64,000 nucleotides of DNA from NCBI RefSeq assembly GCF_000238775.2, contig NZ_AFEJ02000001.1, positions 2,232,001-2,296,000 of the forward strand, in the 5' to 3' direction. Source of the stretch: Acaryochloris sp. CCMEE 5410 (GTDB lineage Bacteria; Cyanobacteriota; Cyanobacteriia; Thermosynechococcales; Thermosynechococcaceae). Below the pieces are notes generated by a model. The model made no database searches. It saw nothing but the letters and a program-made list of their open reading frames with translations, and had not been told where the DNA came from. Shown piece by piece: positions 1 through 64,000 of the stretch. A program made the translations under genes and the position numbers. Position 1 is the stretch's first letter. The number at the start of each line of letters is the position of its first letter.

Positions 1-95
1 TAGTGATAGCAAGGCTAGGGTGGGTTAGCTGTGATCTTTAACAGCAAGATATAGATCAGCACTTTTTTGACAATGGCTGCTCCTATCGTCTGACG

Positions 96-893
96 TTACT
101 GTCCTAGATAGGCTTCTAGCACTTCTTTGTTGGCTTGGATCTCTGCGGGGGTGCCTTCGGCTAGATTTTGTCCCTCGGCCAATACCCAGACGCGATCGCA
201 CAGGGACATAATCACATCCATATTGTGCTCAATAATCAAGAAGGTAATGCCGTTGTCATTCCACCGATTGATATGGCCACAGATTTGCTGAATTAGGGTG
301 GGGTTCACTCCTGCAGCAGGCTCATCCAACAACATCAGCTTGGGATCCGCCATTAGACCTCGGGCCATTTCCAGCAGCTTGCGCTGACCACCAGAGAGGG
401 CACCCGCATAGTCATTCACTTTGGCGGCTAGGCCCACGGATTCCAGAATGATATGGGCTTTTTCCTTTAGCTCTTTTTCTTGCCGACGGATGATATGGGC
501 TTGGAAAAAGGTATTTTGCAATTTTTCCCCGGTTTGGTGGGGGGCGGCCAGCAGCATGTTCTCTAAGACCGAGAGCCGAGACAGAACGCGAGCTACTTGA
601 AAGGTACGAATCATGCCCTGGAGGGCAATTTTATGGGGCTGCAGACGCTCGATGGGCTTCCCGTTGAAAATAATCCGACCGTGGTCTGGGGGAATGAAGT
701 TACAGAGCAAATTAAATAGAGTGGTTTTCCCGGCGCCGTTAGGACCGATTAACCCGATAATCTTGCCTTCGGGGACATGGAGTTCAGCATTATTAACAGC
801 TTGGATACCGCCAAAGGCTTTGGAGAGTCCCTGGGCGGTCAACAGCATTTTTTCTGGCTGGACTGGAGGGGCGGGCTGGCGCTTATCTTCCAA
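96..893 (-). CDS. branched-chain/neutral amino-acid ABC transporter ATP-binding protein (LivG/NatA type)
   Basis: This is the ATPase of an importer of hydrophobic or neutral amino acids, acting on the cytoplasmic face of the membrane. The Walker A GPNGAGKTT lies near residue 50, the signature LSGGQ near residue 167, Walker B MLLDEPAAG near 187, and the switch-histidine segment IIEHNMDV near 220. The C-terminal ending EAYLG is typical of LivG proteins. The first possible start is a TTG that overlaps the end of the upstream permease gene by 11 bp. An ATG at 846-848, just before the conserved LLTAQGLSK, is an equally good start. The overlap implies cotranscription with the LivM-like gene. The substrate is not shown by the sequence. 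The binding protein, LivH and LivF partners are not in the window, so they must lie to the left or be encoded elsewhere. Confidence 0.93.
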   Translation of the reverse strand: MEDKRQPAPPVQPEKMLLTAQGLSKAFGGIQAVNNAELHVPEGKIIGLIGPNGAGKTTLFNLLCNFIPPDHGRIIFNGKPIERLQPHKIALQGMIRTFQVARVLSRLSVLENMLLAAPHQTGEKLQNTFFQAHIIRRQEKELKEKAHIILESVGLAAKVNDYAGALSGGQRKLLEMARGLMADPKLMLLDEPAAGVNPTLIQQICGHINRWNDNGITFLIIEHNMDVIMSLCDRVWVLAEGQNLAEGTPAEIQANKEVLEAYLGQ

Positions 894-2319
894 GGGTGAG
901 TTCCTCCTTTTTACCCAGCAGACCTTGGGGTCGCCACATCATCAAAACAATCAACATCAGGCCAATCACCATGACCCGAAAAGCCCCCAATCGCGCATCA
1001 TCTAGGGGCAGGATATTGGGCAAGATAAACCGAGTCACCTCATTGTAGGCCCAGAAAATTCCAGCTCCCAGCAGGGTGCCCACGTTATTGCCTGCGCCTC
1101 CAGCCACAATAATAATCCAGGCTTGGAAGGTGAGGAGGGGAATAAAGCCATCGGGATTGATAAAGGTGAGCTGCCAGGCATAAAAGGATCCGGCAATACC
1201 TGCGATCGCACCGCCTAACATAAAGGACTGTAGCTTATAGCGAAAGACATCTTTCCCCAGGGCTTTGGCAACTTCCTCATCTTCTCGAATCGAGGTTAAT
1301 ACGCGACCCCAGGGCGAATTGACCCAGCGCTCCAACTGCCAAAAGACCAAGGCAATAGTCAAAATCAGCAGCCATAGCAGTCCCGCTTTGTAGGTGTAGT
1401 CGATAATGCCCATGATGTGAACCCCAAAAAACATCACCACTAATCCCATTCCCATGGAAACGGCGAGTAGGCTGAGGTGGGTCCCCATGGACTGGGTGCG
1501 GAGTTGCTGCAAGGGTCGCCGACAGGACGCATAGACCAGAATAACCCCCACAATTCCTAAAGGCGCGACCATGGCGAACCGCATCACCAGCAAGACGATT
1601 TCCTGTAAAGCCGACGGCAGCTCAACGGTGAGGCTGAGGGAAAAGGAAAACCACCAGCAGGCGGCAACGCCAACTAAACAGATGACATAGCCGACAAATA
1701 GAGGGAGAGACAAGGGGGGACGTCCCTCTCGTTGAGGTTGCTGTAGGAGCCATTGCCACAGTCGCCACAGGGCCAGACCCAAGACCAGGACTAAGGAGGC
1801 AATCATCCCTCCTTGAATCACTAAATTAGGCTCTAGTTTCTCTAAGGGGAGGGGATAGTTAAAGACGCCTCGCGGTCCTCGGGTCAGCCATTCTTCATTG
1901 ACGGCTACCAAGCGAACCACTTCCGAGACGCCAATGGTGACAATGGAGAGGTAATCTTCCCGAAGTCGTAGCGTACTGGTGCCGATGGCTAATCCCAGTA
2001 GCGCAGCCAAGGAGGCCCCAATCAGCACGGCAATCACTAAGGGAACCTGTTCAGGCAACGTATCCCCTAGAAAGTCCAACACAGAGACCAGCCCCTCTTG
2101 GCTGGCAATCGCTGGATATTGCTCCATCAGCCGCTGGGGCATTTCTTTGATGAAGTTGGGCAGGGTCAAGGCAATGGTGGTGTAGGCTCCAATCGCCATA
2201 AAGGCGATATGACCAAAGTTAATGAGCCCGGTGTAACCCCACTGTAAATTCAGTCCTAGACTGAATAGAGCATAAATGGTGGTGAACAGCGCCAGAGAAA
2301 CAAAATAGCCAACTTCCAT
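883..2319 (-). CDS. branched-chain amino-acid ABC transporter permease, LivM/NatC type, long form
   Basis: This is an integral membrane permease of the LivM family. The start shows the usual LNLQWGYTGLINFGHIAFMAIGAY block, and the C-terminal half has the family signature NSPWGRVLTSIREDEEVAKALGKD with AGGAGNNVGTLLGAG after it. At 478 residues it is longer than most LivM proteins (about 300 to 400). The extra length comes from a loop near residues 60-80 and a hydrophobic section around residues 170-290 with a basic break (PQREGRPP). It is the first visible gene of a minus-strand operon with the ATPase gene, which it overlaps. The ATG start is followed by the normal family N-terminus. Substrate specificity is inferred only from the family. 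Confidence 0.9.
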   Translation of the reverse strand: MEVGYFVSLALFTTIYALFSLGLNLQWGYTGLINFGHIAFMAIGAYTTIALTLPNFIKEMPQRLMEQYPAIASQEGLVSVLDFLGDTLPEQVPLVIAVLIGASLAALLGLAIGTSTLRLREDYLSIVTIGVSEVVRLVAVNEEWLTRGPRGVFNYPLPLEKLEPNLVIQGGMIASLVLVLGLALWRLWQWLLQQPQREGRPPLSLPLFVGYVICLVGVAACWWFSFSLSLTVELPSALQEIVLLVMRFAMVAPLGIVGVILVYASCRRPLQQLRTQSMGTHLSLLAVSMGMGLVVMFFGVHIMGIIDYTYKAGLLWLLILTIALVFWQLERWVNSPWGRVLTSIREDEEVAKALGKDVFRYKLQSFMLGGAIAGIAGSFYAWQLTFINPDGFIPLLTFQAWIIIVAGGAGNNVGTLLGAGIFWAYNEVTRFILPNILPLDDARLGAFRVMVIGLMLIVLMMWRPQGLLGKKEELTLGR

Positions 2320-2500
2320 AGGCTTGGGAGGGGGTAAAAGCGCAGGTGCGCCGCCTAAATCAACGTCTTCAGGATTTTATCAGGCTAGGGGATATTTCCT
2401 CTGCTCAGAAATGCTAAAGCCCATCCGAATATTTGGTCACCTTTTTGGCCCTCACGCTATGGTTTAATCATCAACAAATCATTGCACTCAGGAACGATAT

Positions 2501-4090
2501 ATGGATGCAGCCGCCCTTTGGCAACGCTATCAAGATTGGCTTTATTACCACGAGCAGCTGGGTATCTATGTAGACATCAGCCGCATGAGTTTTGATGATG
2601 CATTTGTGGAACGCTTGGAGCCTAAGTTTGTAAAGGCGTTCAAAGAAATGGATGCCCTGGAAGCGGGTGCGATCGCAAATCCTGACGAAAATCGTATGGT
2701 GGGCCATTATTGGCTCCGAGACTCCAATCTCGCCCCCACCCCTGAATTAAAAAAAGAAATCGTTACCACGCTAGAAAAAATAGAAGCCTTTGCGGCGGAT
2801 ATTCATGCTGGACGGATTAAGCCCGCCACCGCCCCCCGCTTTACCGATGTAATTTCCATTGGCATTGGTGGGTCGTCATTGGGACCTCAGTTTGTGTCCC
2901 AAGCCTTGGCCGTGCTCCATCCTGCTTTAGAGCTGCATTTTATCGATAACACCGATCCGGCGGGCATTGATTATATTTTGGACCGGGTCCAAGATCGCTT
3001 AGATACAACCCTGGTAGTCACCATTTCTAAGTCTGGCGGCACACCTGAGACGCGAAATGGCATGTTAGAAGCGAAAAACCGCTTCAAAAATTTGGGATTA
3101 GATTTTCCCAAGCATGCCATTGCTGTTACGGGGTATGGCAGTAAACTGGCCCAAATTGCTGAAGATGAGGGCTGGTTAGCCATGCTCCCCATGCATGACT
3201 GGGTTGGGGGCAGAACCTCTGAACTGTCTGCGGTGGGTTTGGTGCCAGCTTCCTTGCAGGGCATTGCCATTCGAGAGATGCTGGCCGGGGCCAAAGCCAT
3301 GGATGAAGCCACCCGTGTGCATGATCTCAAAACCAATCCCGCCGCCTTGTTAGCCTTGTCTTGGTATTTTGCCGGGGAAGGGGCAGGCAAAAAAGACATG
3401 GTGATTTTGCCTTATAAGGACAGCCTGATGTTATTTAGCCGTTACCTTCAACAGCTGGTAATGGAGTCCCTAGGTAAAGAAAAAGATCTGGACGACAAAA
3501 TTGTCCATCAAGGCATTGCGGTGTATGGCAACAAAGGTTCAACGGATCAACATGCCTATGTCCAAGAACTGCGGGAAGGTATTCCTAACTTCTTCCTGAC
3601 CTTTATCGAGGTCTTAAAAGATCGGGACGGCCCCCGTTTTGAAGTGGAACCGGGGGTGACCTCCGGGGATTACTTATCGGGATTTCTCTTAGGGACTCGG
3701 GAAGCGCTATATGAGAAGCGGCGTGATTCCATTACCGTGACTTTGCCAGAAGTGACCTCCAAACAGGTGGGGGCTTTGATTGCTCTATATGAGCGGGCTG
3801 TGGGCCTCTATGCGTCCTTAATTAATGTCAATGCCTATCACCAACCGGGTGTTGAAGCAGGCAAGAAAGCCGCAACGGATACCATTGCTTTGCAAAATAA
3901 AATTGTGCAAATCCTCAGGAATACCCTAACGCCATTACCTATCACCAGTTTGGCTGATAAGGCCGAAGCCCCGGACAAAATAGAAACGGTCTATAAAATT
4001 GTCCGGCATCTCGCCGCCAATAAACGGGGGGTTGAGCTATATGGTAATCCAGCTGAACCAGGGAGCCTCCAGGTCACGCTCAAGGGCTAG
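2501..4090 (+). CDS. pgi: glucose-6-phosphate isomerase
   Basis: The enzyme interconverts glucose 6-phosphate and fructose 6-phosphate in glycolysis, gluconeogenesis and the sugar-phosphate pools of photosynthetic cells. Family motifs are plain: [11 protein letters not shown] near residue 123, [13 protein letters not shown] near 172, DWVGGRTSE near 230, the PYKDSL...[11 protein letters not shown] block near 305-330, and STDQHAYVQ near 350 with the catalytic histidine. The later GVEAGKK segment supplies the catalytic lysine. The length of 529 residues fits the cyanobacterial form. The gene stands alone, is divergent from the ABC operon across a 180-bp gap, and is closed by a hairpin terminator. 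The ATG begins the conserved N-terminus [14 protein letters not shown]. Confidence 0.97.
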
Positions 4091-4116
4091 TAAGCCTAAC
4101 CTTAAATAACCGCATC

Positions 4117-4149
4117 AACGGGCCTCTGCATCCAGAGACCCGTTTTTAT
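4117..4149 (+). terminator. Rho-independent terminator of pgi
   Basis: A 12-bp stem with one mismatch (arms AACGGGCCTCTG and CAGAGACCCGTT, loop CATC) is followed directly by TTTT. It begins 26 bp after the pgi stop codon. Confidence 0.85.
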
Positions 4150-4265
4150 TTTGGTTGCGACATGGCAAAAATCATCCAGAATCTTTCTCTGAAATGTTCA
4201 TTAACCGGATGGGAATTCCCATACTAAATCTATGGCCCTTATGCCCTTGCATTTAAATCTCAACC

Positions 4266-5168
4266 ATGACGTCTTCCCCTGCGCCCCAATTGATTATTAC
4301 TGGCGAGATTCCACAACAAATTGATCTCACCAGCCAAAAAACTTGGACCCTAGGACGAAGTTCGATTAATTCGATTGTGTTGGCGGAAGGGGCCGTATCT
4401 CGGCATCATGCCAAGCTAGAGGTTGTGGATAATCGGCATTGCTACTTTGTGGATCTCAATAGCAGTAATGGTTCCCAACTGAATCAGAAGCGGGTCACAG
4501 AGCCGTTGCTGCTCAAACATGGCGATGTGATTACCATCGGATCCACTGATATCCGATTTCACTTTCCCTATGTCACCCATTCTGGGTCTACGATTCCGTT
4601 TCGTCCTAAGCAGGTGTTGATGATGCAGGAGTCGGCCACTCAAGGCATCATTTGGCAGGAGATTCTCTGTTCTCAGGGATTTGACGTCCATTGGTTGCCC
4701 CCTTCTGCCAACATCCAACAGCGCATGAACTTGGATGCGGCGGCTAATGTTCTACCCGATTTACTGTTGGTGGATATCGAAGCGTATAAAGGGGATGCCT
4801 TAGCATTGTGTGCTTGGTGTCGGGATACGTACCCCCAACTGCCCTTATTTTTGACCCTGAGTACCATCGCGTCTGCTTCCATCGTGGAGACGAATGCAAC
4901 TCTGCCCACGGGAACGGGGAAAATATTGCCCGCTTTTCCTTGCGATCAGCTATCCCTGAAAATTGGCACTTTTGTGCAATCCCTAGAATCTGTCCTAGAG
5001 GGCATGGGAGGCTGCACCTTGAATCAGCAGGATCTAATGGCGGCTCTGGCCAGCTTGGATCAGATTCTCAGTCGTTCCAGCATTCCCATTGGTGCTTCTC
5101 CGACCGTTGAGGATGATCTAGATGAATTTACGATTCTAAATAATAAGAAAAATCCCCAGGCTAGTTAA
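4266..5168 (+). CDS. FHA-domain protein with a degenerate response-regulator-like C-terminal half
   Basis: The N-terminal 100 residues form a forkhead-associated domain, which binds phosphothreonine peptides. The signature positions are G30-R31, S45-R46-H47 and N68-G69 in the LGR, VSRHHAKL and LNSSNGS blocks. Residues 115-235 follow a receiver-like pattern (QVLMM, helix, PDLLLVDIEAY, LPLFLTLS). Asp170 sits where the phospho-acceptor would be, but the acidic pair expected after the first strand is replaced by QES. The domain is therefore probably not phosphorylated in the standard way. The C-terminal 65 residues are not assigned. The gene is monocistronic, after the pgi terminator and convergent with the AEC permease gene. 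A role in Ser/Thr kinase signalling is inferred from the FHA domain alone. Confidence 0.85.
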   Translation: MTSSPAPQLIITGEIPQQIDLTSQKTWTLGRSSINSIVLAEGAVSRHHAKLEVVDNRHCYFVDLNSSNGSQLNQKRVTEPLLLKHGDVITIGSTDIRFHFPYVTHSGSTIPFRPKQVLMMQESATQGIIWQEILCSQGFDVHWLPPSANIQQRMNLDAAANVLPDLLLVDIEAYKGDALALCAWCRDTYPQLPLFLTLSTIASASIVETNATLPTGTGKILPAFPCDQLSLKIGTFVQSLESVLEGMGGCTLNQQDLMAALASLDQILSRSSIPIGASPTVEDDLDEFTILNNKKNPQAS

Positions 5169-5192
5169 GGCTGACTCAGCAATCTTTGCCCC

Positions 5193-6104
5193 TCAAGGAC
5201 TGATCGATGGGATCAGCCCCAACAGTATGGGTAAGGTGACCAGGCTGAGTAAGGTGGAGCCGATAATGGAGCGGGCAACCCGGGCGGGCTCTCCACCAAA
5301 CTCATTGACCCAAATCAGGGTATTGACGGCAGTGGGCATGGCACTTTGAAGCACAAGCACCTGTAAATCTAGAGGGGCGAGTCGTAGACTGGTGCCGATG
5401 CCTAGGGCGATCAGAGGCGCGAGGAGCAGCCGCAGGCTGGCAGCCATCAGTTCATACTGGCCAATTTGTAGTGGGTTTTGGGCCAACTGCATACCTAGGG
5501 TGACGAGGGCAATAGGGATGGCTGCATTCCCCAACATGGCGATTCCCTCATCGAGACGGAAGGGTAGCTGAAGTCCTGAGACCTGGAGCAGTAACCCGGC
5601 CAGCATGGCCCAAAATAGTGGTAGTTTGAAGGTTAGCACAAGACCAGCACGAAGCCCTGATGTATTCAGTAACGCTGGTCCTACCCCTGCCATCAAAATG
5701 GCGGCGGAAATGAGATAAATAATCGCCCGCTCCAATCCCGCTGCCCCTAAGGTAAAGGAGACCATCGGCAAACCCAGGTTACCGACATTGCCAAAGAGGG
5801 TGGTGGCCAGCAGACTCATTTTGACCGGGAGGGAAAGTTTTAACCCTCGGCTGATCAGCAGAACGATCACTGCTAGGGTCAGGGTGGTGAGCAGATATCC
5901 GGCAATCAACCCTGCTGCACTCTGGAGGGACAAGGTATTGCGATAGAGGCTACTGGCAATCAGGGCTGGGACCAGGATATAGATGGCCAGATGGGATAAG
6001 GTTTGGTAGTCCAGCTTTAGGGTTTTGCCTGCTAGATAACCAATGCAGATAATAAGGCTGACTGGCAGGATGGCAGGGAGTAAGGCAGTCATCGCAGCCC
6101 TCAA
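5193..6104 (-). CDS. AEC (auxin efflux carrier) family permease
   Basis: This is a polytopic membrane transporter of about ten helices with a duplicated five-helix layout. Motifs include ILVPALIASSLYRNTL near residue 45, the NVGNLGLPMVSF segment near 105 and the QSAMPTAVNTLIW segment near residue 255. These are the discontinuous-helix regions of AEC permeases. Its 303 residues are normal for the family. In bacteria such proteins export or exchange organic acids or small organic anions, and the substrate cannot be read from sequence. It is transcribed toward the FHA gene with 24 bp between the stops and stands alone on its strand. An alternative start at Met5 (MTALLPAILP) would remove four residues only. 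Confidence 0.88.
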   Translation of the reverse strand: MRAAMTALLPAILPVSLIICIGYLAGKTLKLDYQTLSHLAIYILVPALIASSLYRNTLSLQSAAGLIAGYLLTTLTLAVIVLLISRGLKLSLPVKMSLLATTLFGNVGNLGLPMVSFTLGAAGLERAIIYLISAAILMAGVGPALLNTSGLRAGLVLTFKLPLFWAMLAGLLLQVSGLQLPFRLDEGIAMLGNAAIPIALVTLGMQLAQNPLQIGQYELMAASLRLLLAPLIALGIGTSLRLAPLDLQVLVLQSAMPTAVNTLIWVNEFGGEPARVARSIIGSTLLSLVTLPILLGLIPSISP

Positions 6105-6165
6105 TCAATGGGTAAAGTCATCCTAGGTTGGATTTACGCGAGCGTCACTCGGAGCGTTGATTGTC

Positions 6166-6585
6166 ATGTCTAAACGACCAACCCCACCCTATCGTCCCTA
6201 TCGCCAAGCATTGGCTGTCTGTATGGCGGTGATTGTGCCCTTGGGATTGGCCCTTAAGTTTTACCAGGGACCAGGACAGTCATGGCTTAATAATACGTTC
6301 GGCGGGGTTCCCTATGAGATTTTCTTTGTTTTGCTGGCGGCCTATATCTGGCCTGCGGTCTCTCCTGGAAAAATTGCGATCGCAGTCTGTTTAGCCACCT
6401 GTGGAGTGGAATTTTTACAGCTGTGGCAACCGGCTTGGCTACAGGCCATTCGAGCCACTTTGCCAGGACGCTTGGTTTTAGGCACTACCTTTAGCTGGAC
6501 GGACTTTCCCTACTATTTTGTCGGCAGTGGGTTGGGATGGTTAGGATTGCGATGGCTCCAGCGAAAACTATATCGCACCTATTAA
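6166..6585 (+). CDS. DUF2809 family small membrane protein
   Basis: This 139-residue protein has about four hydrophobic helices. It carries the DUF2809 pattern: an early GLALKFY, then LLAAYIWP, CGVEFLQLWQPAWL and the terminal TFSWTDFPYYFVGSGLGWL. The function of the family is unknown. A TTG nine bases earlier could also serve as start, but the ATG at 6166 begins directly before the basic segment SKRPTPPYRPYR and is preferred. The gene is divergent from the AEC permease gene, with about 60 bp between them, so promoters of both must lie in or near that gap. Confidence 0.85.
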   Translation: MSKRPTPPYRPYRQALAVCMAVIVPLGLALKFYQGPGQSWLNNTFGGVPYEIFFVLLAAYIWPAVSPGKIAIAVCLATCGVEFLQLWQPAWLQAIRATLPGRLVLGTTFSWTDFPYYFVGSGLGWLGLRWLQRKLYRTY

Positions 6586-6702
6586 TTCGCTCCATTTATT
6601 TTAGGTATAAAACATCAGATGCTGATCCGCCTCATAAATCTGCCGTGGTAAATTGTCAGATGCGCGTGTAGCGCCAGTCCCGATGCCAGCAGGAGTAGCG
6701 CC

Positions 6703-7461
6703 ATGTTAATGATCATCTCCCCCTCTAAAACGCAAAACTTTGATCCGCCCCCTGCAATCGACTACACGGTCCCTGCTCAGTCTGTGCAAACCCAAACATT
6801 GGTTCAACAGCTTCGGGACTATAGTCCTGAAGAGTTGGGTAAGCTGATGAAAATTAGCCCCAAACTCTCCGATCTCAACTGGCAACGCTACCAAGACTTT
6901 CAGGATTCGTTTACCCAGGACAATGCCAAGCAAGCTCTTTTAGCGTTTAAAGGAGATGTCTATAACGGGATTGAGGTCGATACTTACACGTCAGAGGATT
7001 TTTCCTTTGCCCAGACTCATCTTCGTATTCTGTCCGGGTTATATGGTCTCCTCAAGCCCCTGGATTTGATTCAGCCCTATCGGTTAGAGATGGGAACTAA
7101 ACTACAGACAGACAAAGGCAAAACCCTCTATGACTTTTGGGGCACTCAAATTACGGACGCACTGAATGCTGATTTAGACCCAGAGATGACCCTAGTGAAC
7201 CTAGCTTCAGGGGAATATTTCAAGGCAATTCAGCCTCCACATCTCAAAGGCAAGGTCCTCAATATTGCCTTTAAAGAAAATAAGAATGGCACCTATAAAG
7301 TGATTGGAATTCATGCCAAACGCGCCCGAGGGCTGATGGTAAACTACGCCATCCAAAACCGCATCACCGCCCCCGAAAGACTGCAAACCTTCGATGTAGA
7401 AGGGTATGCATTTAACCCTAGTCTTTCAAAGGACACCGAATGGGCCTTTTGTCGGGATTAA
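6703..7461 (+). CDS. yaaA: YaaA family (UPF0246) peroxide-stress protein
   Basis: The 252-residue protein matches the YaaA/DUF328 family along its whole length. It starts with MIISPSKT and continues with KLMKISPKLSDLN, FKGDVYNGI, ILSGLYGLLKPLDLIQPYRLEMGT and YKVIGIHAKRARGLM. The family binds DNA and, in Escherichia coli, limits free iron and oxidative DNA damage. That role is established for the E. coli protein and only inferred here. The stop codon lies 7 bp before the start of the methyltransferase gene, so the two are probably cotranscribed. The ATG at 6703 gives the conserved N-terminus. Confidence 0.92.
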   Translation: MLMIISPSKTQNFDPPPAIDYTVPAQSVQTQTLVQQLRDYSPEELGKLMKISPKLSDLNWQRYQDFQDSFTQDNAKQALLAFKGDVYNGIEVDTYTSEDFSFAQTHLRILSGLYGLLKPLDLIQPYRLEMGTKLQTDKGKTLYDFWGTQITDALNADLDPEMTLVNLASGEYFKAIQPPHLKGKVLNIAFKENKNGTYKVIGIHAKRARGLMVNYAIQNRITAPERLQTFDVEGYAFNPSLSKDTEWAFCRD

Positions 7462-7468
7462 GAGTGCC

Positions 7469-8098
7469 ATGCAGTCTTCTCTTCAGGCTTTTGTGGCCAA
7501 ACAACTCGGACATCCCTCTGGCTTTTGTGGACGGCTGCTGCTGCGGCTCCTCAATCGAGAAAATGCAGGCATGCATCAACTGGCCTTTGAGCAACTGGCG
7601 ATACGTCAGGGCGATCGCATCCTTGAAATCGGGTTTGGTGGTGGGAGCTTGTTAGCTCGAATCCTACAAACAGGTTTACCAGAGAGGGTTGTGGGCGTTG
7701 ATTATGCTGAAGATGCTTTGAAAGTTGCACAGAAAAAACTACGACAATATATCCAGTCTGGCCAACTATCCCTTCAGCAAGGCAATGCCAACCATCTTTC
7801 CTTTCCTGACCAGCAGTTCGATCACATTTGTACGGTCAATACCCTCTACTTTTGGCCGGATGCTCAAACTGTGTTTCAAGAATGCTATCGCGTGTTAAGA
7901 CCGTCAGGAACAGTGGTCGTTTGTTACAACACCAAAGACTTTCTGGAAGAACAAGGATTAATCCAGCAAGGATTTACAGGGTATGACGTGGAAACCGTAG
8001 AAAAACTACTAAGCCAGGCAGGATTCCAATCCTTACAAACTCTATCTGGTCAAGATTCCAGCAACGGGCAATATTATTGCACCTGTGGAAAACGGTGA
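7469..8098 (+). CDS. class I SAM-dependent methyltransferase
   Basis: The 209-residue protein has a Rossmann methyltransferase core. Motif I is ILEIGFGGGSLLARIL near residue 50, an acidic end of strand 2 is GVDYAEDAL, motif II is FDHICTVNTLYFWPD, and LRPSGTVVVCY follows. This arrangement is that of UbiE/MenG-like small-molecule methyltransferases, but the substrate is unknown. The open frame extends upstream into yaaA. The ATG at 7469, 7 bp after the yaaA stop, is the sensible start because it begins the conserved MQSSLQAFVAKQLGHPSG segment. It is probably translated from the yaaA transcript. Confidence 0.85.
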   Translation: MQSSLQAFVAKQLGHPSGFCGRLLLRLLNRENAGMHQLAFEQLAIRQGDRILEIGFGGGSLLARILQTGLPERVVGVDYAEDALKVAQKKLRQYIQSGQLSLQQGNANHLSFPDQQFDHICTVNTLYFWPDAQTVFQECYRVLRPSGTVVVCYNTKDFLEEQGLIQQGFTGYDVETVEKLLSQAGFQSLQTLSGQDSSNGQYYCTCGKR

Positions 8099-8106
8099 CA
8101 TTGAAC

Positions 8107-8679
8107 CTAAGTCCAGACCGTAAATACATAGATAAAATAAGCCCCATATAAAGCCCCAAGGATTCCTAAGGCAATGCGACCTTTCAGGGATCGATAGTGG
8201 CGAAACAGCACCACACAGCTGCTTAAAACAGCCAAGATTTCTAGGCGAGTAACCACGCCACCATAATGGTTAGGATCCCAATAAGAAACTGGACTTTCAA
8301 ACCGCCAGTTGGAGAACGGGAAAAAGTGACGGTGACCATCATCATGATGCAGGGGCAAATCCCCCAATGCGTGTAAGCCCATACTGGCAAATAGCAGCAT
8401 GCCGACTTGAGAGCTGGCCCAGAAGGCGAATAAAAAACCGAACGCCATGATGGGTAAGGAATTGAAAATATCAATAAAGTTTTGCCAATGGATTTGATAG
8501 TAGGCTTGTCCCCAAATATAGGGTTCAGAACTCCCCCGAATGACCTTTTCCACAAAATAGAAAACGAACATGGGCGCATCTGGTAACACACCACCCACAA
8601 TAATTGAGGTGACTAAGTTGGTGGATCGGTGGCGGCCCAAGCACAGCAGATTGAGCACAATATGGGCAGGAGTATTCAT
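8107..8679 (-). CDS. YdjM-like membrane protein with conserved histidines (putative metal-dependent hydrolase)
   Basis: The 190-residue protein has four or so hydrophobic helices. It carries an N-terminal NTPAHIVLNLL and GGVLPDAPMF, and a central LHALGDLPLHHDDGHRHFFP. The spread of His and Asp residues, with H, D and HHDDGH clusters next to membrane helices, resembles the YdjM/DUF457 type of membrane metal-dependent hydrolases. I assign it to that general type only. It is convergent with the methyltransferase gene (8 bp between stops). It stands alone, and its upstream region to 8855 is shared with the divergent histidine kinase gene. Confidence 0.7.
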   Translation of the reverse strand: MNTPAHIVLNLLCLGRHRSTNLVTSIIVGGVLPDAPMFVFYFVEKVIRGSSEPYIWGQAYYQIHWQNFIDIFNSLPIMAFGFLFAFWASSQVGMLLFASMGLHALGDLPLHHDDGHRHFFPFSNWRFESPVSYWDPNHYGGVVTRLEILAVLSSCVVLFRHYRSLKGRIALGILGALYGAYFIYVFTVWT

Positions 8680-8855
8680 CAGCTGAGGTTAAGCAAATCT
8701 TAAAATGCCTCACTAGGCTGTAAAAAATGCTGAGTGATATCATAACCTACCTTTTTAGCGGGAATCCTAAATAAAATGGGAGTTCAGCAGAAAAAACGAT
8801 GGATGGTGTATCTTTCGCCTAGTCATCAATTGTCACCCATACTTCCCCTCCCCAA

Positions 8856-11228
8856 TTGTCTGTTCCCTCTCCTCCTTCTCAGAATCAGTCTCCCCAGAAC
8901 AAGCGGCGTTTAAGGGGGCGCGTTCTCATTAGCGGGATTACCCTCCTGGTTGGTGTTGCGGCCTACTATAGCTATCGGACCGTTCGAGAATTATTGTTAG
9001 ATAACCTCAAGAATAATGTCCTACTTCAAGTCCAGCAGGGGAGCCAGGAGTTGAATCAATGGTTGGTGGCGCGTAAAACCGAAGCCGCCACCCTCGCCAA
9101 TACCCCTAGCCTGCGGACGATGGATTGGGGAACGGTGGGACCTTTTCTCAAACCAGAGAAACAGCGCCTCGAGCATTTTTACTATTTATCGATGATCTCT
9201 CCTGATGGGTCTTACTACAGCACCAAAGGAGGAAAAGCTATAGGGAAAAATCTTAAGGACCGTAAACATGTCCAACTTTCTTTGAAAGGGCAAACCTATA
9301 TGTCCGATCCGGTCATTTCTCGGACGGCTGAAGGAACGATTGTGGCGGTAACGACGCCCATTCAGGAATCGGCCCAACAGGATAGCCCTATCGTAGGTGT
9401 GTTAGCAGGGCTGATCGATATTGATCGGTTAGTGGAGGTGGTTCAAGGATTGGAGTATGGAACGGGTAGCTATGCGTTTGCCCTGAACTCCGAAGGCATG
9501 CCCATTGTCCATCCTGATCAGTCATTGATGAGTACGATTAATGATCAAAACCCCACCAGTTTATTGGATGCTAAGGATCAAAACTTAGCTGCGATCGCAC
9601 AGCGGATGGTGGCTCGTTCCCAAGGGATTGAACTCACTCGGATTAATAATCAGGCTGTATATATCGCCTACTTGCCCTTAACGGAAGCCGACTGGTCGAT
9701 CGCCTTAGTGATTCCCCAAGGCAATATCGAGTCTCAGCTACAACTCCTAGATCTAATTGCGATGGTGTTGGTCGGCTTAATCGTGGCCATGCTGATCTTG
9801 TTATGGCGGGTACAGACCTTTGAACGTATTCAACTCCAACGCACGGCTGATTTAGCTGCGGCTGCCAATCAAGCTAAAAGTGAGTTTCTCTCCAATATGA
9901 GCCATGAGTTAAGAACGCCCCTCAATGCCATTCTGGGATTTAGCCAGCTTTTGCAGCAAGACCCACAAATCCCTCCACACCAGCAAAAACAGCTCGACAT
10001 CATTAACCAAAGTGGCACTCACTTACTGGCGCTGATTAACGACATTTTGGAGATGTCGAAAATTGAGGCGGGATTTAGCACCTTAAAACAGATTCCGATT
10101 GAGTTGCGGGAGTTGCTGGACAGTGTAAAGGCGATGATGGAGCTCAAAGCAACCGCTAGGCAGCTCGGGTTCGAGTTTGTCTATAGTCCTGCCCTACCTC
10201 AATTTATTGAGGTCGATGCTGGGAAGGTGCGCCAAATTCTGATGAATCTCCTCAGTAATGCCATTAAGTTTACGCAAAAGGGCTATGTCTCCTTAACGGT
10301 GGATGCGATTTATCCCGCTTCAGACTCATCTAGCCCGATGCAATTGCGTTTTGCCGTTAAAGACACGGGGTTAGGGATTGCCTCCGAGGAAATTGAACAG
10401 CTTTTTACCCCCTTTGTGCAGACTGCTTCAGGACGAATAACGCAAATGGGAACGGGGTTAGGCTTGGCTCTGAGTCGCAAGTTTGCTCGGCTGATGAAGG
10501 GCGATATTACCGTCGAGAGTATTGTTGACCAAGGCAGTACGTTTACCTGTTGGATTGAAGTCCAACAAATTGGCAGTGCGGTCCCCTCCCAGGTTTTTCC
10601 ACAGATCAAAGGATTAGCCCCAGGTCAAGCTCCTGTCCGCATGTTGGTGGCAGAAGATCAGTGGGACAGTCGTGCCGTGCTAGCCCAACTGCTGCAATCC
10701 GTCGGCTTTGAAGTGGCTGAAGCTGCCAATGGTGAAGAAGCGGTGCGACTGGTTCAGTCTTGGCAACCCCATCTTGTGTGGATGGATATGAGAATGCCAG
10801 TTCTGGATGGCTTGGCTGCAACGCAACAGATTAAAGCCCGACCTCAGCCTCCGATTATTATTGCGCTGACCGCGAATGCGTTTGTTGAAGATCGGCAAGA
10901 AGCATTAAGGGTGGGCTGTGATGATTTTGTCGCTAAACCCTACCAAATTGAACAAATTTACGCCAAAATCGCAGAGCATTTAGGGGTCCAATACGAGGTT
11001 GTGACACCTGATCAGCCCAGTCATAGCAAAACTACCTCGCAAGAGATCAGCTTGCACTGTATGCCCGCGACGTGGCGAACGCAATTGCAGGAGGCGGCTC
11101 AATGTTTAGATCAACTGGGTGTCCATCAACTGTTGGAAGAGATCCCCGAGCAACATCTAGCCTTAAAAGTAAAGCTAGAACAGTTAGTTCAAGACTTTCG
11201 TTTCGATCTGATTTGTCAGCTGATTTAA
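8856..11228 (+). CDS. hybrid sensor histidine kinase with extracytoplasmic Cache domain and C-terminal receiver
   Basis: This is a 790-residue membrane sensor. A first transmembrane helix lies near residues 23-45 and a Cache-type periplasmic sensing region at about 50-290 (YYLSMISPDGSYYSTKGG and GVLAGLIDIDRL are typical). A second helix near 300-320 precedes a HisKA domain with the phospho-acceptor His350 in SHELRTPLNAILGFS. The HATPase_c domain shows the N box NLLSNAIKFT, G1 DTGLGIA and G2 GTGLGLALS. The receiver begins at about residue 595, with an acidic ED pair and Asp644 in MDMRMPVLDG. The tail after it has the helical form common in cyanobacterial hybrid kinases. The start is a TTG; I see no upstream in-frame ATG. 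The ligand and target are unknown. Confidence 0.92.
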   Translation: MSVPSPPSQNQSPQNKRRLRGRVLISGITLLVGVAAYYSYRTVRELLLDNLKNNVLLQVQQGSQELNQWLVARKTEAATLANTPSLRTMDWGTVGPFLKPEKQRLEHFYYLSMISPDGSYYSTKGGKAIGKNLKDRKHVQLSLKGQTYMSDPVISRTAEGTIVAVTTPIQESAQQDSPIVGVLAGLIDIDRLVEVVQGLEYGTGSYAFALNSEGMPIVHPDQSLMSTINDQNPTSLLDAKDQNLAAIAQRMVARSQGIELTRINNQAVYIAYLPLTEADWSIALVIPQGNIESQLQLLDLIAMVLVGLIVAMLILLWRVQTFERIQLQRTADLAAAANQAKSEFLSNMSHELRTPLNAILGFSQLLQQDPQIPPHQQKQLDIINQSGTHLLALINDILEMSKIEAGFSTLKQIPIELRELLDSVKAMMELKATARQLGFEFVYSPALPQFIEVDAGKVRQILMNLLSNAIKFTQKGYVSLTVDAIYPASDSSSPMQLRFAVKDTGLGIASEEIEQLFTPFVQTASGRITQMGTGLGLALSRKFARLMKGDITVESIVDQGSTFTCWIEVQQIGSAVPSQVFPQIKGLAPGQAPVRMLVAEDQWDSRAVLAQLLQSVGFEVAEAANGEEAVRLVQSWQPHLVWMDMRMPVLDGLAATQQIKARPQPPIIIALTANAFVEDRQEALRVGCDDFVAKPYQIEQIYAKIAEHLGVQYEVVTPDQPSHSKTTSQEISLHCMPATWRTQLQEAAQCLDQLGVHQLLEEIPEQHLALKVKLEQLVQDFRFDLICQLI

Positions 11229-11776
11229 AGGATTATTGGGGCTTCCATTCGTGGAGATTGCGCTTGAGAAATACACTAAAAATAGCGTTATTTGTAAGCC
11301 GGAAAAGCGACGTAAATCTTGCGATTACTGCAATGCCTGATTCTACGATACAGTTGTCGGAATTATTACCTCAAGAGAGGTGTGACTCCCGTTGGTAATA
11401 ACTTTTGAATAGAAATTTATCTCTAGGTTGCCAAGCGTATTGATCTGTGAAAAACGAGGTGGTCGGCCTGCCAAGTTGAGAAATCTTATCATGTTCCTCA
11501 CCCCCTCGATTTAGGGGACATAGATTTTACTATAAGCCTTTCTATCGAATGACTTCGACGGCTTGGACTCGTGGGAATAACATTGAATGTTGAGTCCTCT
11601 GGCTGCCATAATGATTTCAACCCGTCTCGTTTAGATCTACAATGCCTGAAGCCCTATAAGACCGAAACCTTAAATAGTTTTCGGTTAGGGATTAGTGACT
11701 ATGACAATTCAGATTTAATTACCGATTTCTCAAATCCAATCGATGATAAGAGAACAATTCTCTTGCGTTGAATGGA
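11229..11776 (+). other. 548-bp stretch without a convincing protein gene, ending in a hairpin-rich segment
   Basis: A 66-codon open frame beginning with GTG at 11571 has no ribosome site and no recognisable family, so I do not call it. The final 150 bases carry two hairpins: arms ACCGAAAC and GTTTTCGGT near 11659-11689, and arms AGAGAA and TTCTCT near 11749-11763. The terminator follows directly. That layout fits a small RNA or a long structured leader of the next gene. No known riboswitch or RNase P, tmRNA or SRP core was recognised. Confidence 0.4.
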
Positions 11777-11806
11777 ACGCCCCAGTTTATCTGAGGCGGG
11801 TTTTTT
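11777..11806 (+). terminator. Rho-independent terminator, or attenuator of the 35-residue gene
   Basis: The stem has arms CGCCCCAG and CTGAGGCG with one C:A mismatch and the loop TTTAT. After two further G it is followed by six T. It ends 45 bp before the ATG of the small membrane protein gene and has no obvious protein gene before it. Confidence 0.75.
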
Positions 11807-11851
11807 GTGTCTATTTAATTTCATTTTTCTCAATAAGACAAGGAGAGTTTT

Positions 11852-11959
11852 ATGCCTGTTTCAAAAGATGGAGTATTGGTGCTAGGTGCTGTAGTAGGGG
11901 CCGCTTCTCTGATTGCCTATGTGGTTTACAGCGTCATGGCGGCACAAGCCAGCTTTTAA
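11852..11959 (+). CDS. 35-residue single-helix membrane protein, unidentified
   Basis: The frame starts with ATG at 11852 behind a strong ribosome site, AGGAGAG, 4 bases from the start. It codes for MPVSKDGVLVLGAVVG, then AASLIAYVVYSVMAAQASF: a short polar N-terminus, one transmembrane helix of about 22 residues and a short tail. It is bounded by a terminator 45 bp upstream and by a perfect-stem terminator 18 bp downstream, so it forms its own transcription unit. The size and layout are those of photosystem, cytochrome b6f or NDH small subunits. I do not recognise it as any PsaI, PsaM, PsaX, PsbX, PsbY, Psb30, PetG, PetL, PetM or PetN sequence. A lineage-specific photosystem subunit is a possible reading, not an assignment. 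Confidence 0.75.
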   Translation: MPVSKDGVLVLGAVVGAASLIAYVVYSVMAAQASF

Positions 11960-11977
11960 CCGATTTAAGCGTTATGC

Positions 11978-12011
11978 CTCCCTTCAAGCCAGATCTTGAA
12001 GGGAGTTTTTT
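11978..12011 (+). terminator. Rho-independent terminator of the 35-residue gene
   Basis: A perfect 11-bp stem (CTCCCTTCAAG and CTTGAAGGGAG, 6-base loop) is followed by six T. It begins 18 bp after the stop codon of the small membrane protein gene. Confidence 0.93.
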
Positions 12012-12079
12012 CTGTTCGCCCTGCAAGGCGAGCAGAATATTCGAATTCAGATTGAAGGGGGGTTATGCAAGTCTGACGG

Positions 12080-12568
12080 TTAATCAGTGCCACCCCACGT
12101 CCATCGGGGGTTGCCTTGACGTAGACCACTCTTGATAATTTGGGTGGTGAAGCCATTAATGTCTCGCATCCCCGTCATATCTAAGATGACTTTGGCTTTG
12201 CCTTTGAACATCTGCAACCGAATAAATGAAAGGCCGGTATGCTCTTTCCCATCGATTTTGAACATGCCAGCGGTGCCTTCGCAGTTTTGATATTGGGGCT
12301 TGAGAGTGCCGATCCAGGTTGCGCTAAAGGGCTGTTTGGGGGCCAGGGTGATTTGGGTTGCGATCGCACTCAGACTCACCATGCCATCCGTTGCATATCC
12401 CCCCTCCTGGTAGGGTTGCCTCGTTTGGTAGGCAATAACTGATTTCGGACAGCCCTGCTCTGGGCCATTGACGGGATAGACTTTCAGCTCAATGGTTTCC
12501 GCTTTGGCAGCATGAGATACTGTCAGGCCAATGGGAAGTGCCAAAAGTAAGGATAAACATCGTTTCAT
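12080..12568 (-). CDS. exported protein of unknown function
   Basis: The 162-residue product begins with a clear Sec signal peptide (MKRCLSLLLALPIGLTVSHAAKA, cleavage likely after AKA at residue 23). The mature part of about 140 residues is beta-rich by eye. It contains two cysteines, in QGCPKSV and QNCEGTAG, that could form a disulfide in the periplasm. I recognise no family. The gene lies opposite the small membrane protein unit, with the stop 68 bp from the shared terminator. No neighbour suggests a role. Confidence 0.75.
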   Translation of the reverse strand: MKRCLSLLLALPIGLTVSHAAKAETIELKVYPVNGPEQGCPKSVIAYQTRQPYQEGGYATDGMVSLSAIATQITLAPKQPFSATWIGTLKPQYQNCEGTAGMFKIDGKEHTGLSFIRLQMFKGKAKVILDMTGMRDINGFTTQIIKSGLRQGNPRWTWGGTD

Positions 12569-12766
12569 CTTTAAACCTCAGATTTTGTATGCCATCAGGG
12601 GCATCTATTTCCATGCTGGTGGGGCCAACAGTAAACGACAAGGGTTTGCCATAGAACTTGACCCTTAACAGAGGACTTTGAAGCTCTCTGGATATGGCAG
12701 CCTGGGCACAAAATGCTGGTGAAAGTTGAGTCTATGTTTGTAATGGAGCGGGTTTTACTGCAGAAC

Positions 12767-13681
12767 TTACCAGTGAATGCCTGTTAATCTGTCTAGGCAG
12801 ATGAGAAAGAGCCTGGCATTGGGAATCGCAGCATAGCCGAAGGAGTACTTCCCTTTCCCAGACCACCAACTGGCATCTTTATGCTTGAACTGGAAGATGC
12901 CACCTCCAAGGCGAATATCTTTCATATCAGCCACTTCGACTCTATGGGGACCGTCTTTTTCGACAAACTCCATAAAGCCAGGTCCAATTCGAACCATGCG
13001 TAAGGTCTTGCCGATGGGAAACTCGATATACCCTAGTTGGTTGAGCTGTTCATTGATGACAGGCAAAAGATAGGTGCTCCATCGCCCTTCTGCCGCCTGG
13101 GCAAAGTGGTACAAATTATCTGCGGGTGGGGTTCCCTTTTGACTCCGGTAAGCGCCTTTGATCCTAAACTCTGGGCCTGAAAGCCGGGACCACCAATAGT
13201 TGAAGGTTGTGCCGGTATAGACGCCGTTGTAGTAATTCCGGGTTTGTTGAGTAAAGAGATTCTGACCCTCCTTAAACAGAAAAATTTGGGTTTTGGGTGG
13301 GGCAGAACGATTCCCTTTGAGACTGTAAAGGGCAATCCCATGCTCGCCCACATAAGAGCATTGGTAGAAATATTGGGTGACTAAGAAACCCGTGATAGCG
13401 GCGATGACTGTACAGATCAGCGCACAAATCAGGACAGGAATTTCTGCCAAAAATGCAATAACGCAGCCCCCCACCGCTCCTCCAGCAGCCCAAAACATAC
13501 AGTTTTTGATTCGCTCTTGCGCTTGGGTAGCCTGTTTCGAACGAGATAAGGAGCTATCTGCAGAAAGAATCTCACCTATTTCGGGTGGAGGTGGCGCGAA
13601 AAACTCCATATCTGGAATAATTGGACTCCCCACATGGCGAACGACGTTTTCAGATGGCGTCCAGTTCGCTTCACCATTCAT
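12767..13681 (-). CDS. membrane protein of unknown function with two central helices
   Basis: The 304-residue protein has a polar N-terminus of about 60 residues with a short run of prolines (FAPPPPE). Two adjacent transmembrane helices follow (about residues 62-82 and 86-108, rich in Ala, Gly, Ile and Cys). A C-terminal cytoplasmic domain of about 190 residues looks like a membrane-proximal beta-sandwich (YVGEHGIALYSLKGN, LRMVRIGPGFMEF, ARLFLICLDRLTG). The pattern of repeated short strands ending in a hydrophobic RLFL segment resembles DUF6585-type proteins, but I hold that lightly. The gene stands alone on its strand. Confidence 0.65.
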   Translation of the reverse strand: MNGEANWTPSENVVRHVGSPIIPDMEFFAPPPPEIGEILSADSSLSRSKQATQAQERIKNCMFWAAGGAVGGCVIAFLAEIPVLICALICTVIAAITGFLVTQYFYQCSYVGEHGIALYSLKGNRSAPPKTQIFLFKEGQNLFTQQTRNYYNGVYTGTTFNYWWSRLSGPEFRIKGAYRSQKGTPPADNLYHFAQAAEGRWSTYLLPVINEQLNQLGYIEFPIGKTLRMVRIGPGFMEFVEKDGPHRVEVADMKDIRLGGGIFQFKHKDASWWSGKGKYSFGYAAIPNARLFLICLDRLTGIHW

Positions 13682-13923
13682 ACCCTTAATACCTCTAAAT
13701 CACTACTTCCCCCATAGAATTTCTAATGCGAAAGATGTGTAAGCCTGAGGGAGTCAAACCACAGCATCTTTAAGCCAAAAGCATAAGCCAATTTGAAGTC
13801 AGGCTCAAGAATATACCGTCTGTAATGCAATTGGGCATTGGAACAAGCGCTGTGCCAAGAATATGCTTTTGGTAAAGCGTCAAAGTAGAAGGAAAAAGGG
13901 CTGCCCAGGCTCTCACTGATTAG

Positions 13924-14406
13924 CTATTCGTAGCTGTCGAATTCATAGGGAGGTTGCAAATCATCGTATATCTTCAAATAAAAATCAAAGAGTTCTTGGA
14001 ACGATTGAACTACAACAACTTCCTCTTCTTCATGGCCTAAGATAAACCAGCGATTGGGGTCAGAGGGATGAAAGAGAATATCATCACCAAGATTGCTATC
14101 GAAGAACGGGACACATTCAACGGCTTGCGCCTGCGTTAACACATTGGGGCTATTGTCCCAAAACCAGCAATCTGACAATCTCTCACGAACTTCACTCAGG
14201 AAGATGTCTACAATTCTCTGTGGGGAAAAAATTTGTATGCTTAGATTGGTTATTCCTGGCCCGAGGGTAGTGACGAATTGACGATAATCTTCTGGAAATA
14301 AAAATCCTAGATGGTCTTCTACTGCTGATAGAGCTTGAATCGAGAGGGGGCGTAGGGGTGGATTGGTCACACGAAACGATATGCCTTGAAATTTAACGCT
14401 GTCCAT
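13924..14406 (-). CDS. SMI1/KNR4 family protein
   Basis: The 160-residue protein has the SMI1/KNR4 (SUKH) fold signature. Motifs are LSIQALSAVEDHLGFLFPEDYRQFV near the start, a central decorated GPGITN, and a later FFDSNLGDDILFHPSDPNRWFILGHE. SUKH proteins often act as immunity proteins for secreted nuclease or deaminase toxins, but many stand alone and have other roles. No toxin gene is adjacent here. A TTG further upstream (14425) would add seven residues. The ATG is preferred because it begins just before the conserved part. It is divergent from the ABC exporter gene. Confidence 0.75.
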   Translation of the reverse strand: MDSVKFQGISFRVTNPPLRPLSIQALSAVEDHLGFLFPEDYRQFVTTLGPGITNLSIQIFSPQRIVDIFLSEVRERLSDCWFWDNSPNVLTQAQAVECVPFFDSNLGDDILFHPSDPNRWFILGHEEEEVVVVQSFQELFDFYLKIYDDLQPPYEFDSYE

Positions 14407-14647
14407 TCTGTCTAAACTAGCTAGCAAGGTCCTTCAAAAGTAACCGCAAAACTACTTTTTATCAATTACGCAAGCGCTTACACCAAGCGATTACTGAAAA
14501 CTCAGAACTTCTAATTTTGTGTCGGACTGAATCCTACCTATACTTCAGCCTTGATGCGAGGAATCTGGAATAACTCGCCCTAGGAGAGCAGCAAAGCAGT
14601 ACGCTGAAAAGGCATCTCAGCAATGACTGCTGTTTCCCAATTGACCT

Positions 14648-16444
14648 ATGACAAGACATTCTTCTGGCTCCAAGCCCCTGCATCCCCTGACTCGTCTGCT
14701 CAAGTATGGCCGAGTTTATCGCTCCCAAATTTGGTCTGCAGCAGCCTGCTCAATCCTCAACAAAATTTTTGACCTGGCTCCACCGGTGTTGATCGGGGCT
14801 GCCGTGGATATTGTGGTCAAGCGTCAGGACTCTCTGATTGCGGCGCTAGGAATTACCGATGTCTTTCAGCAGTTGGTGGCCTTGTCGGTGATTTCCGCCA
14901 TTATTTGGGGACTGGAGTCTGTCTTTGAATATGCCTATGCCCGCCTGTGGCGGAACCTAGCCCAGACCATGCAGCATGACCTGCGCTTAGATGCCTATCA
15001 GCATTTGCAGAATCTGGAGCTGGCCTATTTTGAGGACCGCAGTACCGGGGAATTGATGTCTATCCTCAACGATGACATTAACCAGCTAGAACGGTTCTTG
15101 GATGGTGGGGCCAATGATATTCTCCAGGTGATCACTACGGTGGTGATTATTAGCAGCGCCTTTTTTATCCTGGCGCCTACGGTGGGGTGGATGGCGATGC
15201 TGCCAATCCCCTTCATTATTTGGGGGGCCGTAGCATTTCAAAAAAAGCTGGCTCCCTTCTATTCCACCGTGCGAGAAAAGGTCAGCTTTCTCAATGGTCG
15301 TCTAGCTAATAACCTCAGCGGCATGGTGACGATTAAGAGTTTTACAGCAGAGGAATTTGAAGCCCAACAGGTGCGAACCGATAGCGACGCCTATCGCCAG
15401 AGTAATAGTCGGGCCATTGCCTTGAGTGCAGCGTTTATTCCGCTGATTCGGATTTTGATTTTGCTGGCGTTTATGGCAATTATGCTGTTTGGAGGCATGG
15501 AAGTGATGGCCAATCGCCTTGAAGTGGGGACCTACAGCGTCTTAGTGTTTCTCACCCAGCGTCTGCTCTGGCCCCTGACTCGGTTGGGAGAAACCCTCGA
15601 TCAATACCAGCGCGCCATGGCATCGATTCAGCGGGTGATGGCGTTACTAGATACGCCGATCCAAATCCATCCAGGGCACCTGAATTTGCCCGTCCATCAG
15701 GTAAAAGGAGAAGTGCAGTTTAAGGATGTGTCTTTTGAGTACTATCCGGGGCTACCGATTATCCATAATGTTTCCCTGACGATTCCAGCAGGACAGACCA
15801 TTGCCATCGTCGGTTCCACCGGATCTGGCAAAAGTACCTTGGTGAAGCTGCTGCTGCGATTTTATGAAGCCCATACGGGGGATATCACCCTAGATGGTGT
15901 TGGCATTGAGACCTTACAGCTTAAGGATTTGCGCCAAGCCATTGGTCTAGTGAGCCAGGATGTGTTTCTGTTCCACGGCACGGTTTACGAAAATATTGCC
16001 TACGGTCAACCCCAGATCGATCAGGCCCAGGTAGAAAAAGCAGCGAAAAATGCAGAGGCCCATGAATTTATTTCCCAACTGCCTCAGGGCTATCACACCA
16101 TTGTGGGGGAACGGGGGCAGAAGCTGTCGGGAGGGCAACGGCAACGACTGGCTATTGCCCGCACGCTTCTCAAAGATCCGCCCATTTTGATTCTGGATGA
16201 AGCCACCTCCGCTGTCGATAACGAAACGGAAGCAGCAATTCAGCGCTCTTTAGATCGCATTACGGTGGATCGGACGACAATAGCCATTGCCCATCGCTTA
16301 TCCACCATCCGCCATGCCGACTGTATCTATGTGATGGAGCAAGGCCGGATCGTAGAGCAAGGTAAACATGAAGAGCTGCTGGTTCATAACGGTGTCTATG
16401 CCCAGCTCTGGCGTGTGCAAACCGGACAGCGAGTGGAGGTGTAG
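14648..16444 (+). CDS. ABC exporter half-transporter (permease fused to ATPase)
   Basis: The 598-residue protein has six transmembrane helices in its first 330 residues and a nucleotide-binding domain in the rest. The Walker [10 protein letters not shown] lies near residue 390, the Q-loop [10 protein letters not shown] near 436, the signature [13 protein letters not shown] near 491, Walker [13 protein letters not shown] near 513 and the H-loop AIAHRLSTI near 546. It belongs to the MsbA/MDR type that works as a homodimer and exports lipids, drugs or peptides. The substrate is unknown. No accessory gene is nearby, and the next gene is convergent with 18 bp between the stops. The ATG at 14648 gives a normal N-terminus. 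Confidence 0.93.
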
Positions 16445-16462
16445 CCTCTGCCCGACCTGTGT

Positions 16463-17191
16463 TTAGGCATCTACTTTGCCTGGACACTCGCTGATGTCGC
16501 GCAAACAAACCACAGAAGCCTGTTGTCCTTCCCACTGAGCGTCTGCGACGGTGATTTCGGCAATGCCGTAGGTATTATTCAATCTAAGAATTTCGATTTG
16601 AGCCAGATGCTTTTCAACGATAGGAATGCCAAGATGGTGTCCCATCAGCTCAGTATGGGACTTGTTGAACATATGGATCGCAGCAGGATTCGCAAACTGG
16701 ATGATACCTTCTTGATCAATCACTAAAAGGCCATCTTGGACATGGGTAATAATGGTTTTAAACTGGTCATGAAGTTTTTGAATTTCTATTTTTTGCCGTC
16801 TTAAGTTGATATGGGTATTCACTCGCATTAAGACTTCCTGCTCTTGAAAAGGCTTCATGACATAATCTACAGAGCCTCTTTCAAAAGCCTTAACCATATG
16901 CTTTTCATCATGGCTGGCGGTTAAGAATAAGATAGGGATATCTTGAAAATTTGAGTTTGATTTTATCCGCTCACATAGTTCAAAGCCATCCATCTCTGGC
17001 ATAAATAAATCTAAAAGAATAAGATCCGGTTGCTTCGCATTTAAACGTTTTAAGGCATCCTGACCACTGAGTGCACAGGTTACCCAATAGCCATGGTTTT
17101 CTAATAGCGTGGCTAAGGTTTGAACCGTCTGAATTTGGTCATCAACGATTAAAACCGCAGGCTGAGACGACGGTAGTGAAGACTTCTCCAT
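16463..17191 (-). CDS. response regulator with receiver and PAS domains
   Basis: The 242-residue protein starts with a receiver domain: acidic pocket D17-D18, phospho-acceptor Asp61 in LILLDLFMPEMDG, the conserved Thr in FLTAS and Lys in VMKPF. A linker helix leads to a PAS domain (FKTIITHVQDGLLVIDQEGIIQFANPAAIHMF), which ends with VCLRDISE. No kinase or DNA-binding domain follows, so it probably modulates partners by contact or is the front part of a pathway encoded elsewhere. A GTG 30 bases upstream (17219-17221) is another possible start. The ATG is preferred because the receiver begins soon after it. No kinase gene is adjacent. Confidence 0.88.
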   Translation of the reverse strand: MEKSSLPSSQPAVLIVDDQIQTVQTLATLLENHGYWVTCALSGQDALKRLNAKQPDLILLDLFMPEMDGFELCERIKSNSNFQDIPILFLTASHDEKHMVKAFERGSVDYVMKPFQEQEVLMRVNTHINLRRQKIEIQKLHDQFKTIITHVQDGLLVIDQEGIIQFANPAAIHMFNKSHTELMGHHLGIPIVEKHLAQIEILRLNNTYGIAEITVADAQWEGQQASVVCLRDISECPGKVDA

Positions 17192-17507
17192 GAATTTTAA
17201 AGCATCACCACAACTAAACACCGTTGTTTATTATTGTTAGTCTACGATGGCTGTTTGGATTGAGGGGCTTTTTCTCAATCAATTGTTGCAAATTTTTCTC
17301 TTTGTGATTGGAGGATATTCTGTTAGGTCACAACTTAAAGCATTTGATATTCAAATTGATACAGGATGCTGGCTATGTTTAAGAGCTAAATACCTAAAAA
17401 ATATGCAGATTATTCCTAATCGGATCTAAAAAGTAGTTTAAATATAGGGTGAGGTCTATTATTGGTAAATAACGCTTTCTATGAGGAATGAAAGGCATGG
17501 CTATTCG
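17192..17507. other. 316-bp AT-rich stretch without a convincing gene
   Basis: This separates the REC-PAS gene from the GNAT gene, both on the minus strand. A 60-codon plus-strand frame (17247-17429) has no clear ribosome site and no family resemblance, so it is not called. Nothing else stands out. Confidence 0.5.
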
Positions 17508-18017
17508 CTAGGACTGATGCTGATTGTCGCTGATAAGCTTGCTAAAATCAGCAGATATCCACTGCCAAAAACAGCGATTTCCTTCCTGCTTGATCATTCC
17601 TGCCCCTAATCGATGATAAAACTGGAGACCTCGATGGTTGCGGGCATCGGCTGTCCAGCCAATATGGGTACAGTTATGGCTAGCGGCAATTTGAGCTAAC
17701 TGCTGCATAAGTGCGGCACCTGCGCCCTGACTGCGATAATCAGCATTAACGTACAAGTCATCTAACCAAATGCTGGGTTGACCTGCAAAGGATGAATATC
17801 GAAAGCCATACAGAGCAAAACCAACCGGCTGGCCTAGTTGTTCTGCGAATAGCACGTAGGCAAAAGGGGTGGGACCAAATAGGGTAGCTCGAATTTTGGC
17901 TTCTGACGTTTGTAGGGTGCCACGGTAAGCGCCAACACTGCGATCAAATTCAGCTTTATGCTGAATGAACTGATAAATCAGGCTAATGTCTGCTGATGTT
18001 GCCGGGCGAATGCGCAT
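17508..18017 (-). CDS. GNAT family N-acetyltransferase
   Basis: The 169-residue protein carries the GNAT fold. The start IRPATSADISLIYQFI gives strand 1, LGQPVGFALYGFRYSSF gives motif D, SIWLDDLYVNADYRSQGAGAAL gives the acetyl-CoA-binding motif A (R-S-Q-G-A-G-A), and NHRGLQFYHRLGA gives motif B. This layout is that of small-molecule N-acetyltransferases such as diamine acetyltransferases. The substrate is unknown. It stands alone. Confidence 0.88.
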   Translation of the reverse strand: MRIRPATSADISLIYQFIQHKAEFDRSVGAYRGTLQTSEAKIRATLFGPTPFAYVLFAEQLGQPVGFALYGFRYSSFAGQPSIWLDDLYVNADYRSQGAGAALMQQLAQIAASHNCTHIGWTADARNHRGLQFYHRLGAGMIKQEGNRCFWQWISADFSKLISDNQHQS

Positions 18018-18530
18018 TTTAGCTGGTAGAGAAGACTCCTTTAATTTTAGTCATGGTAACGCCTGTGCCTTATTCCGATACAGTCAGTGGTCTACCATTC
18101 ACTGTGTTTATCTCGGCATGATTTTCCTGGTTTTCCGTCAAGGCAATGGAGCGTTGATAAGTCTGCTCACTGCAGCTTTTTCTTGTTGTGTTTCCTGGGT
18201 AAAAAATTGAAGATAACGAGTGGAATAGTAGCTATGACCTCATGGTCAAGGTCTCTACTGAATTCAATAATGGGTCCTGAAGGCTGTCGGTTAAAATAAT
18301 TTTTTATAGCTTGAATTAAAATGCTATGGAAATAAAAAAGAGGCGATAGTTCTATCTGTTTGCATTGTTAATTTATAAGTATCTCTTGGAGTAATTTAAA
18401 ACGATCTCTTAGGATTCAAGAGGTATAAATAAAGTTTCTAGCACGGCAGAGTAATATCTCATGCTAACGACATTGGAATCAATATTTTTATAGCCAGTCG
18501 ATAACGTTAAAGCATTTGGGGGAGAGTCAG
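18018..18530. other. 513-bp intergenic stretch
   Basis: No protein gene, RNA gene or strong hairpin was recognised. It must hold the promoter of the GNAT gene (minus) and that of the PEP-CTERM gene (plus). The latter has a good ribosome site, GGGGGAG, 6 bases before its ATG at 18531. Confidence 0.5.
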
Positions 18531-19222
18531 ATGGACCTGAAATTAGCACTATGTTCGACAATAGCCCCAACTTGTGGATGGTTTCTAGGTACTGCCATAA
18601 TCGGGGTTCAACCCGTCGCTATTGCACAACCTGTTTCTGACACTGCGTTAGAAAATTTTTTGGGTCAACCCTCTGGCACGATCGATGGTCTTGGGAATGG
18701 TAATGCGACTGAAGGTTCAGCCATCAAGCAAACTTTTTCGGCCTCTGCAGGGCAAACCGTCACCTTTGATTGGAATTTTTTAACCAATGAGGCCACGCCC
18801 AATACGCCATTTAATGACTTTGCTTTTGTCTCCGTATTGCCCCTCGGAGGGACATCGACTTTAGCCGATACGAACTCGCGCTTTCCACTACTGGGAAATA
18901 ATGCTCAATTTAATGATGAGACGGGGTACAACACTTTTTCTTATGAAATTCCCACCACTGGAACTTACACATTAGGGTTGGGAGTGGTTGATGTGGGAGA
19001 CCAAATTGTCAGTTCCGGTTTGCTGGTAGACAACGTCAATGTGGGATCGAATAGTAGTTTCGAAACGGGTGATTTTTCAGGGTGGGAAACCATTGGCAAT
19101 ACGAGCATCGTTGATTCCAATTTTGGCATTGACCCCACGGATGGGGATTCTCAGGCTTATCTAGCAACCGTTCCTGAACCTTCGACCATTTTGGGTTCGA
19201 TGATGGTGCTGGGTGTAGGGAC

Positions 19223-19276
19223 TGATGCTGTTGGCGAATGTACTACGAGAGATTTTTTTGTATTATCAAAACCTGA
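19223..19276 (+). repeat. left terminal inverted repeat of the IS1182-type element (54 bp)
   Basis: It is the exact reverse complement of 21021-21074. The match breaks one base inside position 19276. The repeat includes a run of seven T. Confidence 0.95.
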
Positions 19277-19361
19277 TTTCACTTTGCTATCTAAAGTACA
19301 AAAATAAGCACTGATAATTAGTTGAGTATCCAAACTAATCGTTATCAGAACTCTCAACACT

Positions 19362-21007
19362 ATGTCACTTCAACCGCATGCTCCTGGTTTTATACCTGAA
19401 GAAACTATTCGTGTTGCACATGCTGCATTCCCTAAAGGCAATGTGTTCATGGCTTTAAGAGAAGAGATAGGAACCATCTACACCGATCAAGACTTCTCAG
19501 CTTTATATCCAGCTCAAGGTCAACCTGCTATTAGTCCCTGGCGCTTAGCTCTAATCTGTGTCATGCAGTTTATGGAAGGACTGACTGATCGGAAGGCAGC
19601 AGATGCTGTCCGCAGTCGAATTGATTGGAAATATGCGCTAGGACTAGAATTAACCGATTCAGGATTTGATTTCTCGGTGCTATGTGAATTCCGTCAGCGT
19701 CTTATCCAAAGTCATACGGAACAGCATCTACTCGATCTCTTGTTGCAACGATGCCAAGAGAAAGAATGGCTCAAAGCAGGTGGTAAGCAACGAACAGACG
19801 CCACCCATGTCATCGCTCATATTCGGATGCTGAATCGACTTGAAGGTATTGGAGAAACCTTGCGAGCGGTGCTGAACGAGATCGCTGGAATTGATCCTGA
19901 TTGGTTGCAGCAATGGGTTCCACAAGATTGGTATGGCCGTTACGCATTACCAGTAGAAGAGTATCATCTGCCTAAGGGAATAGCAGCACGCCAAAAACAC
20001 GCTGAAATGATTGGCAGGGATGGGATGCAGTTGCTTGAAAAGCTTTGGGATGAAACTACTCCTATTCATCTGCGCCAGATTCAAACTGTTGAGATTATGC
20101 GTCTGACTTGGGTCCATCAATACTTCGTTGAACGCGGCAAAGTCCGGCTTCGCCCCGCGAAGGATTTACCTCCTGCAGGTCAGCGCTTCGATTCACCCTA
20201 TGACCCTGAGGCTCACTATGCCAATAAGAGAACCACTACCTGGGTTGGTTACAAGGTACATTTAACAGAATCCTGTGACGAGAATCAGATGCATCTGATT
20301 ACTAATGTCCTGACGACCCATGCTCATCTTGCTGATGTCGATCAGACTGAAAAAGTACACAAGGCACTGAAACTCAAAGACTTACTTCCAAGTGAACATA
20401 TTGTCGACTCAGCCTATGTTGATAGTGAATTGCTTGTAACAAGCCAAAGTCGATATGAAGTGACATTAATTGGCCCCACACGACCCAACTCAAGTTGGCA
20501 AGCCAAAACCCCTGAAGCATATGATTTAGACCAATTCAAGATCAATTGGAATACGCGACGAGTGACTTGTCCTCAAGGCAAAAAAGCCGAACTTGGAAAG
20601 GAGCAAAAGATGCTTGGGGCAACCGAGTGATTGTTGTCAAGTTCTCCCGGACAGACTGTCGATTGTGTCAGCATCGTGGTTTATGTACTCGTTCCCCCAC
20701 TGAAGCGAGGTCTCTGACCCTACGCACTAAAAAAAGACATCAAGCATTGCAAGAGGTTCGAAAGCAACAAAATACAGAAGAATGGCAACAGACTTATAAC
20801 AAGCGAGCGGGGATTGAAGGGACTATTTCGCAAGGAGTCAATGCCTTTGGAATGAGGCGATCTCGCTATTTAGGATTAGCTAAAACGCGCTTGCAGCATG
20901 TGCTCACAAGTACTGCGATCAATGTAAAACGCATTGTTTCATGGTTGCAGGGAACACCGCATGCTCAAACCCGGACATCGCGATTTGCAGCGTTAGCCAC
21001 TCCCTAG
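19362..21007 (+). pseudogene. IS1182 family transposase, -1 frameshifted
   Basis: The first frame (19362-20630) codes for the N-terminal DUF772-type region (SPWRLALICVMQFMEGLTDRKAAD, ALGLELTDSGFDFSVLCEFRQRL) and the DDE core, with Asp in QRTDATHV and HIVDSAYVDSELL. It then hits a stop after QKMLGATE. The second frame (from within about 20546 to 21007) carries the rest: SRTWKGAKDAWGN, a CRLCQHRGLCTRS cysteine cluster, and YNKRAGIEGTISQGVNAFGMRRSRYLG with the catalytic Glu. The two frames join at a run of six A near 20580-20585 (GGC AAA AAA GCC). A -1 slip there gives a continuous protein of about 548 residues. Whether this is mutation or programmed slippage cannot be decided from one copy. Confidence 0.88.
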
Positions 21008-21020
21008 AATTGACAAATTT

Positions 21021-21074
21021 TCAGGTTTTGATAATACAAAAAAATCTCTCGTAGTACATTCGCCAACAGCATCA
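21021..21074 (-). repeat. right terminal inverted repeat of the IS1182-type element (54 bp)
   Basis: It is the exact reverse complement of 19223-19276. The target duplication GGGAC at 21075-21079 follows and matches that at 19218-19222. Confidence 0.95.
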
Positions 21075-21202
21075 GGGACTTTACTAAAACGTACAGCTAA
21101 ACGTCAGTCTGTAAGTGTAAATGAACGGCTTGGATGATAAGGGTATTTGCTCACTCTTTCCGTTTTTGACGTTCCTCCTGACTGCATGGCAAACAATGCA
21201 AG

Positions 21203-21230
21203 AAAAGGGTAGACCCGACTCGATCTACCC
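21203..21230 (-). terminator. Rho-independent terminator of the RGPNGA-repeat gene
   Basis: Read on the minus strand, a 7-bp stem (GGGTAGA and TCTACCC, 10-base loop) is followed by TTTTCTT. It lies about 40 bp after the stop of the repeat protein gene. Confidence 0.75.
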
Positions 21231-21268
21231 CGTGCTCCTACTCAGTGAGAAACTTATTTATTAGCGGC

Positions 21269-21586
21269 TTAGTTAGCGATAAAAGCTGCACCGTTGGGGC
21301 CGCGTGTGATGATATTGCCTGTGGGGGTGGCAGCACTACGGTTGGTGGCTTCAGTTTTGGTAATATGGGGTGCACCGTTGGGACCTCGGTTGACAACGGA
21401 GAGGGCGTCATGGGGCTCAGTTTTAGGCTGTTGTTGAGCATCCAAGGGGACTTTCTTGACGATAGAGGCTGCACCATTGGGGCCTCGGGTCACGGTTTGG
21501 GTTTCTGCAACAGCGTTTGTGCTAAGGCCGAGGGTGATGAGGGCGGCGGCGGCGATGGTGTTGCGGGCGATTTGAGTAATGTTCAT
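21269..21586 (-). CDS. small exported protein with three RGPNGA repeats
   Basis: The 105-residue product begins with a signal peptide (MNITQIARNTIAAAALITLG, cleavage likely after AVA at residue 27). The mature part of about 78 residues contains three copies of the unit TRGPNGAxxI, with RGPNGA at residues 34-39, 67-72 and 95-100, separated by 33 and 28 residues. The linkers are Lys, Glu and Thr rich. I do not know a function for this repeat. The start at ATG 21584-21586 is chosen because it begins the signal peptide; the open frame upstream of it lacks sense. A terminator follows the gene. Confidence 0.78.
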   Translation of the reverse strand: MNITQIARNTIAAAALITLGLSTNAVAETQTVTRGPNGAASIVKKVPLDAQQQPKTEPHDALSVVNRGPNGAPHITKTEATNRSAATPTGNIITRGPNGAAFIAN

Positions 21587-21794
21587 AAGGTCTTGCTCCA
21601 ACTTCAATGTCTTTAATGTACGAGGGTTAACTGAGGCCCAAGTTAGGGAAATCTGTGCAAAATCATCCACTTTGCTGAAATGTTCAGAAGAGTTCCCTGA
21701 GAAAACTGAGAGGATTTTTGGAGGCAGTCGGGAGGTGTTTCTGAATCCTTTATCGGAGTAAGCTACGGATACAGAAGTCCATCGATGTCATCAC

Positions 21795-22529
21795 ATGCTT
21801 TGGGAACAACTAACGGCTAATCCTCTGATTCAGGATAGTGTCGTGATGGTGATCACCTTGATGCTAGCCCTGAGCTGGTTGCGGATCATGGATGCTCTAG
21901 CAGCTAATGGGATGTTGGAGCAAAAACTGAGCCGCAAGATCATCCATATGGGAACAGGTCCCCTATTTGTATTGTGCTGGCCCTTTTTTAGTCCCCAGCC
22001 CACTGCTCGCTACTTTGCTGCTTTGGTTCCTTTGGCGATTACCCTCCAATTTATTGCCATTGGCGTGGGCTGGATTCAAGACCCCGATGCCGTTCAGGCC
22101 ATGACTCGAACAGGCAACCCTAAAGAGATTCTCAAAGGGCCACTGTTTTATGGCCTGGTATTTGTTGCTTGCACCATTGGATTTTGGCGAACCTCGCCTG
22201 TAGGGATGTTGGCTTTAATGATGATGTGTGGGGGGGATGGCTTGGCGGATATTGTGGGCCGACGGTTGGGGGTTCACAAACTGCCCTTTAGCCCTGAGAA
22301 AAGCTGGGCCGGTTCTGCCGCCATGTTTGCAGGGAGCTTTTTGTTTGCCTTTAGTTTTTTGAGTTTGTTTAATCGCCTGAATTACTTTCAACCCCCGTTG
22401 GCTGGCACCATCGGGATTGTGGCTGCGATCGCACTGATTGCGACCCTCGTTGAAGCATTACCCTTTCGAGATATTGATAATCTCACTTTGACAGGGGTGG
22501 CCGTAGCCCTAGGTCTTTGGTGGTTTTAA
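21795..22529 (+). CDS. phytol kinase (VTE5-like, CTP-dependent polyprenol kinase family)
   Basis: The 244-residue membrane protein has about seven helices. It carries the kinase family motifs LSRKIIHMGTGPLF near residue 48, CGGDGLADIVGRRLGVHKLPFSPEKSWAGS near residue 145 and LVEALPFRDIDNLTL near 225. The family phosphorylates phytol released from chlorophyll, using CTP, and feeds phytyl phosphate to tocopherol and chlorophyll synthesis in the thylakoid or envelope membrane. Dolichol kinase is the other branch, but the cyanobacterial context and sequence favour phytol. The gene is convergent with thiO and the two overlap by 4 bp at the stops. Confidence 0.88.
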   Translation: MLWEQLTANPLIQDSVVMVITLMLALSWLRIMDALAANGMLEQKLSRKIIHMGTGPLFVLCWPFFSPQPTARYFAALVPLAITLQFIAIGVGWIQDPDAVQAMTRTGNPKEILKGPLFYGLVFVACTIGFWRTSPVGMLALMMMCGGDGLADIVGRRLGVHKLPFSPEKSWAGSAAMFAGSFLFAFSFLSLFNRLNYFQPPLAGTIGIVAAIALIATLVEALPFRDIDNLTLTGVAVALGLWWF

Positions 22530-23623
22530 TGGGCTAAGGCCAGACGCTCTGCTGAGAGAGCAGAAGGGGCAAACCGCTGCCAACTAAAGTGGGTCAGACA
22601 CGGATCGGCTTGTCCCGTCATAATCAGGTCTGTCATCAGACGAGCCGTGATAGGTGTTAGCAGGATGCCATTCCGGTAATGTCCCGTTGCCAAAATCAGA
22701 TTGTCGTAAGGACTATGACCCAATATGGGCAATTCATCGGGAGTTGCGGGTCGAAACCCCCACCAACAGCCTTCTAAGGGATAGTCTGCTAAGGGCGGAT
22801 AGAGACGAATCGCCTTTGCGAGTAGGGATTGGATGCCACCTGGCGTATTGTAGGAAGCAAACCCCACATCTTCACTCGTGGCACCGACGACGATGCGACC
22901 CTTTTGGCGAGGGACAATATAGGTGCCTGGCCCAAACAGAACTTTGTTTAAGATTTGTCTGGGGGGCTGTACCGCAAATAACTGACCCTTGCGAGGGGTC
23001 ACGGGAATGGGCAATAGGTCCTGGGACCAAGACCCCGTTGCCAAAAGATAGGTTGGAGCTTGCCAAGTTCCGACGGTGGTTTGCACCTGTTGGATTTGGT
23101 GATCTTTTGTCTCAAATCCTATGACATTGACCCCTTCTTCTAGGGTGACCCCGAGCTGGCGAGCGGCTTGTAGTAATACTTGGGCCAATTGCTGATTGTT
23201 GACCTGGGCATCTTGGGGAAACCACCAACCTCCCACTATCTCTGGACTAAGGTCGGGTTGATACTGGCGTATCGTGGTGAGATCGCACCATTCTGCATCT
23301 CCGGTAAATCGCGGCGGCGAATCCGCAAAGGTTGGGGCGAGAATCCCACAGGGCCAATATCCCGTTTTTAACCCGGTCAGGTCCGTCAGTTGGCTCGTCC
23401 AGTCTGGGTAGAGGTCCCGACTCCGCAGACAAAGATCCAGCATGGGACCCGGTTCTAATCCCTCAGCTTGGGGAGCCAGCATTCCTGCCGCCGCATGGAG
23501 GGCCGCCTCTTGGAAATTTCGGCTAAGGACCGTGACTTTAGCCCCTTGGCGCGTCAGTTCGATGGCAGTGGCTAAGCCCATCGCGCCACCGCCAATCACT
23601 AAAACATCAGAACTGGAATTCAT
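22526..23623 (-). CDS. thiO: glycine oxidase (thiamine biosynthesis)
   Basis: The 365-residue FAD enzyme oxidises glycine to the imine (iminoacetate) that goes into the thiazole ring of thiamine. It has the FAD-binding start VLVIGGGAMGLATAIELTRQGAKVTVL, then HAAAGMLAPQAE, which is typical of ThiO. The domain of unknown DAO type has PVTPRKGQLFAV and VGATSEDVGF, and the C-terminal end has LILATGHYRNGILLTPITARLMTDLI. The length is that of the standalone form, without a fused ThiG. It stands alone on its strand; the next gene, tsaC, is divergent and 100 bp away. Confidence 0.9.
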   Translation of the reverse strand: MNSSSDVLVIGGGAMGLATAIELTRQGAKVTVLSRNFQEAALHAAAGMLAPQAEGLEPGPMLDLCLRSRDLYPDWTSQLTDLTGLKTGYWPCGILAPTFADSPPRFTGDAEWCDLTTIRQYQPDLSPEIVGGWWFPQDAQVNNQQLAQVLLQAARQLGVTLEEGVNVIGFETKDHQIQQVQTTVGTWQAPTYLLATGSWSQDLLPIPVTPRKGQLFAVQPPRQILNKVLFGPGTYIVPRQKGRIVVGATSEDVGFASYNTPGGIQSLLAKAIRLYPPLADYPLEGCWWGFRPATPDELPILGHSPYDNLILATGHYRNGILLTPITARLMTDLIMTGQADPCLTHFSWQRFAPSALSAERLALAH

Positions 23624-23723
23624 TTATTGCTGAGGTGGGGGGTGAGAAGATATTCTAGCGGTCTAACTGTACAGAAACAGACGACTAAACTTCCCCCAAA
23701 TCCCATTCTAATCTGCGTTTGGC

Positions 23724-24308
23724 ATGACTCAACTTCCAATTGCTGCCTTTATTGCTGCGGCCCGTTCCGGTCGGCTGGTGAGTTTCCCCACGGATACGGT
23801 TCCGGCTTTGGCCGCTCGTCCCGACCAAGCTTCGCAAATCTTTGCAGCTAAGCAACGACAGCCGGATAAACCGCTGATTTTGATGGGCGCTTCTTCAGAA
23901 GCACTGTGGCCTTATGTACGTGGGGATGAGAAGGGGCTGAACCAGTGGCAACAGATGGCGGCTGACTATTGGCCGGGGGCGTTGACCTTGGTGTTACCGG
24001 CTTGCGATCGCGTCCCTCCAGCCATGAATCCCCTCAATCCCGACAGTATTGGGATTCGAGTGCCCAATTCCAAGGTGGCGCAAATGATTTTGCAGCAAAC
24101 TGGACCTTTAGCCACCACCAGTATCAATCACTCTGGGCAACCTGCTTTAACCACTGTTAAGGATATCAATCAACACTTCCCTGATGTGTTTACTCCTCTA
24201 GCTAGTCTATGGCCTGAACCTCAATCGTCTGAGCCACTGCCTTCTACCGTCATTAAATGGAATGGGCAAGGCTGGGATGTTTTGCGTCAGGGGGCAATCC
24301 AGATTTAG
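23724..24308 (+). CDS. tsaC: threonylcarbamoyl-AMP synthase (Sua5/YciO/YrdC family)
   Basis: The 194-residue protein belongs to the YrdC fold. It has SFPTDTVPALAARPD near residue 22, KQRQPDKPLILM near 48, YWPGALTLVLPA near 88, and IGIRVPNSKVAQMIL followed by GPLATTSINHSGQPALT near 113-140. The enzyme makes threonylcarbamoyl-AMP from Thr, bicarbonate and ATP for the t6A modification of tRNAs. Its size matches the short TsaC form without the Sua5 extension. YciO paralogues share the fold, so the activity is probable but not certain. It is divergent from thiO. Confidence 0.85.
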   Translation: MTQLPIAAFIAAARSGRLVSFPTDTVPALAARPDQASQIFAAKQRQPDKPLILMGASSEALWPYVRGDEKGLNQWQQMAADYWPGALTLVLPACDRVPPAMNPLNPDSIGIRVPNSKVAQMILQQTGPLATTSINHSGQPALTTVKDINQHFPDVFTPLASLWPEPQSSEPLPSTVIKWNGQGWDVLRQGAIQI

Positions 24309-24563
24309 GTCCAATATGTTTAGACTGGTTCAGGTCTCATACGGAACGCTTAAGCATAGCTTTCCCATTCATTCTTTTGCCTTGTTTGACCTTTACTCAA
24401 TTCATGCAACAAAGCCGTTCAATAGCTATCTTGCCTCCAAGAAATCACACTATTGAACCATGCGAGTATTTATCTTTTTAAATGACAGTATTCGAAACTA
24501 AGTCCTTTCTGAAGACCTACCGCGACATAAAGCAATTGCCACAAAGATCATTAATGAAAGAGA

Positions 24564-25733
24564 TTAAACCAAAGGTTCTTGTTGGGTGGCACAGTGAATA
24601 CTTCCTCCACCGCTTGCAATACCATCAATCGACAGCTGCTCAATCTGCCGATGGGGAAACACAGTCGCCAACTTTTTCCTCGCTGCATCATCGGCTTTAG
24701 AATCGCCAAATTTCTGCATAATGACAGCACCATTGCATAAGTAATAGCCCACATAACCAGCGGCGAAATCCTTCGTTCCAAATTTAGTATTGATCTTCAA
24801 GGGTGTTTCGAGAACAATCAGCTCTAAAGGTCTCCCCATAGCATCTGTGGCTCTTTTTAAGGCCTCTATGTTCTTCTGAGTCACTGGATAATCAGAAGAA
24901 GATTGATCGGCCTCTCGACTGACTATCACAACTCCTGGTTTCGCAAATCGAGCATAAAAGTCGGTATGGCCATCTGTAATATCTTTCCCCTTGATGCCCT
25001 CTAGCCAGATAATCTTTTTAAGGCCCAACAGTTGTTTGAGTTCAACTTCAACCTCATTTTTATTTCGACCTGGATTTCGATTGTCATTAAGGATGCAGCT
25101 TTCCGTCATAATGGCAGTGCCTTGTCCATCCAGTTCAAAGCAACCCCCTTCTAAAACGAGGCTAGATTTTATAGTCGTTACTCCTGCTTGCTGCGCCACA
25201 AAATGAGCGACTTTAGCATCATATTGGTAAGCCTGATCTTCTCCCCAACCGTTGAAATTGAAATTAATGGCTGCTTTGTTCCCATTTTCATCAATGACAA
25301 ATGAAGGACCTGTATCCCTTATCCACAAGTCGTTGATCGTGAATTCAATCAATTGAATAGGGAAAGGATGAGACTCTAACCCACCTAAAAGTTCTACGGC
25401 TAGTTCGTAATCCTGTTGTCGGACCAGCATAGAGATAGCTTCATAGTTGGCAATCGTTTTGGCAATTTCAGCCAAATTACGTTGCACTTCCAAAACCTGC
25501 CGTTGCCTCCAAATTTCGTCGCTGGCGATAAAAGCCATCCAAGTTTGCTTGTGAGGCTCTCCTTCATCGGGCATATACAACTTCTTACTGTTGACTCCTG
25601 TAGTCAAATCCGCACTACAGACGGATATAAGCGTACCTAAGCTAGCCAAAATGCTCGACTTAATTAAGCCTCTTCTCGATAGCACTCGGCTGCTCCCATC
25701 ATCTTCCTCAATTTTATTAAGAATATCGCTCAA
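24564..25733 (-). CDS. agmatine deiminase family protein with a twin-arginine signal
   Basis: The 389-residue protein belongs to the PAD_porph family, which hydrolyses agmatine to N-carbamoylputrescine and ammonia. Motifs include the start MPDEGEPHKQTWMAF, DLWIRDTGPSFV near residue 135, INFNFNGWG, the LVLEGGCFELDG block, DGHTDFYARF with the catalytic His, and GGGSIHCATQQEP with the nucleophile Cys381. A Tat-like signal (LSRRGLIKSSILASLGTL, residues 18-35) comes before the enzyme, so it is probably exported to the periplasm or anchored. That is unusual for this family, which is normally cytoplasmic. The gene is alone, with AT-rich flanks. Peptidyl-arginine deiminase is a less likely reading. 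Confidence 0.88.
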   Translation of the reverse strand: MSDILNKIEEDDGSSRVLSRRGLIKSSILASLGTLISVCSADLTTGVNSKKLYMPDEGEPHKQTWMAFIASDEIWRQRQVLEVQRNLAEIAKTIANYEAISMLVRQQDYELAVELLGGLESHPFPIQLIEFTINDLWIRDTGPSFVIDENGNKAAINFNFNGWGEDQAYQYDAKVAHFVAQQAGVTTIKSSLVLEGGCFELDGQGTAIMTESCILNDNRNPGRNKNEVEVELKQLLGLKKIIWLEGIKGKDITDGHTDFYARFAKPGVVIVSREADQSSSDYPVTQKNIEALKRATDAMGRPLELIVLETPLKINTKFGTKDFAAGYVGYYLCNGAVIMQKFGDSKADDAARKKLATVFPHRQIEQLSIDGIASGGGSIHCATQQEPLV

Positions 25734-25991
25734 TATCTATTAAAATTTGGCCATTTTTTTGTCTTTACTTAAACCAGCACATGAGTATTATACTCGCACA
25801 ATTTAAGTGCAATACTCAGCTAAAAAATTATATAAAAAATTGAATATTTATCTGCGATTGCTTTCTCACTTCCCGAACTGGGAATTCTGTAAACACGACA
25901 ACAACGTTCTGATCTGTGAACCAGAATTTATAGAGTGTTATCGCCTTTATCTAACCTACCCAACCGGAACCGACTTAGGAGTTCAATTAAG

Positions 25992-26315
25992 ATGAGCTAT
26001 GTAGTTTTTCAGCCTGCTGACATGATAGACGGTATCAGTACCAGCGAATTACGTACTGAAGTTAACGATGCCTTAGCTGATGGCGTGAAAACAATTCTGA
26101 TAGATCTTAAAGATGTCACTTTTATGAATAGTTCTGCCATTGGTGCTTTGGTTGCTACGCTTAAATCAGTGCGAGGAGAAGGTGGCACCTTGGCATTGTG
26201 TTCACTGAGTGATCAGGTGCATCTCATCTTTGAATTAACTAAAATGGACCGTATTTTTGACATTTATGGAGATTGTCGAGAATTTATGCAGAAAAATAGT
26301 ATTTCTGCCAGCTAA
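25992..26315 (+). CDS. STAS-domain protein (anti-sigma-factor antagonist type)
   Basis: The 107-residue protein is a single STAS domain. The strand-helix order is clear, with ILIDLKDVTFMNSSAIGALVATLKSVRGEGGTLALC at its centre. Ser47 and Ser48 occupy the place of the regulatory phosphoserine of SpoIIAA-type proteins, although the preceding residue is Asn instead of Asp. Such proteins bind or release anti-sigma kinases (partner-switching). No kinase or phosphatase gene is next to it, so the partner is elsewhere. The ATG at 25992 is preferred over the longer open frame because of AGGAG about 14 bases upstream and because it begins the domain. Confidence 0.86.
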   Translation: MSYVVFQPADMIDGISTSELRTEVNDALADGVKTILIDLKDVTFMNSSAIGALVATLKSVRGEGGTLALCSLSDQVHLIFELTKMDRIFDIYGDCREFMQKNSISAS

Positions 26316-26412
26316 TCACGTCTAAACATGATGAATTTCAGCCTCAATATATAAGGTTTCAAAAACTTACTTAAAAAAACCTAACAAGAGGGAATTCGTT
26401 GATCATCCCAGG

Positions 26413-26961
26413 GTGAAGTTGGGTATCCAAATAGAGAACGCACAGATTTCCCAATACACAATGAACCCCAATACCCTAGCAGTCTGGAAAAACGTTGAGA
26501 CTATCCTCAATGTTCGTTTTAGGCATAATATGATGGATCTTCTCTTGGATATGGCACGAAATCCAGCTATAGATCCCAAAAAGATTGCTGCTTGGATGCT
26601 GACGACCTCCACTTGCATCTGTAACGCCATTTTTGGGAAAGAGGATCCATTCCCTTTACTCTATTTCTACATTCGGGCGTTGGATAATCACTATCCTGAG
26701 CTTTTGAAACAGGTTGCCCAGGTTTATGCAAATCATGAATTGAGCGAATCCATTCCCGTTATTTCAGATCGGGATGAATTCCTTGGGATTCTCTGGGCTG
26801 CGGGCTGTACTTTTACCAACGGCGAACTGATATTAAGTGGTGAAGACATTGATATCACACCTAAAGGATTAAAGCGGTTTCGCTCAATTTGGAGTGCACC
26901 AATAGGTCTATCCGACAGTACCTATTCACAAGTAAATTTTCAAGAAAAAATGGACGCTTAA
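26413..26961 (+). CDS. protein of unknown function downstream of the STAS gene
   Basis: I do not recognise this protein of 182 residues (or 166 if translation starts at the ATG at 26461). It is mostly alpha-helical with a central hydrophobic stretch (IAAWMLTTSTCICNAIFG) and aromatic segments (FPLLYFYIRALDNHYPELL). There is no signal peptide or clear domain. The GTG start at 26413 has GAGGGAA about 20 bases upstream, so the start is uncertain. It follows the STAS gene by about 100 bp on the same strand and may be cotranscribed with it. A terminator-like hairpin lies 54 bp after the stop. Confidence 0.6.
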   Translation: MKLGIQIENAQISQYTMNPNTLAVWKNVETILNVRFRHNMMDLLLDMARNPAIDPKKIAAWMLTTSTCICNAIFGKEDPFPLLYFYIRALDNHYPELLKQVAQVYANHELSESIPVISDRDEFLGILWAAGCTFTNGELILSGEDIDITPKGLKRFRSIWSAPIGLSDSTYSQVNFQEKMDA

Positions 26962-27015
26962 ACTTCTCATCAATACTTACGCTTGACGAAAGCCACAATA
27001 AAAATTCTTATAAAG

Positions 27016-27039
27016 AAATCTTCTTAATTAAGATTTTTT
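27016..27039 (+). terminator. Rho-independent terminator after the STAS-linked gene
   Basis: Arms AAATCTT and AAGATTT (loop CTTAATT) are followed by three more T, which continue the T run. It lies 54 bp after the stop of the unknown gene. Confidence 0.6.
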
Positions 27040-27107
27040 GCATAGCAAGAAACCAATATCCAAATCTGGACTCGGATCAATAAAAAATCTACTTTTAGAA
27101 AGGCTTT

Positions 27108-27127
27108 CAGTATTTATACTGATTTTT
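27108..27127 (+). terminator. hairpin with T run, possible second terminator
   Basis: Arms CAGTAT and ATACTG with a 2-base loop are followed by ATTTTT. The 2-base loop makes it weak as an RNA hairpin. It lies between two genes on the same strand. Confidence 0.4.
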
Positions 27128-27237
27128 CTCTCGAAGATATTGATTAGGCTAGATACAATTGTGTGGCCCTTGCGAAAACAATAATTCGATTTTATTGCGA
27201 CTATTCTCATTTAGAACCATACAGGGGAGACCTGGCC

Positions 27238-27594
27238 ATGACAGCTGATGACATAGTCAACTACTATTTGCAAAATGCTCAGTCGACCTTAGCGACACCT
27301 CAGTCACCCTCTATTTGCACAGGGACTATTGAGTCTTGGATTTGTGTTGAGGTGGGGAGAAAAATTGTCATCCATGGGGAAATTCACAATCATCCCAAAC
27401 ATGCGGAAGGAAAGAAGTTAAAGACTTCGCCTATCAAACACTACCTCGCTAAAGATGGTCGGGTATATGTGACGACCAAAAACTCTATGTATGAGCTAGG
27501 TATGCCCCATCCAGATTTCACTGGGGATGTAGAACTGTTGGTCGGTAACCTGGACACTCAGAAATGGGAAAAACTCACTTATTGGGAAGATTGA
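27238..27594 (+). CDS. protein of unknown function, 118 residues
   Basis: The ATG at 27238 has the ribosome site GGGGAG about 9 bases upstream, which decides it against a longer GTG frame. The protein starts MTADDIVNYYLQNAQ, then a beta-rich part (GTIESWICVEVGRKIVIHGEIHNHPKHAEGKK, interrupted here only for description of its fold) and ends WEKLTYWED. I do not recognise a family. It has no signal peptide or membrane helix. It is convergent with the secreted protein gene on the minus strand and separate from the STAS pair by two hairpins. Confidence 0.65.
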   Translation: MTADDIVNYYLQNAQSTLATPQSPSICTGTIESWICVEVGRKIVIHGEIHNHPKHAEGKKLKTSPIKHYLAKDGRVYVTTKNSMYELGMPHPDFTGDVELLVGNLDTQKWEKLTYWED

Positions 27595-27690
27595 AATTAA
27601 TATATCTCCCATAAATTCTAGGCATGATCGGCTCATGTAAAACTAAGAAATTATAAGCCATAGGGGCTAAGTCCTTACAAAGAACGCAAT

Positions 27691-28944
27691 CTATTCCGCA
27701 CAACCCAGGTTAATAGTTTTCGTCAAGCTAGGTCCTGTAATTAGACCAGGCTGAATCAGGGTTGCGGTTAACTGCACTTCGGAATAGCACTGATACTCTG
27801 CTAGGAAGGGAAACGAGTAACTTAGTTGATCATTGGCGCTCACAGCAATGGATCGCGTTTGCACTGAATTCCAGGCTGGGACAGGTCCTGTGGCGGGTGA
27901 ATCGTAGCCTTTGGCGTTGATTGCAAGCACTAAATTGGTGCCAGGTTGAGTCTCTTGTTGACCCGGTTTCACTTTGACTGCAATTAGTAAGTCCATCCCT
28001 AGGCCATAGGGATTCCAACGCTGGTTGAGGGGAACCAGCTGATTATTCACCCGGTTGAAAATTTGCACATCGATAGCCTGAAGGGCAGCATGTCTGGCGG
28101 TGGGAGCTGAGGGAGTGGAAGCTGTCGGCCTTGCAGCTGCCGTGGATGCTGTAGTCTGTGCAGGCACTGCTCCATTCGTCGTGGGGGCTGGAGAGGCATT
28201 GGGAAAGACATCAGAAACGTTGTTTTCTCCCTGTAGAGAGGGGAGTACAGTGCTATCGACAGGGGTTTCGGTTGGGGTGCTGGTGGTGGGAGGTGGCGCG
28301 ACTAGGGGCTTTTCTAGCTCAGAAATGGCGAATTTGCCAACAATTTTGTCGATGAGTGAGCCTCTGGACGCTTCGCCATCGGAAACAAAGTCTCCATCGG
28401 TGTCAATCAACACTGCGCCAACGGTAAATACACATTGCAGCTCCAGTCGATCGATATCTTTGCGAGCCCGGTATTGAATGTCTCCCCCTAGAAAACCACA
28501 CTCATTTTGACTGGTGCGAACAGGACCTGGGAAACGGGTTTGTAAGGGCTCGGTATAGCGAGATCGGCGGGGCAGGGGCGGTAGGAACTGGGCTTCATCG
28601 CCTGGATAGGGGAGAGAATCGCGCGATAAGCCATAGCGATCGCCTTTTTTGACTTCGGTGTCCCAACACGTCACATGCACCTGTCGCCCCCCTCGGGTGT
28701 TCTCAAAGACGCGGAGAGACAGGATGCGATCGCGAGTGCAATTCAGCTTGGCAGTCGGCCATTGAGTACGGAGGGTCTGCAGAAGCTGATCACAGGTTTG
28801 CTCAGTACCACAGTCGCCTTTAACGGTGGAGGTGAGAGCTGATTTAGCAGCGGGTTCCGCCGGAGCAGAAGACTGGGCTAGGGTGGGATGCCAAGGTATA
28901 AACGCTAGTCCCACTCCCAAACTTATCCAATAAAACGTCCGCAT
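27691..28944 (-). CDS. exported protein with a Pro/Thr-rich linker and a beta-rich C-terminal domain
   Basis: The 417-residue product begins with a signal peptide (cleavage likely after TLAQ at residue 24). The N-terminal domain of about 190 residues holds six to eight cysteines (GDCGTEQTCDQLL, KLNCTRD, VTCWDTEV, NECGFLGG, LQCVFTVG). They are probably paired in disulfides, with a DTDGDFVSDGE acidic loop that may bind calcium. A linker of about 80 residues (215-295) is rich in Pro, Thr, Ser and Ala. The C-terminal domain of about 115 residues is beta-rich and ends at TKTINLGCAE. It is probably periplasmic or cell-surface. I do not recognise a family. An inverted repeat lies 42 bp upstream. Confidence 0.72.
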   Translation of the reverse strand: MRTFYWISLGVGLAFIPWHPTLAQSSAPAEPAAKSALTSTVKGDCGTEQTCDQLLQTLRTQWPTAKLNCTRDRILSLRVFENTRGGRQVHVTCWDTEVKKGDRYGLSRDSLPYPGDEAQFLPPLPRRSRYTEPLQTRFPGPVRTSQNECGFLGGDIQYRARKDIDRLELQCVFTVGAVLIDTDGDFVSDGEASRGSLIDKIVGKFAISELEKPLVAPPPTTSTPTETPVDSTVLPSLQGENNVSDVFPNASPAPTTNGAVPAQTTASTAAARPTASTPSAPTARHAALQAIDVQIFNRVNNQLVPLNQRWNPYGLGMDLLIAVKVKPGQQETQPGTNLVLAINAKGYDSPATGPVPAWNSVQTRSIAVSANDQLSYSFPFLAEYQCYSEVQLTATLIQPGLITGPSLTKTINLGCAE

Positions 28945-29250
28945 AGTCTGTCCTTCCTGTGAGCAATGTGTCCGGTGTCCCTGTATCGTAGATATCGTCT
29001 ACGAATGGCCTTATATTGTTCCGTAATTTACAGGGTTCGGGAACAAGTGCTCAATAAGTTTTGATAGATCTCAAGGCTGGATTAATATTCACATCTTAGA
29101 GAACTCATGTGGGATCTTTTTGAAAGCCATACTTGTCCAGCCCCTGAGTTATCCGGCTAATTCTTCATCGAATACTACTGTGCATGGACCGCAGATTTCA
29201 TGTCATGGTGAGTAGGGAAATTGGTTACCCATCATTCAATCTCTAGAGCT
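28945..29250. other. 306-bp divergent intergenic region
   Basis: It separates the minus-strand exported-protein gene from the plus-strand FAD oxidoreductase gene and must hold both promoters. Apart from the inverted repeat at 28986-29004, nothing clear was seen. Confidence 0.45.
28986..29004. promoter_or_regulatory. inverted repeat, possible operator
   Basis: Perfect 7-bp arms TCGTAGA and TCTACGA are separated by TATCG. They lie 42 bp upstream of the start codon of the minus-strand exported-protein gene, in the place of an operator or a leader hairpin. No regulator was identified. Confidence 0.35.
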
Positions 29251-30759
29251 ATGACATCTGACTCCAAAAAACGTGTTGTCGTCGTTGGGGCTGGCTGGGC
29301 TGGCCTCGGTGCCACCTATCACCTTGTATCCCAAGGGTATGATGTCACCCTCTTGGAGGCAGGCTCTTATCCGGGTGGCCTGGTAGCGGGTTGGAAAACC
29401 GCAGGCGGTCGTCCCGTTGAAGCCGGGATTCACGGATTTTGGTATCCCTATAAAAATATTTTTGGTTTAGTCGATGAGTTAGGACTCGATCCGTTTACGG
29501 ACTGGACGAAGTCCTCTCAATATTCCCCGGCAGGGCTGGAAGCAGTGTCCCCGATTTTTCAGAAGGAACAGCGCTTGCCGATGCCTTTGGGAACGTTCGC
29601 TTATCCCCAGTTTCCCCGCTTGCCGCTGGTTGATCGGCTATCTGCCTTTACGATGATGTATCCGATCATCGATTTTGATAATTCCGATGATGCCTGGCGA
29701 CGCTACGACTCAGTAACGGCTAGGGAACTGTTCAAGAGGTATGGCGTTTCCGCGCGGCTCTATCGAGATGCCTTTGAACCGATGCTGTTAGTGGGGTTGT
29801 TTGCCCCAGGTGAGCAGTGCTCTGCTGCCGCTGCGTTAGGGATGCTCTACTATTTTATCCTGGCCCATCAGGCTGATTTTGACGTGGTGTGGTGTCGGGG
29901 CACGGTGGGCGAAAAGATTTTTAAACCCTGGTGCGATCGCATCTCCAATGCCGGGGGCAAAATCCTCACCCAACGCCGAGTCACCGATGTGCGACTCAAT
30001 GATTTGGGCCAAGCCGATGCCGTCATTTGCGGGGATGAAGTCTTTGAGGCCGATGCGGTGATCTTTTCCGTCGGCATTACGGGCATGCAGAACATCGTCC
30101 GGGGCAGTTCCACCCTGCAGCAGCATCCTCAGTTCCGCGACATGATGAACCTAGGTGCCGTGGATATCTTAGCCACCCGCCTCTGGTTTGACCGCAAAGT
30201 CGAGGTTCCCCAACCGTCCAATGCCTGCTTTGGCTTCCATCCCACCACTGGATCTACCTTCTTCGATCTCAATGCCCTTCACGATGACTACCGTGACCAG
30301 CCAGAAACGGTCATTGAAGCAGACTTCTACCATGCCAATCAGTTCTTGGCTATGGAAGATGATGAGATTATTCGCATGGTGCAACAGGATCTAACCACTT
30401 GTCTCCCCGATTTCCGGGAGGCTAAGGTAGTCGATTCTAGCGTGATTCGCTTGCCCCGAGCGGTGACTCACTTTGCACCGGGGAGCTATCGGTATTTGTT
30501 ACCGGCTCAAACTCCGATTAATAACCTCTATATGAGTGGAGACTGGGTGGTGACTCGCCATGGATCTTGGTCCCAGGAAAAAGCCTATGTAACTGGACTG
30601 GAAGCGGCCAACCATGTGATTAGCCAATTAGGTCAGGGGATTCCAGCCTCCATTGCCCCGATTGAACCCGATGAACCCCATATTCAGATGGCCCGTTCCG
30701 TGAATAAGACCGTGCGAGAGCTGCAGAAAAGCCTTTTGCCTGAGTTTTTGTTGCCATAA
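29251..30759 (+). CDS. FAD-dependent oxidoreductase, phytoene desaturase/amine oxidase-like
   Basis: The 502-residue protein has a classic N-terminal dinucleotide site (VVVVGAGWAGLGATYHL, then LLEAGSYPGGLVAG). It also has the C-terminal FAD segment NLYMSGDWVVTRHGSWSQEKAYVTGLEAANHV typical of carotenoid desaturases. The central part (GIHGFWYPYKNIFGLVDELGL) resembles zeta-carotene desaturase and CrtU-type carotenoid enzymes. I cannot separate carotene desaturation, isomerisation or another isoprenoid oxidation. The start at ATG 29251 puts the Rossmann motif within ten residues of the N-terminus. A TTG ten codons earlier is possible. It stands alone. Confidence 0.85.
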   Translation: MTSDSKKRVVVVGAGWAGLGATYHLVSQGYDVTLLEAGSYPGGLVAGWKTAGGRPVEAGIHGFWYPYKNIFGLVDELGLDPFTDWTKSSQYSPAGLEAVSPIFQKEQRLPMPLGTFAYPQFPRLPLVDRLSAFTMMYPIIDFDNSDDAWRRYDSVTARELFKRYGVSARLYRDAFEPMLLVGLFAPGEQCSAAAALGMLYYFILAHQADFDVVWCRGTVGEKIFKPWCDRISNAGGKILTQRRVTDVRLNDLGQADAVICGDEVFEADAVIFSVGITGMQNIVRGSSTLQQHPQFRDMMNLGAVDILATRLWFDRKVEVPQPSNACFGFHPTTGSTFFDLNALHDDYRDQPETVIEADFYHANQFLAMEDDEIIRMVQQDLTTCLPDFREAKVVDSSVIRLPRAVTHFAPGSYRYLLPAQTPINNLYMSGDWVVTRHGSWSQEKAYVTGLEAANHVISQLGQGIPASIAPIEPDEPHIQMARSVNKTVRELQKSLLPEFLLP

Positions 30760-30911
30760 ATGCAAAATCTTACAATCATGACCTATTAATCGAGAATTAA
30801 TCGAGTTTCAGTTAATCTAGGACTAGCAAGTAAATACAGCTTCTCTGGAGCAGTGTTTGATTTCATGTGAGGCGTCATTTGAGGGCATCCTGAATTCTGG
30901 GTATTGGGTCA

Positions 30912-31292
30912 ATGGACATGGGGGACCATGAAATGTTGGGCAATAGAGTGTACCAATCGATAAGTGCGTCCACCCTCCATGGGAAACGTCATGTCGGTGA
31001 AACTTTGAAAGTTTTGGAGCAGACCTACACCAGTGGATTAGATAAGGGTGATTTTGAATTGGCGGGATATGCCCTTGTCGTCAAATGCTACAACCTGTTT
31101 TTTCTAGGCCGCGAATTATCAAAAGTAAAGCAAGCGATCCTACAGGCCATTTGCACCCTTGATGATTGCACGATTCGAACACTACTAGTAGATGTCCCAG
31201 AAGCACATACGGCCATGGTTGATGCCATCTCAAAACTGCTGAAGGAATACCGCTATGACACGCTGATGAGTATTTTAGAGATTAAACCGTAG
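30912..31292 (+). CDS. small protein resembling the helical-repeat section of cyanobacterial multi-kinases
   Basis: The 126-residue protein contains EQTYTSGLDKGDFELAGYALVV followed by KCYNLFFLGREL. To my eye this is close to the repeat unit in the middle of large cyanobacterial Ser/Thr kinase-ATPase-histidine kinase proteins (pattern of a basic stretch, G-D-x-E-x-A-G-Y-A, then a hydrophobic Y/F-rich helix). Here it stands free, without a kinase or ATPase domain, so it is either a remnant or an independent helical module. A start at the Met codon 30912 is possible, but no strong ribosome site is seen. The upstream and downstream genes are unrelated. Confidence 0.55.
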   Translation: MDMGDHEMLGNRVYQSISASTLHGKRHVGETLKVLEQTYTSGLDKGDFELAGYALVVKCYNLFFLGRELSKVKQAILQAICTLDDCTIRTLLVDVPEAHTAMVDAISKLLKEYRYDTLMSILEIKP

Positions 31293-31344
31293 GCCAGCTG
31301 CTTCAAGCCTGGCTCATCATAATGCTGGATCGATGCCCAACAAA

Positions 31345-31725
31345 CTACAGCAGATCTACAACCGCTTCAGCGACTAAGGTTTGTAATTGTTCTAGGGATT
31401 GAGCCTGATCAATCGCTTCAGCTTCGACTAAAAGCGTTAGATCGCCTGTGGCAGACTTACTGTAAATGCAGGGAAAGGAGTCATGAGCCTGCTGGGGATG
31501 TTGGCGGAGGAAAAGGTTCCTCAGATGAAACTCGTGCTCACAGGGCAGGGTATCCAGAAACTCGACCCAACCCTTTTTCTTGCGAATAAGGGAATAGGTG
31601 AGCTCGCATAAAGAGCATTCATAGGATTCAGGCGCGAAGAGTTTATGGGAGGCTTCTTGCAGGAGGCTATTTAAAGACGCATCTGCGTTATAGACAAATA
31701 CAAGTTTACACGGGCTATTGGACAT
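31345..31725 (-). CDS. conserved protein of unknown function with a CxLC motif
   Basis: The 126-residue protein starts LVFVYNADASLNSLLQEASHKLF, followed by ECSLCELTYSLIRKKKGWVEFL and a later CEHEFHLRNLF. The CSLC pair plus the third Cys and nearby His could bind a metal. The pattern YNADSGL...SP..YxCxLCxLTYG is one I recall in widespread uncharacterised bacterial proteins. A strong ribosome site GGAGGAAT lies 6 bases before the ATG. It has no signal peptide or membrane helix. It stands alone, convergent with the multi-kinase-like small gene. Confidence 0.72.
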   Translation of the reverse strand: MSNSPCKLVFVYNADASLNSLLQEASHKLFAPESYECSLCELTYSLIRKKKGWVEFLDTLPCEHEFHLRNLFLRQHPQQAHDSFPCIYSKSATGDLTLLVEAEAIDQAQSLEQLQTLVAEAVVDLL

Positions 31726-31816
31726 ACCTATTCCTCCAAGGCACTCATCGGGTGACTGCAGAGTTCTGTCTCCTCTAGGCTAGCATCGAAATCCCAAAAC
31801 CATCACAGCCACTGAC

Positions 31817-32242
31817 TTATGGCATGTCACTGAGCACATTGCCAAGAATCCGCCAGCAGGCAATCGGAAAAGCAATAGCCGTTCCCCACAGGATAACGCC
31901 ACAGACTTGTAAGGCTCGTCCTCGGGAAACCGCCTGTCGCCCTTTAACCACCACAGTATCCTTGATCACCTTCATCCCTGGGGGTGGAAATCGCTTAGCC
32001 CTAATGACCTGCACACCCATTTGCCAAACATAATATCCGAATACGAATAAGGGCGAGAACACGAATGCGATCGCACCCACAATATAGGCAAAATATTCCC
32101 TCACCCGCTCTGGATCCTCAGCCAGCCACTCAGTAAACCACTGAATTACGCTCTGGCACAATAACATCGCCAGTAGAAAGAGGGACGCCCCAACCACTAG
32201 CTTTCGTCGAGAGGCTGGATCAGCAGGCTGGATTTCAGACAT
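31817..32242 (-). CDS. membrane protein of unknown function, 141 residues
   Basis: It has three hydrophobic helices at about residues 15-37, 50-76 and 110-132. A polar N-terminus and an amphipathic basic loop (RAKRFPPPGMKVIKDTVVVKGRQAVSRGRALQ) lie between the last two helices. I do not recognise a family. It lies about 90 bp upstream of the CxLC gene, on the same strand; whether they are cotranscribed is not clear because of a possible separate promoter. Confidence 0.65.
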   Translation of the reverse strand: MSEIQPADPASRRKLVVGASLFLLAMLLCQSVIQWFTEWLAEDPERVREYFAYIVGAIAFVFSPLFVFGYYVWQMGVQVIRAKRFPPPGMKVIKDTVVVKGRQAVSRGRALQVCGVILWGTAIAFPIACWRILGNVLSDMP

Positions 32243-32475
32243 AAGACAGAAATTGATTTAGCCATATAGTGCACGGAATTACAACACAATTAGCATTGAT
32301 GATGTCGAGTCTTCAGGTTCTAGATCGAAGGAGATAGCCCCCTTGCTTCTCGCACATGACTTGCAGACCAATGATCCAACTGCCAGGATATCGAGGGCCA
32401 GGCCGATCTACCCCCTTCAACCAGCTGATAAAAGTTTCAAGTTATAATCAAGCCCATTATCATTTCACCTAGATT

Positions 32476-33111
32476 TTGAGTTCCACTGTTCACCACCGCA
32501 AAGCCCAAGGCGAACAAACCCGTAGAGCCATTTTGCAATGTGCCATGGATTTGGCTTCCGTCGATGGCCTGACCGGACTCTCCATTGGCGGTCTTGCCAA
32601 AGAATTGCAGATGAGTAAAAGTGGCTTATTTTCCCATTTTGGATCTAAAGAAGCCCTGCAATTAGCGGTGATTGAAGGGGCTCGTCATTTAGTGTTACGA
32701 GAAGTTGTCCGGCCCGCCCTCCGCGCCCCCAAAGGTTTACCGCGTTTATGGTCTCTTTGCCAAGCCTGGCTGCACTATACGGAGCAGCAACTATTTCGGG
32801 GGGGATGTTTTTTTGCAGCCACTTCTACTGAATTTAACAGTCGACCTGGCCCCATTCGCGATCGCTTAGCCGACATTATGGCTGAACGCCAACAGACCTT
32901 CGTCCGTCTAGTTACAAGAGCACAACAGGCAGGAGATATACATGATAGTGTCGATCCTGATCAGCTGGCTTACGAGCTAGATATGCTGCTATTTGGGGCA
33001 AACTGGGCGTTTCAGCTCTATGGAGATGGGGATGTAATCGTGCGATCGCAAGCCGCAATGCGCCATCGCCTCAAATCCGTTTGTACTCATCCAGAAGACT
33101 TTGCCTTTTGA
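32476..33111 (+). CDS. TetR/AcrR family transcriptional regulator
   Basis: The 211-residue protein has an N-terminal TetR DNA-binding domain: AQGEQTRRAILQCAMDLAS, then LSIGGLAKELQMSKSGLFSHFGSKEALQLAVIEGAR with the helix-turn-helix at about residues 33-52. The C-terminal half is a helical ligand-binding and dimerisation domain. The start is a TTG, as no ATG lies nearby, and the family N-terminus begins soon after it. Its target is unknown; the closest other genes are the divergent membrane protein gene and a small gene of unknown function. Confidence 0.88.
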   Translation: MSSTVHHRKAQGEQTRRAILQCAMDLASVDGLTGLSIGGLAKELQMSKSGLFSHFGSKEALQLAVIEGARHLVLREVVRPALRAPKGLPRLWSLCQAWLHYTEQQLFRGGCFFAATSTEFNSRPGPIRDRLADIMAERQQTFVRLVTRAQQAGDIHDSVDPDQLAYELDMLLFGANWAFQLYGDGDVIVRSQAAMRHRLKSVCTHPEDFAF

Positions 33112-33141
33112 GGTGGCGATCCCCCCACCACCGTTAGATGC

Positions 33142-33312
33142 TTAAAGGTTTTGGTCAGGAGACATGACGACGGGACTGCCAGCACGCTGTTGAGGAGAGC
33201 AGCTGAGTGAGGCTTGACTGCTTTGCTCACCCAACCAAAAGGTGACGGGGCCCACCAAGCCAAAAATTACAAATGAAGAAGCAAGAATCATTTTTTTAGA
33301 GCTTTCTTGCAT
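33142..33312 (-). CDS. small single-helix membrane protein, 56 residues
   Basis: The ATG at 33312 has the ribosome site GGTGGGGG 12 bases upstream. The product has a short polar N-terminus (MQESSKKM), one transmembrane helix (ILASSFVIFGLVGPVTFWLG) and a polar tail with a Cys (LSCSPQQRAGS). It is convergent with the TetR gene, with 30 bp between stops. I do not recognise a family. Confidence 0.55.
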   Translation of the reverse strand: MQESSKKMILASSFVIFGLVGPVTFWLGEQSSQASLSCSPQQRAGSPVVMSPDQNL

Positions 33313-33587
33313 ATTGCTGATATCCCCCACCAAACCTTAACGATTTATTATCTTTGATTTAACCAATGAAATCACAAAGGCATGATAATAGCATATTTAT
33401 CATCAAATTTTAATATTTATTGGAAAATTAAGGCGATAACGCCAGTAGAACGCACCTATTAGCAATATCATTCACTTAAAGAATAGATTGCTGCGATTTT
33501 ATAGGTGCAAAGATCTCCCTTACAGTATTCCGCACCCAACCCAACAAAGTGACAGATGAGAGTGCTAATCTCTCAAAGCGCTAGACA

Positions 33588-34316
33588 TTATTTTCGGGAA
33601 ATCGACAGGCTATTGATCTTGTCCGACACCAGTTCCCATCGAATTTGTTGGGTATTGGCCTGGTCTTGCAGTGCTTCAGCGAGTTCATTGAGCAGCTTAT
33701 CCTCTCGATGAATCGTCATCAATTCAATTTCTAGCACCACCTGCTTGGGTTTACCTAAAGACTCTAAGCTCTCACTCCGCCAAGCGCTGATCATCATGTT
33801 TGCCGTATTGATGGACTCAAGGAAGACATTACGAATTTTTTTCTCCTCATAGTGCGCGCAAATTAGAACGAACCGATAAATGCTCGTGGATGATCCAGGC
33901 TTATGGGGGCGGAACTTCAACTGCTCCACTAGAGGTCGCATCACCAGGTTGGAAAACACCACCGCAGCTGCCCCCAAGTAAGCCGGAAAAAGAAAGCCGC
34001 CTCCCACAAGGGTTCCAACGGAGGCAGAACACCATAATGTTGCTGCCGTATTCAGTCCTCTGACGCTAGTGCCTTCTCTTAATATGACACCCCCTCCTAG
34101 AAAGCCTACTCCAGAAACAATTTGAGCAGCCACCCGGGTTGGACTAGAGTCTTGAGCATGCATTAGCGACATCATCACAAACATAGATGAGCCAATACAG
34201 ACCAAAACATTCGTTTTTAGAACAGCCCGAGTCTGTCGCCACTGCCGTTCGATACCGATCGCACTTCCCAAAATCAGAGCAACGGTCAGCCGTAAGCTGA
34301 AATCAATCCAAGTCAT
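33588..34316 (-). CDS. MgtC/SapB family membrane protein
   Basis: The 242-residue protein has the MgtC core: LRLTVALILGSAIGIERQWR near the start, then TNVLVCIGSSMFVMMS, VAAQIVSGVGFLGGGVILRE, VRGLNTAATLWCSASVGTLVGGG and four or five helices. A C-terminal soluble domain of about 90 residues is ACT-like in pattern (IYRFVLICAHYEEKKIRNVFLESI). In pathogens MgtC is linked to growth at low magnesium and to control of the ATP synthase; in cyanobacteria its role is not fixed. The start ATG 34316 is preferred over a TTG 13 codons upstream because the hydrophobic helix follows it directly. Confidence 0.88.
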   Translation of the reverse strand: MTWIDFSLRLTVALILGSAIGIERQWRQTRAVLKTNVLVCIGSSMFVMMSLMHAQDSSPTRVAAQIVSGVGFLGGGVILREGTSVRGLNTAATLWCSASVGTLVGGGFLFPAYLGAAAVVFSNLVMRPLVEQLKFRPHKPGSSTSIYRFVLICAHYEEKKIRNVFLESINTANMMISAWRSESLESLGKPKQVVLEIELMTIHREDKLLNELAEALQDQANTQQIRWELVSDKINSLSISRK

Positions 34317-34427
34317 GCAAAAATTGCTCGATAATGCGTTTCGATTCTGACGCAATCAGGTTAAGTCAAGGCTAAGAACAATCATTTTATTCTCTTATTT
34401 TTAGACCTAAGTCAAGAATGAGGAAGA

Positions 34428-34859
34428 TTAGGAAATCGAGCTACTCTCCAACTCTGGATATCCAGTCAAGGCATCCCATTGTCGAGTAAATCGCAGGTTC
34501 GTGAACTGGGCAATCACCAGTTCTAGCGTGGTATACACCTGACACCCTTTTACCAGATGGCCTCCTTTACAATCTCCCCATTCATTGGCAACGGTCATAT
34601 GCAAGTGCACACCAGCTGCGCTAAGGGTTCCAGATAAAGTTAAAATTTCATATTTTCCAGCCAATTCTGTAGGTTCTTTGGCATTCGCAAATCGCAACTG
34701 CACGCGGCTCAAGCTGCCCACTGCACTCAAGATGCTACCAGCGCTGATCTGCTCACGTTTAGCAATTTCTTCTATAGTTTGACGCACATCTGTACCAGGG
34801 GATAATCTAACCGCAAAAACGTTGAGAGAGCCTAGTTCTTGAACCTGTTCTAAATCCAT
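34428..34859 (-). CDS. PPC-domain (DUF296) protein
   Basis: The 143-residue protein is a single PPC domain, the fold found next to AT-hooks in plant proteins and alone in prokaryotes. Its motif pattern is visible: VFAVRLSPGTDVRQTIEEIAKRE, AGSILSAVGSLSRVQLRFAN, LTLSGTLSAAGVHLHMTV and GGHLVKGCQVYTTLELVI, with the metal-binding-type His residues HLH and GGH. The function in bacteria is not established. It lies about 110 bp upstream of mgtC on the same strand, so cotranscription is possible. Confidence 0.88.
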   Translation of the reverse strand: MDLEQVQELGSLNVFAVRLSPGTDVRQTIEEIAKREQISAGSILSAVGSLSRVQLRFANAKEPTELAGKYEILTLSGTLSAAGVHLHMTVANEWGDCKGGHLVKGCQVYTTLELVIAQFTNLRFTRQWDALTGYPELESSSIS

Positions 34860-34934
34860 TGCTCAGGGTTGAGTTCCGCTTCATGGGTCATTATAGAGCT
34901 AAGTTTTCTCAGGGTTTCGCCTGTAAACGAAAGA

Positions 34935-34960
34935 GGACGGGCATTTTTTCCTACCCGTCC
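34935..34960 (-). other. hairpin between DUF5895-like and PPC genes, possible weak terminator
   Basis: Arms GGACGGG and CCCGTCC (7 bp, 12-base loop) lie about 80 bp after the stop of the DUF5895-like gene on the minus strand. There is no strong T run after it in either direction, so I rate its function low. Confidence 0.35.
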
Positions 34961-35040
34961 AGCTCGTCCTAACTATGGTGCCGCCGCTACCTTAAGGATG
35001 CTCAACTGCGTGCGGGCAGAGTAGTCCTGCCCACAAAGGT

Positions 35041-35832
35041 CTAAAAGGCGAGATCATCGACTATTGCGTCAAAACGCTCAGGCATGCCTTTATCTAAATC
35101 ACTTTGAGCACGATCACCCTGGGCAAAATTCGCTTGCGCTTCAAAGTCAGCGATGAGCTTTTGCTTAACGATAGGATCATAGCCCAAGAAAAAGTTGCGC
35201 CAGTTTTCGCTGGTGGGTTGACCATGCTCCACAATTGAACAAACCCAGGATTTCTTCTCTTGTCCTTTCAGGATGGGCTGCAGTTTAACCGCAAAAATCG
35301 ATAAGGCAAAGAAGCGATCGCCACGGGGCTTGCCGTAGGCCCAGTTCATTTGGGAGTGGAACTGATTATAATGCTCACCAAAGGAGCCACATAGAGAGCC
35401 TTTCGCGGTGAATTGCAGAGGTGACTGATGGAGAAGTTGCTTTTGCCGACTAACCAAATACACCAAATAGCGGGTTTTCAAAATCACTTCCTCGGGATTG
35501 TAGCTATCCCGATCAAAGGCTCCTAAGAAGGCCCGGTCTTTGCGCGAAAACATCAACAGGGGAGACCGTCGCAGAACCGCCATACGAGCTGTGAGGCTCC
35601 GATAGCCCACAGCAACGCCCCCTGACATGAAATAGGCGTCATGGGATTGCCACTCGGGGGTGGGCTGGAAGTTAACTGCCGCCGCATTATCAGCAGAGAT
35701 AAAGAATCCAGCCTGCTGGGGATCTTCATGATTGAGCACTTGTAAATAGGGCAGGGGCTGATAGGCAGGACCATATTCATCCCCAGCAAATTCGTCAATT
35801 TGAGCAGGTTGAGTGAGGGTTGCGGACATCAT
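35041..35832 (-). CDS. DUF5895-like protein
   Basis: The 263-residue soluble protein contains GPAYQPLPYLQVLNHEDPQQAGFFI near its start, AYFMSGGVAVGYRSLTARMAVLRRSPLLMF in the centre and SENWRNFFLGYDPIVKQKLI near the end. This pattern I recall from proteins called DUF5895 in cyanobacterial chromosomes and plasmids; their function is unknown. A strong ribosome site (AAGGAGA, 8 bases before ATG ATG) supports the start. A 54-residue gene lies just upstream on the same strand and probably forms an operon with it. The pair borders the IS-rich region. Confidence 0.72.
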   Translation of the reverse strand: MMSATLTQPAQIDEFAGDEYGPAYQPLPYLQVLNHEDPQQAGFFISADNAAAVNFQPTPEWQSHDAYFMSGGVAVGYRSLTARMAVLRRSPLLMFSRKDRAFLGAFDRDSYNPEEVILKTRYLVYLVSRQKQLLHQSPLQFTAKGSLCGSFGEHYNQFHSQMNWAYGKPRGDRFFALSIFAVKLQPILKGQEKKSWVCSIVEHGQPTSENWRNFFLGYDPIVKQKLIADFEAQANFAQGDRAQSDLDKGMPERFDAIVDDLAF

Positions 35833-35878
35833 TATTGAAATCTCCTTGATGGTTAGTTGAGGGTGGGGAAAGCGGTCT

Positions 35879-36043
35879 TTAGGCAGCCCATTGGGAGGTA
35901 TGAGACTCCAGGCTGTTATATCCCTGCATATACTCTGGATTCCTGGCGTACCGAGGTGGCAGGGATTTCAATGCATCTTCAAGTCCTTGGCAATAGGCAC
36001 TCTGGCATTGAGCATCTAAAAAAATGATTTGAAAGTGAGACAT
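35879..36043 (-). CDS. 54-residue protein upstream of the DUF5895-like gene
   Basis: The ATG at 36043 is preceded at 6 bases by the ribosome site AGGTG. The product MSHFQIIFLDAQCQSAYCQG, then LEDALKSLPPRYARNPEYMQGYNSL resembles short cyanobacterial accessory proteins that have a QxAYxQGLxDALKxLPPRY pattern, from memory. An ATG six codons earlier is possible. It is 46 bp from the next gene start, in the same direction. Confidence 0.55.
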   Translation of the reverse strand: MSHFQIIFLDAQCQSAYCQGLEDALKSLPPRYARNPEYMQGYNSLESHTSQWAA

Positions 36044-36061
36044 ATGAACACCTGCATCCAA

Positions 36062-36595
36062 TTAAGTGAGGGAGTGATGATGCGATGGCGTTGTCAAGGC
36101 TTGGCAACGCCAGTTGAGAAAGGTCACCCGACGGAAGAAGGTGTTTTTCTCGTTCGCATAGTACAAGTGTATCAGTATAAATATACTATTGCAACACCGT
36201 GATTTAGACCTAGAGTCCACACCGCCACAAGCTTTAAGCTCATATCGGGGTCTCCAGGCTTTAATAATTTGTTACTAAAGAAATAGATCAGGTGAAAAAG
36301 CCTAAATATCGAAGTACTGACCTGAATTAGAGATTTAATTGCATATAAAATGGATATATTCTGACAAATTCCAGATTTTCAAGATAAAGCTCTTGCCCGA
36401 ATTGTTGAGCCCTTCTCCAGCCCTGCCATAACCAGGGCGTTTCAGCTTACGTATAGGGAGCTACTCAGGGTGACTCGCCGCAATAGTCGCGAGAATGAGT
36501 CGCAAGCACAAATCGTGCCCGACTAGCATCAATCTTTCAAAAATTACATTTATAGAACTATCAGAAGTTAATTAAAAACTGGGAATCCTAAATAA
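36062..36595. other. 534-bp intergenic stretch before the IS1-type element
   Basis: No gene is called. It must hold the promoter of the DUF5895-like pair. The stretch is AT-rich toward the element; no hairpin, RNA or repeat was recognised. Confidence 0.45.
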
Positions 36596-37663
36596 GGCAC
36601 TGGTCTGTTAGCAGGATCTAGCTATAATGCTTCCGACGCAACCTAATGTAGATCAATGGAATGCCCATATTGTCTAAGCGAGAAGATCCTAAAGCGCGGC
36701 TTTGATAGCCTGCAAGATGGGACATTAGTCCAGCGATATCAGTGTAAGGATTGCAATCGGCGTTTCAACGAACGCACGGGTACCCCAATGGCTCGCTTAC
36801 GCACCGCTAGTTCAGTAGTGAGCTATGCCATCAAAGCTCGCACCGAAGGGATGGGTATTCGTGCTGCAGGTCGAACTTTCGGTAAATCTCATACCACCAT
36901 TATGCGTTGGGAAAAACGCCTAGCAGACCAAGCACAGAACTGGTCACCTCCCGCACCAGCAGCCTCTGATGTGACGGTAGAAGGGGATGAAGTTTACACG
37001 CGTGTAGGCAAAAATCTTCCCCCCAGCCAATCCCAGGGCTGGACCATCCATTTCCTTGAACGCGAAAGCCGCTATTGGTTGACAGCACAAGCTGGCCTCA
37101 AGGATGCACAACTTTTTGCAAATGGCGTTTACTCAGCTTGGGAGTGGGTCAAAGCCTGTGATGGGATTCGATGGTTTACCGATGGTGAGAGGCGTTATGG
37201 ACAAGAACTTTGGAAGCTCGCCAATGTCTATCTCAATGGTGAGGAGTGTCATCCTGACTATGGGCATCGCAAGGTTTGGCGAGAGGGGTTAGAAGTCGCG
37301 ATGAAAGTTAAAGGGTCTCAGGGGAATCGGCGAGTAGAGTGGGTGAAAGCAGAGCATCCCTTTACCGCTATCAGTCTAGGGTCTGAGGTCCATGCCAATC
37401 ATAATGAGGCTCACAATGCTGCCTTGAGGAGACGATGTAGTGCTTATCGAAGACGGCAGAATCTCTACGCTAAGAAGCGGTCGGGGTTACAGCGAGTGCT
37501 AGATGTACAACGCCTGATTCATAACTGGGTTAGACCCCATTGGGGGCTCAGTAAGCAGACCACACCAGCAATGGAGATGGGATTTTGTTCTCGTCCGTTG
37601 AGCACACTAGAACTCCTCACCAATAAAGGGTTTAGGTATGTGCCCTGTTAGTAGACCAGTGCC
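36596..37663 (+). mobile_element. IS1-type insertion sequence, intact copy, 1068 bp
   Basis: The ends GGCACTGGTCT and, inverted, AGACCAGTGCC form 11-bp perfect terminal repeats that run on imperfectly. The single transposase gene is intact. The flanks TAAATAA and TAAAATA are similar but do not form an exact target duplication. A second, inverted copy lies at 41616-42681. Confidence 0.88.
36656..37651 (+). CDS. IS1-type transposase, single open frame
   Basis: The 331-residue protein begins with a zinc-ribbon, CPYC and CKDC at residues 3 and 32, as in InsA. It continues with a helix-turn-helix (GIRAAGRTFGKSHTTIMRWEKRL) and then the InsB-like DDE core (VEGDEVYTRVG, WFTDGERRYGQEL, and the later HNEAHNAALRRRCSAYRRRQN). 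The insA-insB frameshift of classical IS1 is absent: this is the fused single-frame layout. The gene is undamaged and may be active. Its start has no strong ribosome site. Confidence 0.9.
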   Translation: MECPYCLSEKILKRGFDSLQDGTLVQRYQCKDCNRRFNERTGTPMARLRTASSVVSYAIKARTEGMGIRAAGRTFGKSHTTIMRWEKRLADQAQNWSPPAPAASDVTVEGDEVYTRVGKNLPPSQSQGWTIHFLERESRYWLTAQAGLKDAQLFANGVYSAWEWVKACDGIRWFTDGERRYGQELWKLANVYLNGEECHPDYGHRKVWREGLEVAMKVKGSQGNRRVEWVKAEHPFTAISLGSEVHANHNEAHNAALRRRCSAYRRRQNLYAKKRSGLQRVLDVQRLIHNWVRPHWGLSKQTTPAMEMGFCSRPLSTLELLTNKGFRYVPC

Positions 37664-37670
37664 TAAAATA

Positions 37671-37715
37671 AATGATCAGTTTTTTATGGCTAACAAACAA
37701 AAAAATCTGATCATT
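37671..37715. repeat. inverted repeat next to the IS1-type element
   Basis: Arms AATGATCAG and CTGATCATT flank a 27-base loop that itself starts with T6 and ends with A7, extending the stem to about 15 imperfect pairs. It lies 8 bp outside the right end of the IS copy. It may be a terminator or a MITE relic. Confidence 0.5.
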
Positions 37716-37832
37716 CTTTAAGTTCAGTTTTAAATGTATATTTTTTCTAAAAAATCCAAGCAATAAATATACAGCTATTCAGATAGAGCCAACAAAAACT
37801 TATATCTTTTCTTCTATTCTTAAAAAGTATTT

Positions 37833-39098
37833 ATGCTGCAATCCAATATCTTAAGACTTGCCCGTCAGGGTCAACCTGACGCCATCACCTATGCTCTCAA
37901 TCATGTGTTGCAAACCTTAGCTGTGACAGGGAGAGCAATTATTGAAGCTGAAAAAATTATTTTTATCATCCAAAAATCAGACGGAATTCCACCCAAAGCA
38001 CCTGTTGAGAAATACATTAAAAACTTCTTGCTACATCTTCAGATCCCCTTGATTAGACAAGTCGAAATTTATGCTAAGGATACCCCCACTCAATCCTTGC
38101 AGTGGTTTAGTCAGTTCTTAATTGAATCTTTAAACTCCGAACCCTCGAATGTCGGGTCATCCCAATCGACTGAGCAGAGCACTTCATTCCCCACTGCTGC
38201 CGCTGATTCGAAAGACAACGCCCCAGCGGATCCAGATGACACAACTCCCCGTGTTACTCCAGATACCAGCCCCCCTTGGAATACGCCAGCTGCTACAACG
38301 GACGTTCAAACACCAGATCCAGTTGACTTTGAGCAGTTACCTCAAGACTTACAACAACGCATCAAAGCAGCAGGGTTGAGGGCGGGTGAAACTCGGTCCT
38401 GGCAAGAAGCCCAGAAAATGTATAACAAAATCCCTAAGAATGTCTGTCGTCTGGGAGCCAAGGGCATTAGTCAATATAAACAAAATCACGACTGGAGCCA
38501 TAAAAAATCCCATGCCCACGGCGGATCTAGCAAGGCGAGGAATGGAGACTGGGAAGCCTCATCTGTAAATCGGGCACGGGGTCAGAAAAATATCACTCCC
38601 ACCGAAAAACAAAATATTGCCAAGGCCAAAGCAAAGATTAACTTCCAAGCAGGCACGAAGGTCGTTGCCACCCAGGCTGTTAAAGCTGGAAAGTCAGCTT
38701 TGGGATTTGAATTAGCTTTTAGTGGTCTGAATAATTTTGTGGCGGTTCAGCAAGGCCAAAAATCCGTTGAAGATGCCCTAGTAGATACGTTGAAAGCCTC
38801 TGCAACTGCTGCAGCAACAACGACCGTTGTCACAGGCGGTATTGTGGCCATTTCTATCGTCTTTCCCCCAGCAGGAGCCGCTTTTGCGACGGCTGCACCG
38901 GTACTGAAAATCGTCGGCAAGGTGAATTGCCTCAAGCGGGTGATCGGTATTTTGTCGGAGAGTGACAAGGTCGAAGGGGCCGATCAAATTCAGGCGTTAA
39001 TGGACTCCTACGGTTTGGATGAAAAGGAGCTGATCTACCGAGACTTGGTGATGGATGATGATCTGGCTAAATTAAAGCTCGATATGGGGATGTCCTAA
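37833..39098 (+). CDS. multi-domain protein with an HNH-like segment and a hydrophobic Ala-rich region (possible toxin)
   Basis: The 421-residue protein begins with a cyanobacterial domain of the pattern LxxARQGxPDAITYxLNxxLQ, followed by a YIKNFLLHLQIPLIRQVEIYAKD strand-helix (residues 1-100). I recall this domain from varied cyanobacterial signalling proteins. A Ser/Thr/Pro/Asp-rich linker (about 105-170) leads to a segment with H219, H223, H227-A-H229 and GGS, then N237-G-D-W240-E and N246-R-A-R-G. That spacing resembles the end of HNH-type nucleases in polymorphic toxins. The part from 315 to 360 is Ala/Thr-rich and hydrophobic (VVTGGIVAISIVFPPAGAAF). No ribosome site is visible before the ATG. 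A toxin role is inference; the neighbours are mobile elements and other toxin-like genes. Confidence 0.6.
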   Translation: MLQSNILRLARQGQPDAITYALNHVLQTLAVTGRAIIEAEKIIFIIQKSDGIPPKAPVEKYIKNFLLHLQIPLIRQVEIYAKDTPTQSLQWFSQFLIESLNSEPSNVGSSQSTEQSTSFPTAAADSKDNAPADPDDTTPRVTPDTSPPWNTPAATTDVQTPDPVDFEQLPQDLQQRIKAAGLRAGETRSWQEAQKMYNKIPKNVCRLGAKGISQYKQNHDWSHKKSHAHGGSSKARNGDWEASSVNRARGQKNITPTEKQNIAKAKAKINFQAGTKVVATQAVKAGKSALGFELAFSGLNNFVAVQQGQKSVEDALVDTLKASATAAATTTVVTGGIVAISIVFPPAGAAFATAAPVLKIVGKVNCLKRVIGILSESDKVEGADQIQALMDSYGLDEKELIYRDLVMDDDLAKLKLDMGMS

Positions 39099-39227
39099 AG
39101 CCTCTCCTTCACCAGAATGTTTCACGGCTGGATGTCCAACCCAATTGAACGAGCAGTGCTATCTAACGGATAGTGCTTCAGAATGGAACTATGCTTTGAA
39201 TGGATCATCTTTGTCGGCACCACGGCC

Positions 39228-39740
39228 ATGCCAAATTTACACGCCTCCCAATCTCCTGTTACCAACCTGCAGGGACGGATTGTGCAGATTAACTTGTCCG
39301 ATGGAGGTGTACCCAAACAGTCGGTTCCTAGCGTTCAGATTAACAAAGAGGGGCTGGTTGGTGACCGTCAACAGAATCTTAAACACCACGGTGGTCCAGA
39401 TCGAGCCGTTTGTTTATGGTCTGCAGAAATCATCGATATGCTGCAAGGGGAGGGGCATCCCATTGAACCAGGAGCTGCGGGAGAAAATATTACCGTGGCA
39501 GGTTTAGATTGGCAGCAGTTAATACCTGGAATTCAGCTGCAGTTAGGAGAGAGGGTGCGTTTAGAGATCACGGACTATGCTCAGCCTTGCCGCACAATTG
39601 CCCGCTACTTTAAACTCCGTCGCTATGGTCGTATTAGTCAAAAACGGAATCCGGGGATGAGTCGGCTTTATGCCAAAGTTTTAGAAGGTGGCTATGTGAG
39701 TGTAGGAGATAGTATTCATTGTCCTAACCATTGCTCCTAA
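39228..39740 (+). CDS. MOSC-domain protein (YiiM-like)
   Basis: The 170-residue protein is a MOSC domain. It has GRIVQINLSDGGVPKQSV, the INKEGLVGDRQQNLKHHGGPDRAVCLWS segment, GENITVAGLDWQQL, and AQPCRTIARYFKLRRYGRISQ with the conserved Cys. MOSC domains bind molybdenum cofactor or transfer sulfur to it; in standalone form they may help detoxify N-hydroxylated bases. The ATG at 39228 is preferred over the upstream 15-codon extension. Its last residues (from about 39727) lie within an IS630 fragment, so the true C-terminus may have been replaced. A diverged MOSC remnant lies 400 bp downstream. Confidence 0.82.
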   Translation: MPNLHASQSPVTNLQGRIVQINLSDGGVPKQSVPSVQINKEGLVGDRQQNLKHHGGPDRAVCLWSAEIIDMLQGEGHPIEPGAAGENITVAGLDWQQLIPGIQLQLGERVRLEITDYAQPCRTIARYFKLRRYGRISQKRNPGMSRLYAKVLEGGYVSVGDSIHCPNHCS

Positions 39741-40116
39741 AATTCATCTGGTGATGGACTGTTTAAACACTCATCAATCTGAGGCTGTTGTCCGCATTGC
39801 TGCTGAGCTAGAACCAGAGCCACTTGAGCTAGGAGAAAAAGGGAAATCGGGTATCCTCAAGTCGATGGCTACCCGAGCTGAAATTCTACAAGATCCTGCT
39901 CACCACCTGGTCGTGCATTTCACTCCCAGGCATTGTTCTTGGCTCAATCAGATTGAGATTTGGTTCAGTATACTTGTGCGAAAGCTATTGCGCCGCTCAA
40001 GCTTCAACAGTCAGGCTCAGCTCAAAACTCAAACATTGGAGTTTGTCGAATACTTCAACCGCACGATGGCAAAGCCTTTTAAATGGACCTATAAGGGGAA
40101 GCCATTGGCTGCTTGA
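39727..40116 (+). pseudogene. IS630 family transposase, C-terminal fragment
   Basis: The frame reads IAPKIHLVMDCLNTHQSEAVV, with the second catalytic Asp region, and then HFTPRHCSWLNQIEIWF with the catalytic Glu and YFNRTMAKPFKWTYKGKPL to a stop. The N-terminal half, including the helix-turn-helix and first Asp, is absent. It overlaps the MOSC gene end by 14 bp. No clear terminal repeats were found, so it is a broken element. Confidence 0.85.
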
Positions 40117-40148
40117 ATAGTCGGTTTATTTACGCCATATAATACTAG

Positions 40149-40268
40149 TTGAAACTTTGTCGCTATGGTCGTATTAGCCAAAAAAGTTATCCAGGTACGA
40201 GCTGTCTTTATGCGAAAGTATTATCGATTGGCTCAATTAGTTCATTAACTGTGCTTGAATTGGCGTAA
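40149..40268 (+). pseudogene. remnant of a second MOSC-domain gene
   Basis: The frame codes for LKLCRYGRISQKSYPGTSC, then LYAKVLSIGSISS, which aligns with residues about 135-165 of the MOSC protein just upstream (FKLRRYGRISQKRNPGMSRL, then YAKVLEGGYVS). About two thirds of the residues match. It has no start or upstream part, and it ends with a stop 4 bp before the next gene's ATG. It is the tail of a diverged second copy. Confidence 0.8.
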
Positions 40269-40272
40269 TAAT

Positions 40273-41067
40273 ATGAATCAGGTTTCCATTAAAGATGTCC
40301 CTCGAAATATGAGACGAACAGGGATGTTCCTTTTTCGAAGTGCATTTATGGAAGCTTTACATCATGAAAAGCCCATGTGTGTAGTACATGCAGCTCATGC
40401 GGCCGAAATTTTGTTAAAAGCTCGAATAGCTCAAGAACATCCCCTCCTAATTTTTTCAAAATTACCCAAGGCATCTCCTACCAAAGACACTCTTACGCTG
40501 ATAGATTTGCTAGAGAACGGTCGTACTCTGTCATATGAAGAGTTACCTAATCAACTATGGGCAACTACGGGAATTAGAATTGATAAAGTCGAACAGTACC
40601 GTGCATTTGGTAGGCTAAGAAACCAAATTATTCACTTGTCGCTGGTAAATGCTGACACGAGAGAAGATGAGTTAACGATACGCTATTCACTCGAAGTGTT
40701 AGATCCTTTAGTAGAGAGCTTTTGGGGAAAGTCTGTAATTGACTTTATAACAAACGATCCCTATTATGCTGACGATGTTTATTCAGGATCATTAGAACAG
40801 TCGATCAGAAATTTTTTTGAAATAGACCAGCGATTAAGACGATTATTGGGGGATGCTAGTAAACGAGCATGGGAGCACTTGAACGCACACTTAAATGGAA
40901 GCTATAAAGATGCAACTGATGAAGAATGGGAAAGGTGGAATCAGTCTAAGACTAGTGAAGATTGGGAAGCTGAGTATGAAAGTTTTCTAATGTCACAGCC
41001 TGAGAATCAAGCCAAACAGCAAGCGGAAGATGCAGCTCATTGGAATGCCTTTCTTGATTCTTTCTAG
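40273..41067 (+). CDS. HEPN-like protein, putative ribonuclease or toxin
   Basis: The 264-residue protein starts with a helical section (SAFMEALHHEKPMCVVHAAHAAEILLKARIAQEHPLLIF is its description over several helices). After it comes RLRNQIIHLS, in which R116 and H121 form the R-x4-H motif of HEPN RNase domains. The hydrophobic helix-rich N-terminal 150 residues fit a HEPN fold, often found in toxin and phage-defence genes. The C-terminal part is charged and helical, rich in Glu, Trp and Asp. The ATG at 40273 is preferred; an upstream frame of six codons is not needed. A perfect 40-bp palindrome lies immediately after the stop. Partner genes (such as a nucleotidyltransferase antitoxin) are not next to it. 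Confidence 0.65.
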   Translation: MNQVSIKDVPRNMRRTGMFLFRSAFMEALHHEKPMCVVHAAHAAEILLKARIAQEHPLLIFSKLPKASPTKDTLTLIDLLENGRTLSYEELPNQLWATTGIRIDKVEQYRAFGRLRNQIIHLSLVNADTREDELTIRYSLEVLDPLVESFWGKSVIDFITNDPYYADDVYSGSLEQSIRNFFEIDQRLRRLLGDASKRAWEHLNAHLNGSYKDATDEEWERWNQSKTSEDWEAEYESFLMSQPENQAKQQAEDAAHWNAFLDSF

Positions 41068-41116
41068 GTTGTTTCCCACATATCAATATTGATATGTGGG
41101 AAACAACTTTTGATTT
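41068..41116 (+). terminator. terminator formed by a perfect 40-bp palindrome
   Basis: Positions 41068-41107 read the same on both strands (centre ATAT of TCAATATTGA). They begin directly after the stop codon of the HEPN-like gene and are followed by TTTTGATTTT. It would fold into a long hairpin in RNA, and would terminate in the plus direction. Confidence 0.75.
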
Positions 41117-41265
41117 TGTATAGCAGGAAGGCTAACCAAAAGCATGCAGTGGATGATTGAATGCTTATGATATTTTCCCAAAATTACTCGTCGCCGCTGA
41201 TGGAAATCTTTGGCAAGTTTCAATGTGGACAAACCAATGATTAGATTTTTTATTTCGACCAATAG

Positions 41266-41533
41266 TTATGGGAAATATCGATATATCTCCTTGCGATGGA
41301 GAATTTGGACAAAATTAACTACATTATCGCGATAGGTTAAACCAATACGATGGAGAATATCGTCGTATATGGTAGTAACCTTTCTGTGCTTTTAATTTTT
41401 TGATGTTGCTCAGGTTTTGCAAATTACCTTCACTCTCAACATCTTCAATAACTGACTTTACCTTGGCCAGTAGCGCTTTATTTTGAATCTTCGCTAGATC
41501 TTTCGCAAAGCTTTTTCTGAATTCGACTTGCAC
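41266..41533 (-). pseudogene. RelE/ParE-type toxin, frameshifted
   Basis: The GTG start begins MQVEFRKSFAKDLAKIQNKA, and the frame continues through NLSNIKKLKAQKGYYHIRR, then ends early at 41324. The C-terminal part of the toxin is present in another frame: DNVVNFVQILHRKEIYRYFP to a stop at 41266. A frameshift near 41370-41385 breaks the gene inside the region coding for the central beta-strand. Its family role is mRNA cleavage at the ribosome, but this copy should be inactive. The gene directly follows the broken antitoxin gene, with 2 bp between stop and start. Confidence 0.85.
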
Positions 41534-41608
41534 CCTTATGTCTCCAGAACCTGGAAAATAGAGGCTCGATCAACTCTCTCGCTGTTTTCGCCTTCGGTGA
41601 TTGCCTGG

Positions 41609-41615
41609 GTTAATG
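41609..41615 (+). repeat. 7-bp target duplication of IS1-type copy 2
   Basis: GTTAATG occurs at 41609-41615 and again at 42682-42688, directly outside both ends of the element. Confidence 0.9.
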
Positions 41616-42681
41616 GGCACTGGTCTACTAACAGGGCACATACCTAAACCCTTTATTGGTGAGGAGTTCTAGTGTGCTCAACGGACGAGAACAAAATCCC
41701 ATCTCCATTGCTGGTGTGGTCTGCTTACTGAGCCCCCAATGGGGTCTAACCCAGTTATGAATCAGGCGTTGTACATCTAGCACTCGCTGTAACCCCGACC
41801 GCTTCTTAGCGTAGAGATTCTGCCGTCTTCGATAAGCACTACATCGTCTCCTCAAGGCAGCATTGTGAGCCTCATTATGATTGGCATGGACCTCAGACCC
41901 TAGACTGATAGCGGTAAAGGGATGCTCTGCTTTCACCCACTCTACTCGCCGATTCCCCTGAGACCCTTTAACTTTCATCGCGACTTCTAACCCTCTCGCC
42001 AAACCTTGCGATGCCCATAGTCAGGATGACACTCCTCACCATTGAGATAGACATTGGCGAGCTTCCAAAGTTCTTGTCCATAACGCCTCTCACCATCGGT
42101 AAACCATCGAATCCCATCACAGGCTTTGACCCACTCCCAAGCTGAGTAAACGCCATTTGCAAAAAGTTGTGCATCCTTGAGGCCAGCTTGTGCTGTCAAC
42201 CAATAGCGGCTTTCGCGTTCAAGGAAATGGATGGTCCAGCCCTGGGATTGGCTGGGGGGAAGATTTTGCCTACACGCGTGTAAACTTCATCCCCTTCTAC
42301 CGTCACATCAGAGGCTGCTGGTGCGGGAGGTGACCAGTTCTGTGCTTGGTCTGCTAGGCGTTTTTCCCAACGCATAATGGTGGTATGAGATTTACCGAAA
42401 GTTCGACCTGCAGCACGAATACCCATCCCTTCGGTGCGAGCTTTGATGGCATAGCTCACTACTGAACTAGCGGTGCGTAAGCGAGCCATTGGGGTACCCG
42501 TGCGTTCGTTGAAACGCCGATTGCAATCCTTACACTGATATCGCTGGACTAATGTCCCATCTTGCAGGCTATCAAAGCCGCGCTTTAGGATCTTCTCGCT
42601 TAGACAATATGGGCATTCCATTGATCTACATTAGGTTGCGTCGGAAGCATTATAGCTAGATCCTGCTAACAGACCAGTGCC
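41616..42681 (-). mobile_element. IS1-type insertion sequence, decayed copy, 1066 bp
   Basis: The element has the same ends as that at 36596-37663 but in reverse orientation, and an exact 7-bp target duplication. Its transposase gene carries two single-base deletions, which also account for the 2-bp difference in length. It sits inside the antitoxin gene. Confidence 0.92.
41628..42621 (-). pseudogene. IS1-type transposase, two frameshifts
   Basis: The sequence is nearly identical to the intact copy (36656-37651). One A is missing from a run of five A near 42270 (after VEGDEVYTRVG), and one G from a run of four G near 41995 (in the WREGLEVAM region). The gene is split into three frames and cannot give an active protein. 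The second half, after the last deletion, is unchanged. Confidence 0.92.
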
Positions 42682-42702
42682 GTTAATGCTATATCTTCAA
42701 TA

Positions 42703-42812
42703 GACCTCTTGCAATATTCGTTCCATGATGTGCTACTAACTCAATTTATGCTGCGATCTGACTTGGGTTTTTAGTTCGCTACCATATCGTTAGCTGAATT
42801 ATGCAAGAGGTC
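42703..42812. mobile_element. 110-bp MITE with IS630-type TA target site
   Basis: Terminal repeats start GACCTCTTGCA and end TGCAAGAGGTC, 11 bp perfect with a few more matches inside. TA lies outside each end (42701-42702 and 42813-42814). The inside has no coding capacity. Its removal with one TA restores the reading frame of the antitoxin. The TA target suggests mobilisation by an IS630-type transposase. Confidence 0.88.
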
Positions 42813-42936
42813 TAATGATGTCTGTCAGAAAACCAGAGATTTCTTCTCGGTTGTCTTGGAGTAATTCGACAATTGCAGTTTTTACAATTTCTTTGAGTTG
42901 ATCTGGGTTTAAAACAGTTTCAGACATCGTATACCT

Positions 42937-44102
42937 CAGGGCTGTTTTAAGTTAGCAGCGAAAAAATAATATCGACCCGATTAGCAAGCTTAGTCATCGC
43001 GGTTTTGAGGGATTGATAGTCGTTTAGCCGCAGGATATTAATCCCAATAGTTCTAAGCACTGACCAATTGAGCAGTGCTTGTTCATCTTCGAGTCGATAA
43101 TCATCTTCGCCAAAAACAACATCCTTCGGCCAATGCAACCGATTTTCAATGCCCCAATGTTCTCGGACCAGAGATTGCCAATGATGGGGTGAGGTGGCAG
43201 CTGAACTGATGTAATAGGCGGTGTTGTGATACTCCTTTCCTTTGCTTTGTGCCCCATCGTTGGACACAAAGCACAGAGCGAATTGCTGTCCATTCTTGTA
43301 GGGCTATGCCGACAGGCTCATAAACCTGTATACACCGATGTTCATCTCGTCCTCTACTTTGGGCGGAGTGGATGTGCTCAGCCATGGGTTTAAGACACTC
43401 AAAGTAAGTCTGGAGGTGGTCGTAAAGTCTTCCCTGATTGGATTTGACCGCCACAAGATAGTCGTTACCCGAGGCCACAATCTTCTCAAGTGTTTTTTGG
43501 GCGTGTAAGGCATCCATGGTAATCAGCAAGCCATCGAGTTGAAGGGTTTCCAACAAAGCCTGGACGACTTTGATTTCGCTATTATCCTCCTGAGTGAGGG
43601 CTTCGAGCTTGAGGGTGGTGCCTGCTTCCACCGCAAATAAACTCACCAACCCTACAAAACGCTGCTTCCCCTTGGCATCTGTCAGCCCCTGACGAATCCG
43701 TTTGCCATCAATGGAGGCTGCATAATTATCGGGAGAGTGAGTCTGGGCTTTCGAGAGCATCCATGCTTCAAATTGGTGGCTCAACGCTTGGAAGTCAAGC
43801 CCCTTCATCACTCGACGAAAGGTACAGTGAGACGGAACTTCGAGGCTCTCAAGCCCCAATAGCTCACTTAAAGGCTGGCGATAATCGCTCACAAAGGTTT
43901 CTAACGGACGGTACCCTTGATATCCAGCAAGCATGCCCATCACCATCAATAGCAACAGCAGCCATAACGGATGAATACGGCCATGGGCACTGCGGAAATC
44001 CGGGACTTGCTTCAAAGTATCGATTAGATGGCTCATCGGTCTCTCTACTGTTGGTCAGTAGAACCATCCTATTTTTTCTAGGAGGAACGTAAAACAACCC
44101 TG
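42937..44102 (-). mobile_element. ISAs1 family insertion sequence, 1166 bp
   Basis: The ends CAGGGCTGTTTTA and (inverted) CAGGGTTGTTTTA form imperfect terminal repeats. The 10-bp direct repeat TCGTATACCT lies outside both (42927-42936 and 44103-44112). The one transposase gene is frameshifted. It is inserted directly before the ATG of the decayed antitoxin gene. Confidence 0.92.
42947..44036 (-). pseudogene. ISAs1 family transposase, frameshifted
   Basis: The first frame (43146-44036) starts MSHLIDTLKQVPDFRSAHG, then has the DDE core: the AASIDGKRIRQGLTDAKGK region with the first Asp, LDGLLITMDALHAQKTLEKIV with the second Asp, and VKSNQGRLYDHLQ. A single-base change near 43240-43265 moves it out of frame after VLCVQRWGTKQ. 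The rest, KEYHNTAYYISS, then REHWGIENRLHWPKDVVFGED with the catalytic Glu region, lies in a second frame (42947 to about 43260). It is a pseudogene. Confidence 0.9.
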
Positions 44103-44130
44103 TCGTATACCTTGTTTGTCTAATTAAGTC

Positions 44131-44439
44131 ATGATAATCATCACTGGAAAGATAAAAGTTCAATCTTCTGAAGAGTTGGCTAGAGTCAAGGAAGTACTGA
44201 TACGTCGTGCCCAGAAAAGCCGCACAGACAAAGGCAATATCGAATATATTTTCTCTCAGAATCTCGAAGATCCAACCGAGATTATTCTCATCGAGAAATG
44301 GACTGACCTCGCATCCCTCCAGGAACATCTGCAAATCCCTGATGAAGAATTCTCCACAATCATCGGCTCAGCCCTGATTGAGCGAGCAGTCGTTCTTTCC
44401 CATGAAGCGACAGCAGAGCGGACGCTCTTAGAACGGTAA
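44131..44439 (+). CDS. antibiotic biosynthesis monooxygenase (ABM/YgiN-like) domain protein
   Basis: The 102-residue protein is one ABM dimeric alpha-beta barrel domain. The pattern is MIIITGKIKVQSSEELARVKEVL, NIEYIFSQNLEDPTEIILIEKWTDLASLQEHLQ, and the later IGSALIERAVV. Family members oxidise quinols or aromatic compounds without a cofactor, or act as heme-degrading or structural proteins. The substrate is unknown. It starts 19 bp after the target duplication of ISAs1, so its native upstream DNA has been replaced by the element. Confidence 0.82.
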   Translation: MIIITGKIKVQSSEELARVKEVLIRRAQKSRTDKGNIEYIFSQNLEDPTEIILIEKWTDLASLQEHLQIPDEEFSTIIGSALIERAVVLSHEATAERTLLER

Positions 44440-44477
44440 GTCCCCCCCTTTCTGCAAGACAAACGCAATCGAGAACA

Positions 44478-45386
44478 TCAAGGCATCACCAAGCGGGGAA
44501 CGTTCTGCTTAAAGAATTCAATGAAAACTTTGAGTTTGAGGGGAACATAGCATCTAGAAGGATAGACAAACCACGCGGCAGTACTAAAGTCCGTACCAGT
44601 GACCTCATAGGCTGGCAATACATCCACCAGGGTGCCTGTTCGTAAGTCTTCATTGATCAGCCAGTTGGGGAGTAAGGCCAATCCCATATTTGCGATCGCA
44701 CATTGCTGCAGAGCAATACCGTTGGAAATCACCGTGTTGCCATGAATCGGCACTTCCGTTAAGGTCCCTTGGGCATCTTTGAACAACCATTGAGACTGAA
44801 ACCCTGCCAATGGGAACCGCAAACAATTATGGTCCGCAATATCCTCGGGAGTGGCAATCGGGGGCGACTGCTTTAGATAATCTGGACTGGCACAAACCCG
44901 ATATCGAGTCTGCATCAACTGCTGAGCAATCAAGGTAGAATCCCGGAGCAGCCCCAGGCGAATCGCGACATCAATTCGGTTGAGCAACAAATCCTCAACG
45001 GCATCTGAAAATAATAAATTGACTGTCAGGTCTGGATACAGTTGCTCAAACTGAGGTAGGAAAGGCACGATACACTTCAAGCCAAAAGAGGCCGATACCG
45101 TCACCCTTAACTGTCCCTTGGGTTGTCCCACCACATCTGCCGCGATTTCCGACGCCTGCTGCAGCTCCTCGATCAAAGGCTCAATTCGTTCAAAATAGGT
45201 TTTGCCTGCTTCCGTCAGGGAAAGCTGGCGCGTCGTCCGCTGTAGGAGCCGTAGGTCGAGTTCCTTCTCCAGTCCAGCAATGGCACGCGATACCGAGGAT
45301 GGATCAATGTTGCGATCGCGAGCGGCTCCCGCAAAACTACCCTGCCGAACGACATCCACAAACAACTTCAGTACCGATATATCCAT
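44478..45386 (-). CDS. LysR family transcriptional regulator
   Basis: The 302-residue protein has the LysR helix-turn-helix at its start (MDISVLKLFVDVVRQGSFAGAARD, then SSVSRAIAGLEKEL, LRLLQRTTRQLSLTEAG). A substrate-binding domain follows that recalls the CrgA/DmlR subgroup (GQLRVTVSASFG, PDLTVNLLFSD, DVAIRLGLLRDSTLIAQQL). It is divergent from the peroxiredoxin gene, so it probably controls that gene and its own, as many LysR proteins do. The ATG at 45386 is preferred over one 12 codons earlier because the HTH begins directly after it. Confidence 0.9.
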   Translation of the reverse strand: MDISVLKLFVDVVRQGSFAGAARDRNIDPSSVSRAIAGLEKELDLRLLQRTTRQLSLTEAGKTYFERIEPLIEELQQASEIAADVVGQPKGQLRVTVSASFGLKCIVPFLPQFEQLYPDLTVNLLFSDAVEDLLLNRIDVAIRLGLLRDSTLIAQQLMQTRYRVCASPDYLKQSPPIATPEDIADHNCLRFPLAGFQSQWLFKDAQGTLTEVPIHGNTVISNGIALQQCAIANMGLALLPNWLINEDLRTGTLVDVLPAYEVTGTDFSTAAWFVYPSRCYVPLKLKVFIEFFKQNVPRLVMP

Positions 45387-45420
45387 TGAGGTCCTATCCT
45401 TGACGCCCAGAAATTCTTGC

Positions 45421-45450
45421 ATGAATTCTTATTTCATTCATGAATATAAT
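45421..45450 (+). promoter_or_regulatory. divergent promoter region with a LysR-type inverted repeat and a -10 box
   Basis: ATGAAT (45421-45426) and ATTCAT (45436-45441) form an inverted repeat with a 9-base spacer, the general T-N11-A layout of LysR sites. ATTCATGAAT at 45436-45445 is a 10-bp palindrome. TATAAT at 45445-45450 is a perfect -10 box on the plus strand toward the peroxiredoxin gene. Two ATGCACG direct repeats (45449, 45462) follow. Confidence 0.5.
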
Positions 45451-45552
45451 GCACGAGTATCATGCACGCATGGGGCTTTATTGTTCAATTTCTCCTGAGT
45501 ACAGTGGAAATACATTCAGGTGAATCACGAATTGCAGTCATTGGAGGTTGCC

Positions 45553-46200
45553 ATGTCCCTCGCCACAGAATTACAAGCCGTTACGGAAAACGTTCGCCAA
45601 CAGGCCCCAGAAAACGTTTTTACCACCATGGAAGCCGCCACCGCTAAACTCGCCGCCACCGGGATTACAGACCAAGCCTTACAAACCGGACAAACTATGC
45701 CCGATTTTGAATTGCCGGATGCCACGGGCAAATCAGTTAGCAGCAGTGAGTTACGAGCGAAAGGTCTGCTGCTGATTTCCTTCTATCGGGGTAACTGGTG
45801 TCCCTACTGCAATCTAGAGTTACAGGCCCTACAAGCTCGATTGGACGATATCACGGCTTTAGGGGCAACGCTAGTAGCGATTTCACCAGAGTCCCCGGAT
45901 CAATCCCTCACCACCCAAGAGAAATTTGATCTGAAGTTTCCAGTGCTAACCGATACCGGGAACCAAGTTGCACGCCAATTTGGGCTCGTCTTTACCCTCG
46001 ACGAAAGTCTGCGCCCCATTTATAACAATTTTGGAATTGATATCACCACTCACAATGGCGATCAGAGTTTTGAATTGCCCATCCCCGCCACCTATCTGGT
46101 CGCCGCTGATGGCACCGTCTTAAACCGCTTTGTTGATGTTGACTATCGGGAACGGTTAGCCCCAGAAACTGCCTTGGCTTGGTTACAAGCAGCCCAGTAA
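45553..46200 (+). CDS. peroxiredoxin-like protein (AhpC/TSA family) with a CxxC active site
   Basis: The 215-residue protein has the thioredoxin fold of the AhpC/TSA type. Its active site is FYRGNWCPYCNLELQAL with C83-P-Y-C86, and a later ISPESPDQS, FPVLTDTGNQVARQFGLVF and PIPATYLVAADGTV. The CxxC pair is more thioredoxin-like than the single peroxidatic Cys of classical peroxiredoxins. It is probably a thiol peroxidase or a redox sensor in the cytoplasm. A ribosome site GGAGG lies 7 bases before the ATG. Divergent LysR control is likely. The SnoaL-like gene follows on the same strand. Confidence 0.88.
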   Translation: MSLATELQAVTENVRQQAPENVFTTMEAATAKLAATGITDQALQTGQTMPDFELPDATGKSVSSSELRAKGLLLISFYRGNWCPYCNLELQALQARLDDITALGATLVAISPESPDQSLTTQEKFDLKFPVLTDTGNQVARQFGLVFTLDESLRPIYNNFGIDITTHNGDQSFELPIPATYLVAADGTVLNRFVDVDYRERLAPETALAWLQAAQ

Positions 46201-46266
46201 ATTTCAAGGCTGTGGCAGGTTCTGCTGTAGCCCTACCGATCCGTCTACCCCTAGATTTCCTTGGAT

Positions 46267-46647
46267 ATGTTGAGTAACGACCCAAAAAATACCGTACTAG
46301 CGGCAACGACTGCAGCGAGTCAACAATGGCAAGCTGCGTTTAATGCAGGCAATGCAGCCCTGTGTGCAGCCCAATATGAGCCTACCGCGACGATGCATGC
46401 GAGGCCCTTTGGCACCTTTACCGGAACAACTGAAATTCAAGCCTTTTGGCAAAAACTGATAGCCGATGGATTCTCGGATGTTGAATATCTAGACCCCACC
46501 ATTGAGGTGATGGATGCCACTAGCGCCGTTCTGACCGCTGGCTGGAAAATGAATAACGCCCAGGGGGTGATCCACAAAGAGCTTTGGGTTCTTCAGGCCG
46601 ATGGTACCGCTAAGCTCCGAGAAGATGACTTCGAAGCGATGAGCTAG
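46267..46647 (+). CDS. SnoaL/NTF2-like protein
   Basis: The 126-residue protein fits the NTF2-like cone fold of SnoaL/DUF4440 proteins. The start AATTAASQQWQAAFNAGNAALCAAQY gives helices, then MHARPFGTFTGTTEIQAFWQKLI and a long beta part (VLTAGWKMNNAQGVIHKELWVLQ). Family members are isomerases, cyclases or binding proteins. A specific reaction cannot be inferred. It is 66 bp downstream of the peroxiredoxin gene and probably in the same operon. The ATG at 46267 is chosen over a TTG two codons earlier. Confidence 0.75.
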   Translation: MLSNDPKNTVLAATTAASQQWQAAFNAGNAALCAAQYEPTATMHARPFGTFTGTTEIQAFWQKLIADGFSDVEYLDPTIEVMDATSAVLTAGWKMNNAQGVIHKELWVLQADGTAKLREDDFEAMS

Positions 46648-46680
46648 AGACGTTCAGGAAAACTCAAATATGAACCCGCA

Positions 46681-46737
46681 ATGGGTTCCCGCATGGCCAT
46701 CAGTCTGCTCTTGGCAGGCTATGACGTGATTATCTGA
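46681..46737 (+). pseudogene. remnant of an NAD(P)-binding dehydrogenase gene (HIBADH-like)
   Basis: The frame MGSRMAISLLLAGYDVII and a stop matches the N-terminal MGxxMAxxLLxAGYDVxxWNR motif of beta-hydroxyacid dehydrogenases. No full domain precedes or follows it. It follows the SnoaL-like gene and is only a relic. Confidence 0.5.
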
Positions 46738-46807
46738 AGCCTGAGCCTTTGCTCCATCAGCCCTTCTTAATCCCTAAAGAACAAAGTATTTATCGAGAGT
46801 TTGAGTA

Positions 46808-47095
46808 CTAATCCACTTGGAAAGGGGGAGTAACTTGAGAAGGCTGTGGGGTTGGAGAAGGACTTGGGGTTGGTGAGGAATTGGAGGAGTCAGGCCTTGA
46901 AGGTTGGGCCGTACAGTTGGACACTTGAGAACTGGCAAAAATAAGGAGTCCGCTCAGGGTTGCACCCAGTAAAAAGATCCACGCATGGGACGGGTAAAGG
47001 GAGCCCATCAAGTGGCGACCGTTATAGATATGGATAGACCAACTGCGATCGCAATCTTGCAGCGAATGTTTAACTTTGCTCATGCTTGTCACCAT
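46808..47095 (-). CDS. small membrane-anchored protein with a Pro/Ser-rich tail
   Basis: The protein of 95 residues (or 91 from the second Met) has one hydrophobic helix (HAWIFLLGATLSGLLIFASS). A single Cys follows (VSNCTAQPS), then a tail rich in Ser, Pro, Thr and Gln (SSPTPSPSPTPQPSQ). It is likely membrane-anchored with an extracytoplasmic tail. No family is recognised. The start is unsure, as a strong ribosome site was not seen. It is convergent with the SnoaL-like gene region. Confidence 0.5.
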   Translation of the reverse strand: MVTSMSKVKHSLQDCDRSWSIHIYNGRHLMGSLYPSHAWIFLLGATLSGLLIFASSQVSNCTAQPSRPDSSNSSPTPSPSPTPQPSQVTPPFQVD

Positions 47096-47290
47096 TGTTG
47101 TCTGTGAGAAGGAGGCTAGAGAGGCAATCAGGGTGAACCATCATCAGCCCACGGATCAGTGTGGAGTAAGGGATTCAATCGCTCCTTGGCTATCGGCCTC
47201 GGCCCATGAATACTTCACTAGCATCCATATCTTGAGGGGATGCAGCCCCAAACAGCCGGCTTTTACTGTTTGAAGCTGCGTCGTCTTGAT

Positions 47291-47668
<378 letters not shown>

Positions 47669-47731
47669 TTAGAGAGACGGTAGTATCCTATTCACCGAGA
47701 CGCCCCATTGAGCCCTCGGTCCTGTCTGAAA

Positions 47732-48826
47732 TCAGCTACCCCCCATCAACGCTTGGGCAAGTCCGATGTAGAGGGGGATTCCTAAAGCCAGTGCCACCGG
47801 TGTGCCGACGGCAGTGGACGAACCGATATAAGCGGAAGGATTCGCTGACGGGATACCCGCTCGTAACGTGGGCGGCCCTGAGATATCTGAACTGGAAGAC
47901 GCGATAACGGCTAGAATCACGCAGCCACCGGGGCTAAATCCTGTGATGATATGGGCAATCCAGCCGAGTCCAAAAGCAATCAACCCATGGACAAGCGGCC
48001 CCACAAAGGCATATAGGGCATACCACTGGCCTACCTTACGCAGCTCGCTAATTCTGGCCGTTGCCTCCATCCCCATAACCAACATTAGGATCGAAAGTAG
48101 GCCGCGAAAGAGGGGGTTAAAGAAACTCTCATACACACTTTCTGGCCGTGTGAGTATACCCAGAACAAGACCGAGCAGAAGGGCTGATAGGGCAGAGCCT
48201 TGAAGGCTATCCTTAATGATGGGCCATATCTTAACCCGCTTGCGGGCGGTGCTGCGTTGCTTACGACGATACTCGACAGCGGTACCGCCCTGGCTACCGA
48301 GATACTCCTGCTTGCTGAGGGGCTCATCTGCGAAATCACGCTGCTTGCTGAGATAAACACTCGCCAAGACGATCGCCGTCACTAAAGCTGGGATATCCAT
48401 AAAAGGATAGAGGGCGGCGGCCCAGGGTTCATAGGTGATACCTTCTGTTTCCAGTAACGTCAGGGCGGCGGCGAGGGTAGAGCCACTGACGGCACCGAAC
48501 AAACCTGCGGTGGCAATGGCGTCAACGGTTTTGACGTTTGGCATCTTCGCTAAGGTATAGCGCCCGATAAACACGATCAGGATCCCCACTATCATGGCGA
48601 ACACTGCAGGCAACAGCATTTCCGCTAGATTGGCATTGCGAATGGCAATCCCACCGCTCAGACCGACTTTGATCAGCAGCATAAAGACGATGAACTTGTA
48701 GATCGCGTCGGGAATTTGTAGGCGGCTATGGACAGCGGCAACGACCATACCTCCGATCAGAAAGCCAAGGGTTGGCGACTGCAACTTCGAAAGGAAGAGC
48801 GTCATAAAATTGGTCAAAAATTCCAC
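47732..48826 (-). CDS. sbtA: sodium-dependent bicarbonate transporter
   Basis: The 364-residue plasma-membrane protein imports bicarbonate with sodium as part of the carbon-concentrating mechanism. It has the two-fold repeated helices, with LQSPTLGFLIGGMVVAA at the start, the core LFGAVSGSTLAAALTLLE and the ISGPPTLRAGIPSANPSAYIG region near the end. A cytoplasmic loop of about 50 residues lies between helices (KQEYLGSQGGTAVEYRRKQRS). The GTG at 48824-48826 is chosen because AAGGAGGT lies 8 bases before it. It gives the N-terminus VEFLTNF, like known SbtA proteins. The longer frame upstream lacks a ribosome site. Expression is likely induced by low inorganic carbon. Confidence 0.94.
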   Translation of the reverse strand: MEFLTNFMTLFLSKLQSPTLGFLIGGMVVAAVHSRLQIPDAIYKFIVFMLLIKVGLSGGIAIRNANLAEMLLPAVFAMIVGILIVFIGRYTLAKMPNVKTVDAIATAGLFGAVSGSTLAAALTLLETEGITYEPWAAALYPFMDIPALVTAIVLASVYLSKQRDFADEPLSKQEYLGSQGGTAVEYRRKQRSTARKRVKIWPIIKDSLQGSALSALLLGLVLGILTRPESVYESFFNPLFRGLLSILMLVMGMEATARISELRKVGQWYALYAFVGPLVHGLIAFGLGWIAHIITGFSPGGCVILAVIASSSSDISGPPTLRAGIPSANPSAYIGSSTAVGTPVALALGIPLYIGLAQALMGGS

Positions 48827-48962
48827 TTTAAAATACCTCCTTCTTCCTCCTCTTATGAGGAGTGACAATTGTGATTAGTGAGCTATTAAAGGTTGAAGAA
48901 AGTTGGGATGAAGCGCTTCATCCTCCCTACAGCACAGGTGTTACTCAAAAACCTATCGGCGT

Positions 48963-48985
48963 TTTAGAGATGGCCATTCTCTAAA
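48963..48985. promoter_or_regulatory. inverted repeat upstream of sbtA, candidate operator
   Basis: Arms TTTAGAGA and TCTCTAAA are separated by TGGCCAT. It is 137 bp upstream of the sbtA start. It shares the half-site TTAGAG/CTCTAA with the repeat at 49016-49036, which suggests the same binding protein. Confidence 0.45.
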
Positions 48986-49015
48986 TCCTGTTGAAAGGTG
49001 ATGCCGTTCTGTAGG

Positions 49016-49036
49016 GACTCTAAATAGATTAGAGTC
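49016..49036. promoter_or_regulatory. second inverted repeat upstream of sbtA, candidate operator
   Basis: Perfect 8-bp arms GACTCTAA and TTAGAGTC are separated by ATAGA. It lies 190 bp upstream of the sbtA start. Its half-sites are the same as those at 48963-48985 but face the other way. Confidence 0.45.
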
Positions 49037-49628
49037 TATCAAGATACAAATCTGTATATACTTAAGTCTATCCTAAAAAATACGTTAATACTCGGTTTTT
49101 CCCTCGAACGAACGAAGTAATATCAAATCTGATTCAAAAGAAAAACTTATAGCTCAATAAATACAATATCCGTTTTGATTATGTAAAGCGCGATCGCTTT
49201 GGGCTGAAAATTACCAGTCAGACTATCCAATCCCTAATTTGGATCAAACGGTTGAATGGATAATGGGTTGCTGATCCGGTCGTTCTCAAATTCTTATCCA
49301 ACGGTTAATAGAGGAGAAGAATCGGATCATTAGTCCGATTGACTCACCGATGCTTCTGTACTGCTTAGAAGCTAAAGATTGCTAGTTAACGCCTAAATCA
49401 GCAAACTATATCAAAATTTGGACACCTACTGTTTGTTTGCGCTTGTTAGGTTTGTGGATGCGATCGCACCAGGATACGACAAAGGCATGATCGACTCGCT
49501 TCAACTGCTTCCCTAACCTCACGTTCTGAATCAAGGACTGCCCCCTAAATTTCACGGCAGTCTCCTACCGTCAAATAAACCGTCACAATAAATAGGTGGA
49601 TTAGTGATGATGCCTGAGGATGTGACAA

Positions 49629-51014
49629 ATGAGTGACGTGTTGGTGCTAGAGACCGAGCAAACTCCCCCAACTGGAACCCAGCTTCCTCCTCGTCAACCG
49701 AAGTGGACGGATACCTTCGCTTACATTGCTAACCCCGATCAGTTTTGCCGCCACAATCTGAAAGAGCACGGTCCTATTTTTAGGACGAGCGTGTTTGGCG
49801 GCACCACTATTTTTGTCGGCTCATCACGGGCAGTACAAATGGCCCTCAATGGTGACCTCCGCTATACCGAAATTGGTCTGCCCCAAACCACCATGACCAT
49901 GTTTGGGGAATATAGTTTGTTTCAGCGCCCCGACCTGCATCGACAACGGAAGAGTGCACTCCGGGCGGGCTTAGCTGGACAAGCGATCCAGGACTATATA
50001 CCCAAAATCAATGACGTGATTATTCAACGCCTTCAAACATGGCCTACCCAAGGTGAAATTGCACTATTCCCAGCCGTAGAGCAGATCTGCTTTGATGTCT
50101 TGGTTCCCCTCTTGCTGGGTGTTGAGTTAGACGATGGGTACTTTCAGGGGCTACCCATTCCATCCAAAGCGGAACTCAAACAAGTCTACAAAACCTTTTT
50201 TGATGGATTTTACGGCCTCTTACCCTGGCGTTCCTCCTTTACGGCCTTTGGCCGAGGTCTACAAGCCCGTACCCGCCTGATCAAATTTATGCAGGCCGTT
50301 ATCCATCGACGCCAATCGGAGGCCAATCTAGATCCCACTGCCGACTTCTTGTCCATGATGTTGGTGAGTCAGCAAACGGATCCAGAGAGCGTCTTTAGCA
50401 GCACCTTGATCGAAAATCAATGTTTATTACAGTTGTGGGCTTCCCACTATGAAATCAGTGGATTGGTCTCATCCTGGATATACCAACTAGGTCGTCATCC
50501 TGAGCATTTTGCCCACCTCCGTAGGGAACAGGCCACGATACAAGCGCAATCAGCACAACCCCTTACAAGCGAGCAACTTAAAACGGCCTCTTTTCTAGAC
50601 GCCACCCTTCAAGAAACCCTCCGCACCCTTCCTCCCTCTTCCACCGCAAACCGCCGCCTGACTGAATCTGTGGTGTTAGACGGTGTGCTCTATAAAAAAG
50701 GATGGACGTTAATTGCAGAGCCACGCATTGCCCATATCCTGCCCGAGCATTTTCCTCAACCAGATGCCTTCCAGCCCAGCCGATTTCTGGAGAATGCCAA
50801 CGCCCGAGACAAATATGCTTACATTCCCTTTGGCGGCGGGGTTCATGCTTGTTTAGGTGCGCAGTTAGCCATGACCATCGCCAAGATTTTCGGCAGCCAT
50901 CTGCTTCGCCAGTTTGAATGGCAGGTGCAGGGTACAGCTCCCTTTGTGCAATTTCCGTTGAAGAAGATCAAAGATAGCTATCCTATGCAGATCGCTCGAC
51001 TGCAGCAGCCCTAA
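49629..51014 (+). CDS. cytochrome P450
   Basis: The 461-residue protein has the P450 heme-thiolate segment FGGGVHACLGAQLA, with Cys408 as the axial ligand. The ExxR helix is LQETLRTLPP, and FxPSRFLEN follows. The general pattern resembles the cyanobacterial CYP120-like and plant-like class. The I-helix, LLQLWASHYEISGLVSS, does not carry the usual (A/G)Gx(D/E)T/S residues for oxygen activation. It is not clear whether it works as a normal monooxygenase or as an isomerase or dehydratase. A ribosome site GAGGATG lies 11 bases before the ATG. It stands alone; no redox partner is adjacent. The gene to its right is convergent. Confidence 0.9.
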   Translation: MSDVLVLETEQTPPTGTQLPPRQPKWTDTFAYIANPDQFCRHNLKEHGPIFRTSVFGGTTIFVGSSRAVQMALNGDLRYTEIGLPQTTMTMFGEYSLFQRPDLHRQRKSALRAGLAGQAIQDYIPKINDVIIQRLQTWPTQGEIALFPAVEQICFDVLVPLLLGVELDDGYFQGLPIPSKAELKQVYKTFFDGFYGLLPWRSSFTAFGRGLQARTRLIKFMQAVIHRRQSEANLDPTADFLSMMLVSQQTDPESVFSSTLIENQCLLQLWASHYEISGLVSSWIYQLGRHPEHFAHLRREQATIQAQSAQPLTSEQLKTASFLDATLQETLRTLPPSSTANRRLTESVVLDGVLYKKGWTLIAEPRIAHILPEHFPQPDAFQPSRFLENANARDKYAYIPFGGGVHACLGAQLAMTIAKIFGSHLLRQFEWQVQGTAPFVQFPLKKIKDSYPMQIARLQQP

Positions 51015-51050
51015 GCCCTGGGGCAACCTCCCTGTGGGGATAGCCTTAGG

Positions 51051-52040
51051 CTAAGACGTAGACATACAGCTTTCAGCCCCATCGGCCATCTCATTGGTTT
51101 CCATTGGTCGAGAAGACTGCCGATTAAAGCTCGTTATACAAATCCCCGCCATAATCACCAGAAACGCTAAAACTTGAGCCAGGGAAGGCCGCTCACCATT
51201 CAGCACAAAGGCATAGGTCACCCCAAATACTGGAGACAACGCCGTCCATTTCCCTACCGTTTGCGCATTCAACTGCTCTAGGGCTGAATACCAAAGAAAT
51301 TGGGCCAAGACAATAATGATCAGGGCATAGACCACCATCACTATCCACAGTTGCCCTGCCAGCACATCCATAAAATGCCCTGGGCCAAACACCAAATTAG
51401 CAATAACAAAGAAGATAATGGCCGAAATAAGATTACGGCTAAACACCACAATGCGCAGATTCGTCTGCTGAGACAGCATCAGCTTCCCCAAGGTGGAGCT
51501 GGCCGCATAGACCAAAGCCGAGAGCAGAATCAATAGATCGCCCTGATTAATCTCAAAATTGCTGGTCTTGAGCACAATCGCCAATACCCCCGCAATAATC
51601 AAGGAAAACCCAATCCATTCAAATCGCTTGATTTTACGGCCTAAAATCAGGGTGCCCACCAAGGCATAGATGACAGGGCCAAGACGTCCCAACAACACCG
51701 CATTCGTCACGGACGTATCGGCCAATCCCACAAAAATCAAAGAAGAAAGGAGGGCAGCTAAACCACCGTTCAAAAACAGTCCCACCTGAATGCGTCGATC
51801 CAGGCTCCGCCAATCTTGGATCAAAGAGCGCCAGCCAAACCAGGTCCCTACGGCTAGGGCTGCGCATAAATTGCCCACAAATAAGACATTACAAAAAGAG
51901 ATGGGCGTTTGGGTGCCGCCACTCAGCAACATGGCATTGGCAACCAAAAAAGCAATCAGAGAAGGCCGCAACGCCGCCAAGGCTCTGGAGATCACTAACG
52001 CAAGTTTGGGATTAATCGCCGAGAAGGACAGTGGGGGCAT
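51051..52040 (-). CDS. EamA/DMT family transporter, last gene of the Rieske operon
   Basis: The 329-residue membrane protein has ten helices in two EamA repeats. The first is at residues about 20-150 (FLVANAMLLSGGTQTP, then LLSSLIFVGLADTSVTNAVLLGRLGPVIYALVGTLILGRKIKRFEWIGFSLIIAGVLAIV, described over several helices). The second has TLGKLMLSQQTNLRIVV and a later LEQLNAQTVGKWTALSPVFGVTYAFVLNGERPS. The substrate is unknown. Its ATG directly abuts the TAG of the upstream gene, so it is probably translated in the same operon as the Rieske genes. Confidence 0.85.
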   Translation of the reverse strand: MPPLSFSAINPKLALVISRALAALRPSLIAFLVANAMLLSGGTQTPISFCNVLFVGNLCAALAVGTWFGWRSLIQDWRSLDRRIQVGLFLNGGLAALLSSLIFVGLADTSVTNAVLLGRLGPVIYALVGTLILGRKIKRFEWIGFSLIIAGVLAIVLKTSNFEINQGDLLILLSALVYAASSTLGKLMLSQQTNLRIVVFSRNLISAIIFFVIANLVFGPGHFMDVLAGQLWIVMVVYALIIIVLAQFLWYSALEQLNAQTVGKWTALSPVFGVTYAFVLNGERPSLAQVLAFLVIMAGICITSFNRQSSRPMETNEMADGAESCMSTS

Positions 52041-52805
52041 CTACAACAGTTGATAGGTGGCTGGATCCGCTTTCAGAACAAAAGCATCCGCATATTGAAC
52101 CACTTCTCCCGTAATTTGTACAGGATCGGCCACCCTGTCTAAAACCTTGTCATTAACTGCTTTTCCATCCAGATCCGACAGCAGAAAATAGAGCTTATCC
52201 CCCACCGAATTATGGACCACAAACACGGGAGGTACTCCCCCGGCGATGCAGCGGATAGCACAAGAGCGATGAGTTTTCGTCCGTCCAGGTTTCATCACGC
52301 CGGGATAGCATTTACCATCTACGATTTCTCCTTTTAGGGAAAACTCACCAAGAGAACTCCCTTCCGCAGGTTGGGTCGGTCCCGAGGTCGGACGGTCGAT
52401 CGGTTCCGCTGATTTGGTGGCAATCACCGTTAAGTGGTTGCGGTGGAAGGGGGTGCCTTTCAGTTTCACCCATTTATCCACATGCTCCAACACCTTGGGT
52501 TTAGGGGAGGTTTTGCCTGTTCCTGATAAGAGATAGAGGGAAAAATCACTCACAGTACCCACGTCTCCCGTTCTAGGCACCAAGAGGTGGGGAGAGGGTT
52601 CCCCCACCAGCAGTCCTTCAAATTCAGGGACTTTGGTCCGTTTACCCAAATTGAAGTGATCGAAATGTAAGGGGGGCAGAATAAAGGCAAAGGCTAATGC
52701 ACCTAACACTAGGACGGGAATCAACCCCAACAAAAATCGTTTTAATTGGGGCGGCACCCCTAGATAGCCAATAAAAAATTCATCGTGGGAATCGAGGCGA
52801 CTCAT
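52041..52805 (-). CDS. membrane-anchored extracytoplasmic protein with a Cys/His motif, Rieske operon
   Basis: The 254-residue protein has a short cytoplasmic N-terminus, one transmembrane helix at about 23-45 and an extracytoplasmic part. Its most striking segment runs from residue 160 to 192: KCYPGVMKPG, then HRSCAIRCIAGGVPPVF, with C166, H179, C182 and C186. The same type of motif (KCYLGVMxPG...HRxCAxxCIxGGIPP) I recall in uncharacterised proteins next to Rieske and ferric-reductase-like genes in other bacteria. These four ligands could bind a metal or cofactor. It is 2 bp downstream of the Rieske gene and abuts the EamA gene. Confidence 0.75.
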   Translation of the reverse strand: MSRLDSHDEFFIGYLGVPPQLKRFLLGLIPVLVLGALAFAFILPPLHFDHFNLGKRTKVPEFEGLLVGEPSPHLLVPRTGDVGTVSDFSLYLLSGTGKTSPKPKVLEHVDKWVKLKGTPFHRNHLTVIATKSAEPIDRPTSGPTQPAEGSSLGEFSLKGEIVDGKCYPGVMKPGRTKTHRSCAIRCIAGGVPPVFVVHNSVGDKLYFLLSDLDGKAVNDKVLDRVADPVQITGEVVQYADAFVLKADPATYQLL

Positions 52806-52807
52806 CG

Positions 52808-53869
52808 CTACACTTGGCCAATAACAGCAGGGACAACAGGGGTTCCAGGAAGATTAGGTTTGGCGCTGACTAGAATCTGATCGCCCTGGAGTTTGACATT
52901 AAACGTAGGGATTTTTTCCGTAAAGGGTGGTGGAGAAATTCCGCTCTCTGGCAAATATTGATAGCCGTGCCAAGGACATGTGATACAGCCATCGACAATC
53001 TTACCTTCTCCTAACGGGCCATTTTGATGCTGGCACACATTGGAAATAGCCGAGATTTTGCCTTCATATTTAAAGATGGCCACCCGCTCCCCAGCAACGA
53101 CCGCAATTTTGGCGCGATTCTCAGGAATGTCTTGCACACTGCCAACATGGACAAAGCCATCCGCATCCACTTTGGGCTGGGCCGGGGGTCCAAACAGCGG
53201 TGCGCCATCTTTTTGCGCTTCTCGCAGGGCAGTGATCAGGTGAATCCCCACAATCCACACAAAGCCAACGCCAACAGCCAGGGTGAGTAAGGGATGAGTA
53301 TTGGTTTCTAAGGCCCCTAACACCACATGCCCCACTAATAAGCCATAGGCTAAGTAGACTCCCATATGTAGGGCTTTCCATACGGGCGCGGTTAGGTTAG
53401 TGAGCCAAAAATCATGACTGGTCGCCGCCATCAAGAACAAGATAACCAGGGCCACACCCCCCAGGGCTTCAAAGGGAAAACGGATAAAATCAGCATAGTG
53501 AGTATTGCTGACAAACAAGCTAACAATAGGTTCTAGGTTGCCAAAGTCGTGATACCAGGCCAAAGCATCCCGAGCATGGAGTAGAGCCAGAATAAACATG
53601 GTGACGCCCATATGCCGCCGATTGTAGAGGAGGGGCAAAAACTTGGGGCTCAGGCGGCTGAGGGGGCCAATAGACAGAATGACATGAAGGAGGATAAAGG
53701 CGGCAGAGCCAAAGGCCCTAATCCAAATCCCTTTAATATCTAGATCACTACTAAAGTGAAGGCTAATACCCTCAAAGAAAAAGAGATAGAAAACGACCGT
53801 GGTCAGCAAAATAATGTCGTAAACAAACTTTTGCCGATTCCACTGAACCGCTTTATATGCAACGCCCAC
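52808..53869 (-). CDS. ferric-reductase-like heme-b membrane protein fused to a Rieske domain
   Basis: The 353-residue protein has about six transmembrane helices. Paired His residues sit in hydrophobic positions (H62, H86, H98, H168, H181), the usual ligands of b-type hemes in FRD-type proteins. A C-terminal soluble Rieske domain starts at about residue 237 and carries C279-Q-H281 and C298-P-W-H301, binding a 2Fe-2S cluster. C295 is an extra Cys near the second pair. The combination would move electrons between a soluble or quinol donor and the membrane. It is the central gene of the operon. The substrate is unknown. Confidence 0.85.
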   Translation of the reverse strand: MGVAYKAVQWNRQKFVYDIILLTTVVFYLFFFEGISLHFSSDLDIKGIWIRAFGSAAFILLHVILSIGPLSRLSPKFLPLLYNRRHMGVTMFILALLHARDALAWYHDFGNLEPIVSLFVSNTHYADFIRFPFEALGGVALVILFLMAATSHDFWLTNLTAPVWKALHMGVYLAYGLLVGHVVLGALETNTHPLLTLAVGVGFVWIVGIHLITALREAQKDGAPLFGPPAQPKVDADGFVHVGSVQDIPENRAKIAVVAGERVAIFKYEGKISAISNVCQHQNGPLGEGKIVDGCITCPWHGYQYLPESGISPPPFTEKIPTFNVKLQGDQILVSAKPNLPGTPVVPAVIGQV

Positions 53870-53892
53870 AGATAACTTCCTCTCAGAATGGA

Positions 53893-54414
53893 TTAGCGTT
53901 CAGATTGGGTCAAATCAGGATCTAGGGGAAACGCAGAGATGATTTCTTTAGTGGCCTGACTAAATAGAAGCAGATGCCCTGGTTGCCCCTGCATAGCTGC
54001 TGGAATCAAAAATTGACGATTCGATGCACCAGACAATGCCCCTAATAAAATCGATGTCTCGCTGAGGGCTTCGGGTGGAGTGTCCCCCTGCTGCCAGTAA
54101 ACTAGTACATCTGGTAGTTGGAGATCAGACTGGGGCTGAAGATTGAGAAAGGGATCGCCTCCTGCTTTGGCAAATACCTTTTCAGCCCGAAGCTGAATTT
54201 GGTCTTGTTTAAGAAGAGTTGGTTTACGCCACACCTCCTGATTCTCCCAGGTGAAGGAGGGTGCAAATCCTGCCTTTTGAAATAAGGCGTCCGCTGAGGC
54301 GTCCACTGGAGCGAAGGTTGGACGCCAGACTAAACCCGCAATAAAACAGAGGGGCAGCACAATCGCCAGAATCACAAAGGAATAGAGGTGAACCTGCCGG
54401 CGAGAAATGACCAT
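53893..54414 (-). CDS. membrane-anchored protein of unknown function, Rieske operon
   Basis: The 173-residue protein has one transmembrane helix near residue 10-30 (VHLYSFVILAIVLPLCFIAGLVW), then an extracytoplasmic part without Cys. It has no recognised family. It starts at the stop of the 92-residue gene (TAATG overlap) and is 23 bp from the Rieske gene, so it is in the same operon. Confidence 0.75.
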   Translation of the reverse strand: MVISRRQVHLYSFVILAIVLPLCFIAGLVWRPTFAPVDASADALFQKAGFAPSFTWENQEVWRKPTLLKQDQIQLRAEKVFAKAGGDPFLNLQPQSDLQLPDVLVYWQQGDTPPEALSETSILLGALSGASNRQFLIPAAMQGQPGHLLLFSQATKEIISAFPLDPDLTQSER

Positions 54415-54692
54415 TATGAGGCTCCTGCACTTTGCTTAGCAGCTAGTCGATGAGCGTTCTTTTCGGTAGGATGGCCTTTGCCGCGCAACAAGCGAACCGC
54501 AAACATCGGCCAAAATGTAACGACTCCCGGAATAATCAGAATTCGGAAACCAATGGCCCAACCTTGAGCACCTGAATCGACCCGCTTGACTAAGAAGGTG
54601 ACGAACAGAAGCGCGAAGATCAAACCTGCGATCGCATATGCTCGCACCAGATTAATCACCCACTCAACCACAGAAATAGCAGTGCTATCCAT
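54414..54692 (-). CDS. small membrane protein, first gene of the Rieske operon
   Basis: The 92-residue protein has two or three hydrophobic helices (VVEWVINLVRAYAIAGLIFALLFVTFLV and GFRILIIPGVVTFWPMFAVRLL) and a basic Ala/Lys-rich C-terminus. No family is recognised. The ATG at 54692 (MDSTAISVV) is preferred over the one nine codons earlier. It overlaps the next gene by 1 bp. Confidence 0.7.
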   Translation of the reverse strand: MDSTAISVVEWVINLVRAYAIAGLIFALLFVTFLVKRVDSGAQGWAIGFRILIIPGVVTFWPMFAVRLLRGKGHPTEKNAHRLAAKQSAGAS

Positions 54693-54840
54693 ACGTTGTC
54701 TACCTTCTAGAATTCGCAAAGGGCAGTCCTATTAGGTATGAGAATACCAGCCTATTTAGCCATCGGTAAACTACTCGTCTTGATTTGGCAAATTGCCTCA
54801 AGATTGCCAGAATTAGAACCGTAGGATTGAACGGTACATC

Positions 54841-55566
54841 ATGCATCGCTTGACTCAGACTCCTAAACGAAAATCGATTGCTTTAGCCTTACTCCCCCTT
54901 AGTCTGGGGTTATTGATGAGCTGCAGCAGTACAGAAGCCCCTTCAGACACGGAGTCACCAGCATCTACCCCTGCTGAATCATCGGCCTCAGACGCGTCCA
55001 CAGACTCCCTAGATCGCTCAGTTGCAGATCCCAGCGCTACGACGGATGAAACGGCCGACAACTCCAATTCTGGTACCGAAACCCTAGCCTCTTCCGCGAG
55101 TTCAGGGAAAGTTGACCTGGCAGCTATTATTGGCACTGAAGATGACGGATGGCTCCCCAAAACCCTCTCGGAATATGATTTCAAGCGAGGGATGAGTCCT
55201 GAAGAAGTGGGCAAGATCTTACCTGGAGCGGAAAAGATTTCTAAGTTTGGGTTTAGCGAAGTCCCAGCCAAGGGTGTTCCAGGTGTTGATAAGTATAAAT
55301 TCAGCTTTCTCAAAGACAAAAAAGATCCTGAAGGAAAGCGTACTTTATACAGTGTTTCACTGCTGTTTGACCCGTCTATCAAAAAAGACCATCCCTATGA
55401 CAAAGTTGCTTTAGCTTTTGCTGAAAAGTATGGCGAGGTCGAGCCCGAGAAAATTGAAAAGAAAATTGTGACTTGGGTAGGCCCTAATTTTGCCACGGCT
55501 CAATTTACTAACAGCATCAATAAATTCGAAGGGTACGAATTTAAGATCGTCGTTCCCAAATCGTAA
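54841..55566 (+). CDS. lipoprotein of unknown function
   Basis: The 241-residue protein has a lipoprotein signal (ALLPLSLGLLMSCSS) with Cys28 as the lipidation site. A linker rich in Ser, Asp, Thr and Ala (about 30-95) leads to a domain of about 145 residues (DGWLPKTLSEYDFKRGMSPEEVGKILPGAEKISKFGFSEVP, described by its motif only). It would be bound to the membrane and face the periplasm. No family is recognised. It is divergent from the Rieske operon, with about 150 bp between them, and alkB follows in the same direction. Confidence 0.75.
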   Translation: MHRLTQTPKRKSIALALLPLSLGLLMSCSSTEAPSDTESPASTPAESSASDASTDSLDRSVADPSATTDETADNSNSGTETLASSASSGKVDLAAIIGTEDDGWLPKTLSEYDFKRGMSPEEVGKILPGAEKISKFGFSEVPAKGVPGVDKYKFSFLKDKKDPEGKRTLYSVSLLFDPSIKKDHPYDKVALAFAEKYGEVEPEKIEKKIVTWVGPNFATAQFTNSINKFEGYEFKIVVPKS

Positions 55567-55591
55567 ATGCGAGTTCAGGCACCCTAAGATC

Positions 55592-56260
55592 ATGAATGCA
55601 GAGATTAGGGTGCTGAACGAAATGCACAACCCCCATCCCCCAACCCAGCAGCTTTCTCTATTCACCTCTGATCATCAGGTCCAACCGATACAAATGCCTG
55701 ATGCAGAGGTATTGTTTTACCCCTGTCTGTTTAACGCTGCAGACTGTGAGCAGATGTTTGCTGCCCTTGAAGCAGAAATTGCTTGGCGACAAGATTCAGC
55801 AACCATCTTTGGACGTCATCACCTGTTGCCCCGACTAACGGCCTGGTATGGCGATCTAGGCAAAACCTATCGTTATTCCGGTATCTCCATGGAGCCATTA
55901 CCCTGGACACCGACGTTACGCCAGATCAAGTTAGCCATTGAGACGGTTGCTGAGGTGGAATTCAATAGTGTGTTGTTGAATTTCTACCGTCATGGTCAAG
56001 ACAGCATGGGCTGGCATAGCGATGATGAACCTGAATTGGGACTTAATCCGGTCATTGGTTCTGTGAGCTTGGGAGGCTGCCGTCGCTTTTTACTAAGGCA
56101 TAAAGGGAATAAATCAATACCCAAGGTAGAACTCAATCTGACTAACGGTAGCTTGCTGCTGATGCAAGGCCCCACCCAGCATTTCTGGCAACATCAGGTA
56201 CCCAAAACTAAACGCCCCGTTGATCCAAGAATTAACCTCACTTTTCGAGTCATTCAGTAA
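55592..56260 (+). CDS. alkB: alpha-ketoglutarate-dependent dioxygenase AlkB family protein
   Basis: The 222-residue protein has the AlkB-type double-stranded beta helix. Its Fe(II) ligands appear in WHSDDEPE (H-x-D) and THFWQHQV, and the 2-oxoglutarate Arg in RINLTFRV. The start of the domain, AWYGDLGKTYRYSGISMEPLPW, is typical of ALKBH2/3-like proteins that repair N-alkylated DNA or RNA bases. The ATG at 55592 lies in the loop of a hairpin; the next in-frame ATG (55622) lies outside it, so the true start is unsure. It is 25 bp downstream of the lipoprotein gene. Confidence 0.88.
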   Translation: MNAEIRVLNEMHNPHPPTQQLSLFTSDHQVQPIQMPDAEVLFYPCLFNAADCEQMFAALEAEIAWRQDSATIFGRHHLLPRLTAWYGDLGKTYRYSGISMEPLPWTPTLRQIKLAIETVAEVEFNSVLLNFYRHGQDSMGWHSDDEPELGLNPVIGSVSLGGCRRFLLRHKGNKSIPKVELNLTNGSLLLMQGPTQHFWQHQVPKTKRPVDPRINLTFRVIQ

Positions 56261-56421
56261 ATGACAAGGTTGGACAAGTGCTTCTTCATCACTGCTGGCT
56301 TCCAGAATTAGCATCTACCGCAGCAGTATCTCAATTCGTTACTCATCAATCTAATGGGGAAGCATCTATAAGATTGTAATGACGTAGTGTTTTCAAAAAT
56401 TGGTTGTTGAGGACTGATAGG

Positions 56422-57273
56422 ATGTTTCATCCACGGGGTTTGACCCTGACGGTATTGGCCATGCTTGCTTTTGCTGGGAATTCTATCCTATGTCGGTTAG
56501 CGCTCAGAGAAACGCCCATTGATGCAGCAACCTTTACATCAATTCGGCTCATCTCCGGTGCGATTATCCTGGGATTGATCACACAAATAAAGGGTAGAAG
56601 CCTTAAAGCAGAAGGCAGTTGGCCCTCTGCTTTAACACTTTTTATCTATGCATCAGGCTTTTCGTTTGCTTATATCCAGCTAGCTGCCGGTACGGGGGCG
56701 TTACTGCTTTTTGGGGCAGTACAGATCACCATGATCGGGTACGGATTTTGGACTGGAGAACGCTTAAGCAAGCAGCAAATTGCTGGTTTTATGATGGCGC
56801 TGGTGGGTCTAGTGGGGTTTCTATTACCGGGTCTCTCGGCTCCCCCGTTCCAAAGTTCTGCCCTGATGATCGCTGCGGGCATTGCCTGGGGGATTTATTC
56901 CTTACGCGGTAAATCAGCTAGCAACCCTATGGGAATGACGGCTGGCAACTTTTTAAGAGCAGTCCCATTTACTGTGGGACTGAGTCTATCGATGATTTCC
57001 GAAACGTCGTTAACCTTGGCAGGCTATCTATACGCAGTCGCTGCGGGTGCCGTCACTTCAGGCCTGGGATATACCATTTGGTACACGGCCTTAAAAGATT
57101 TGACGGCAACGTCTGCAGCAACAGTCCAACTTAGTGTTCCCGTCATTGCCGCTACAGGAGGGATTCTTTTTCTCGGTGAAAATCTAACCCTGCGCCTCAT
57201 GGTCGCTTCCTGTGCCATTCTGGGAGGTATTGCACTGGCCATCTTGGAGAAACCTAAAATCTCAGAAACTTAA
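56422..57273 (+). CDS. EamA/DMT family transporter
   Basis: The 283-residue membrane protein has ten helices in two repeats. They show FAGNSILCRLALRETPIDAATFTSIRLISGAIILG at the start of the first and AGIAWGIYSLRGKSASNPMGMTAGNFLRA at the start of the second, and LTATSAATVQLSVPVIAATGGILFLGENLT at its end. The family exports amino acids, purines and other metabolites. It has no operon partner. The ATG at 56422 is preferred over a TTG six codons earlier. Confidence 0.88.
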   Translation: MFHPRGLTLTVLAMLAFAGNSILCRLALRETPIDAATFTSIRLISGAIILGLITQIKGRSLKAEGSWPSALTLFIYASGFSFAYIQLAAGTGALLLFGAVQITMIGYGFWTGERLSKQQIAGFMMALVGLVGFLLPGLSAPPFQSSALMIAAGIAWGIYSLRGKSASNPMGMTAGNFLRAVPFTVGLSLSMISETSLTLAGYLYAVAAGAVTSGLGYTIWYTALKDLTATSAATVQLSVPVIAATGGILFLGENLTLRLMVASCAILGGIALAILEKPKISET

Positions 57274-57430
57274 GTTGAGAAATAAAGAGATAGCTACTCA
57301 GGGTAAGGTTGGTTCTGAGGCTTTAAGTTGCATATAGTTGCTCATGACTCAGATGAAGTGTTCAACTTGACGATAAGCCCAGGCAAACCTGTCTTCCCCA
57401 ACGTTTCTCTGTAAAATCGTAGTTTCTCCC

Positions 57431-58132
57431 ATGACCACAGAAGCCACCCCCACTCCTAGCAGCACGATTAAACTTGAACCCAGCTGGAAAGTAGTGCTGG
57501 AGGATGTCTTTGCCACGCCCTATATGCAGGAGTTGAAACAGTTTCTCAAGGCGGAGAAGGCGGCTGGCAAAACGATTTATCCCCGTGGCTCACTAATGTT
57601 CAATGCCATGGACAGCACCCCCTTTGACCGAGTCAAAGTCGTGATTCTTGGCCAAGACCCTTATCACGGTCCCAGGCAGGCTCATGGTTTATGCTTTTCT
57701 GTTCCAGAAGGCGTTGCGCCACCCCCTTCTCTGGTTAATATTTTCAAAGAAATTGAACAGGACCTGGGCATTAAACCCCCTAGACACGGCTGCCTGCAAA
57801 GTTGGGCAGACCAAGGTGTGTTACTACTCAACAGTGTCCTCACCGTGGAACAGCATAAAGCTGCTTCGCATCGGGGCAAAGGCTGGGAGCAATTTACCGA
57901 TGCCATTATCAGTGCCTTAAACCAGCAACGCGAACATCTCGTATTTCTGCTGTGGGGTAGCTATGCCCAGCAAAAAGGAAAAATTATTGATCGCAGACGA
58001 CATCTAGTGCTGACCTCGCCTCACCCATCCCCTCTATCCGCCCATCGGGGGTTCTTTGGCAACCAGCATTTTTCTAAAGCCAATGCGTATTTGCAGAAAA
58101 ACAGCATTGAGCCCATTTCCTGGTCTCTATAG
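57431..58132 (+). CDS. ung: uracil-DNA glycosylase
   Basis: The 233-residue family 1 enzyme removes uracil from DNA in base excision repair. Its motifs are [12 protein letters not shown], with the catalytic Asp76, near residue 72, [26 protein letters not shown] near 137, [11 protein letters not shown] near 174 and [21 protein letters not shown] with the second catalytic His198. Family 1 glycosylases act on both single- and double-stranded DNA. It stands alone and is convergent with the antitoxin gene. Confidence 0.96.
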
Positions 58133-58137
58133 TCGTT

Positions 58138-58350
58138 TCAATAAAGATCTTCTGGCAAAGGAGCGTCAAAATCATCAGGGACGGTAAACTCACCTGCACA
58201 TAAACCAAAGGGTCGCAATTCTTGGTTACTAATTGGTTTAAGCTCAGCAATGGGTTGATTCCAACGAGTAATCACAATCGTTTCTCCTGCTTCTACTTGC
58301 TGTAAGTACTTAAGTGGATCTCGTTGGATTTCATCAACAGTGATATTCAT
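58138..58350 (-). CDS. Phd/YefM family antitoxin, no toxin adjacent
   Basis: The 70-residue protein has the antitoxin pattern MNITVDEIQRDPLKYLQQVEAGETIVITRWNQPIAELKPI, then a C-terminal tail that would bind a toxin (FTVPDDFDAPLPEDLY). In the family, this gene comes directly before a PIN-domain toxin gene. Here the stop lies 6 bp from the end of ung, which is on the other strand, so no toxin gene can follow. It is an orphan, or the toxin was lost. Confidence 0.82.
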   Translation of the reverse strand: MNITVDEIQRDPLKYLQQVEAGETIVITRWNQPIAELKPISNQELRPFGLCAGEFTVPDDFDAPLPEDLY

Positions 58351-58503
58351 GATGGGAGCTTCACTTTCTGAAGGTACAATAATTGCCTAAAACCACGCAA
58401 ATATGTATGAGAGTTCTATTGCTTACATAAAAATCATTTGAATTTGATCATATAGAACAAACTTGAATAGTACCGACTCGATTATGATTCTTATGCTGTA
58501 AAT

Positions 58504-59181
58504 TCATAATGTAAGTGTTGATAGAACTAATCCTTTGCTACTGATCTGTATAGATTGGATTTTATTTGCAATATAGGAATTTTTCTGTTTTTTTACAGTA
58601 TTAGAAGCCATAGGGCTATTGTGGGCATCAATACTAACTGAATTAAGAATGAAATTTAAGAATGGAGAATCTGCTAGCTCATAGGCTGGTTTAGGATCAG
58701 TCTTCAATTCTCGTTCATTAAATTCAATTAAGTTTACTTCTTCATAAAGGGTATGCTGAAATTCTCTAAATTTTATTTCTCTTTTCTCTAAACTATATAG
58801 ATCAAAAGCATTATAAACTGGCCATTTAAGTGTATATTTTAGAATCTTGCCGTCTTTAATTTTATAAGTTATGTATGTTCCAGGTTCACAAGTGTTCAGT
58901 TGAACTCCACTAGAAGAGAGAGCATTCACTTCATTCTCAGTCAGAACTAGATTTGAATCGTTATCCTCTAATAAGTCATCAATAAAATGGGTTACTTTTA
59001 TTTTTGCTTCTTTGCAGTCAGAATATTGTCCGGTTGATACCGGAAACTTTTCTACAAATTTAGGTGCTTGGCCTTTTTTCGCTCTAGCAACCACCAAATT
59101 ACCCCTCAATACCTGAATAATAAGAAAGGGAAGGCTGATAGCACCCATCAATAGAAATAATTTATCAAAGTTGTCCATCAC
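58504..59181 (-). CDS. membrane-anchored protein of unknown function, AT-rich
   Basis: The 225-residue protein has one transmembrane helix near its N-terminus (LFLLMGAISLPFLIIQVL), followed by a basic part and a soluble domain of about 180 residues. No known family is recognised. Base use is clearly AT-richer than in the flanking genes, which suggests transfer. It lies 28 bp downstream of a second AT-rich membrane protein gene on the same strand, so the two likely form an operon. Confidence 0.65.
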   Translation of the reverse strand: MMDNFDKLFLLMGAISLPFLIIQVLRGNLVVARAKKGQAPKFVEKFPVSTGQYSDCKEAKIKVTHFIDDLLEDNDSNLVLTENEVNALSSSGVQLNTCEPGTYITYKIKDGKILKYTLKWPVYNAFDLYSLEKREIKFREFQHTLYEEVNLIEFNERELKTDPKPAYELADSPFLNFILNSVSIDAHNSPMASNTVKKQKNSYIANKIQSIQISSKGLVLSTLTL

Positions 59182-59209
59182 ATATGTTTCCTAGCTATAG
59201 TTAAAAAAT

Positions 59210-59800
59210 TTAGCTTGCAGATAAAAAACTTTGAATGATCGCAACCTCTTCTCTAACTCTGTTAAACTCGTTAATATAGGATTCTTTTTCTACTTGAGTA
59301 GCAGATTTGTTAACGGAAGAGTTATATAACTGAATAAGGCTGCCATTATTTCTTTCAAATTTCACCGAGAAAGAATTATCTAGATTAAGGAAATCATTAT
59401 CAGAAAGGCTCCCTTCAATAACATGAATAGATACGATTTCTGAAAAACTGCCAACCAAACTTGGATCTTCTATAGATTTCGAGGCCAATTCTTGAACCCA
59501 TATTTTTTTCTCATTTTTATCAAAGGTGAAAACCACATCAGTATTACTATTTTTATTAAAGCTAGAAAAGATAGTTTTTGAATAAAAGGTAAAAGCTATT
59601 CCTATGGGCATAGACAATAAGCAAGCAGTCTTTTTCTCATAAATTATTTCATATAAAGATGAACCAATTATCAAAAATCCCATTAAAGCTACTAACAAGA
59701 CAAATAGATAAATTAATATTTTTTTTCTAGCTTCAGAATGGCGTTGAATATTTAATCGAATTAGATTATCTGTTTTTTCAATAATTGAAAATAGTGACAT
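59210..59800 (-). CDS. membrane protein of unknown function, AT-rich, with PH-like C-terminal domain
   Basis: The 196-residue protein has two close transmembrane helices (IYLFVLLVALMGFLIIGSSLYEII and ACLLSMPIGIAFTFY). Its C-terminal half has the pattern VVFTFDKNEKKIWVQELAS, then EIVSIHVIEGS, similar to a cyanobacterial type of PH-like membrane protein that I recall (TFDRxxxxLTI...IVGVQVE). It is AT-rich compared with its neighbours and is the first of the two-gene unit. Confidence 0.65.
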   Translation of the reverse strand: MSLFSIIEKTDNLIRLNIQRHSEARKKILIYLFVLLVALMGFLIIGSSLYEIIYEKKTACLLSMPIGIAFTFYSKTIFSSFNKNSNTDVVFTFDKNEKKIWVQELASKSIEDPSLVGSFSEIVSIHVIEGSLSDNDFLNLDNSFSVKFERNNGSLIQLYNSSVNKSATQVEKESYINEFNRVREEVAIIQSFLSAS

Positions 59801-59931
59801 GATCTGTTAATTGAGGAGATGCAACTTAAGCTAAGTCTACCCAGGCTCAAACCAGCTTCATCCAAAGTTTCTCAACTGATCAATTGTCGAGGGAGCAACA
59901 TCTATAAGCACTCAGTTGATTAATGCATGCC

Positions 59932-60310
59932 CTACAAAACATTCACTTCACAAGAGGATAAGCCCTGACTGCGCTTCGCAAATTGTTTATCAAAGGTCCA
60001 TAGATGAGAGCATTGTTGGCTAGAAGGTAAATGCAGATCTGAGCCTTGTTCATACCATTGCAACGCCTGATCCAGCAAACTTGCATTACTAAGATGAACA
60101 TTTGCAAGCCCAAACAGAGATTGAAGTCCTTGGATTATTTGGTTGGGGGTGAACTGTTAGGTATACCGCAAGACCCATTCTGTTTCTAACACCACGGTGT
60201 TAGGGATAAAAATCGTTTGCTCTCGAAAGAGGGCGACACTTTTCTCAAATTGCCTTTCATCTATCTCGGATCAGCAAGCGGATCAGAACATTCGTATCAG
60301 CTGTCACCAT
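59932..60310 (-). pseudogene. VapC-type PIN toxin, decayed
   Basis: The start codes for MVTADTNVLIRLLIRD with the conserved DTN acidic site. A frameshift follows at codon 17, then the second frame DERQFEKSVALFREQTIFIP, VLETEWVLRYT, and an in-frame stop. After the stop the frame reads on through SNASLLDQALQWYEQGSDL, HLWTFDKQFAKRS with the later Asp and a proper end. One frameshift and one nonsense codon make it inactive. Its start overlaps the end of the antitoxin gene, as in VapBC pairs. Confidence 0.82.
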
Positions 60311-60446
60311 ACCAGGATGCCTCCACACCCTGCTGAATCGCAGCTTCCATCTCTTCTAGAGTTTTCGGAGATCCTTGGTAAGCAAGACAGCCCATCACCT
60401 CTTCTAAGGTTGTTTTAGGAAATGGTGTAGCTAGAGTGGGCAACAT
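60297..60446 (-). CDS. short antitoxin (VapB-like tail) upstream of the decayed PIN toxin
   Basis: The 49-residue frame MLPTLATPFPKTTLEEVMGCL and on to EEMEAAIQQGVEASWYGDS has the typical C-terminal toxin-binding part of such antitoxins (CLxYxGxPKTLEEMEAAIxxG). It lacks the N-terminal AbrB-type DNA-binding domain. It may be a truncated remnant or a short autonomous form. The stop overlaps the PIN toxin start by 14 bp. Confidence 0.65.
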   Translation of the reverse strand: MLPTLATPFPKTTLEEVMGCLAYQGSPKTLEEMEAAIQQGVEASWYGDS

Positions 60447-60687
60447 ATCAATTCCTATCTTGGTAGCAACAAATTCTTGGCTTGATTGCTATTAAGTGGT
60501 CATTCCATAAATACTTGAGACTTGAGTGGTTGATCCTAACTGACGCACCCTAAAGTTAGTCATAAGATCCTAGCACCACGACAAATCATCAAGCACAGCC
60601 TGCTCTGACCTTGTTATCCTATGGTGTGGTAAAGCGTTGAAAAAAGGGTGCCTGTTGCCGATGACCGCAGCAGGGAAATAAGCAATC

Positions 60688-63600
60688 ATGAGTTTTTCTG
60701 CAATCGTGCAAGCATTGGGGCGTTCTCGCCTATCGGAAGAATTGCTGCTGAAGTTGAAAGAGCAGCAATTCTTAGAGTTATGTGGTGTGCCCCGTTTACC
60801 GAAGGGACTGGTCGCCTCTGCCCTCGCTCAACAGCGACAGCAGCATTTATTTGTGGTCACCGCCACCCTAGAAGAAGCCGGACGCTGGGCCACTCAGCTC
60901 GAAGCCATGGGCTGGCAGACGGTTTATTTCTACCCCACTTCCGAAGCCTCCCCCTATGAATCCTTAGATCGAGAGTCGGAGATGATCTGGGGGCAGTTAC
61001 AGGTCTTGGCTGAAACCCTAAAGCTCAACGCCAATCCAGAGGCTGCACCCTTAGCGATTGTGACCACAGAACGGGCCTTGCAACCCCACTTACCCCCCGT
61101 GCAGATCTTTGAACCCTATTGCCTGAGCTTGGAAGCGGGGATTGAGCTAGACCTAAAAACCCTGAGCGATAAGCTCGCACGACTCGGATATGAGCGGGTC
61201 TCCCTAGTGGAAACCGAAGGCCAGTGGAGTCGGCGTGGGGACATTGTCGATATTTTTCCCGTGGCTTCCGAGCTGCCCATTCGGTTGGAGTGGTTTGGGG
61301 ATGAGCTGGATAAAATGCGAGAGTTTGACCCCACTAGTCAGCGGTCTTTGGATAGTAGTGAAAAGCTGACGCTGACGCCGACTAGCTTTGCCCCGATTAC
61401 CTTAGCGTCTCTGAGTGAGGCCCAACAGGTCCAAGTCAAAGCCTACTTAACAGAAGAAGAACTGGCACTTTTAGAAACCGGGACTTTAGAAGGCAGTCAG
61501 CGGTTTCTGGGGATGGCCTTTGAAACGCCTGCTTCTCTATTAGATTATCTGCCGGACAATACGCTGGTAGTCGTTGATGAACCTATGCAATGTCGGCCCC
61601 ATAGTAACCGCTGGGTAGAACATGCCCATGAACAGTGGGAGTCCATAAGTTTACCGGAGGCTCCACTGCCCAAGCTGCACCAAGATTTTGAAGCGGCACT
61701 GGATCAAATTGAAGTCTTTGAGCGGGTCTTTCTGTCGGAGTTGGCGGAGGACAAAGGGGGACTAAATCTGTCCAGTCGAACTGTGCCTGCAGTACCCCAC
61801 CAGTTTGGCAAGTTAGCGGAGACCATTCGAGAAGAACGCGATCGCAAATTCAGTATCTGGCTGATCTCGGCTCAACCGTCCCGCTCCGTGGCCCTGTTGC
61901 AGGAGCATGACTGCCCTGCCCAGTTTGTCCCGAATCCCAAAGATTTCCTCGCCATCGATAAACTGCAAGAGCAGCACACCCCCGTTGCTCTCAAATATTC
62001 TGGGTTAGCTGAACTCGAAGGCTTTGTCCTGCCCACCTTCCGTACGGTGGTAATTACGGACCGCGAGTTTTTCGGTCAGCATACCCTGGCGACGCCCACC
62101 TATATTCGTAAACGACGGCGGGCAGCCTCTAAACAGGTCGATCCAAATAAGCTCCAACCGGGTGATTTTGTCGTCCACCGCAATCATGGGGTTGGTAAGT
62201 TTCTTAAGCTAGAGAGTCTTACCCTCAACCATGAAACCCGTGAATATTTGGTATTGCAATACGCCGATGGCACCTTACGAGTTGCTGCCGATCAGTTGGG
62301 CTCTCTGTCTCGATTTCGGACCACGGGAGAAGGTCGGCCCCAGCTCAACAAAATGTCTGGGAAAGCTTGGGAGAAGACCAAAAATAAGGTTCGCAAATCC
62401 ATTAAAAAACTGGCGGTGGATCTGCTGAAGCTCTATGCCCAGCGGGCTCAGCAGGAGGGCTTTACCTTTCCTCTCGATCAGCCCTGGCAAGAAGAAATGG
62501 AAGACTCCTTCCCCTATCAGCCCACTGCCGATCAACTGAAAGCTGCCCAAGATGTAAAGCGGGATATGGAAAACCCTCGCCCTATGGATCGGCTGGTGTG
62601 TGGGGATGTTGGCTTTGGCAAAACTGAAGTAGCCACCCGTGCGGTCTTTAAAGCTGTTACCGCAGGTAAACAGGTGGCCTTCCTCGCACCGACCACCATT
62701 CTCACCCAGCAGCACTACCACACTCTTAAAGAACGGTTTGCTCCCTACCCGATTCAAATTGGTCTCCTTAATCGCTTCCGCAGTGCCGAAGAACGCAAAG
62801 ATATTCAAAATCGATTAAAAACCGGAGAGTTAGATATTGTCGTCGGCACCCATCAACTACTGGGGAAAAGCGTCAACTTCCGGGATTTAGGCCTGCTGGT
62901 GATTGACGAAGAACAGCGGTTTGGGGTGAATCAAAAGGAGAAAATCAAAACTCTAAAAACCCAAGTGGATGTGCTCACCCTTAGCGCTACTCCCATCCCT
63001 CGGACCCTATATATGGCCCTGTCTGGGGTGCGAGAAATGAGCCTGATTACCACTCCACCCCCCTCTCGTCGTCCGATTAAAACCCATCTGTCTCCCTACG
63101 ATCCAGAATCAATTCGCAGTGCCGTGCGCCAGGAGCTAGACCGAGGCGGCCAGATCTTTTATGTGGTGCCTCGCGTGGAAGGCATCGAAGAAGTGGCGGG
63201 TAAGCTGCGGGAAATGGTGCCCAGTGCCCGGATTGCCATTGCCCACGGTCAGATGGTGGAGGGGGAGTTGGAGGCGACCATGCTCACCTTTAGTAACGGC
63301 GACGCGGAGATCCTAGTCTGTACCACCATTATTGAATCGGGACTGGATATTCCCCGCGTAAATACCATTTTGATTGAAGATGCCCAAAAGTTTGGCCTCT
63401 CCCAGCTCTATCAGCTTCGAGGTCGGGTGGGGCGCGCGGGGATTCAAGCCCATGCCTGGTTGTTTTATCCCAATCAAAGTTCCCTCACGGAAAAAGCCCG
63501 CAAGCGACTTCGGGCGCTGCAAGAGTTTAGTCAACTCGGGTCTGGCTATCAGTTAGCCGTTCGAGATATGGAAATTCGGGGCGTCGGTAATTTGCTGGGG

Positions 63601-64000
63601 GCAGAACAGTCGGGACAAATGGAGGCCATCGGTTTTGACCTGTATATGGAGATGCTGGACGAGTCCATCAACGAAATTCGCGGTCAAGAAATCCCCCAGG
63701 TGGACGAAGCCCAGGTGGACCTCAACCTAACCGCCTTTATTCCCGCCGATTACATTACCGATTTAGATCAAAAGATGAGTGCCTATCGGGCCGTGGCCTC
63801 AGCAGAGACCAAAGCCGACCTTACCCAAACCGCCGTAGACTGGAACGATCGCTATGGTCCGATTCCCGATTCAGCCCAACAGCTATTGCGAATTATGGAA
63901 CTCAAGCAGTTGGCAAAGTCCCTAGGCTTCTCGCGGATTAAACCAGAGGATAAACAGCATGTGATGTTAGAAACCCCGATGGAGGAACCGGCCTTTAAGT
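60688..64000 (+). CDS. mfd: transcription-repair coupling factor (3' end beyond the window)
   Basis: Mfd removes stalled RNA polymerase from DNA and brings UvrA to the lesion. The visible 1104 codons include the UvrB-like N-terminal region ([30 protein letters not shown]), the RNA polymerase interaction region ([27 protein letters not shown]) and the helicase domain. That domain has [11 protein letters not shown]-type entry ([18 protein letters not shown]), Walker [27 protein letters not shown], the SATPIPRTL motif and motif [10 protein letters not shown]. The C-terminal TRCF part begins near the edge. The ATG at 60688 opens the frame directly, with no strong ribosome site. Full length would be about 1150 to 1180 residues. 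Confidence 0.96.

Follow-up and report, generated by a model that had tools for sequence, protein, structure and literature searches.

A conserved gene pair for a ferric-reductase-like Rieske protein and a Cys3His protein in Acaryochloris sp. CCMEE 5410 and other bacterial phyla

Results

In this study, which was based on a 64,000-nucleotide stretch of Acaryochloris sp. CCMEE 5410 DNA (the window; contig NZ_AFEJ02000001.1, positions 2,232,001 to 2,296,000) and on its comparison with other genomes, we found that RF, a ferric-reductase-like membrane domain fused to a Rieske domain, and CH, a membrane-anchored Cys3His protein, are encoded by a conserved gene pair. The earlier note on this DNA had made its reading depend on the two genes being neighbours in other genomes, and this held in 80 of 87 distinct loci, in which RF lay no more than 400 nt upstream of CH or was fused to it. 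Five of the remaining seven loci reach a contig edge, one has an ORF between RF and CH, and in one RF is located elsewhere in the genome. All four core genes (S101, S173, RF and CH) were found in order in 69 of the 87 loci, with S101 upstream of RF in 73 and S173 present in 72; RF was missing or unrecognised in 7, S173 in 15 and S101 in 14, which is partly due to contig edges. The main search kept the best-scoring 80 of 244 relatives; of 88 loci, L026, whose contig is as long as that of L039, was left out as its duplicate, and each locus extends up to about 8-11 kb per side, with several ending at contig edges.

According to phylum labels that were assigned by hand, the loci cover eight phyla, or nine when L065, whose locus has an inserted extra ORF, is counted. 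The set is kept in cyanobacteria, Planctomycetota, Verrucomicrobiota, Acidobacteriota, Bacteroidota, rhizobial plasmids and others, and Synechococcus WH7803 (L064) and several rhizobia carry the operon. In one MAG (L106), RF and CH form a single ORF of 583 aa. Among 386 cyanobacterial genomes, for which five RF candidates were scored per genome and the best E-value per matching genome was taken, full-length RF was found in exactly five, the same five that carry full-length CH. A single-sequence CH search of these genomes gave eight matches at E<=0.01, but a profile search did not confirm the weakest two, G052 and G141. For L105 and L045, two loci in which no RF was seen beside CH, a full-length RF was found elsewhere in the genome. 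The pairwise distances of RF and CH in 71 loci were correlated (Spearman 0.73, with a maximum of 0.23 in 999 label shuffles), a correlation that shared phylogeny alone could explain. Because the CH residues are invariant, the RF ligands and histidines are kept and the gene order recurs in other phyla, the pattern goes beyond chance. No description of the operon set was found in openly licensed PMC papers. The set is not confined to cyanobacteria, as several phyla carry it.

The five genes described earlier span positions 51051-54692 of the minus strand, or reach 54719 with an alternative start, and re-reading the ORFs confirmed their order, strand and tight spacing, with junctions of -1, 23, 2 and 0 bp from 5' to 3' (ORF coordinates read from the sequence). 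Promoter-like sites were no commoner in the region than in shuffled sequences (5 vs 4.0 expected), while 10 terminator-like sites were counted vs 5.4 expected, all 10 of them inside genes. A phage or defence origin was rejected, as PADLOC gave no match for the five operon genes, PHROGs gave none for the three that were tried, and viral contigs held no close relative of CH (single-protein query).

The third core gene, RF (52808..53869, minus strand, GTG start), encodes a six-TM ferric-reductase-like domain followed by the C-terminal Rieske domain. In the Pfam scan, Ferric_reduct (PF01794) scored 43.5 bits against a curated cut-off of 28 (48 bits in the genome search), which places the membrane domain in the FRD superfamily, and Rieske (PF00355) scored 56.3 bits against 20.3. 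The ligand pairs C-x-H (C279-H281) and C-x2-H (C298-H301) were read directly, and the fusion that the earlier note had seen was thereby borne out. In the alignment, the TM histidines H86, H98 and H168, H181 (two helices) as well as C279, H281 and H301 of the Rieske domain are kept in 72/72 rows and C298 in 71/72, the exception being a Ser in L104. Haem b and a 2Fe-2S cluster are the putative cofactors of RF. The Lys+Arg content per RF loop was 3.1, 0, 4.2, 0.5, 1.3 and 0.4, and for the first 15 tail residues it was 3.1; because of this charge bias both termini are predicted to be inside and the Rieske domain to be cytosolic. The top sequence matches of this domain are soluble dioxygenase-type ferredoxins, with the b6f Rieske proteins ranking lower.

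CH (52041..52805, minus strand), the fourth core gene, encodes one TM segment and two OB-like barrels that are predicted to lie outside the inner membrane, with the Cys3His motif in the second. Its C166, H179, C182 and C186, which had been pointed out earlier and were again read directly in the sequence, are invariant in 80/80 aligned homologs. The charge before the TM segment shows a weak bias (3.7 Lys+Arg vs 2.2 Asp+Glu). The predicted structure has a pLDDT of 90.2, and the fold search returned OB-type matches only, all of them generic (Z up to 7.5); most rows matched the first barrel and one row the second (Z 7.4). CH has no usable family in Pfam, and in NCBIfam it gave only a weak ApyH match (E 0.0021, 17.3 bits vs a cut-off of 400). 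No significant sequence relative was found in the PDB (best E 1), and for L030:1955-2452, a stand-alone CH-domain protein, the plasmid collection gave no relative. A structural role, as zinc ligands or in a disulfide, is also conceivable for the conserved residues of CH.

Two small membrane proteins precede RF. S101, the first core gene (54414..54692, minus strand), was predicted from the ORF list and hydropathy to encode a two-TM hairpin protein; hydropathy gave three cores, two adjacent ones of which were merged, and the protein is rich in Lys/Arg at both ends. A start at TTG 54719 would give 101 aa and one at ATG 54692 would give 92 aa; the latter is favoured, as in L031 and L033 the close relatives of S101 also have longest ORFs of 92 aa. 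S101 had no Pfam match near the cut-off, and its alignment, the rows of which were trimmed by a profile, has 27 rows and 4 invariant columns. The second core gene, S173 (53893..54414, minus strand), encodes an N-terminal TM segment, N-in according to charge bias, and a beta-sandwich domain predicted to be outside. Its alignment comprises 44 rows, it had no Pfam match, and its AlphaFold2 model (mean pLDDT 85.0) gave beta-sandwich matches only, in the generic range (best Z 7.6), some of the weak ones being copper proteins.

The last gene of the operon (51051..52040, minus strand, 0 bp after CH) encodes an EamA-family transporter (PF00892, 89.1 bits in the Pfam scan). EamA lies downstream of CH in 19/87 loci, every one of them cyanobacterial, and a second EamA in the window's genome, 53% identical, belongs to a separate cupin/EamA/ATP-grasp cluster. 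On these grounds EamA was rejected as a core member, and the gene set first proposed was revised: the two small membrane proteins belong to the conserved core, whereas EamA is accessory. The cyanobacterial loci also carry a glutathione-synthetase-like ATP-grasp protein and a cysteine-dioxygenase-like cupin along with EamA, and other loci carry a different ATP-grasp-like protein, a DinB-like protein and TANGO2. Because of the ATP-grasp, cupin, EamA, DinB-like and TANGO2 neighbours, the substrate may be thiol-related, which is a weaker extension of the reading from gene content. Near the operon of L021 (Rhizobium), a sigma factor, NrsF and a member of the chlorite dismutase family were observed. 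Links to DUF5818, to ergothioneine enzymes or to a chlorine-stress regulon may be considered, in part on the basis of single Rhizobium loci.

An FMN reductase, TPP enzyme or glutamate-synthase-like flavoprotein was found nearby in 26/87 loci, a raw count, uncorrected for background, that includes unfused relatives; in some of these loci the candidate donor is on the other strand, 4-7 kb away. A Rieske-fused FMN reductase occurs near CH in L065, L079, L081, L092 and L109, and at 6.7 kb in L106, a Rieske-fused TPP enzyme in L084, L096 and L107, and a Rieske-fused glutamate-synthase-like protein in L095. The window's genome encodes a Rieske-TPP enzyme with an adjoining FMN reductase gene away from the operon. 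This TPP enzyme was rejected as an obligate partner, as a match at E<=1e-150 was found in 1 of the 386 genomes, the window's own among the five with RF and CH.

Discussion

We consider it probable that S101, S173, RF and CH make up an MsrQ-like conduit, in which cytosolic donors would supply electrons that travel via haem b to a periplasmic Cys3His protein. The membrane electron-transfer unit that had been suggested earlier fits the predicted topology and the cofactor motifs. Soluble cytosolic donors would reduce the C-terminal Rieske cluster of RF; NAD(P)H-FMN reductases are the likely donors, although TPP 2-oxoacid oxidases or glutamate-synthase-like flavoproteins may take this role in some genomes, and several of these proteins have a Rieske domain of their own. 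The electrons would cross the inner membrane via one or two b haems of RF and reach CH, whose Cys3His site on the outer OB-like domain may be a bound metal, a cluster, a haem or redox thiols and would reduce a periplasmic substrate. S101 and S173 would probably be assembly or structural subunits. The topology (from charge bias), the cofactors, the direction, the complex and the substrate are what we infer from the sequence.

The path could also run in reverse, with CH oxidising a periplasmic compound and RF passing the electrons through its Rieske domain to cytosolic acceptors such as the Rieske-fused flavoproteins. Direction is unreadable from sequence, and the Rieske-FMN reductase and Rieske-GltS-like proteins could be acceptors, but the neighbours include pyruvate-oxidase-like TPP enzymes, and we regard this path as unlikely. 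Pyruvate-oxidase-like TPP enzymes are usually electron sources. An excerpt of PMC8238504 allows that such systems could in principle go either way, yet it models the MsrQ-like ones with a cytosolic donor.

A role in metal handling is similarly improbable, with RF as a ferric or cupric reductase and CH, together with S173, as a metal-binding periplasmic subunit for uptake or resistance. Metal reductases are among the FRD proteins, as stated in an excerpt of PMC3591440, the three Cys and one His of CH are invariant, and copper proteins occur among the weak beta-sandwich matches of S173. However, those matches are generic (Z <=7.6), and no metal transporter was recognised in the scanned neighbour clusters, a minority of the neighbours, apart from a ZIP-like cluster of four loci, whose one scanned member fell below the Pfam cut-off. 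A quinone-linked branch, in which a quinol/quinone site of RF would exchange electrons with the Rieske cluster as in a reduced bc-type complex, accords with an excerpt of PMC8238504 that calls MsrQ quinone-binding; we hold it to be very unlikely, because the Rieske domain is predicted to be cytosolic and is nearest to the soluble ferredoxins instead of the b6f proteins.

That the set stays together across many bacterial groups suggests that a periplasmic redox function, so far unstudied, is under selection. Returning to the conduit from cytosolic donors to CH, the Rieske-fused donor-like enzymes that lie near some loci suggest a common plug-in interface by which cytosolic metabolism would be connected with the cell envelope. 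The FRD/MsrQ-like module, a known route of electrons out of the cytosol, would here have a Rieske input and is joined to three protein families for which the databases offer no usable model. More tentatively, and with considerable doubt, the set may represent a new class of bacterial transmembrane reductase in about nine phyla, in which FMN reductases, TPP oxidases and GltS-like flavoproteins with a shared Rieske plug would form a Rieske-tagged electron pool in the cytosol and feed one shared haem conduit. CH, as a member of a new periplasmic family that combines tandem OB-like domains with a Cys3His redox centre, would be the outlet of this conduit and keep an exported low-molecular-weight thiol or another sulfur-containing substrate reduced.

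Among the known systems, MsrPQ (YedYZ) resembles the operon in several respects. The RF membrane domain matches the MsrQ model NCBIfam NF003831 (E 2e-8, 34 bits), both have six TM segments and haem-type histidines, and the adjoining gene codes for a partner with its bulk outside. Moreover, the flavin reductase Fre was proposed as the MsrQ donor in an excerpt of PMC5676040, and FMN reductases lie near some RF loci. However, RF fails the MsrQ equivalog cut-off (34 vs 130 bits), bears a fused Rieske domain and has an OB-like Cys3His protein as its partner, where MsrQ has the molybdoenzyme MsrP. No match to the molybdoenzyme family PF00174 was found among the operon's five genes, and the genome's four matches are all elsewhere. 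The Figure 3 legend of PMC3591440 names Rieske among the domains joined to bacterial FRD proteins; its model M4, for which FMN is named too, may have the arrangement of RF. The flavinylated systems in the excerpt of PMC8238504, the main text of which does not contain the word Rieske, have the layout proposed for the operon, i.e., a cytosolic donor, an MsrQ-like membrane protein and an extracytosolic acceptor. In contrast to them, the operon has no FMN-binding acceptor and no ApbE, as neither was found in the five genes and three neighbours by the Pfam scan. With the bc1 and b6f complexes, RF shares the combination of a Rieske cluster and membrane b haems, which are predicted in RF, but its membrane family is Ferric_reduct, it is a single fused polypeptide, and its Rieske domain is predicted from charge bias to be cytosolic, whereas that of bc1/b6f is on the periplasmic (p) side.

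Results

In its 8.09-Mb host genome, the operon comprises five minus-strand genes between 54692 (or 54719) and 51051, whose successive junctions measure -1, 23, 2 and 0 bp. Plus-strand neighbours bound it on either side: an ORF that begins at 54841 and a P450 gene that ends at 51014. The core genes are, in order, S101 (54414-54692), S173 (53893-54414), RF (52808-53869) and CH (52041-52805). Pfam and NCBIfam searches detected a Ferric_reduct and a Rieske domain in RF, each above the cut-off, and an EamA transporter in the last gene, which ends at 51051, while S101, S173 and CH, the membrane-anchored Cys3His protein, had no usable match there. The nearest named relatives at this locus were Acaryochloris MAGs (CH identity 84-91%). 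Elsewhere in the window, a plus-strand ORF (56404-57273) resembles a second EamA-type transporter, with about 21-24% identity over part of its length to the operon EamA and one homolog. An Sbt_1 bicarbonate transporter (47732-48868) is adjoined by a 110-aa ORF (the pair spans 47291-48868), which resembles SbtB, the PII-like regulator of this transporter.

Among 72 aligned RF proteins, H86, H98, H152, H168, H181, C279, H281 and H301 were invariant and C298 was kept in 71. Hydropathy revealed seven cores, two adjacent ones of which were merged by hand, so six transmembrane helices were assigned to RF. The Lys+Arg values by loop were 3.1, 0, 4.2, 0.5, 1.3 and 0.4, and 3.1 over the initial 15 tail residues; based on hydropathy and this bias, both termini and the Rieske domain are predicted to be cytosolic. 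In CH, C166, H179, C182 and C186 were invariant among 80 aligned proteins. Its confidently predicted structure (pLDDT 90.2) has one transmembrane helix and a pair of OB-like barrels of five strands each, the second of which bears the Cys3His motif on two helices; fold matches in the PDB were of the OB type but generic (Z <=7.5) and mostly to the first barrel. For S173, one transmembrane helix and a beta-sandwich were predicted (pLDDT 85.0; fold matches Z <=7.6), and alignment and hydropathy describe S101 as a two-helix transmembrane hairpin. The outer domain of CH also occurs alone, because a stand-alone protein of genome G078 (L030:1955-2452), which by eye seems to carry a signal peptide, matches positions 154-245 of the CH profile (E 1.3e-9) with the same C...H-x2-C-x3-C order. 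This protein, which had no match in Pfam or NCBIfam, is possibly a sign of a wider undescribed periplasmic family.

The CH query matched four of the 29 genomes of the order, all from the window's own genus. Its presence there is patchy, as only 4/7 genomes of the genus were positive and the three negatives are 87-92% complete. The CH profile matched six of 386 cyanobacterial genomes, five at full length. Five plasmid records, all from Rhizobium, encode CH at 30-33% identity, and in all three of those examined RF lies directly upstream of CH and is preceded by two small genes. Scanning one genome per species yielded 244 stretches with CH relatives, and the best 80 of these, three Rhizobium plasmids, four further genomes and the window gave 88 loci (87 after one duplicate was dropped), whose six-frame translations were searched with profiles. 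Judged by their record titles, they belong to Cyanobacteriota (38), Verrucomicrobiota (15, plus two Kiritimatiellae and one Lentisphaerae), Planctomycetota (8), Acidobacteriota (6), Bacteroidota (5), Alphaproteobacteria (4), Calditrichota (3), KSB1 and Gemmatimonadota (1 each), with three lacking a taxon label. The strict order S101-S173-RF-CH was recognised in eight phyla. S173 was found in 72/87 loci, S101 in 73/87 and all four core genes in 69/87; in Bacteroidota, S173 exceeded the profile threshold in only one of five loci.

The earlier note had staked its proposal on RF and the Cys-His protein being neighbours in other genomes, and they are: in 80 of the 87 loci RF either forms a fusion with CH or lies upstream of it on the same strand at a distance of at most 400 nt. 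The fusion is a single 583-aa ORF in a MAG (L106). In four of the seven exceptions (L055, L072, L074, L079), RF is a fragment that sits at the edge of the contig. In L045, CH starts at contig base 2, and another contig of that genome carries S101-S173-RF together with the beginning of a CH gene. The KSB1 locus L065 has all four core genes, with RF and CH separated by two extra ORFs of 281 aa and 45 aa, and for L105, S173-RF is located elsewhere in the same genome. Near-whole-profile RF matches (E <=1.2e-140) were confined to G000, G207, G215, G247 and G383, the same five of the 386 cyanobacterial genomes that have a full-length CH. The best E-value in the other 178 genomes with an RF match was 1.3e-21 or weaker, and those weaker matches that were listed begin no earlier than profile position 174, covering the Rieske end. 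RF and CH distances across 71 shared loci were correlated (Spearman 0.73; maximum of 0.23 in 999 label shuffles), although common descent alone could be a sufficient cause of this.

EamA follows CH in 19/87 loci, all cyanobacterial. Other cyanobacterial extras are a glutathione-synthetase-like ATP-grasp (17/87) and a cysteine-dioxygenase-like cupin (12/87), accompanied by a GNAT, which in L027 is joined to the ATP-grasp in a single protein. The window's genome carries a cluster of cupin, second EamA and ATP-grasp genes on contig 1 at about 145.9-148.7 kb (L135 8879-11714), homologous to genes that other cyanobacteria carry downstream of CH; the cluster is a separable module. Non-cyanobacterial loci have another ATP-grasp-like protein (16/87), a DinB-like protein (15/87; Pfam score below cut-off) and TANGO2 (12/87). 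By guilt by association, the accessory genes hint at thiol or peptide chemistry.

Several individual neighbourhoods are also worth recording. In Rhizobium leguminosarum WSM1689 (L021 10070-13264), TetR, sigma-70-family, DUF1109, chlorite-dismutase-family and NrsF genes directly follow the operon, possibly for oxidative or chlorine stress control. Aquaporin-like (by eye), glyoxalase-family and GMC-oxidoreductase genes precede the core in a cyanobacterium (L058 1959-5760) and a planctomycete (L098 1418-5727), the order of the latter two genes differing between them. Translations of L040 (about 12905-13667) contain a repeating peptide unit, FKPIPRKGTET, which suggests a putative CRISPR-like DNA repeat array.

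Rieske-bearing oxidoreductases were present around CH at several loci. An NADPH-dependent FMN reductase fused to Rieske lies near CH in L065, L079, L081 and L092, directly follows it in L109 and is further away in L106; Rieske is fused to a pyruvate-oxidase-like TPP enzyme in L084, L096 and L107 and to a glutamate-synthase-like (GltS-like) flavoprotein in L095. When homologs on both strands were tallied regardless of whether they have a Rieske domain, the FMN reductase occurred in 12 of the 87 loci, the TPP enzyme in 11 and the GltS-like protein in nine, together 26/87 as a raw, hand-counted union. Distant from the operon, the window's genome encodes a Rieske-TPP enzyme 65% identical to that of L107, with an FMN reductase gene adjoining. 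This enzyme is not an obligatory partner, since only the window's genome of the 386 has a match at E<=1e-150.

Discussion

The simplest reading is that S101-S173-RF-CH is a putative MsrQ-like conduit with the Rieske domain as its input and the Cys3His domain as its outlet. A literature search of openly licensed PMC papers found no description of this gene set, and three of its families, CH, S173 and S101, are without usable models. RF itself was not filed as MsrQ, because its score of 34 bits falls short of the cut-off of 130; elsewhere, the window's genome encodes three further proteins with a Ferric_reduct domain and has four matches to the molybdoenzyme family. A figure legend in PMC3591440 names Rieske as one of the domains to which ferric-reductase-like domain proteins are joined. 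Extracytosolic systems based on MsrQ-like proteins, pairing a donor in the cytosol with an acceptor outside it, are described in passages of PMC8238504, which allow the reversed direction in principle, and the flavin reductase Fre is proposed as the MsrQ donor in a passage of PMC5676040.
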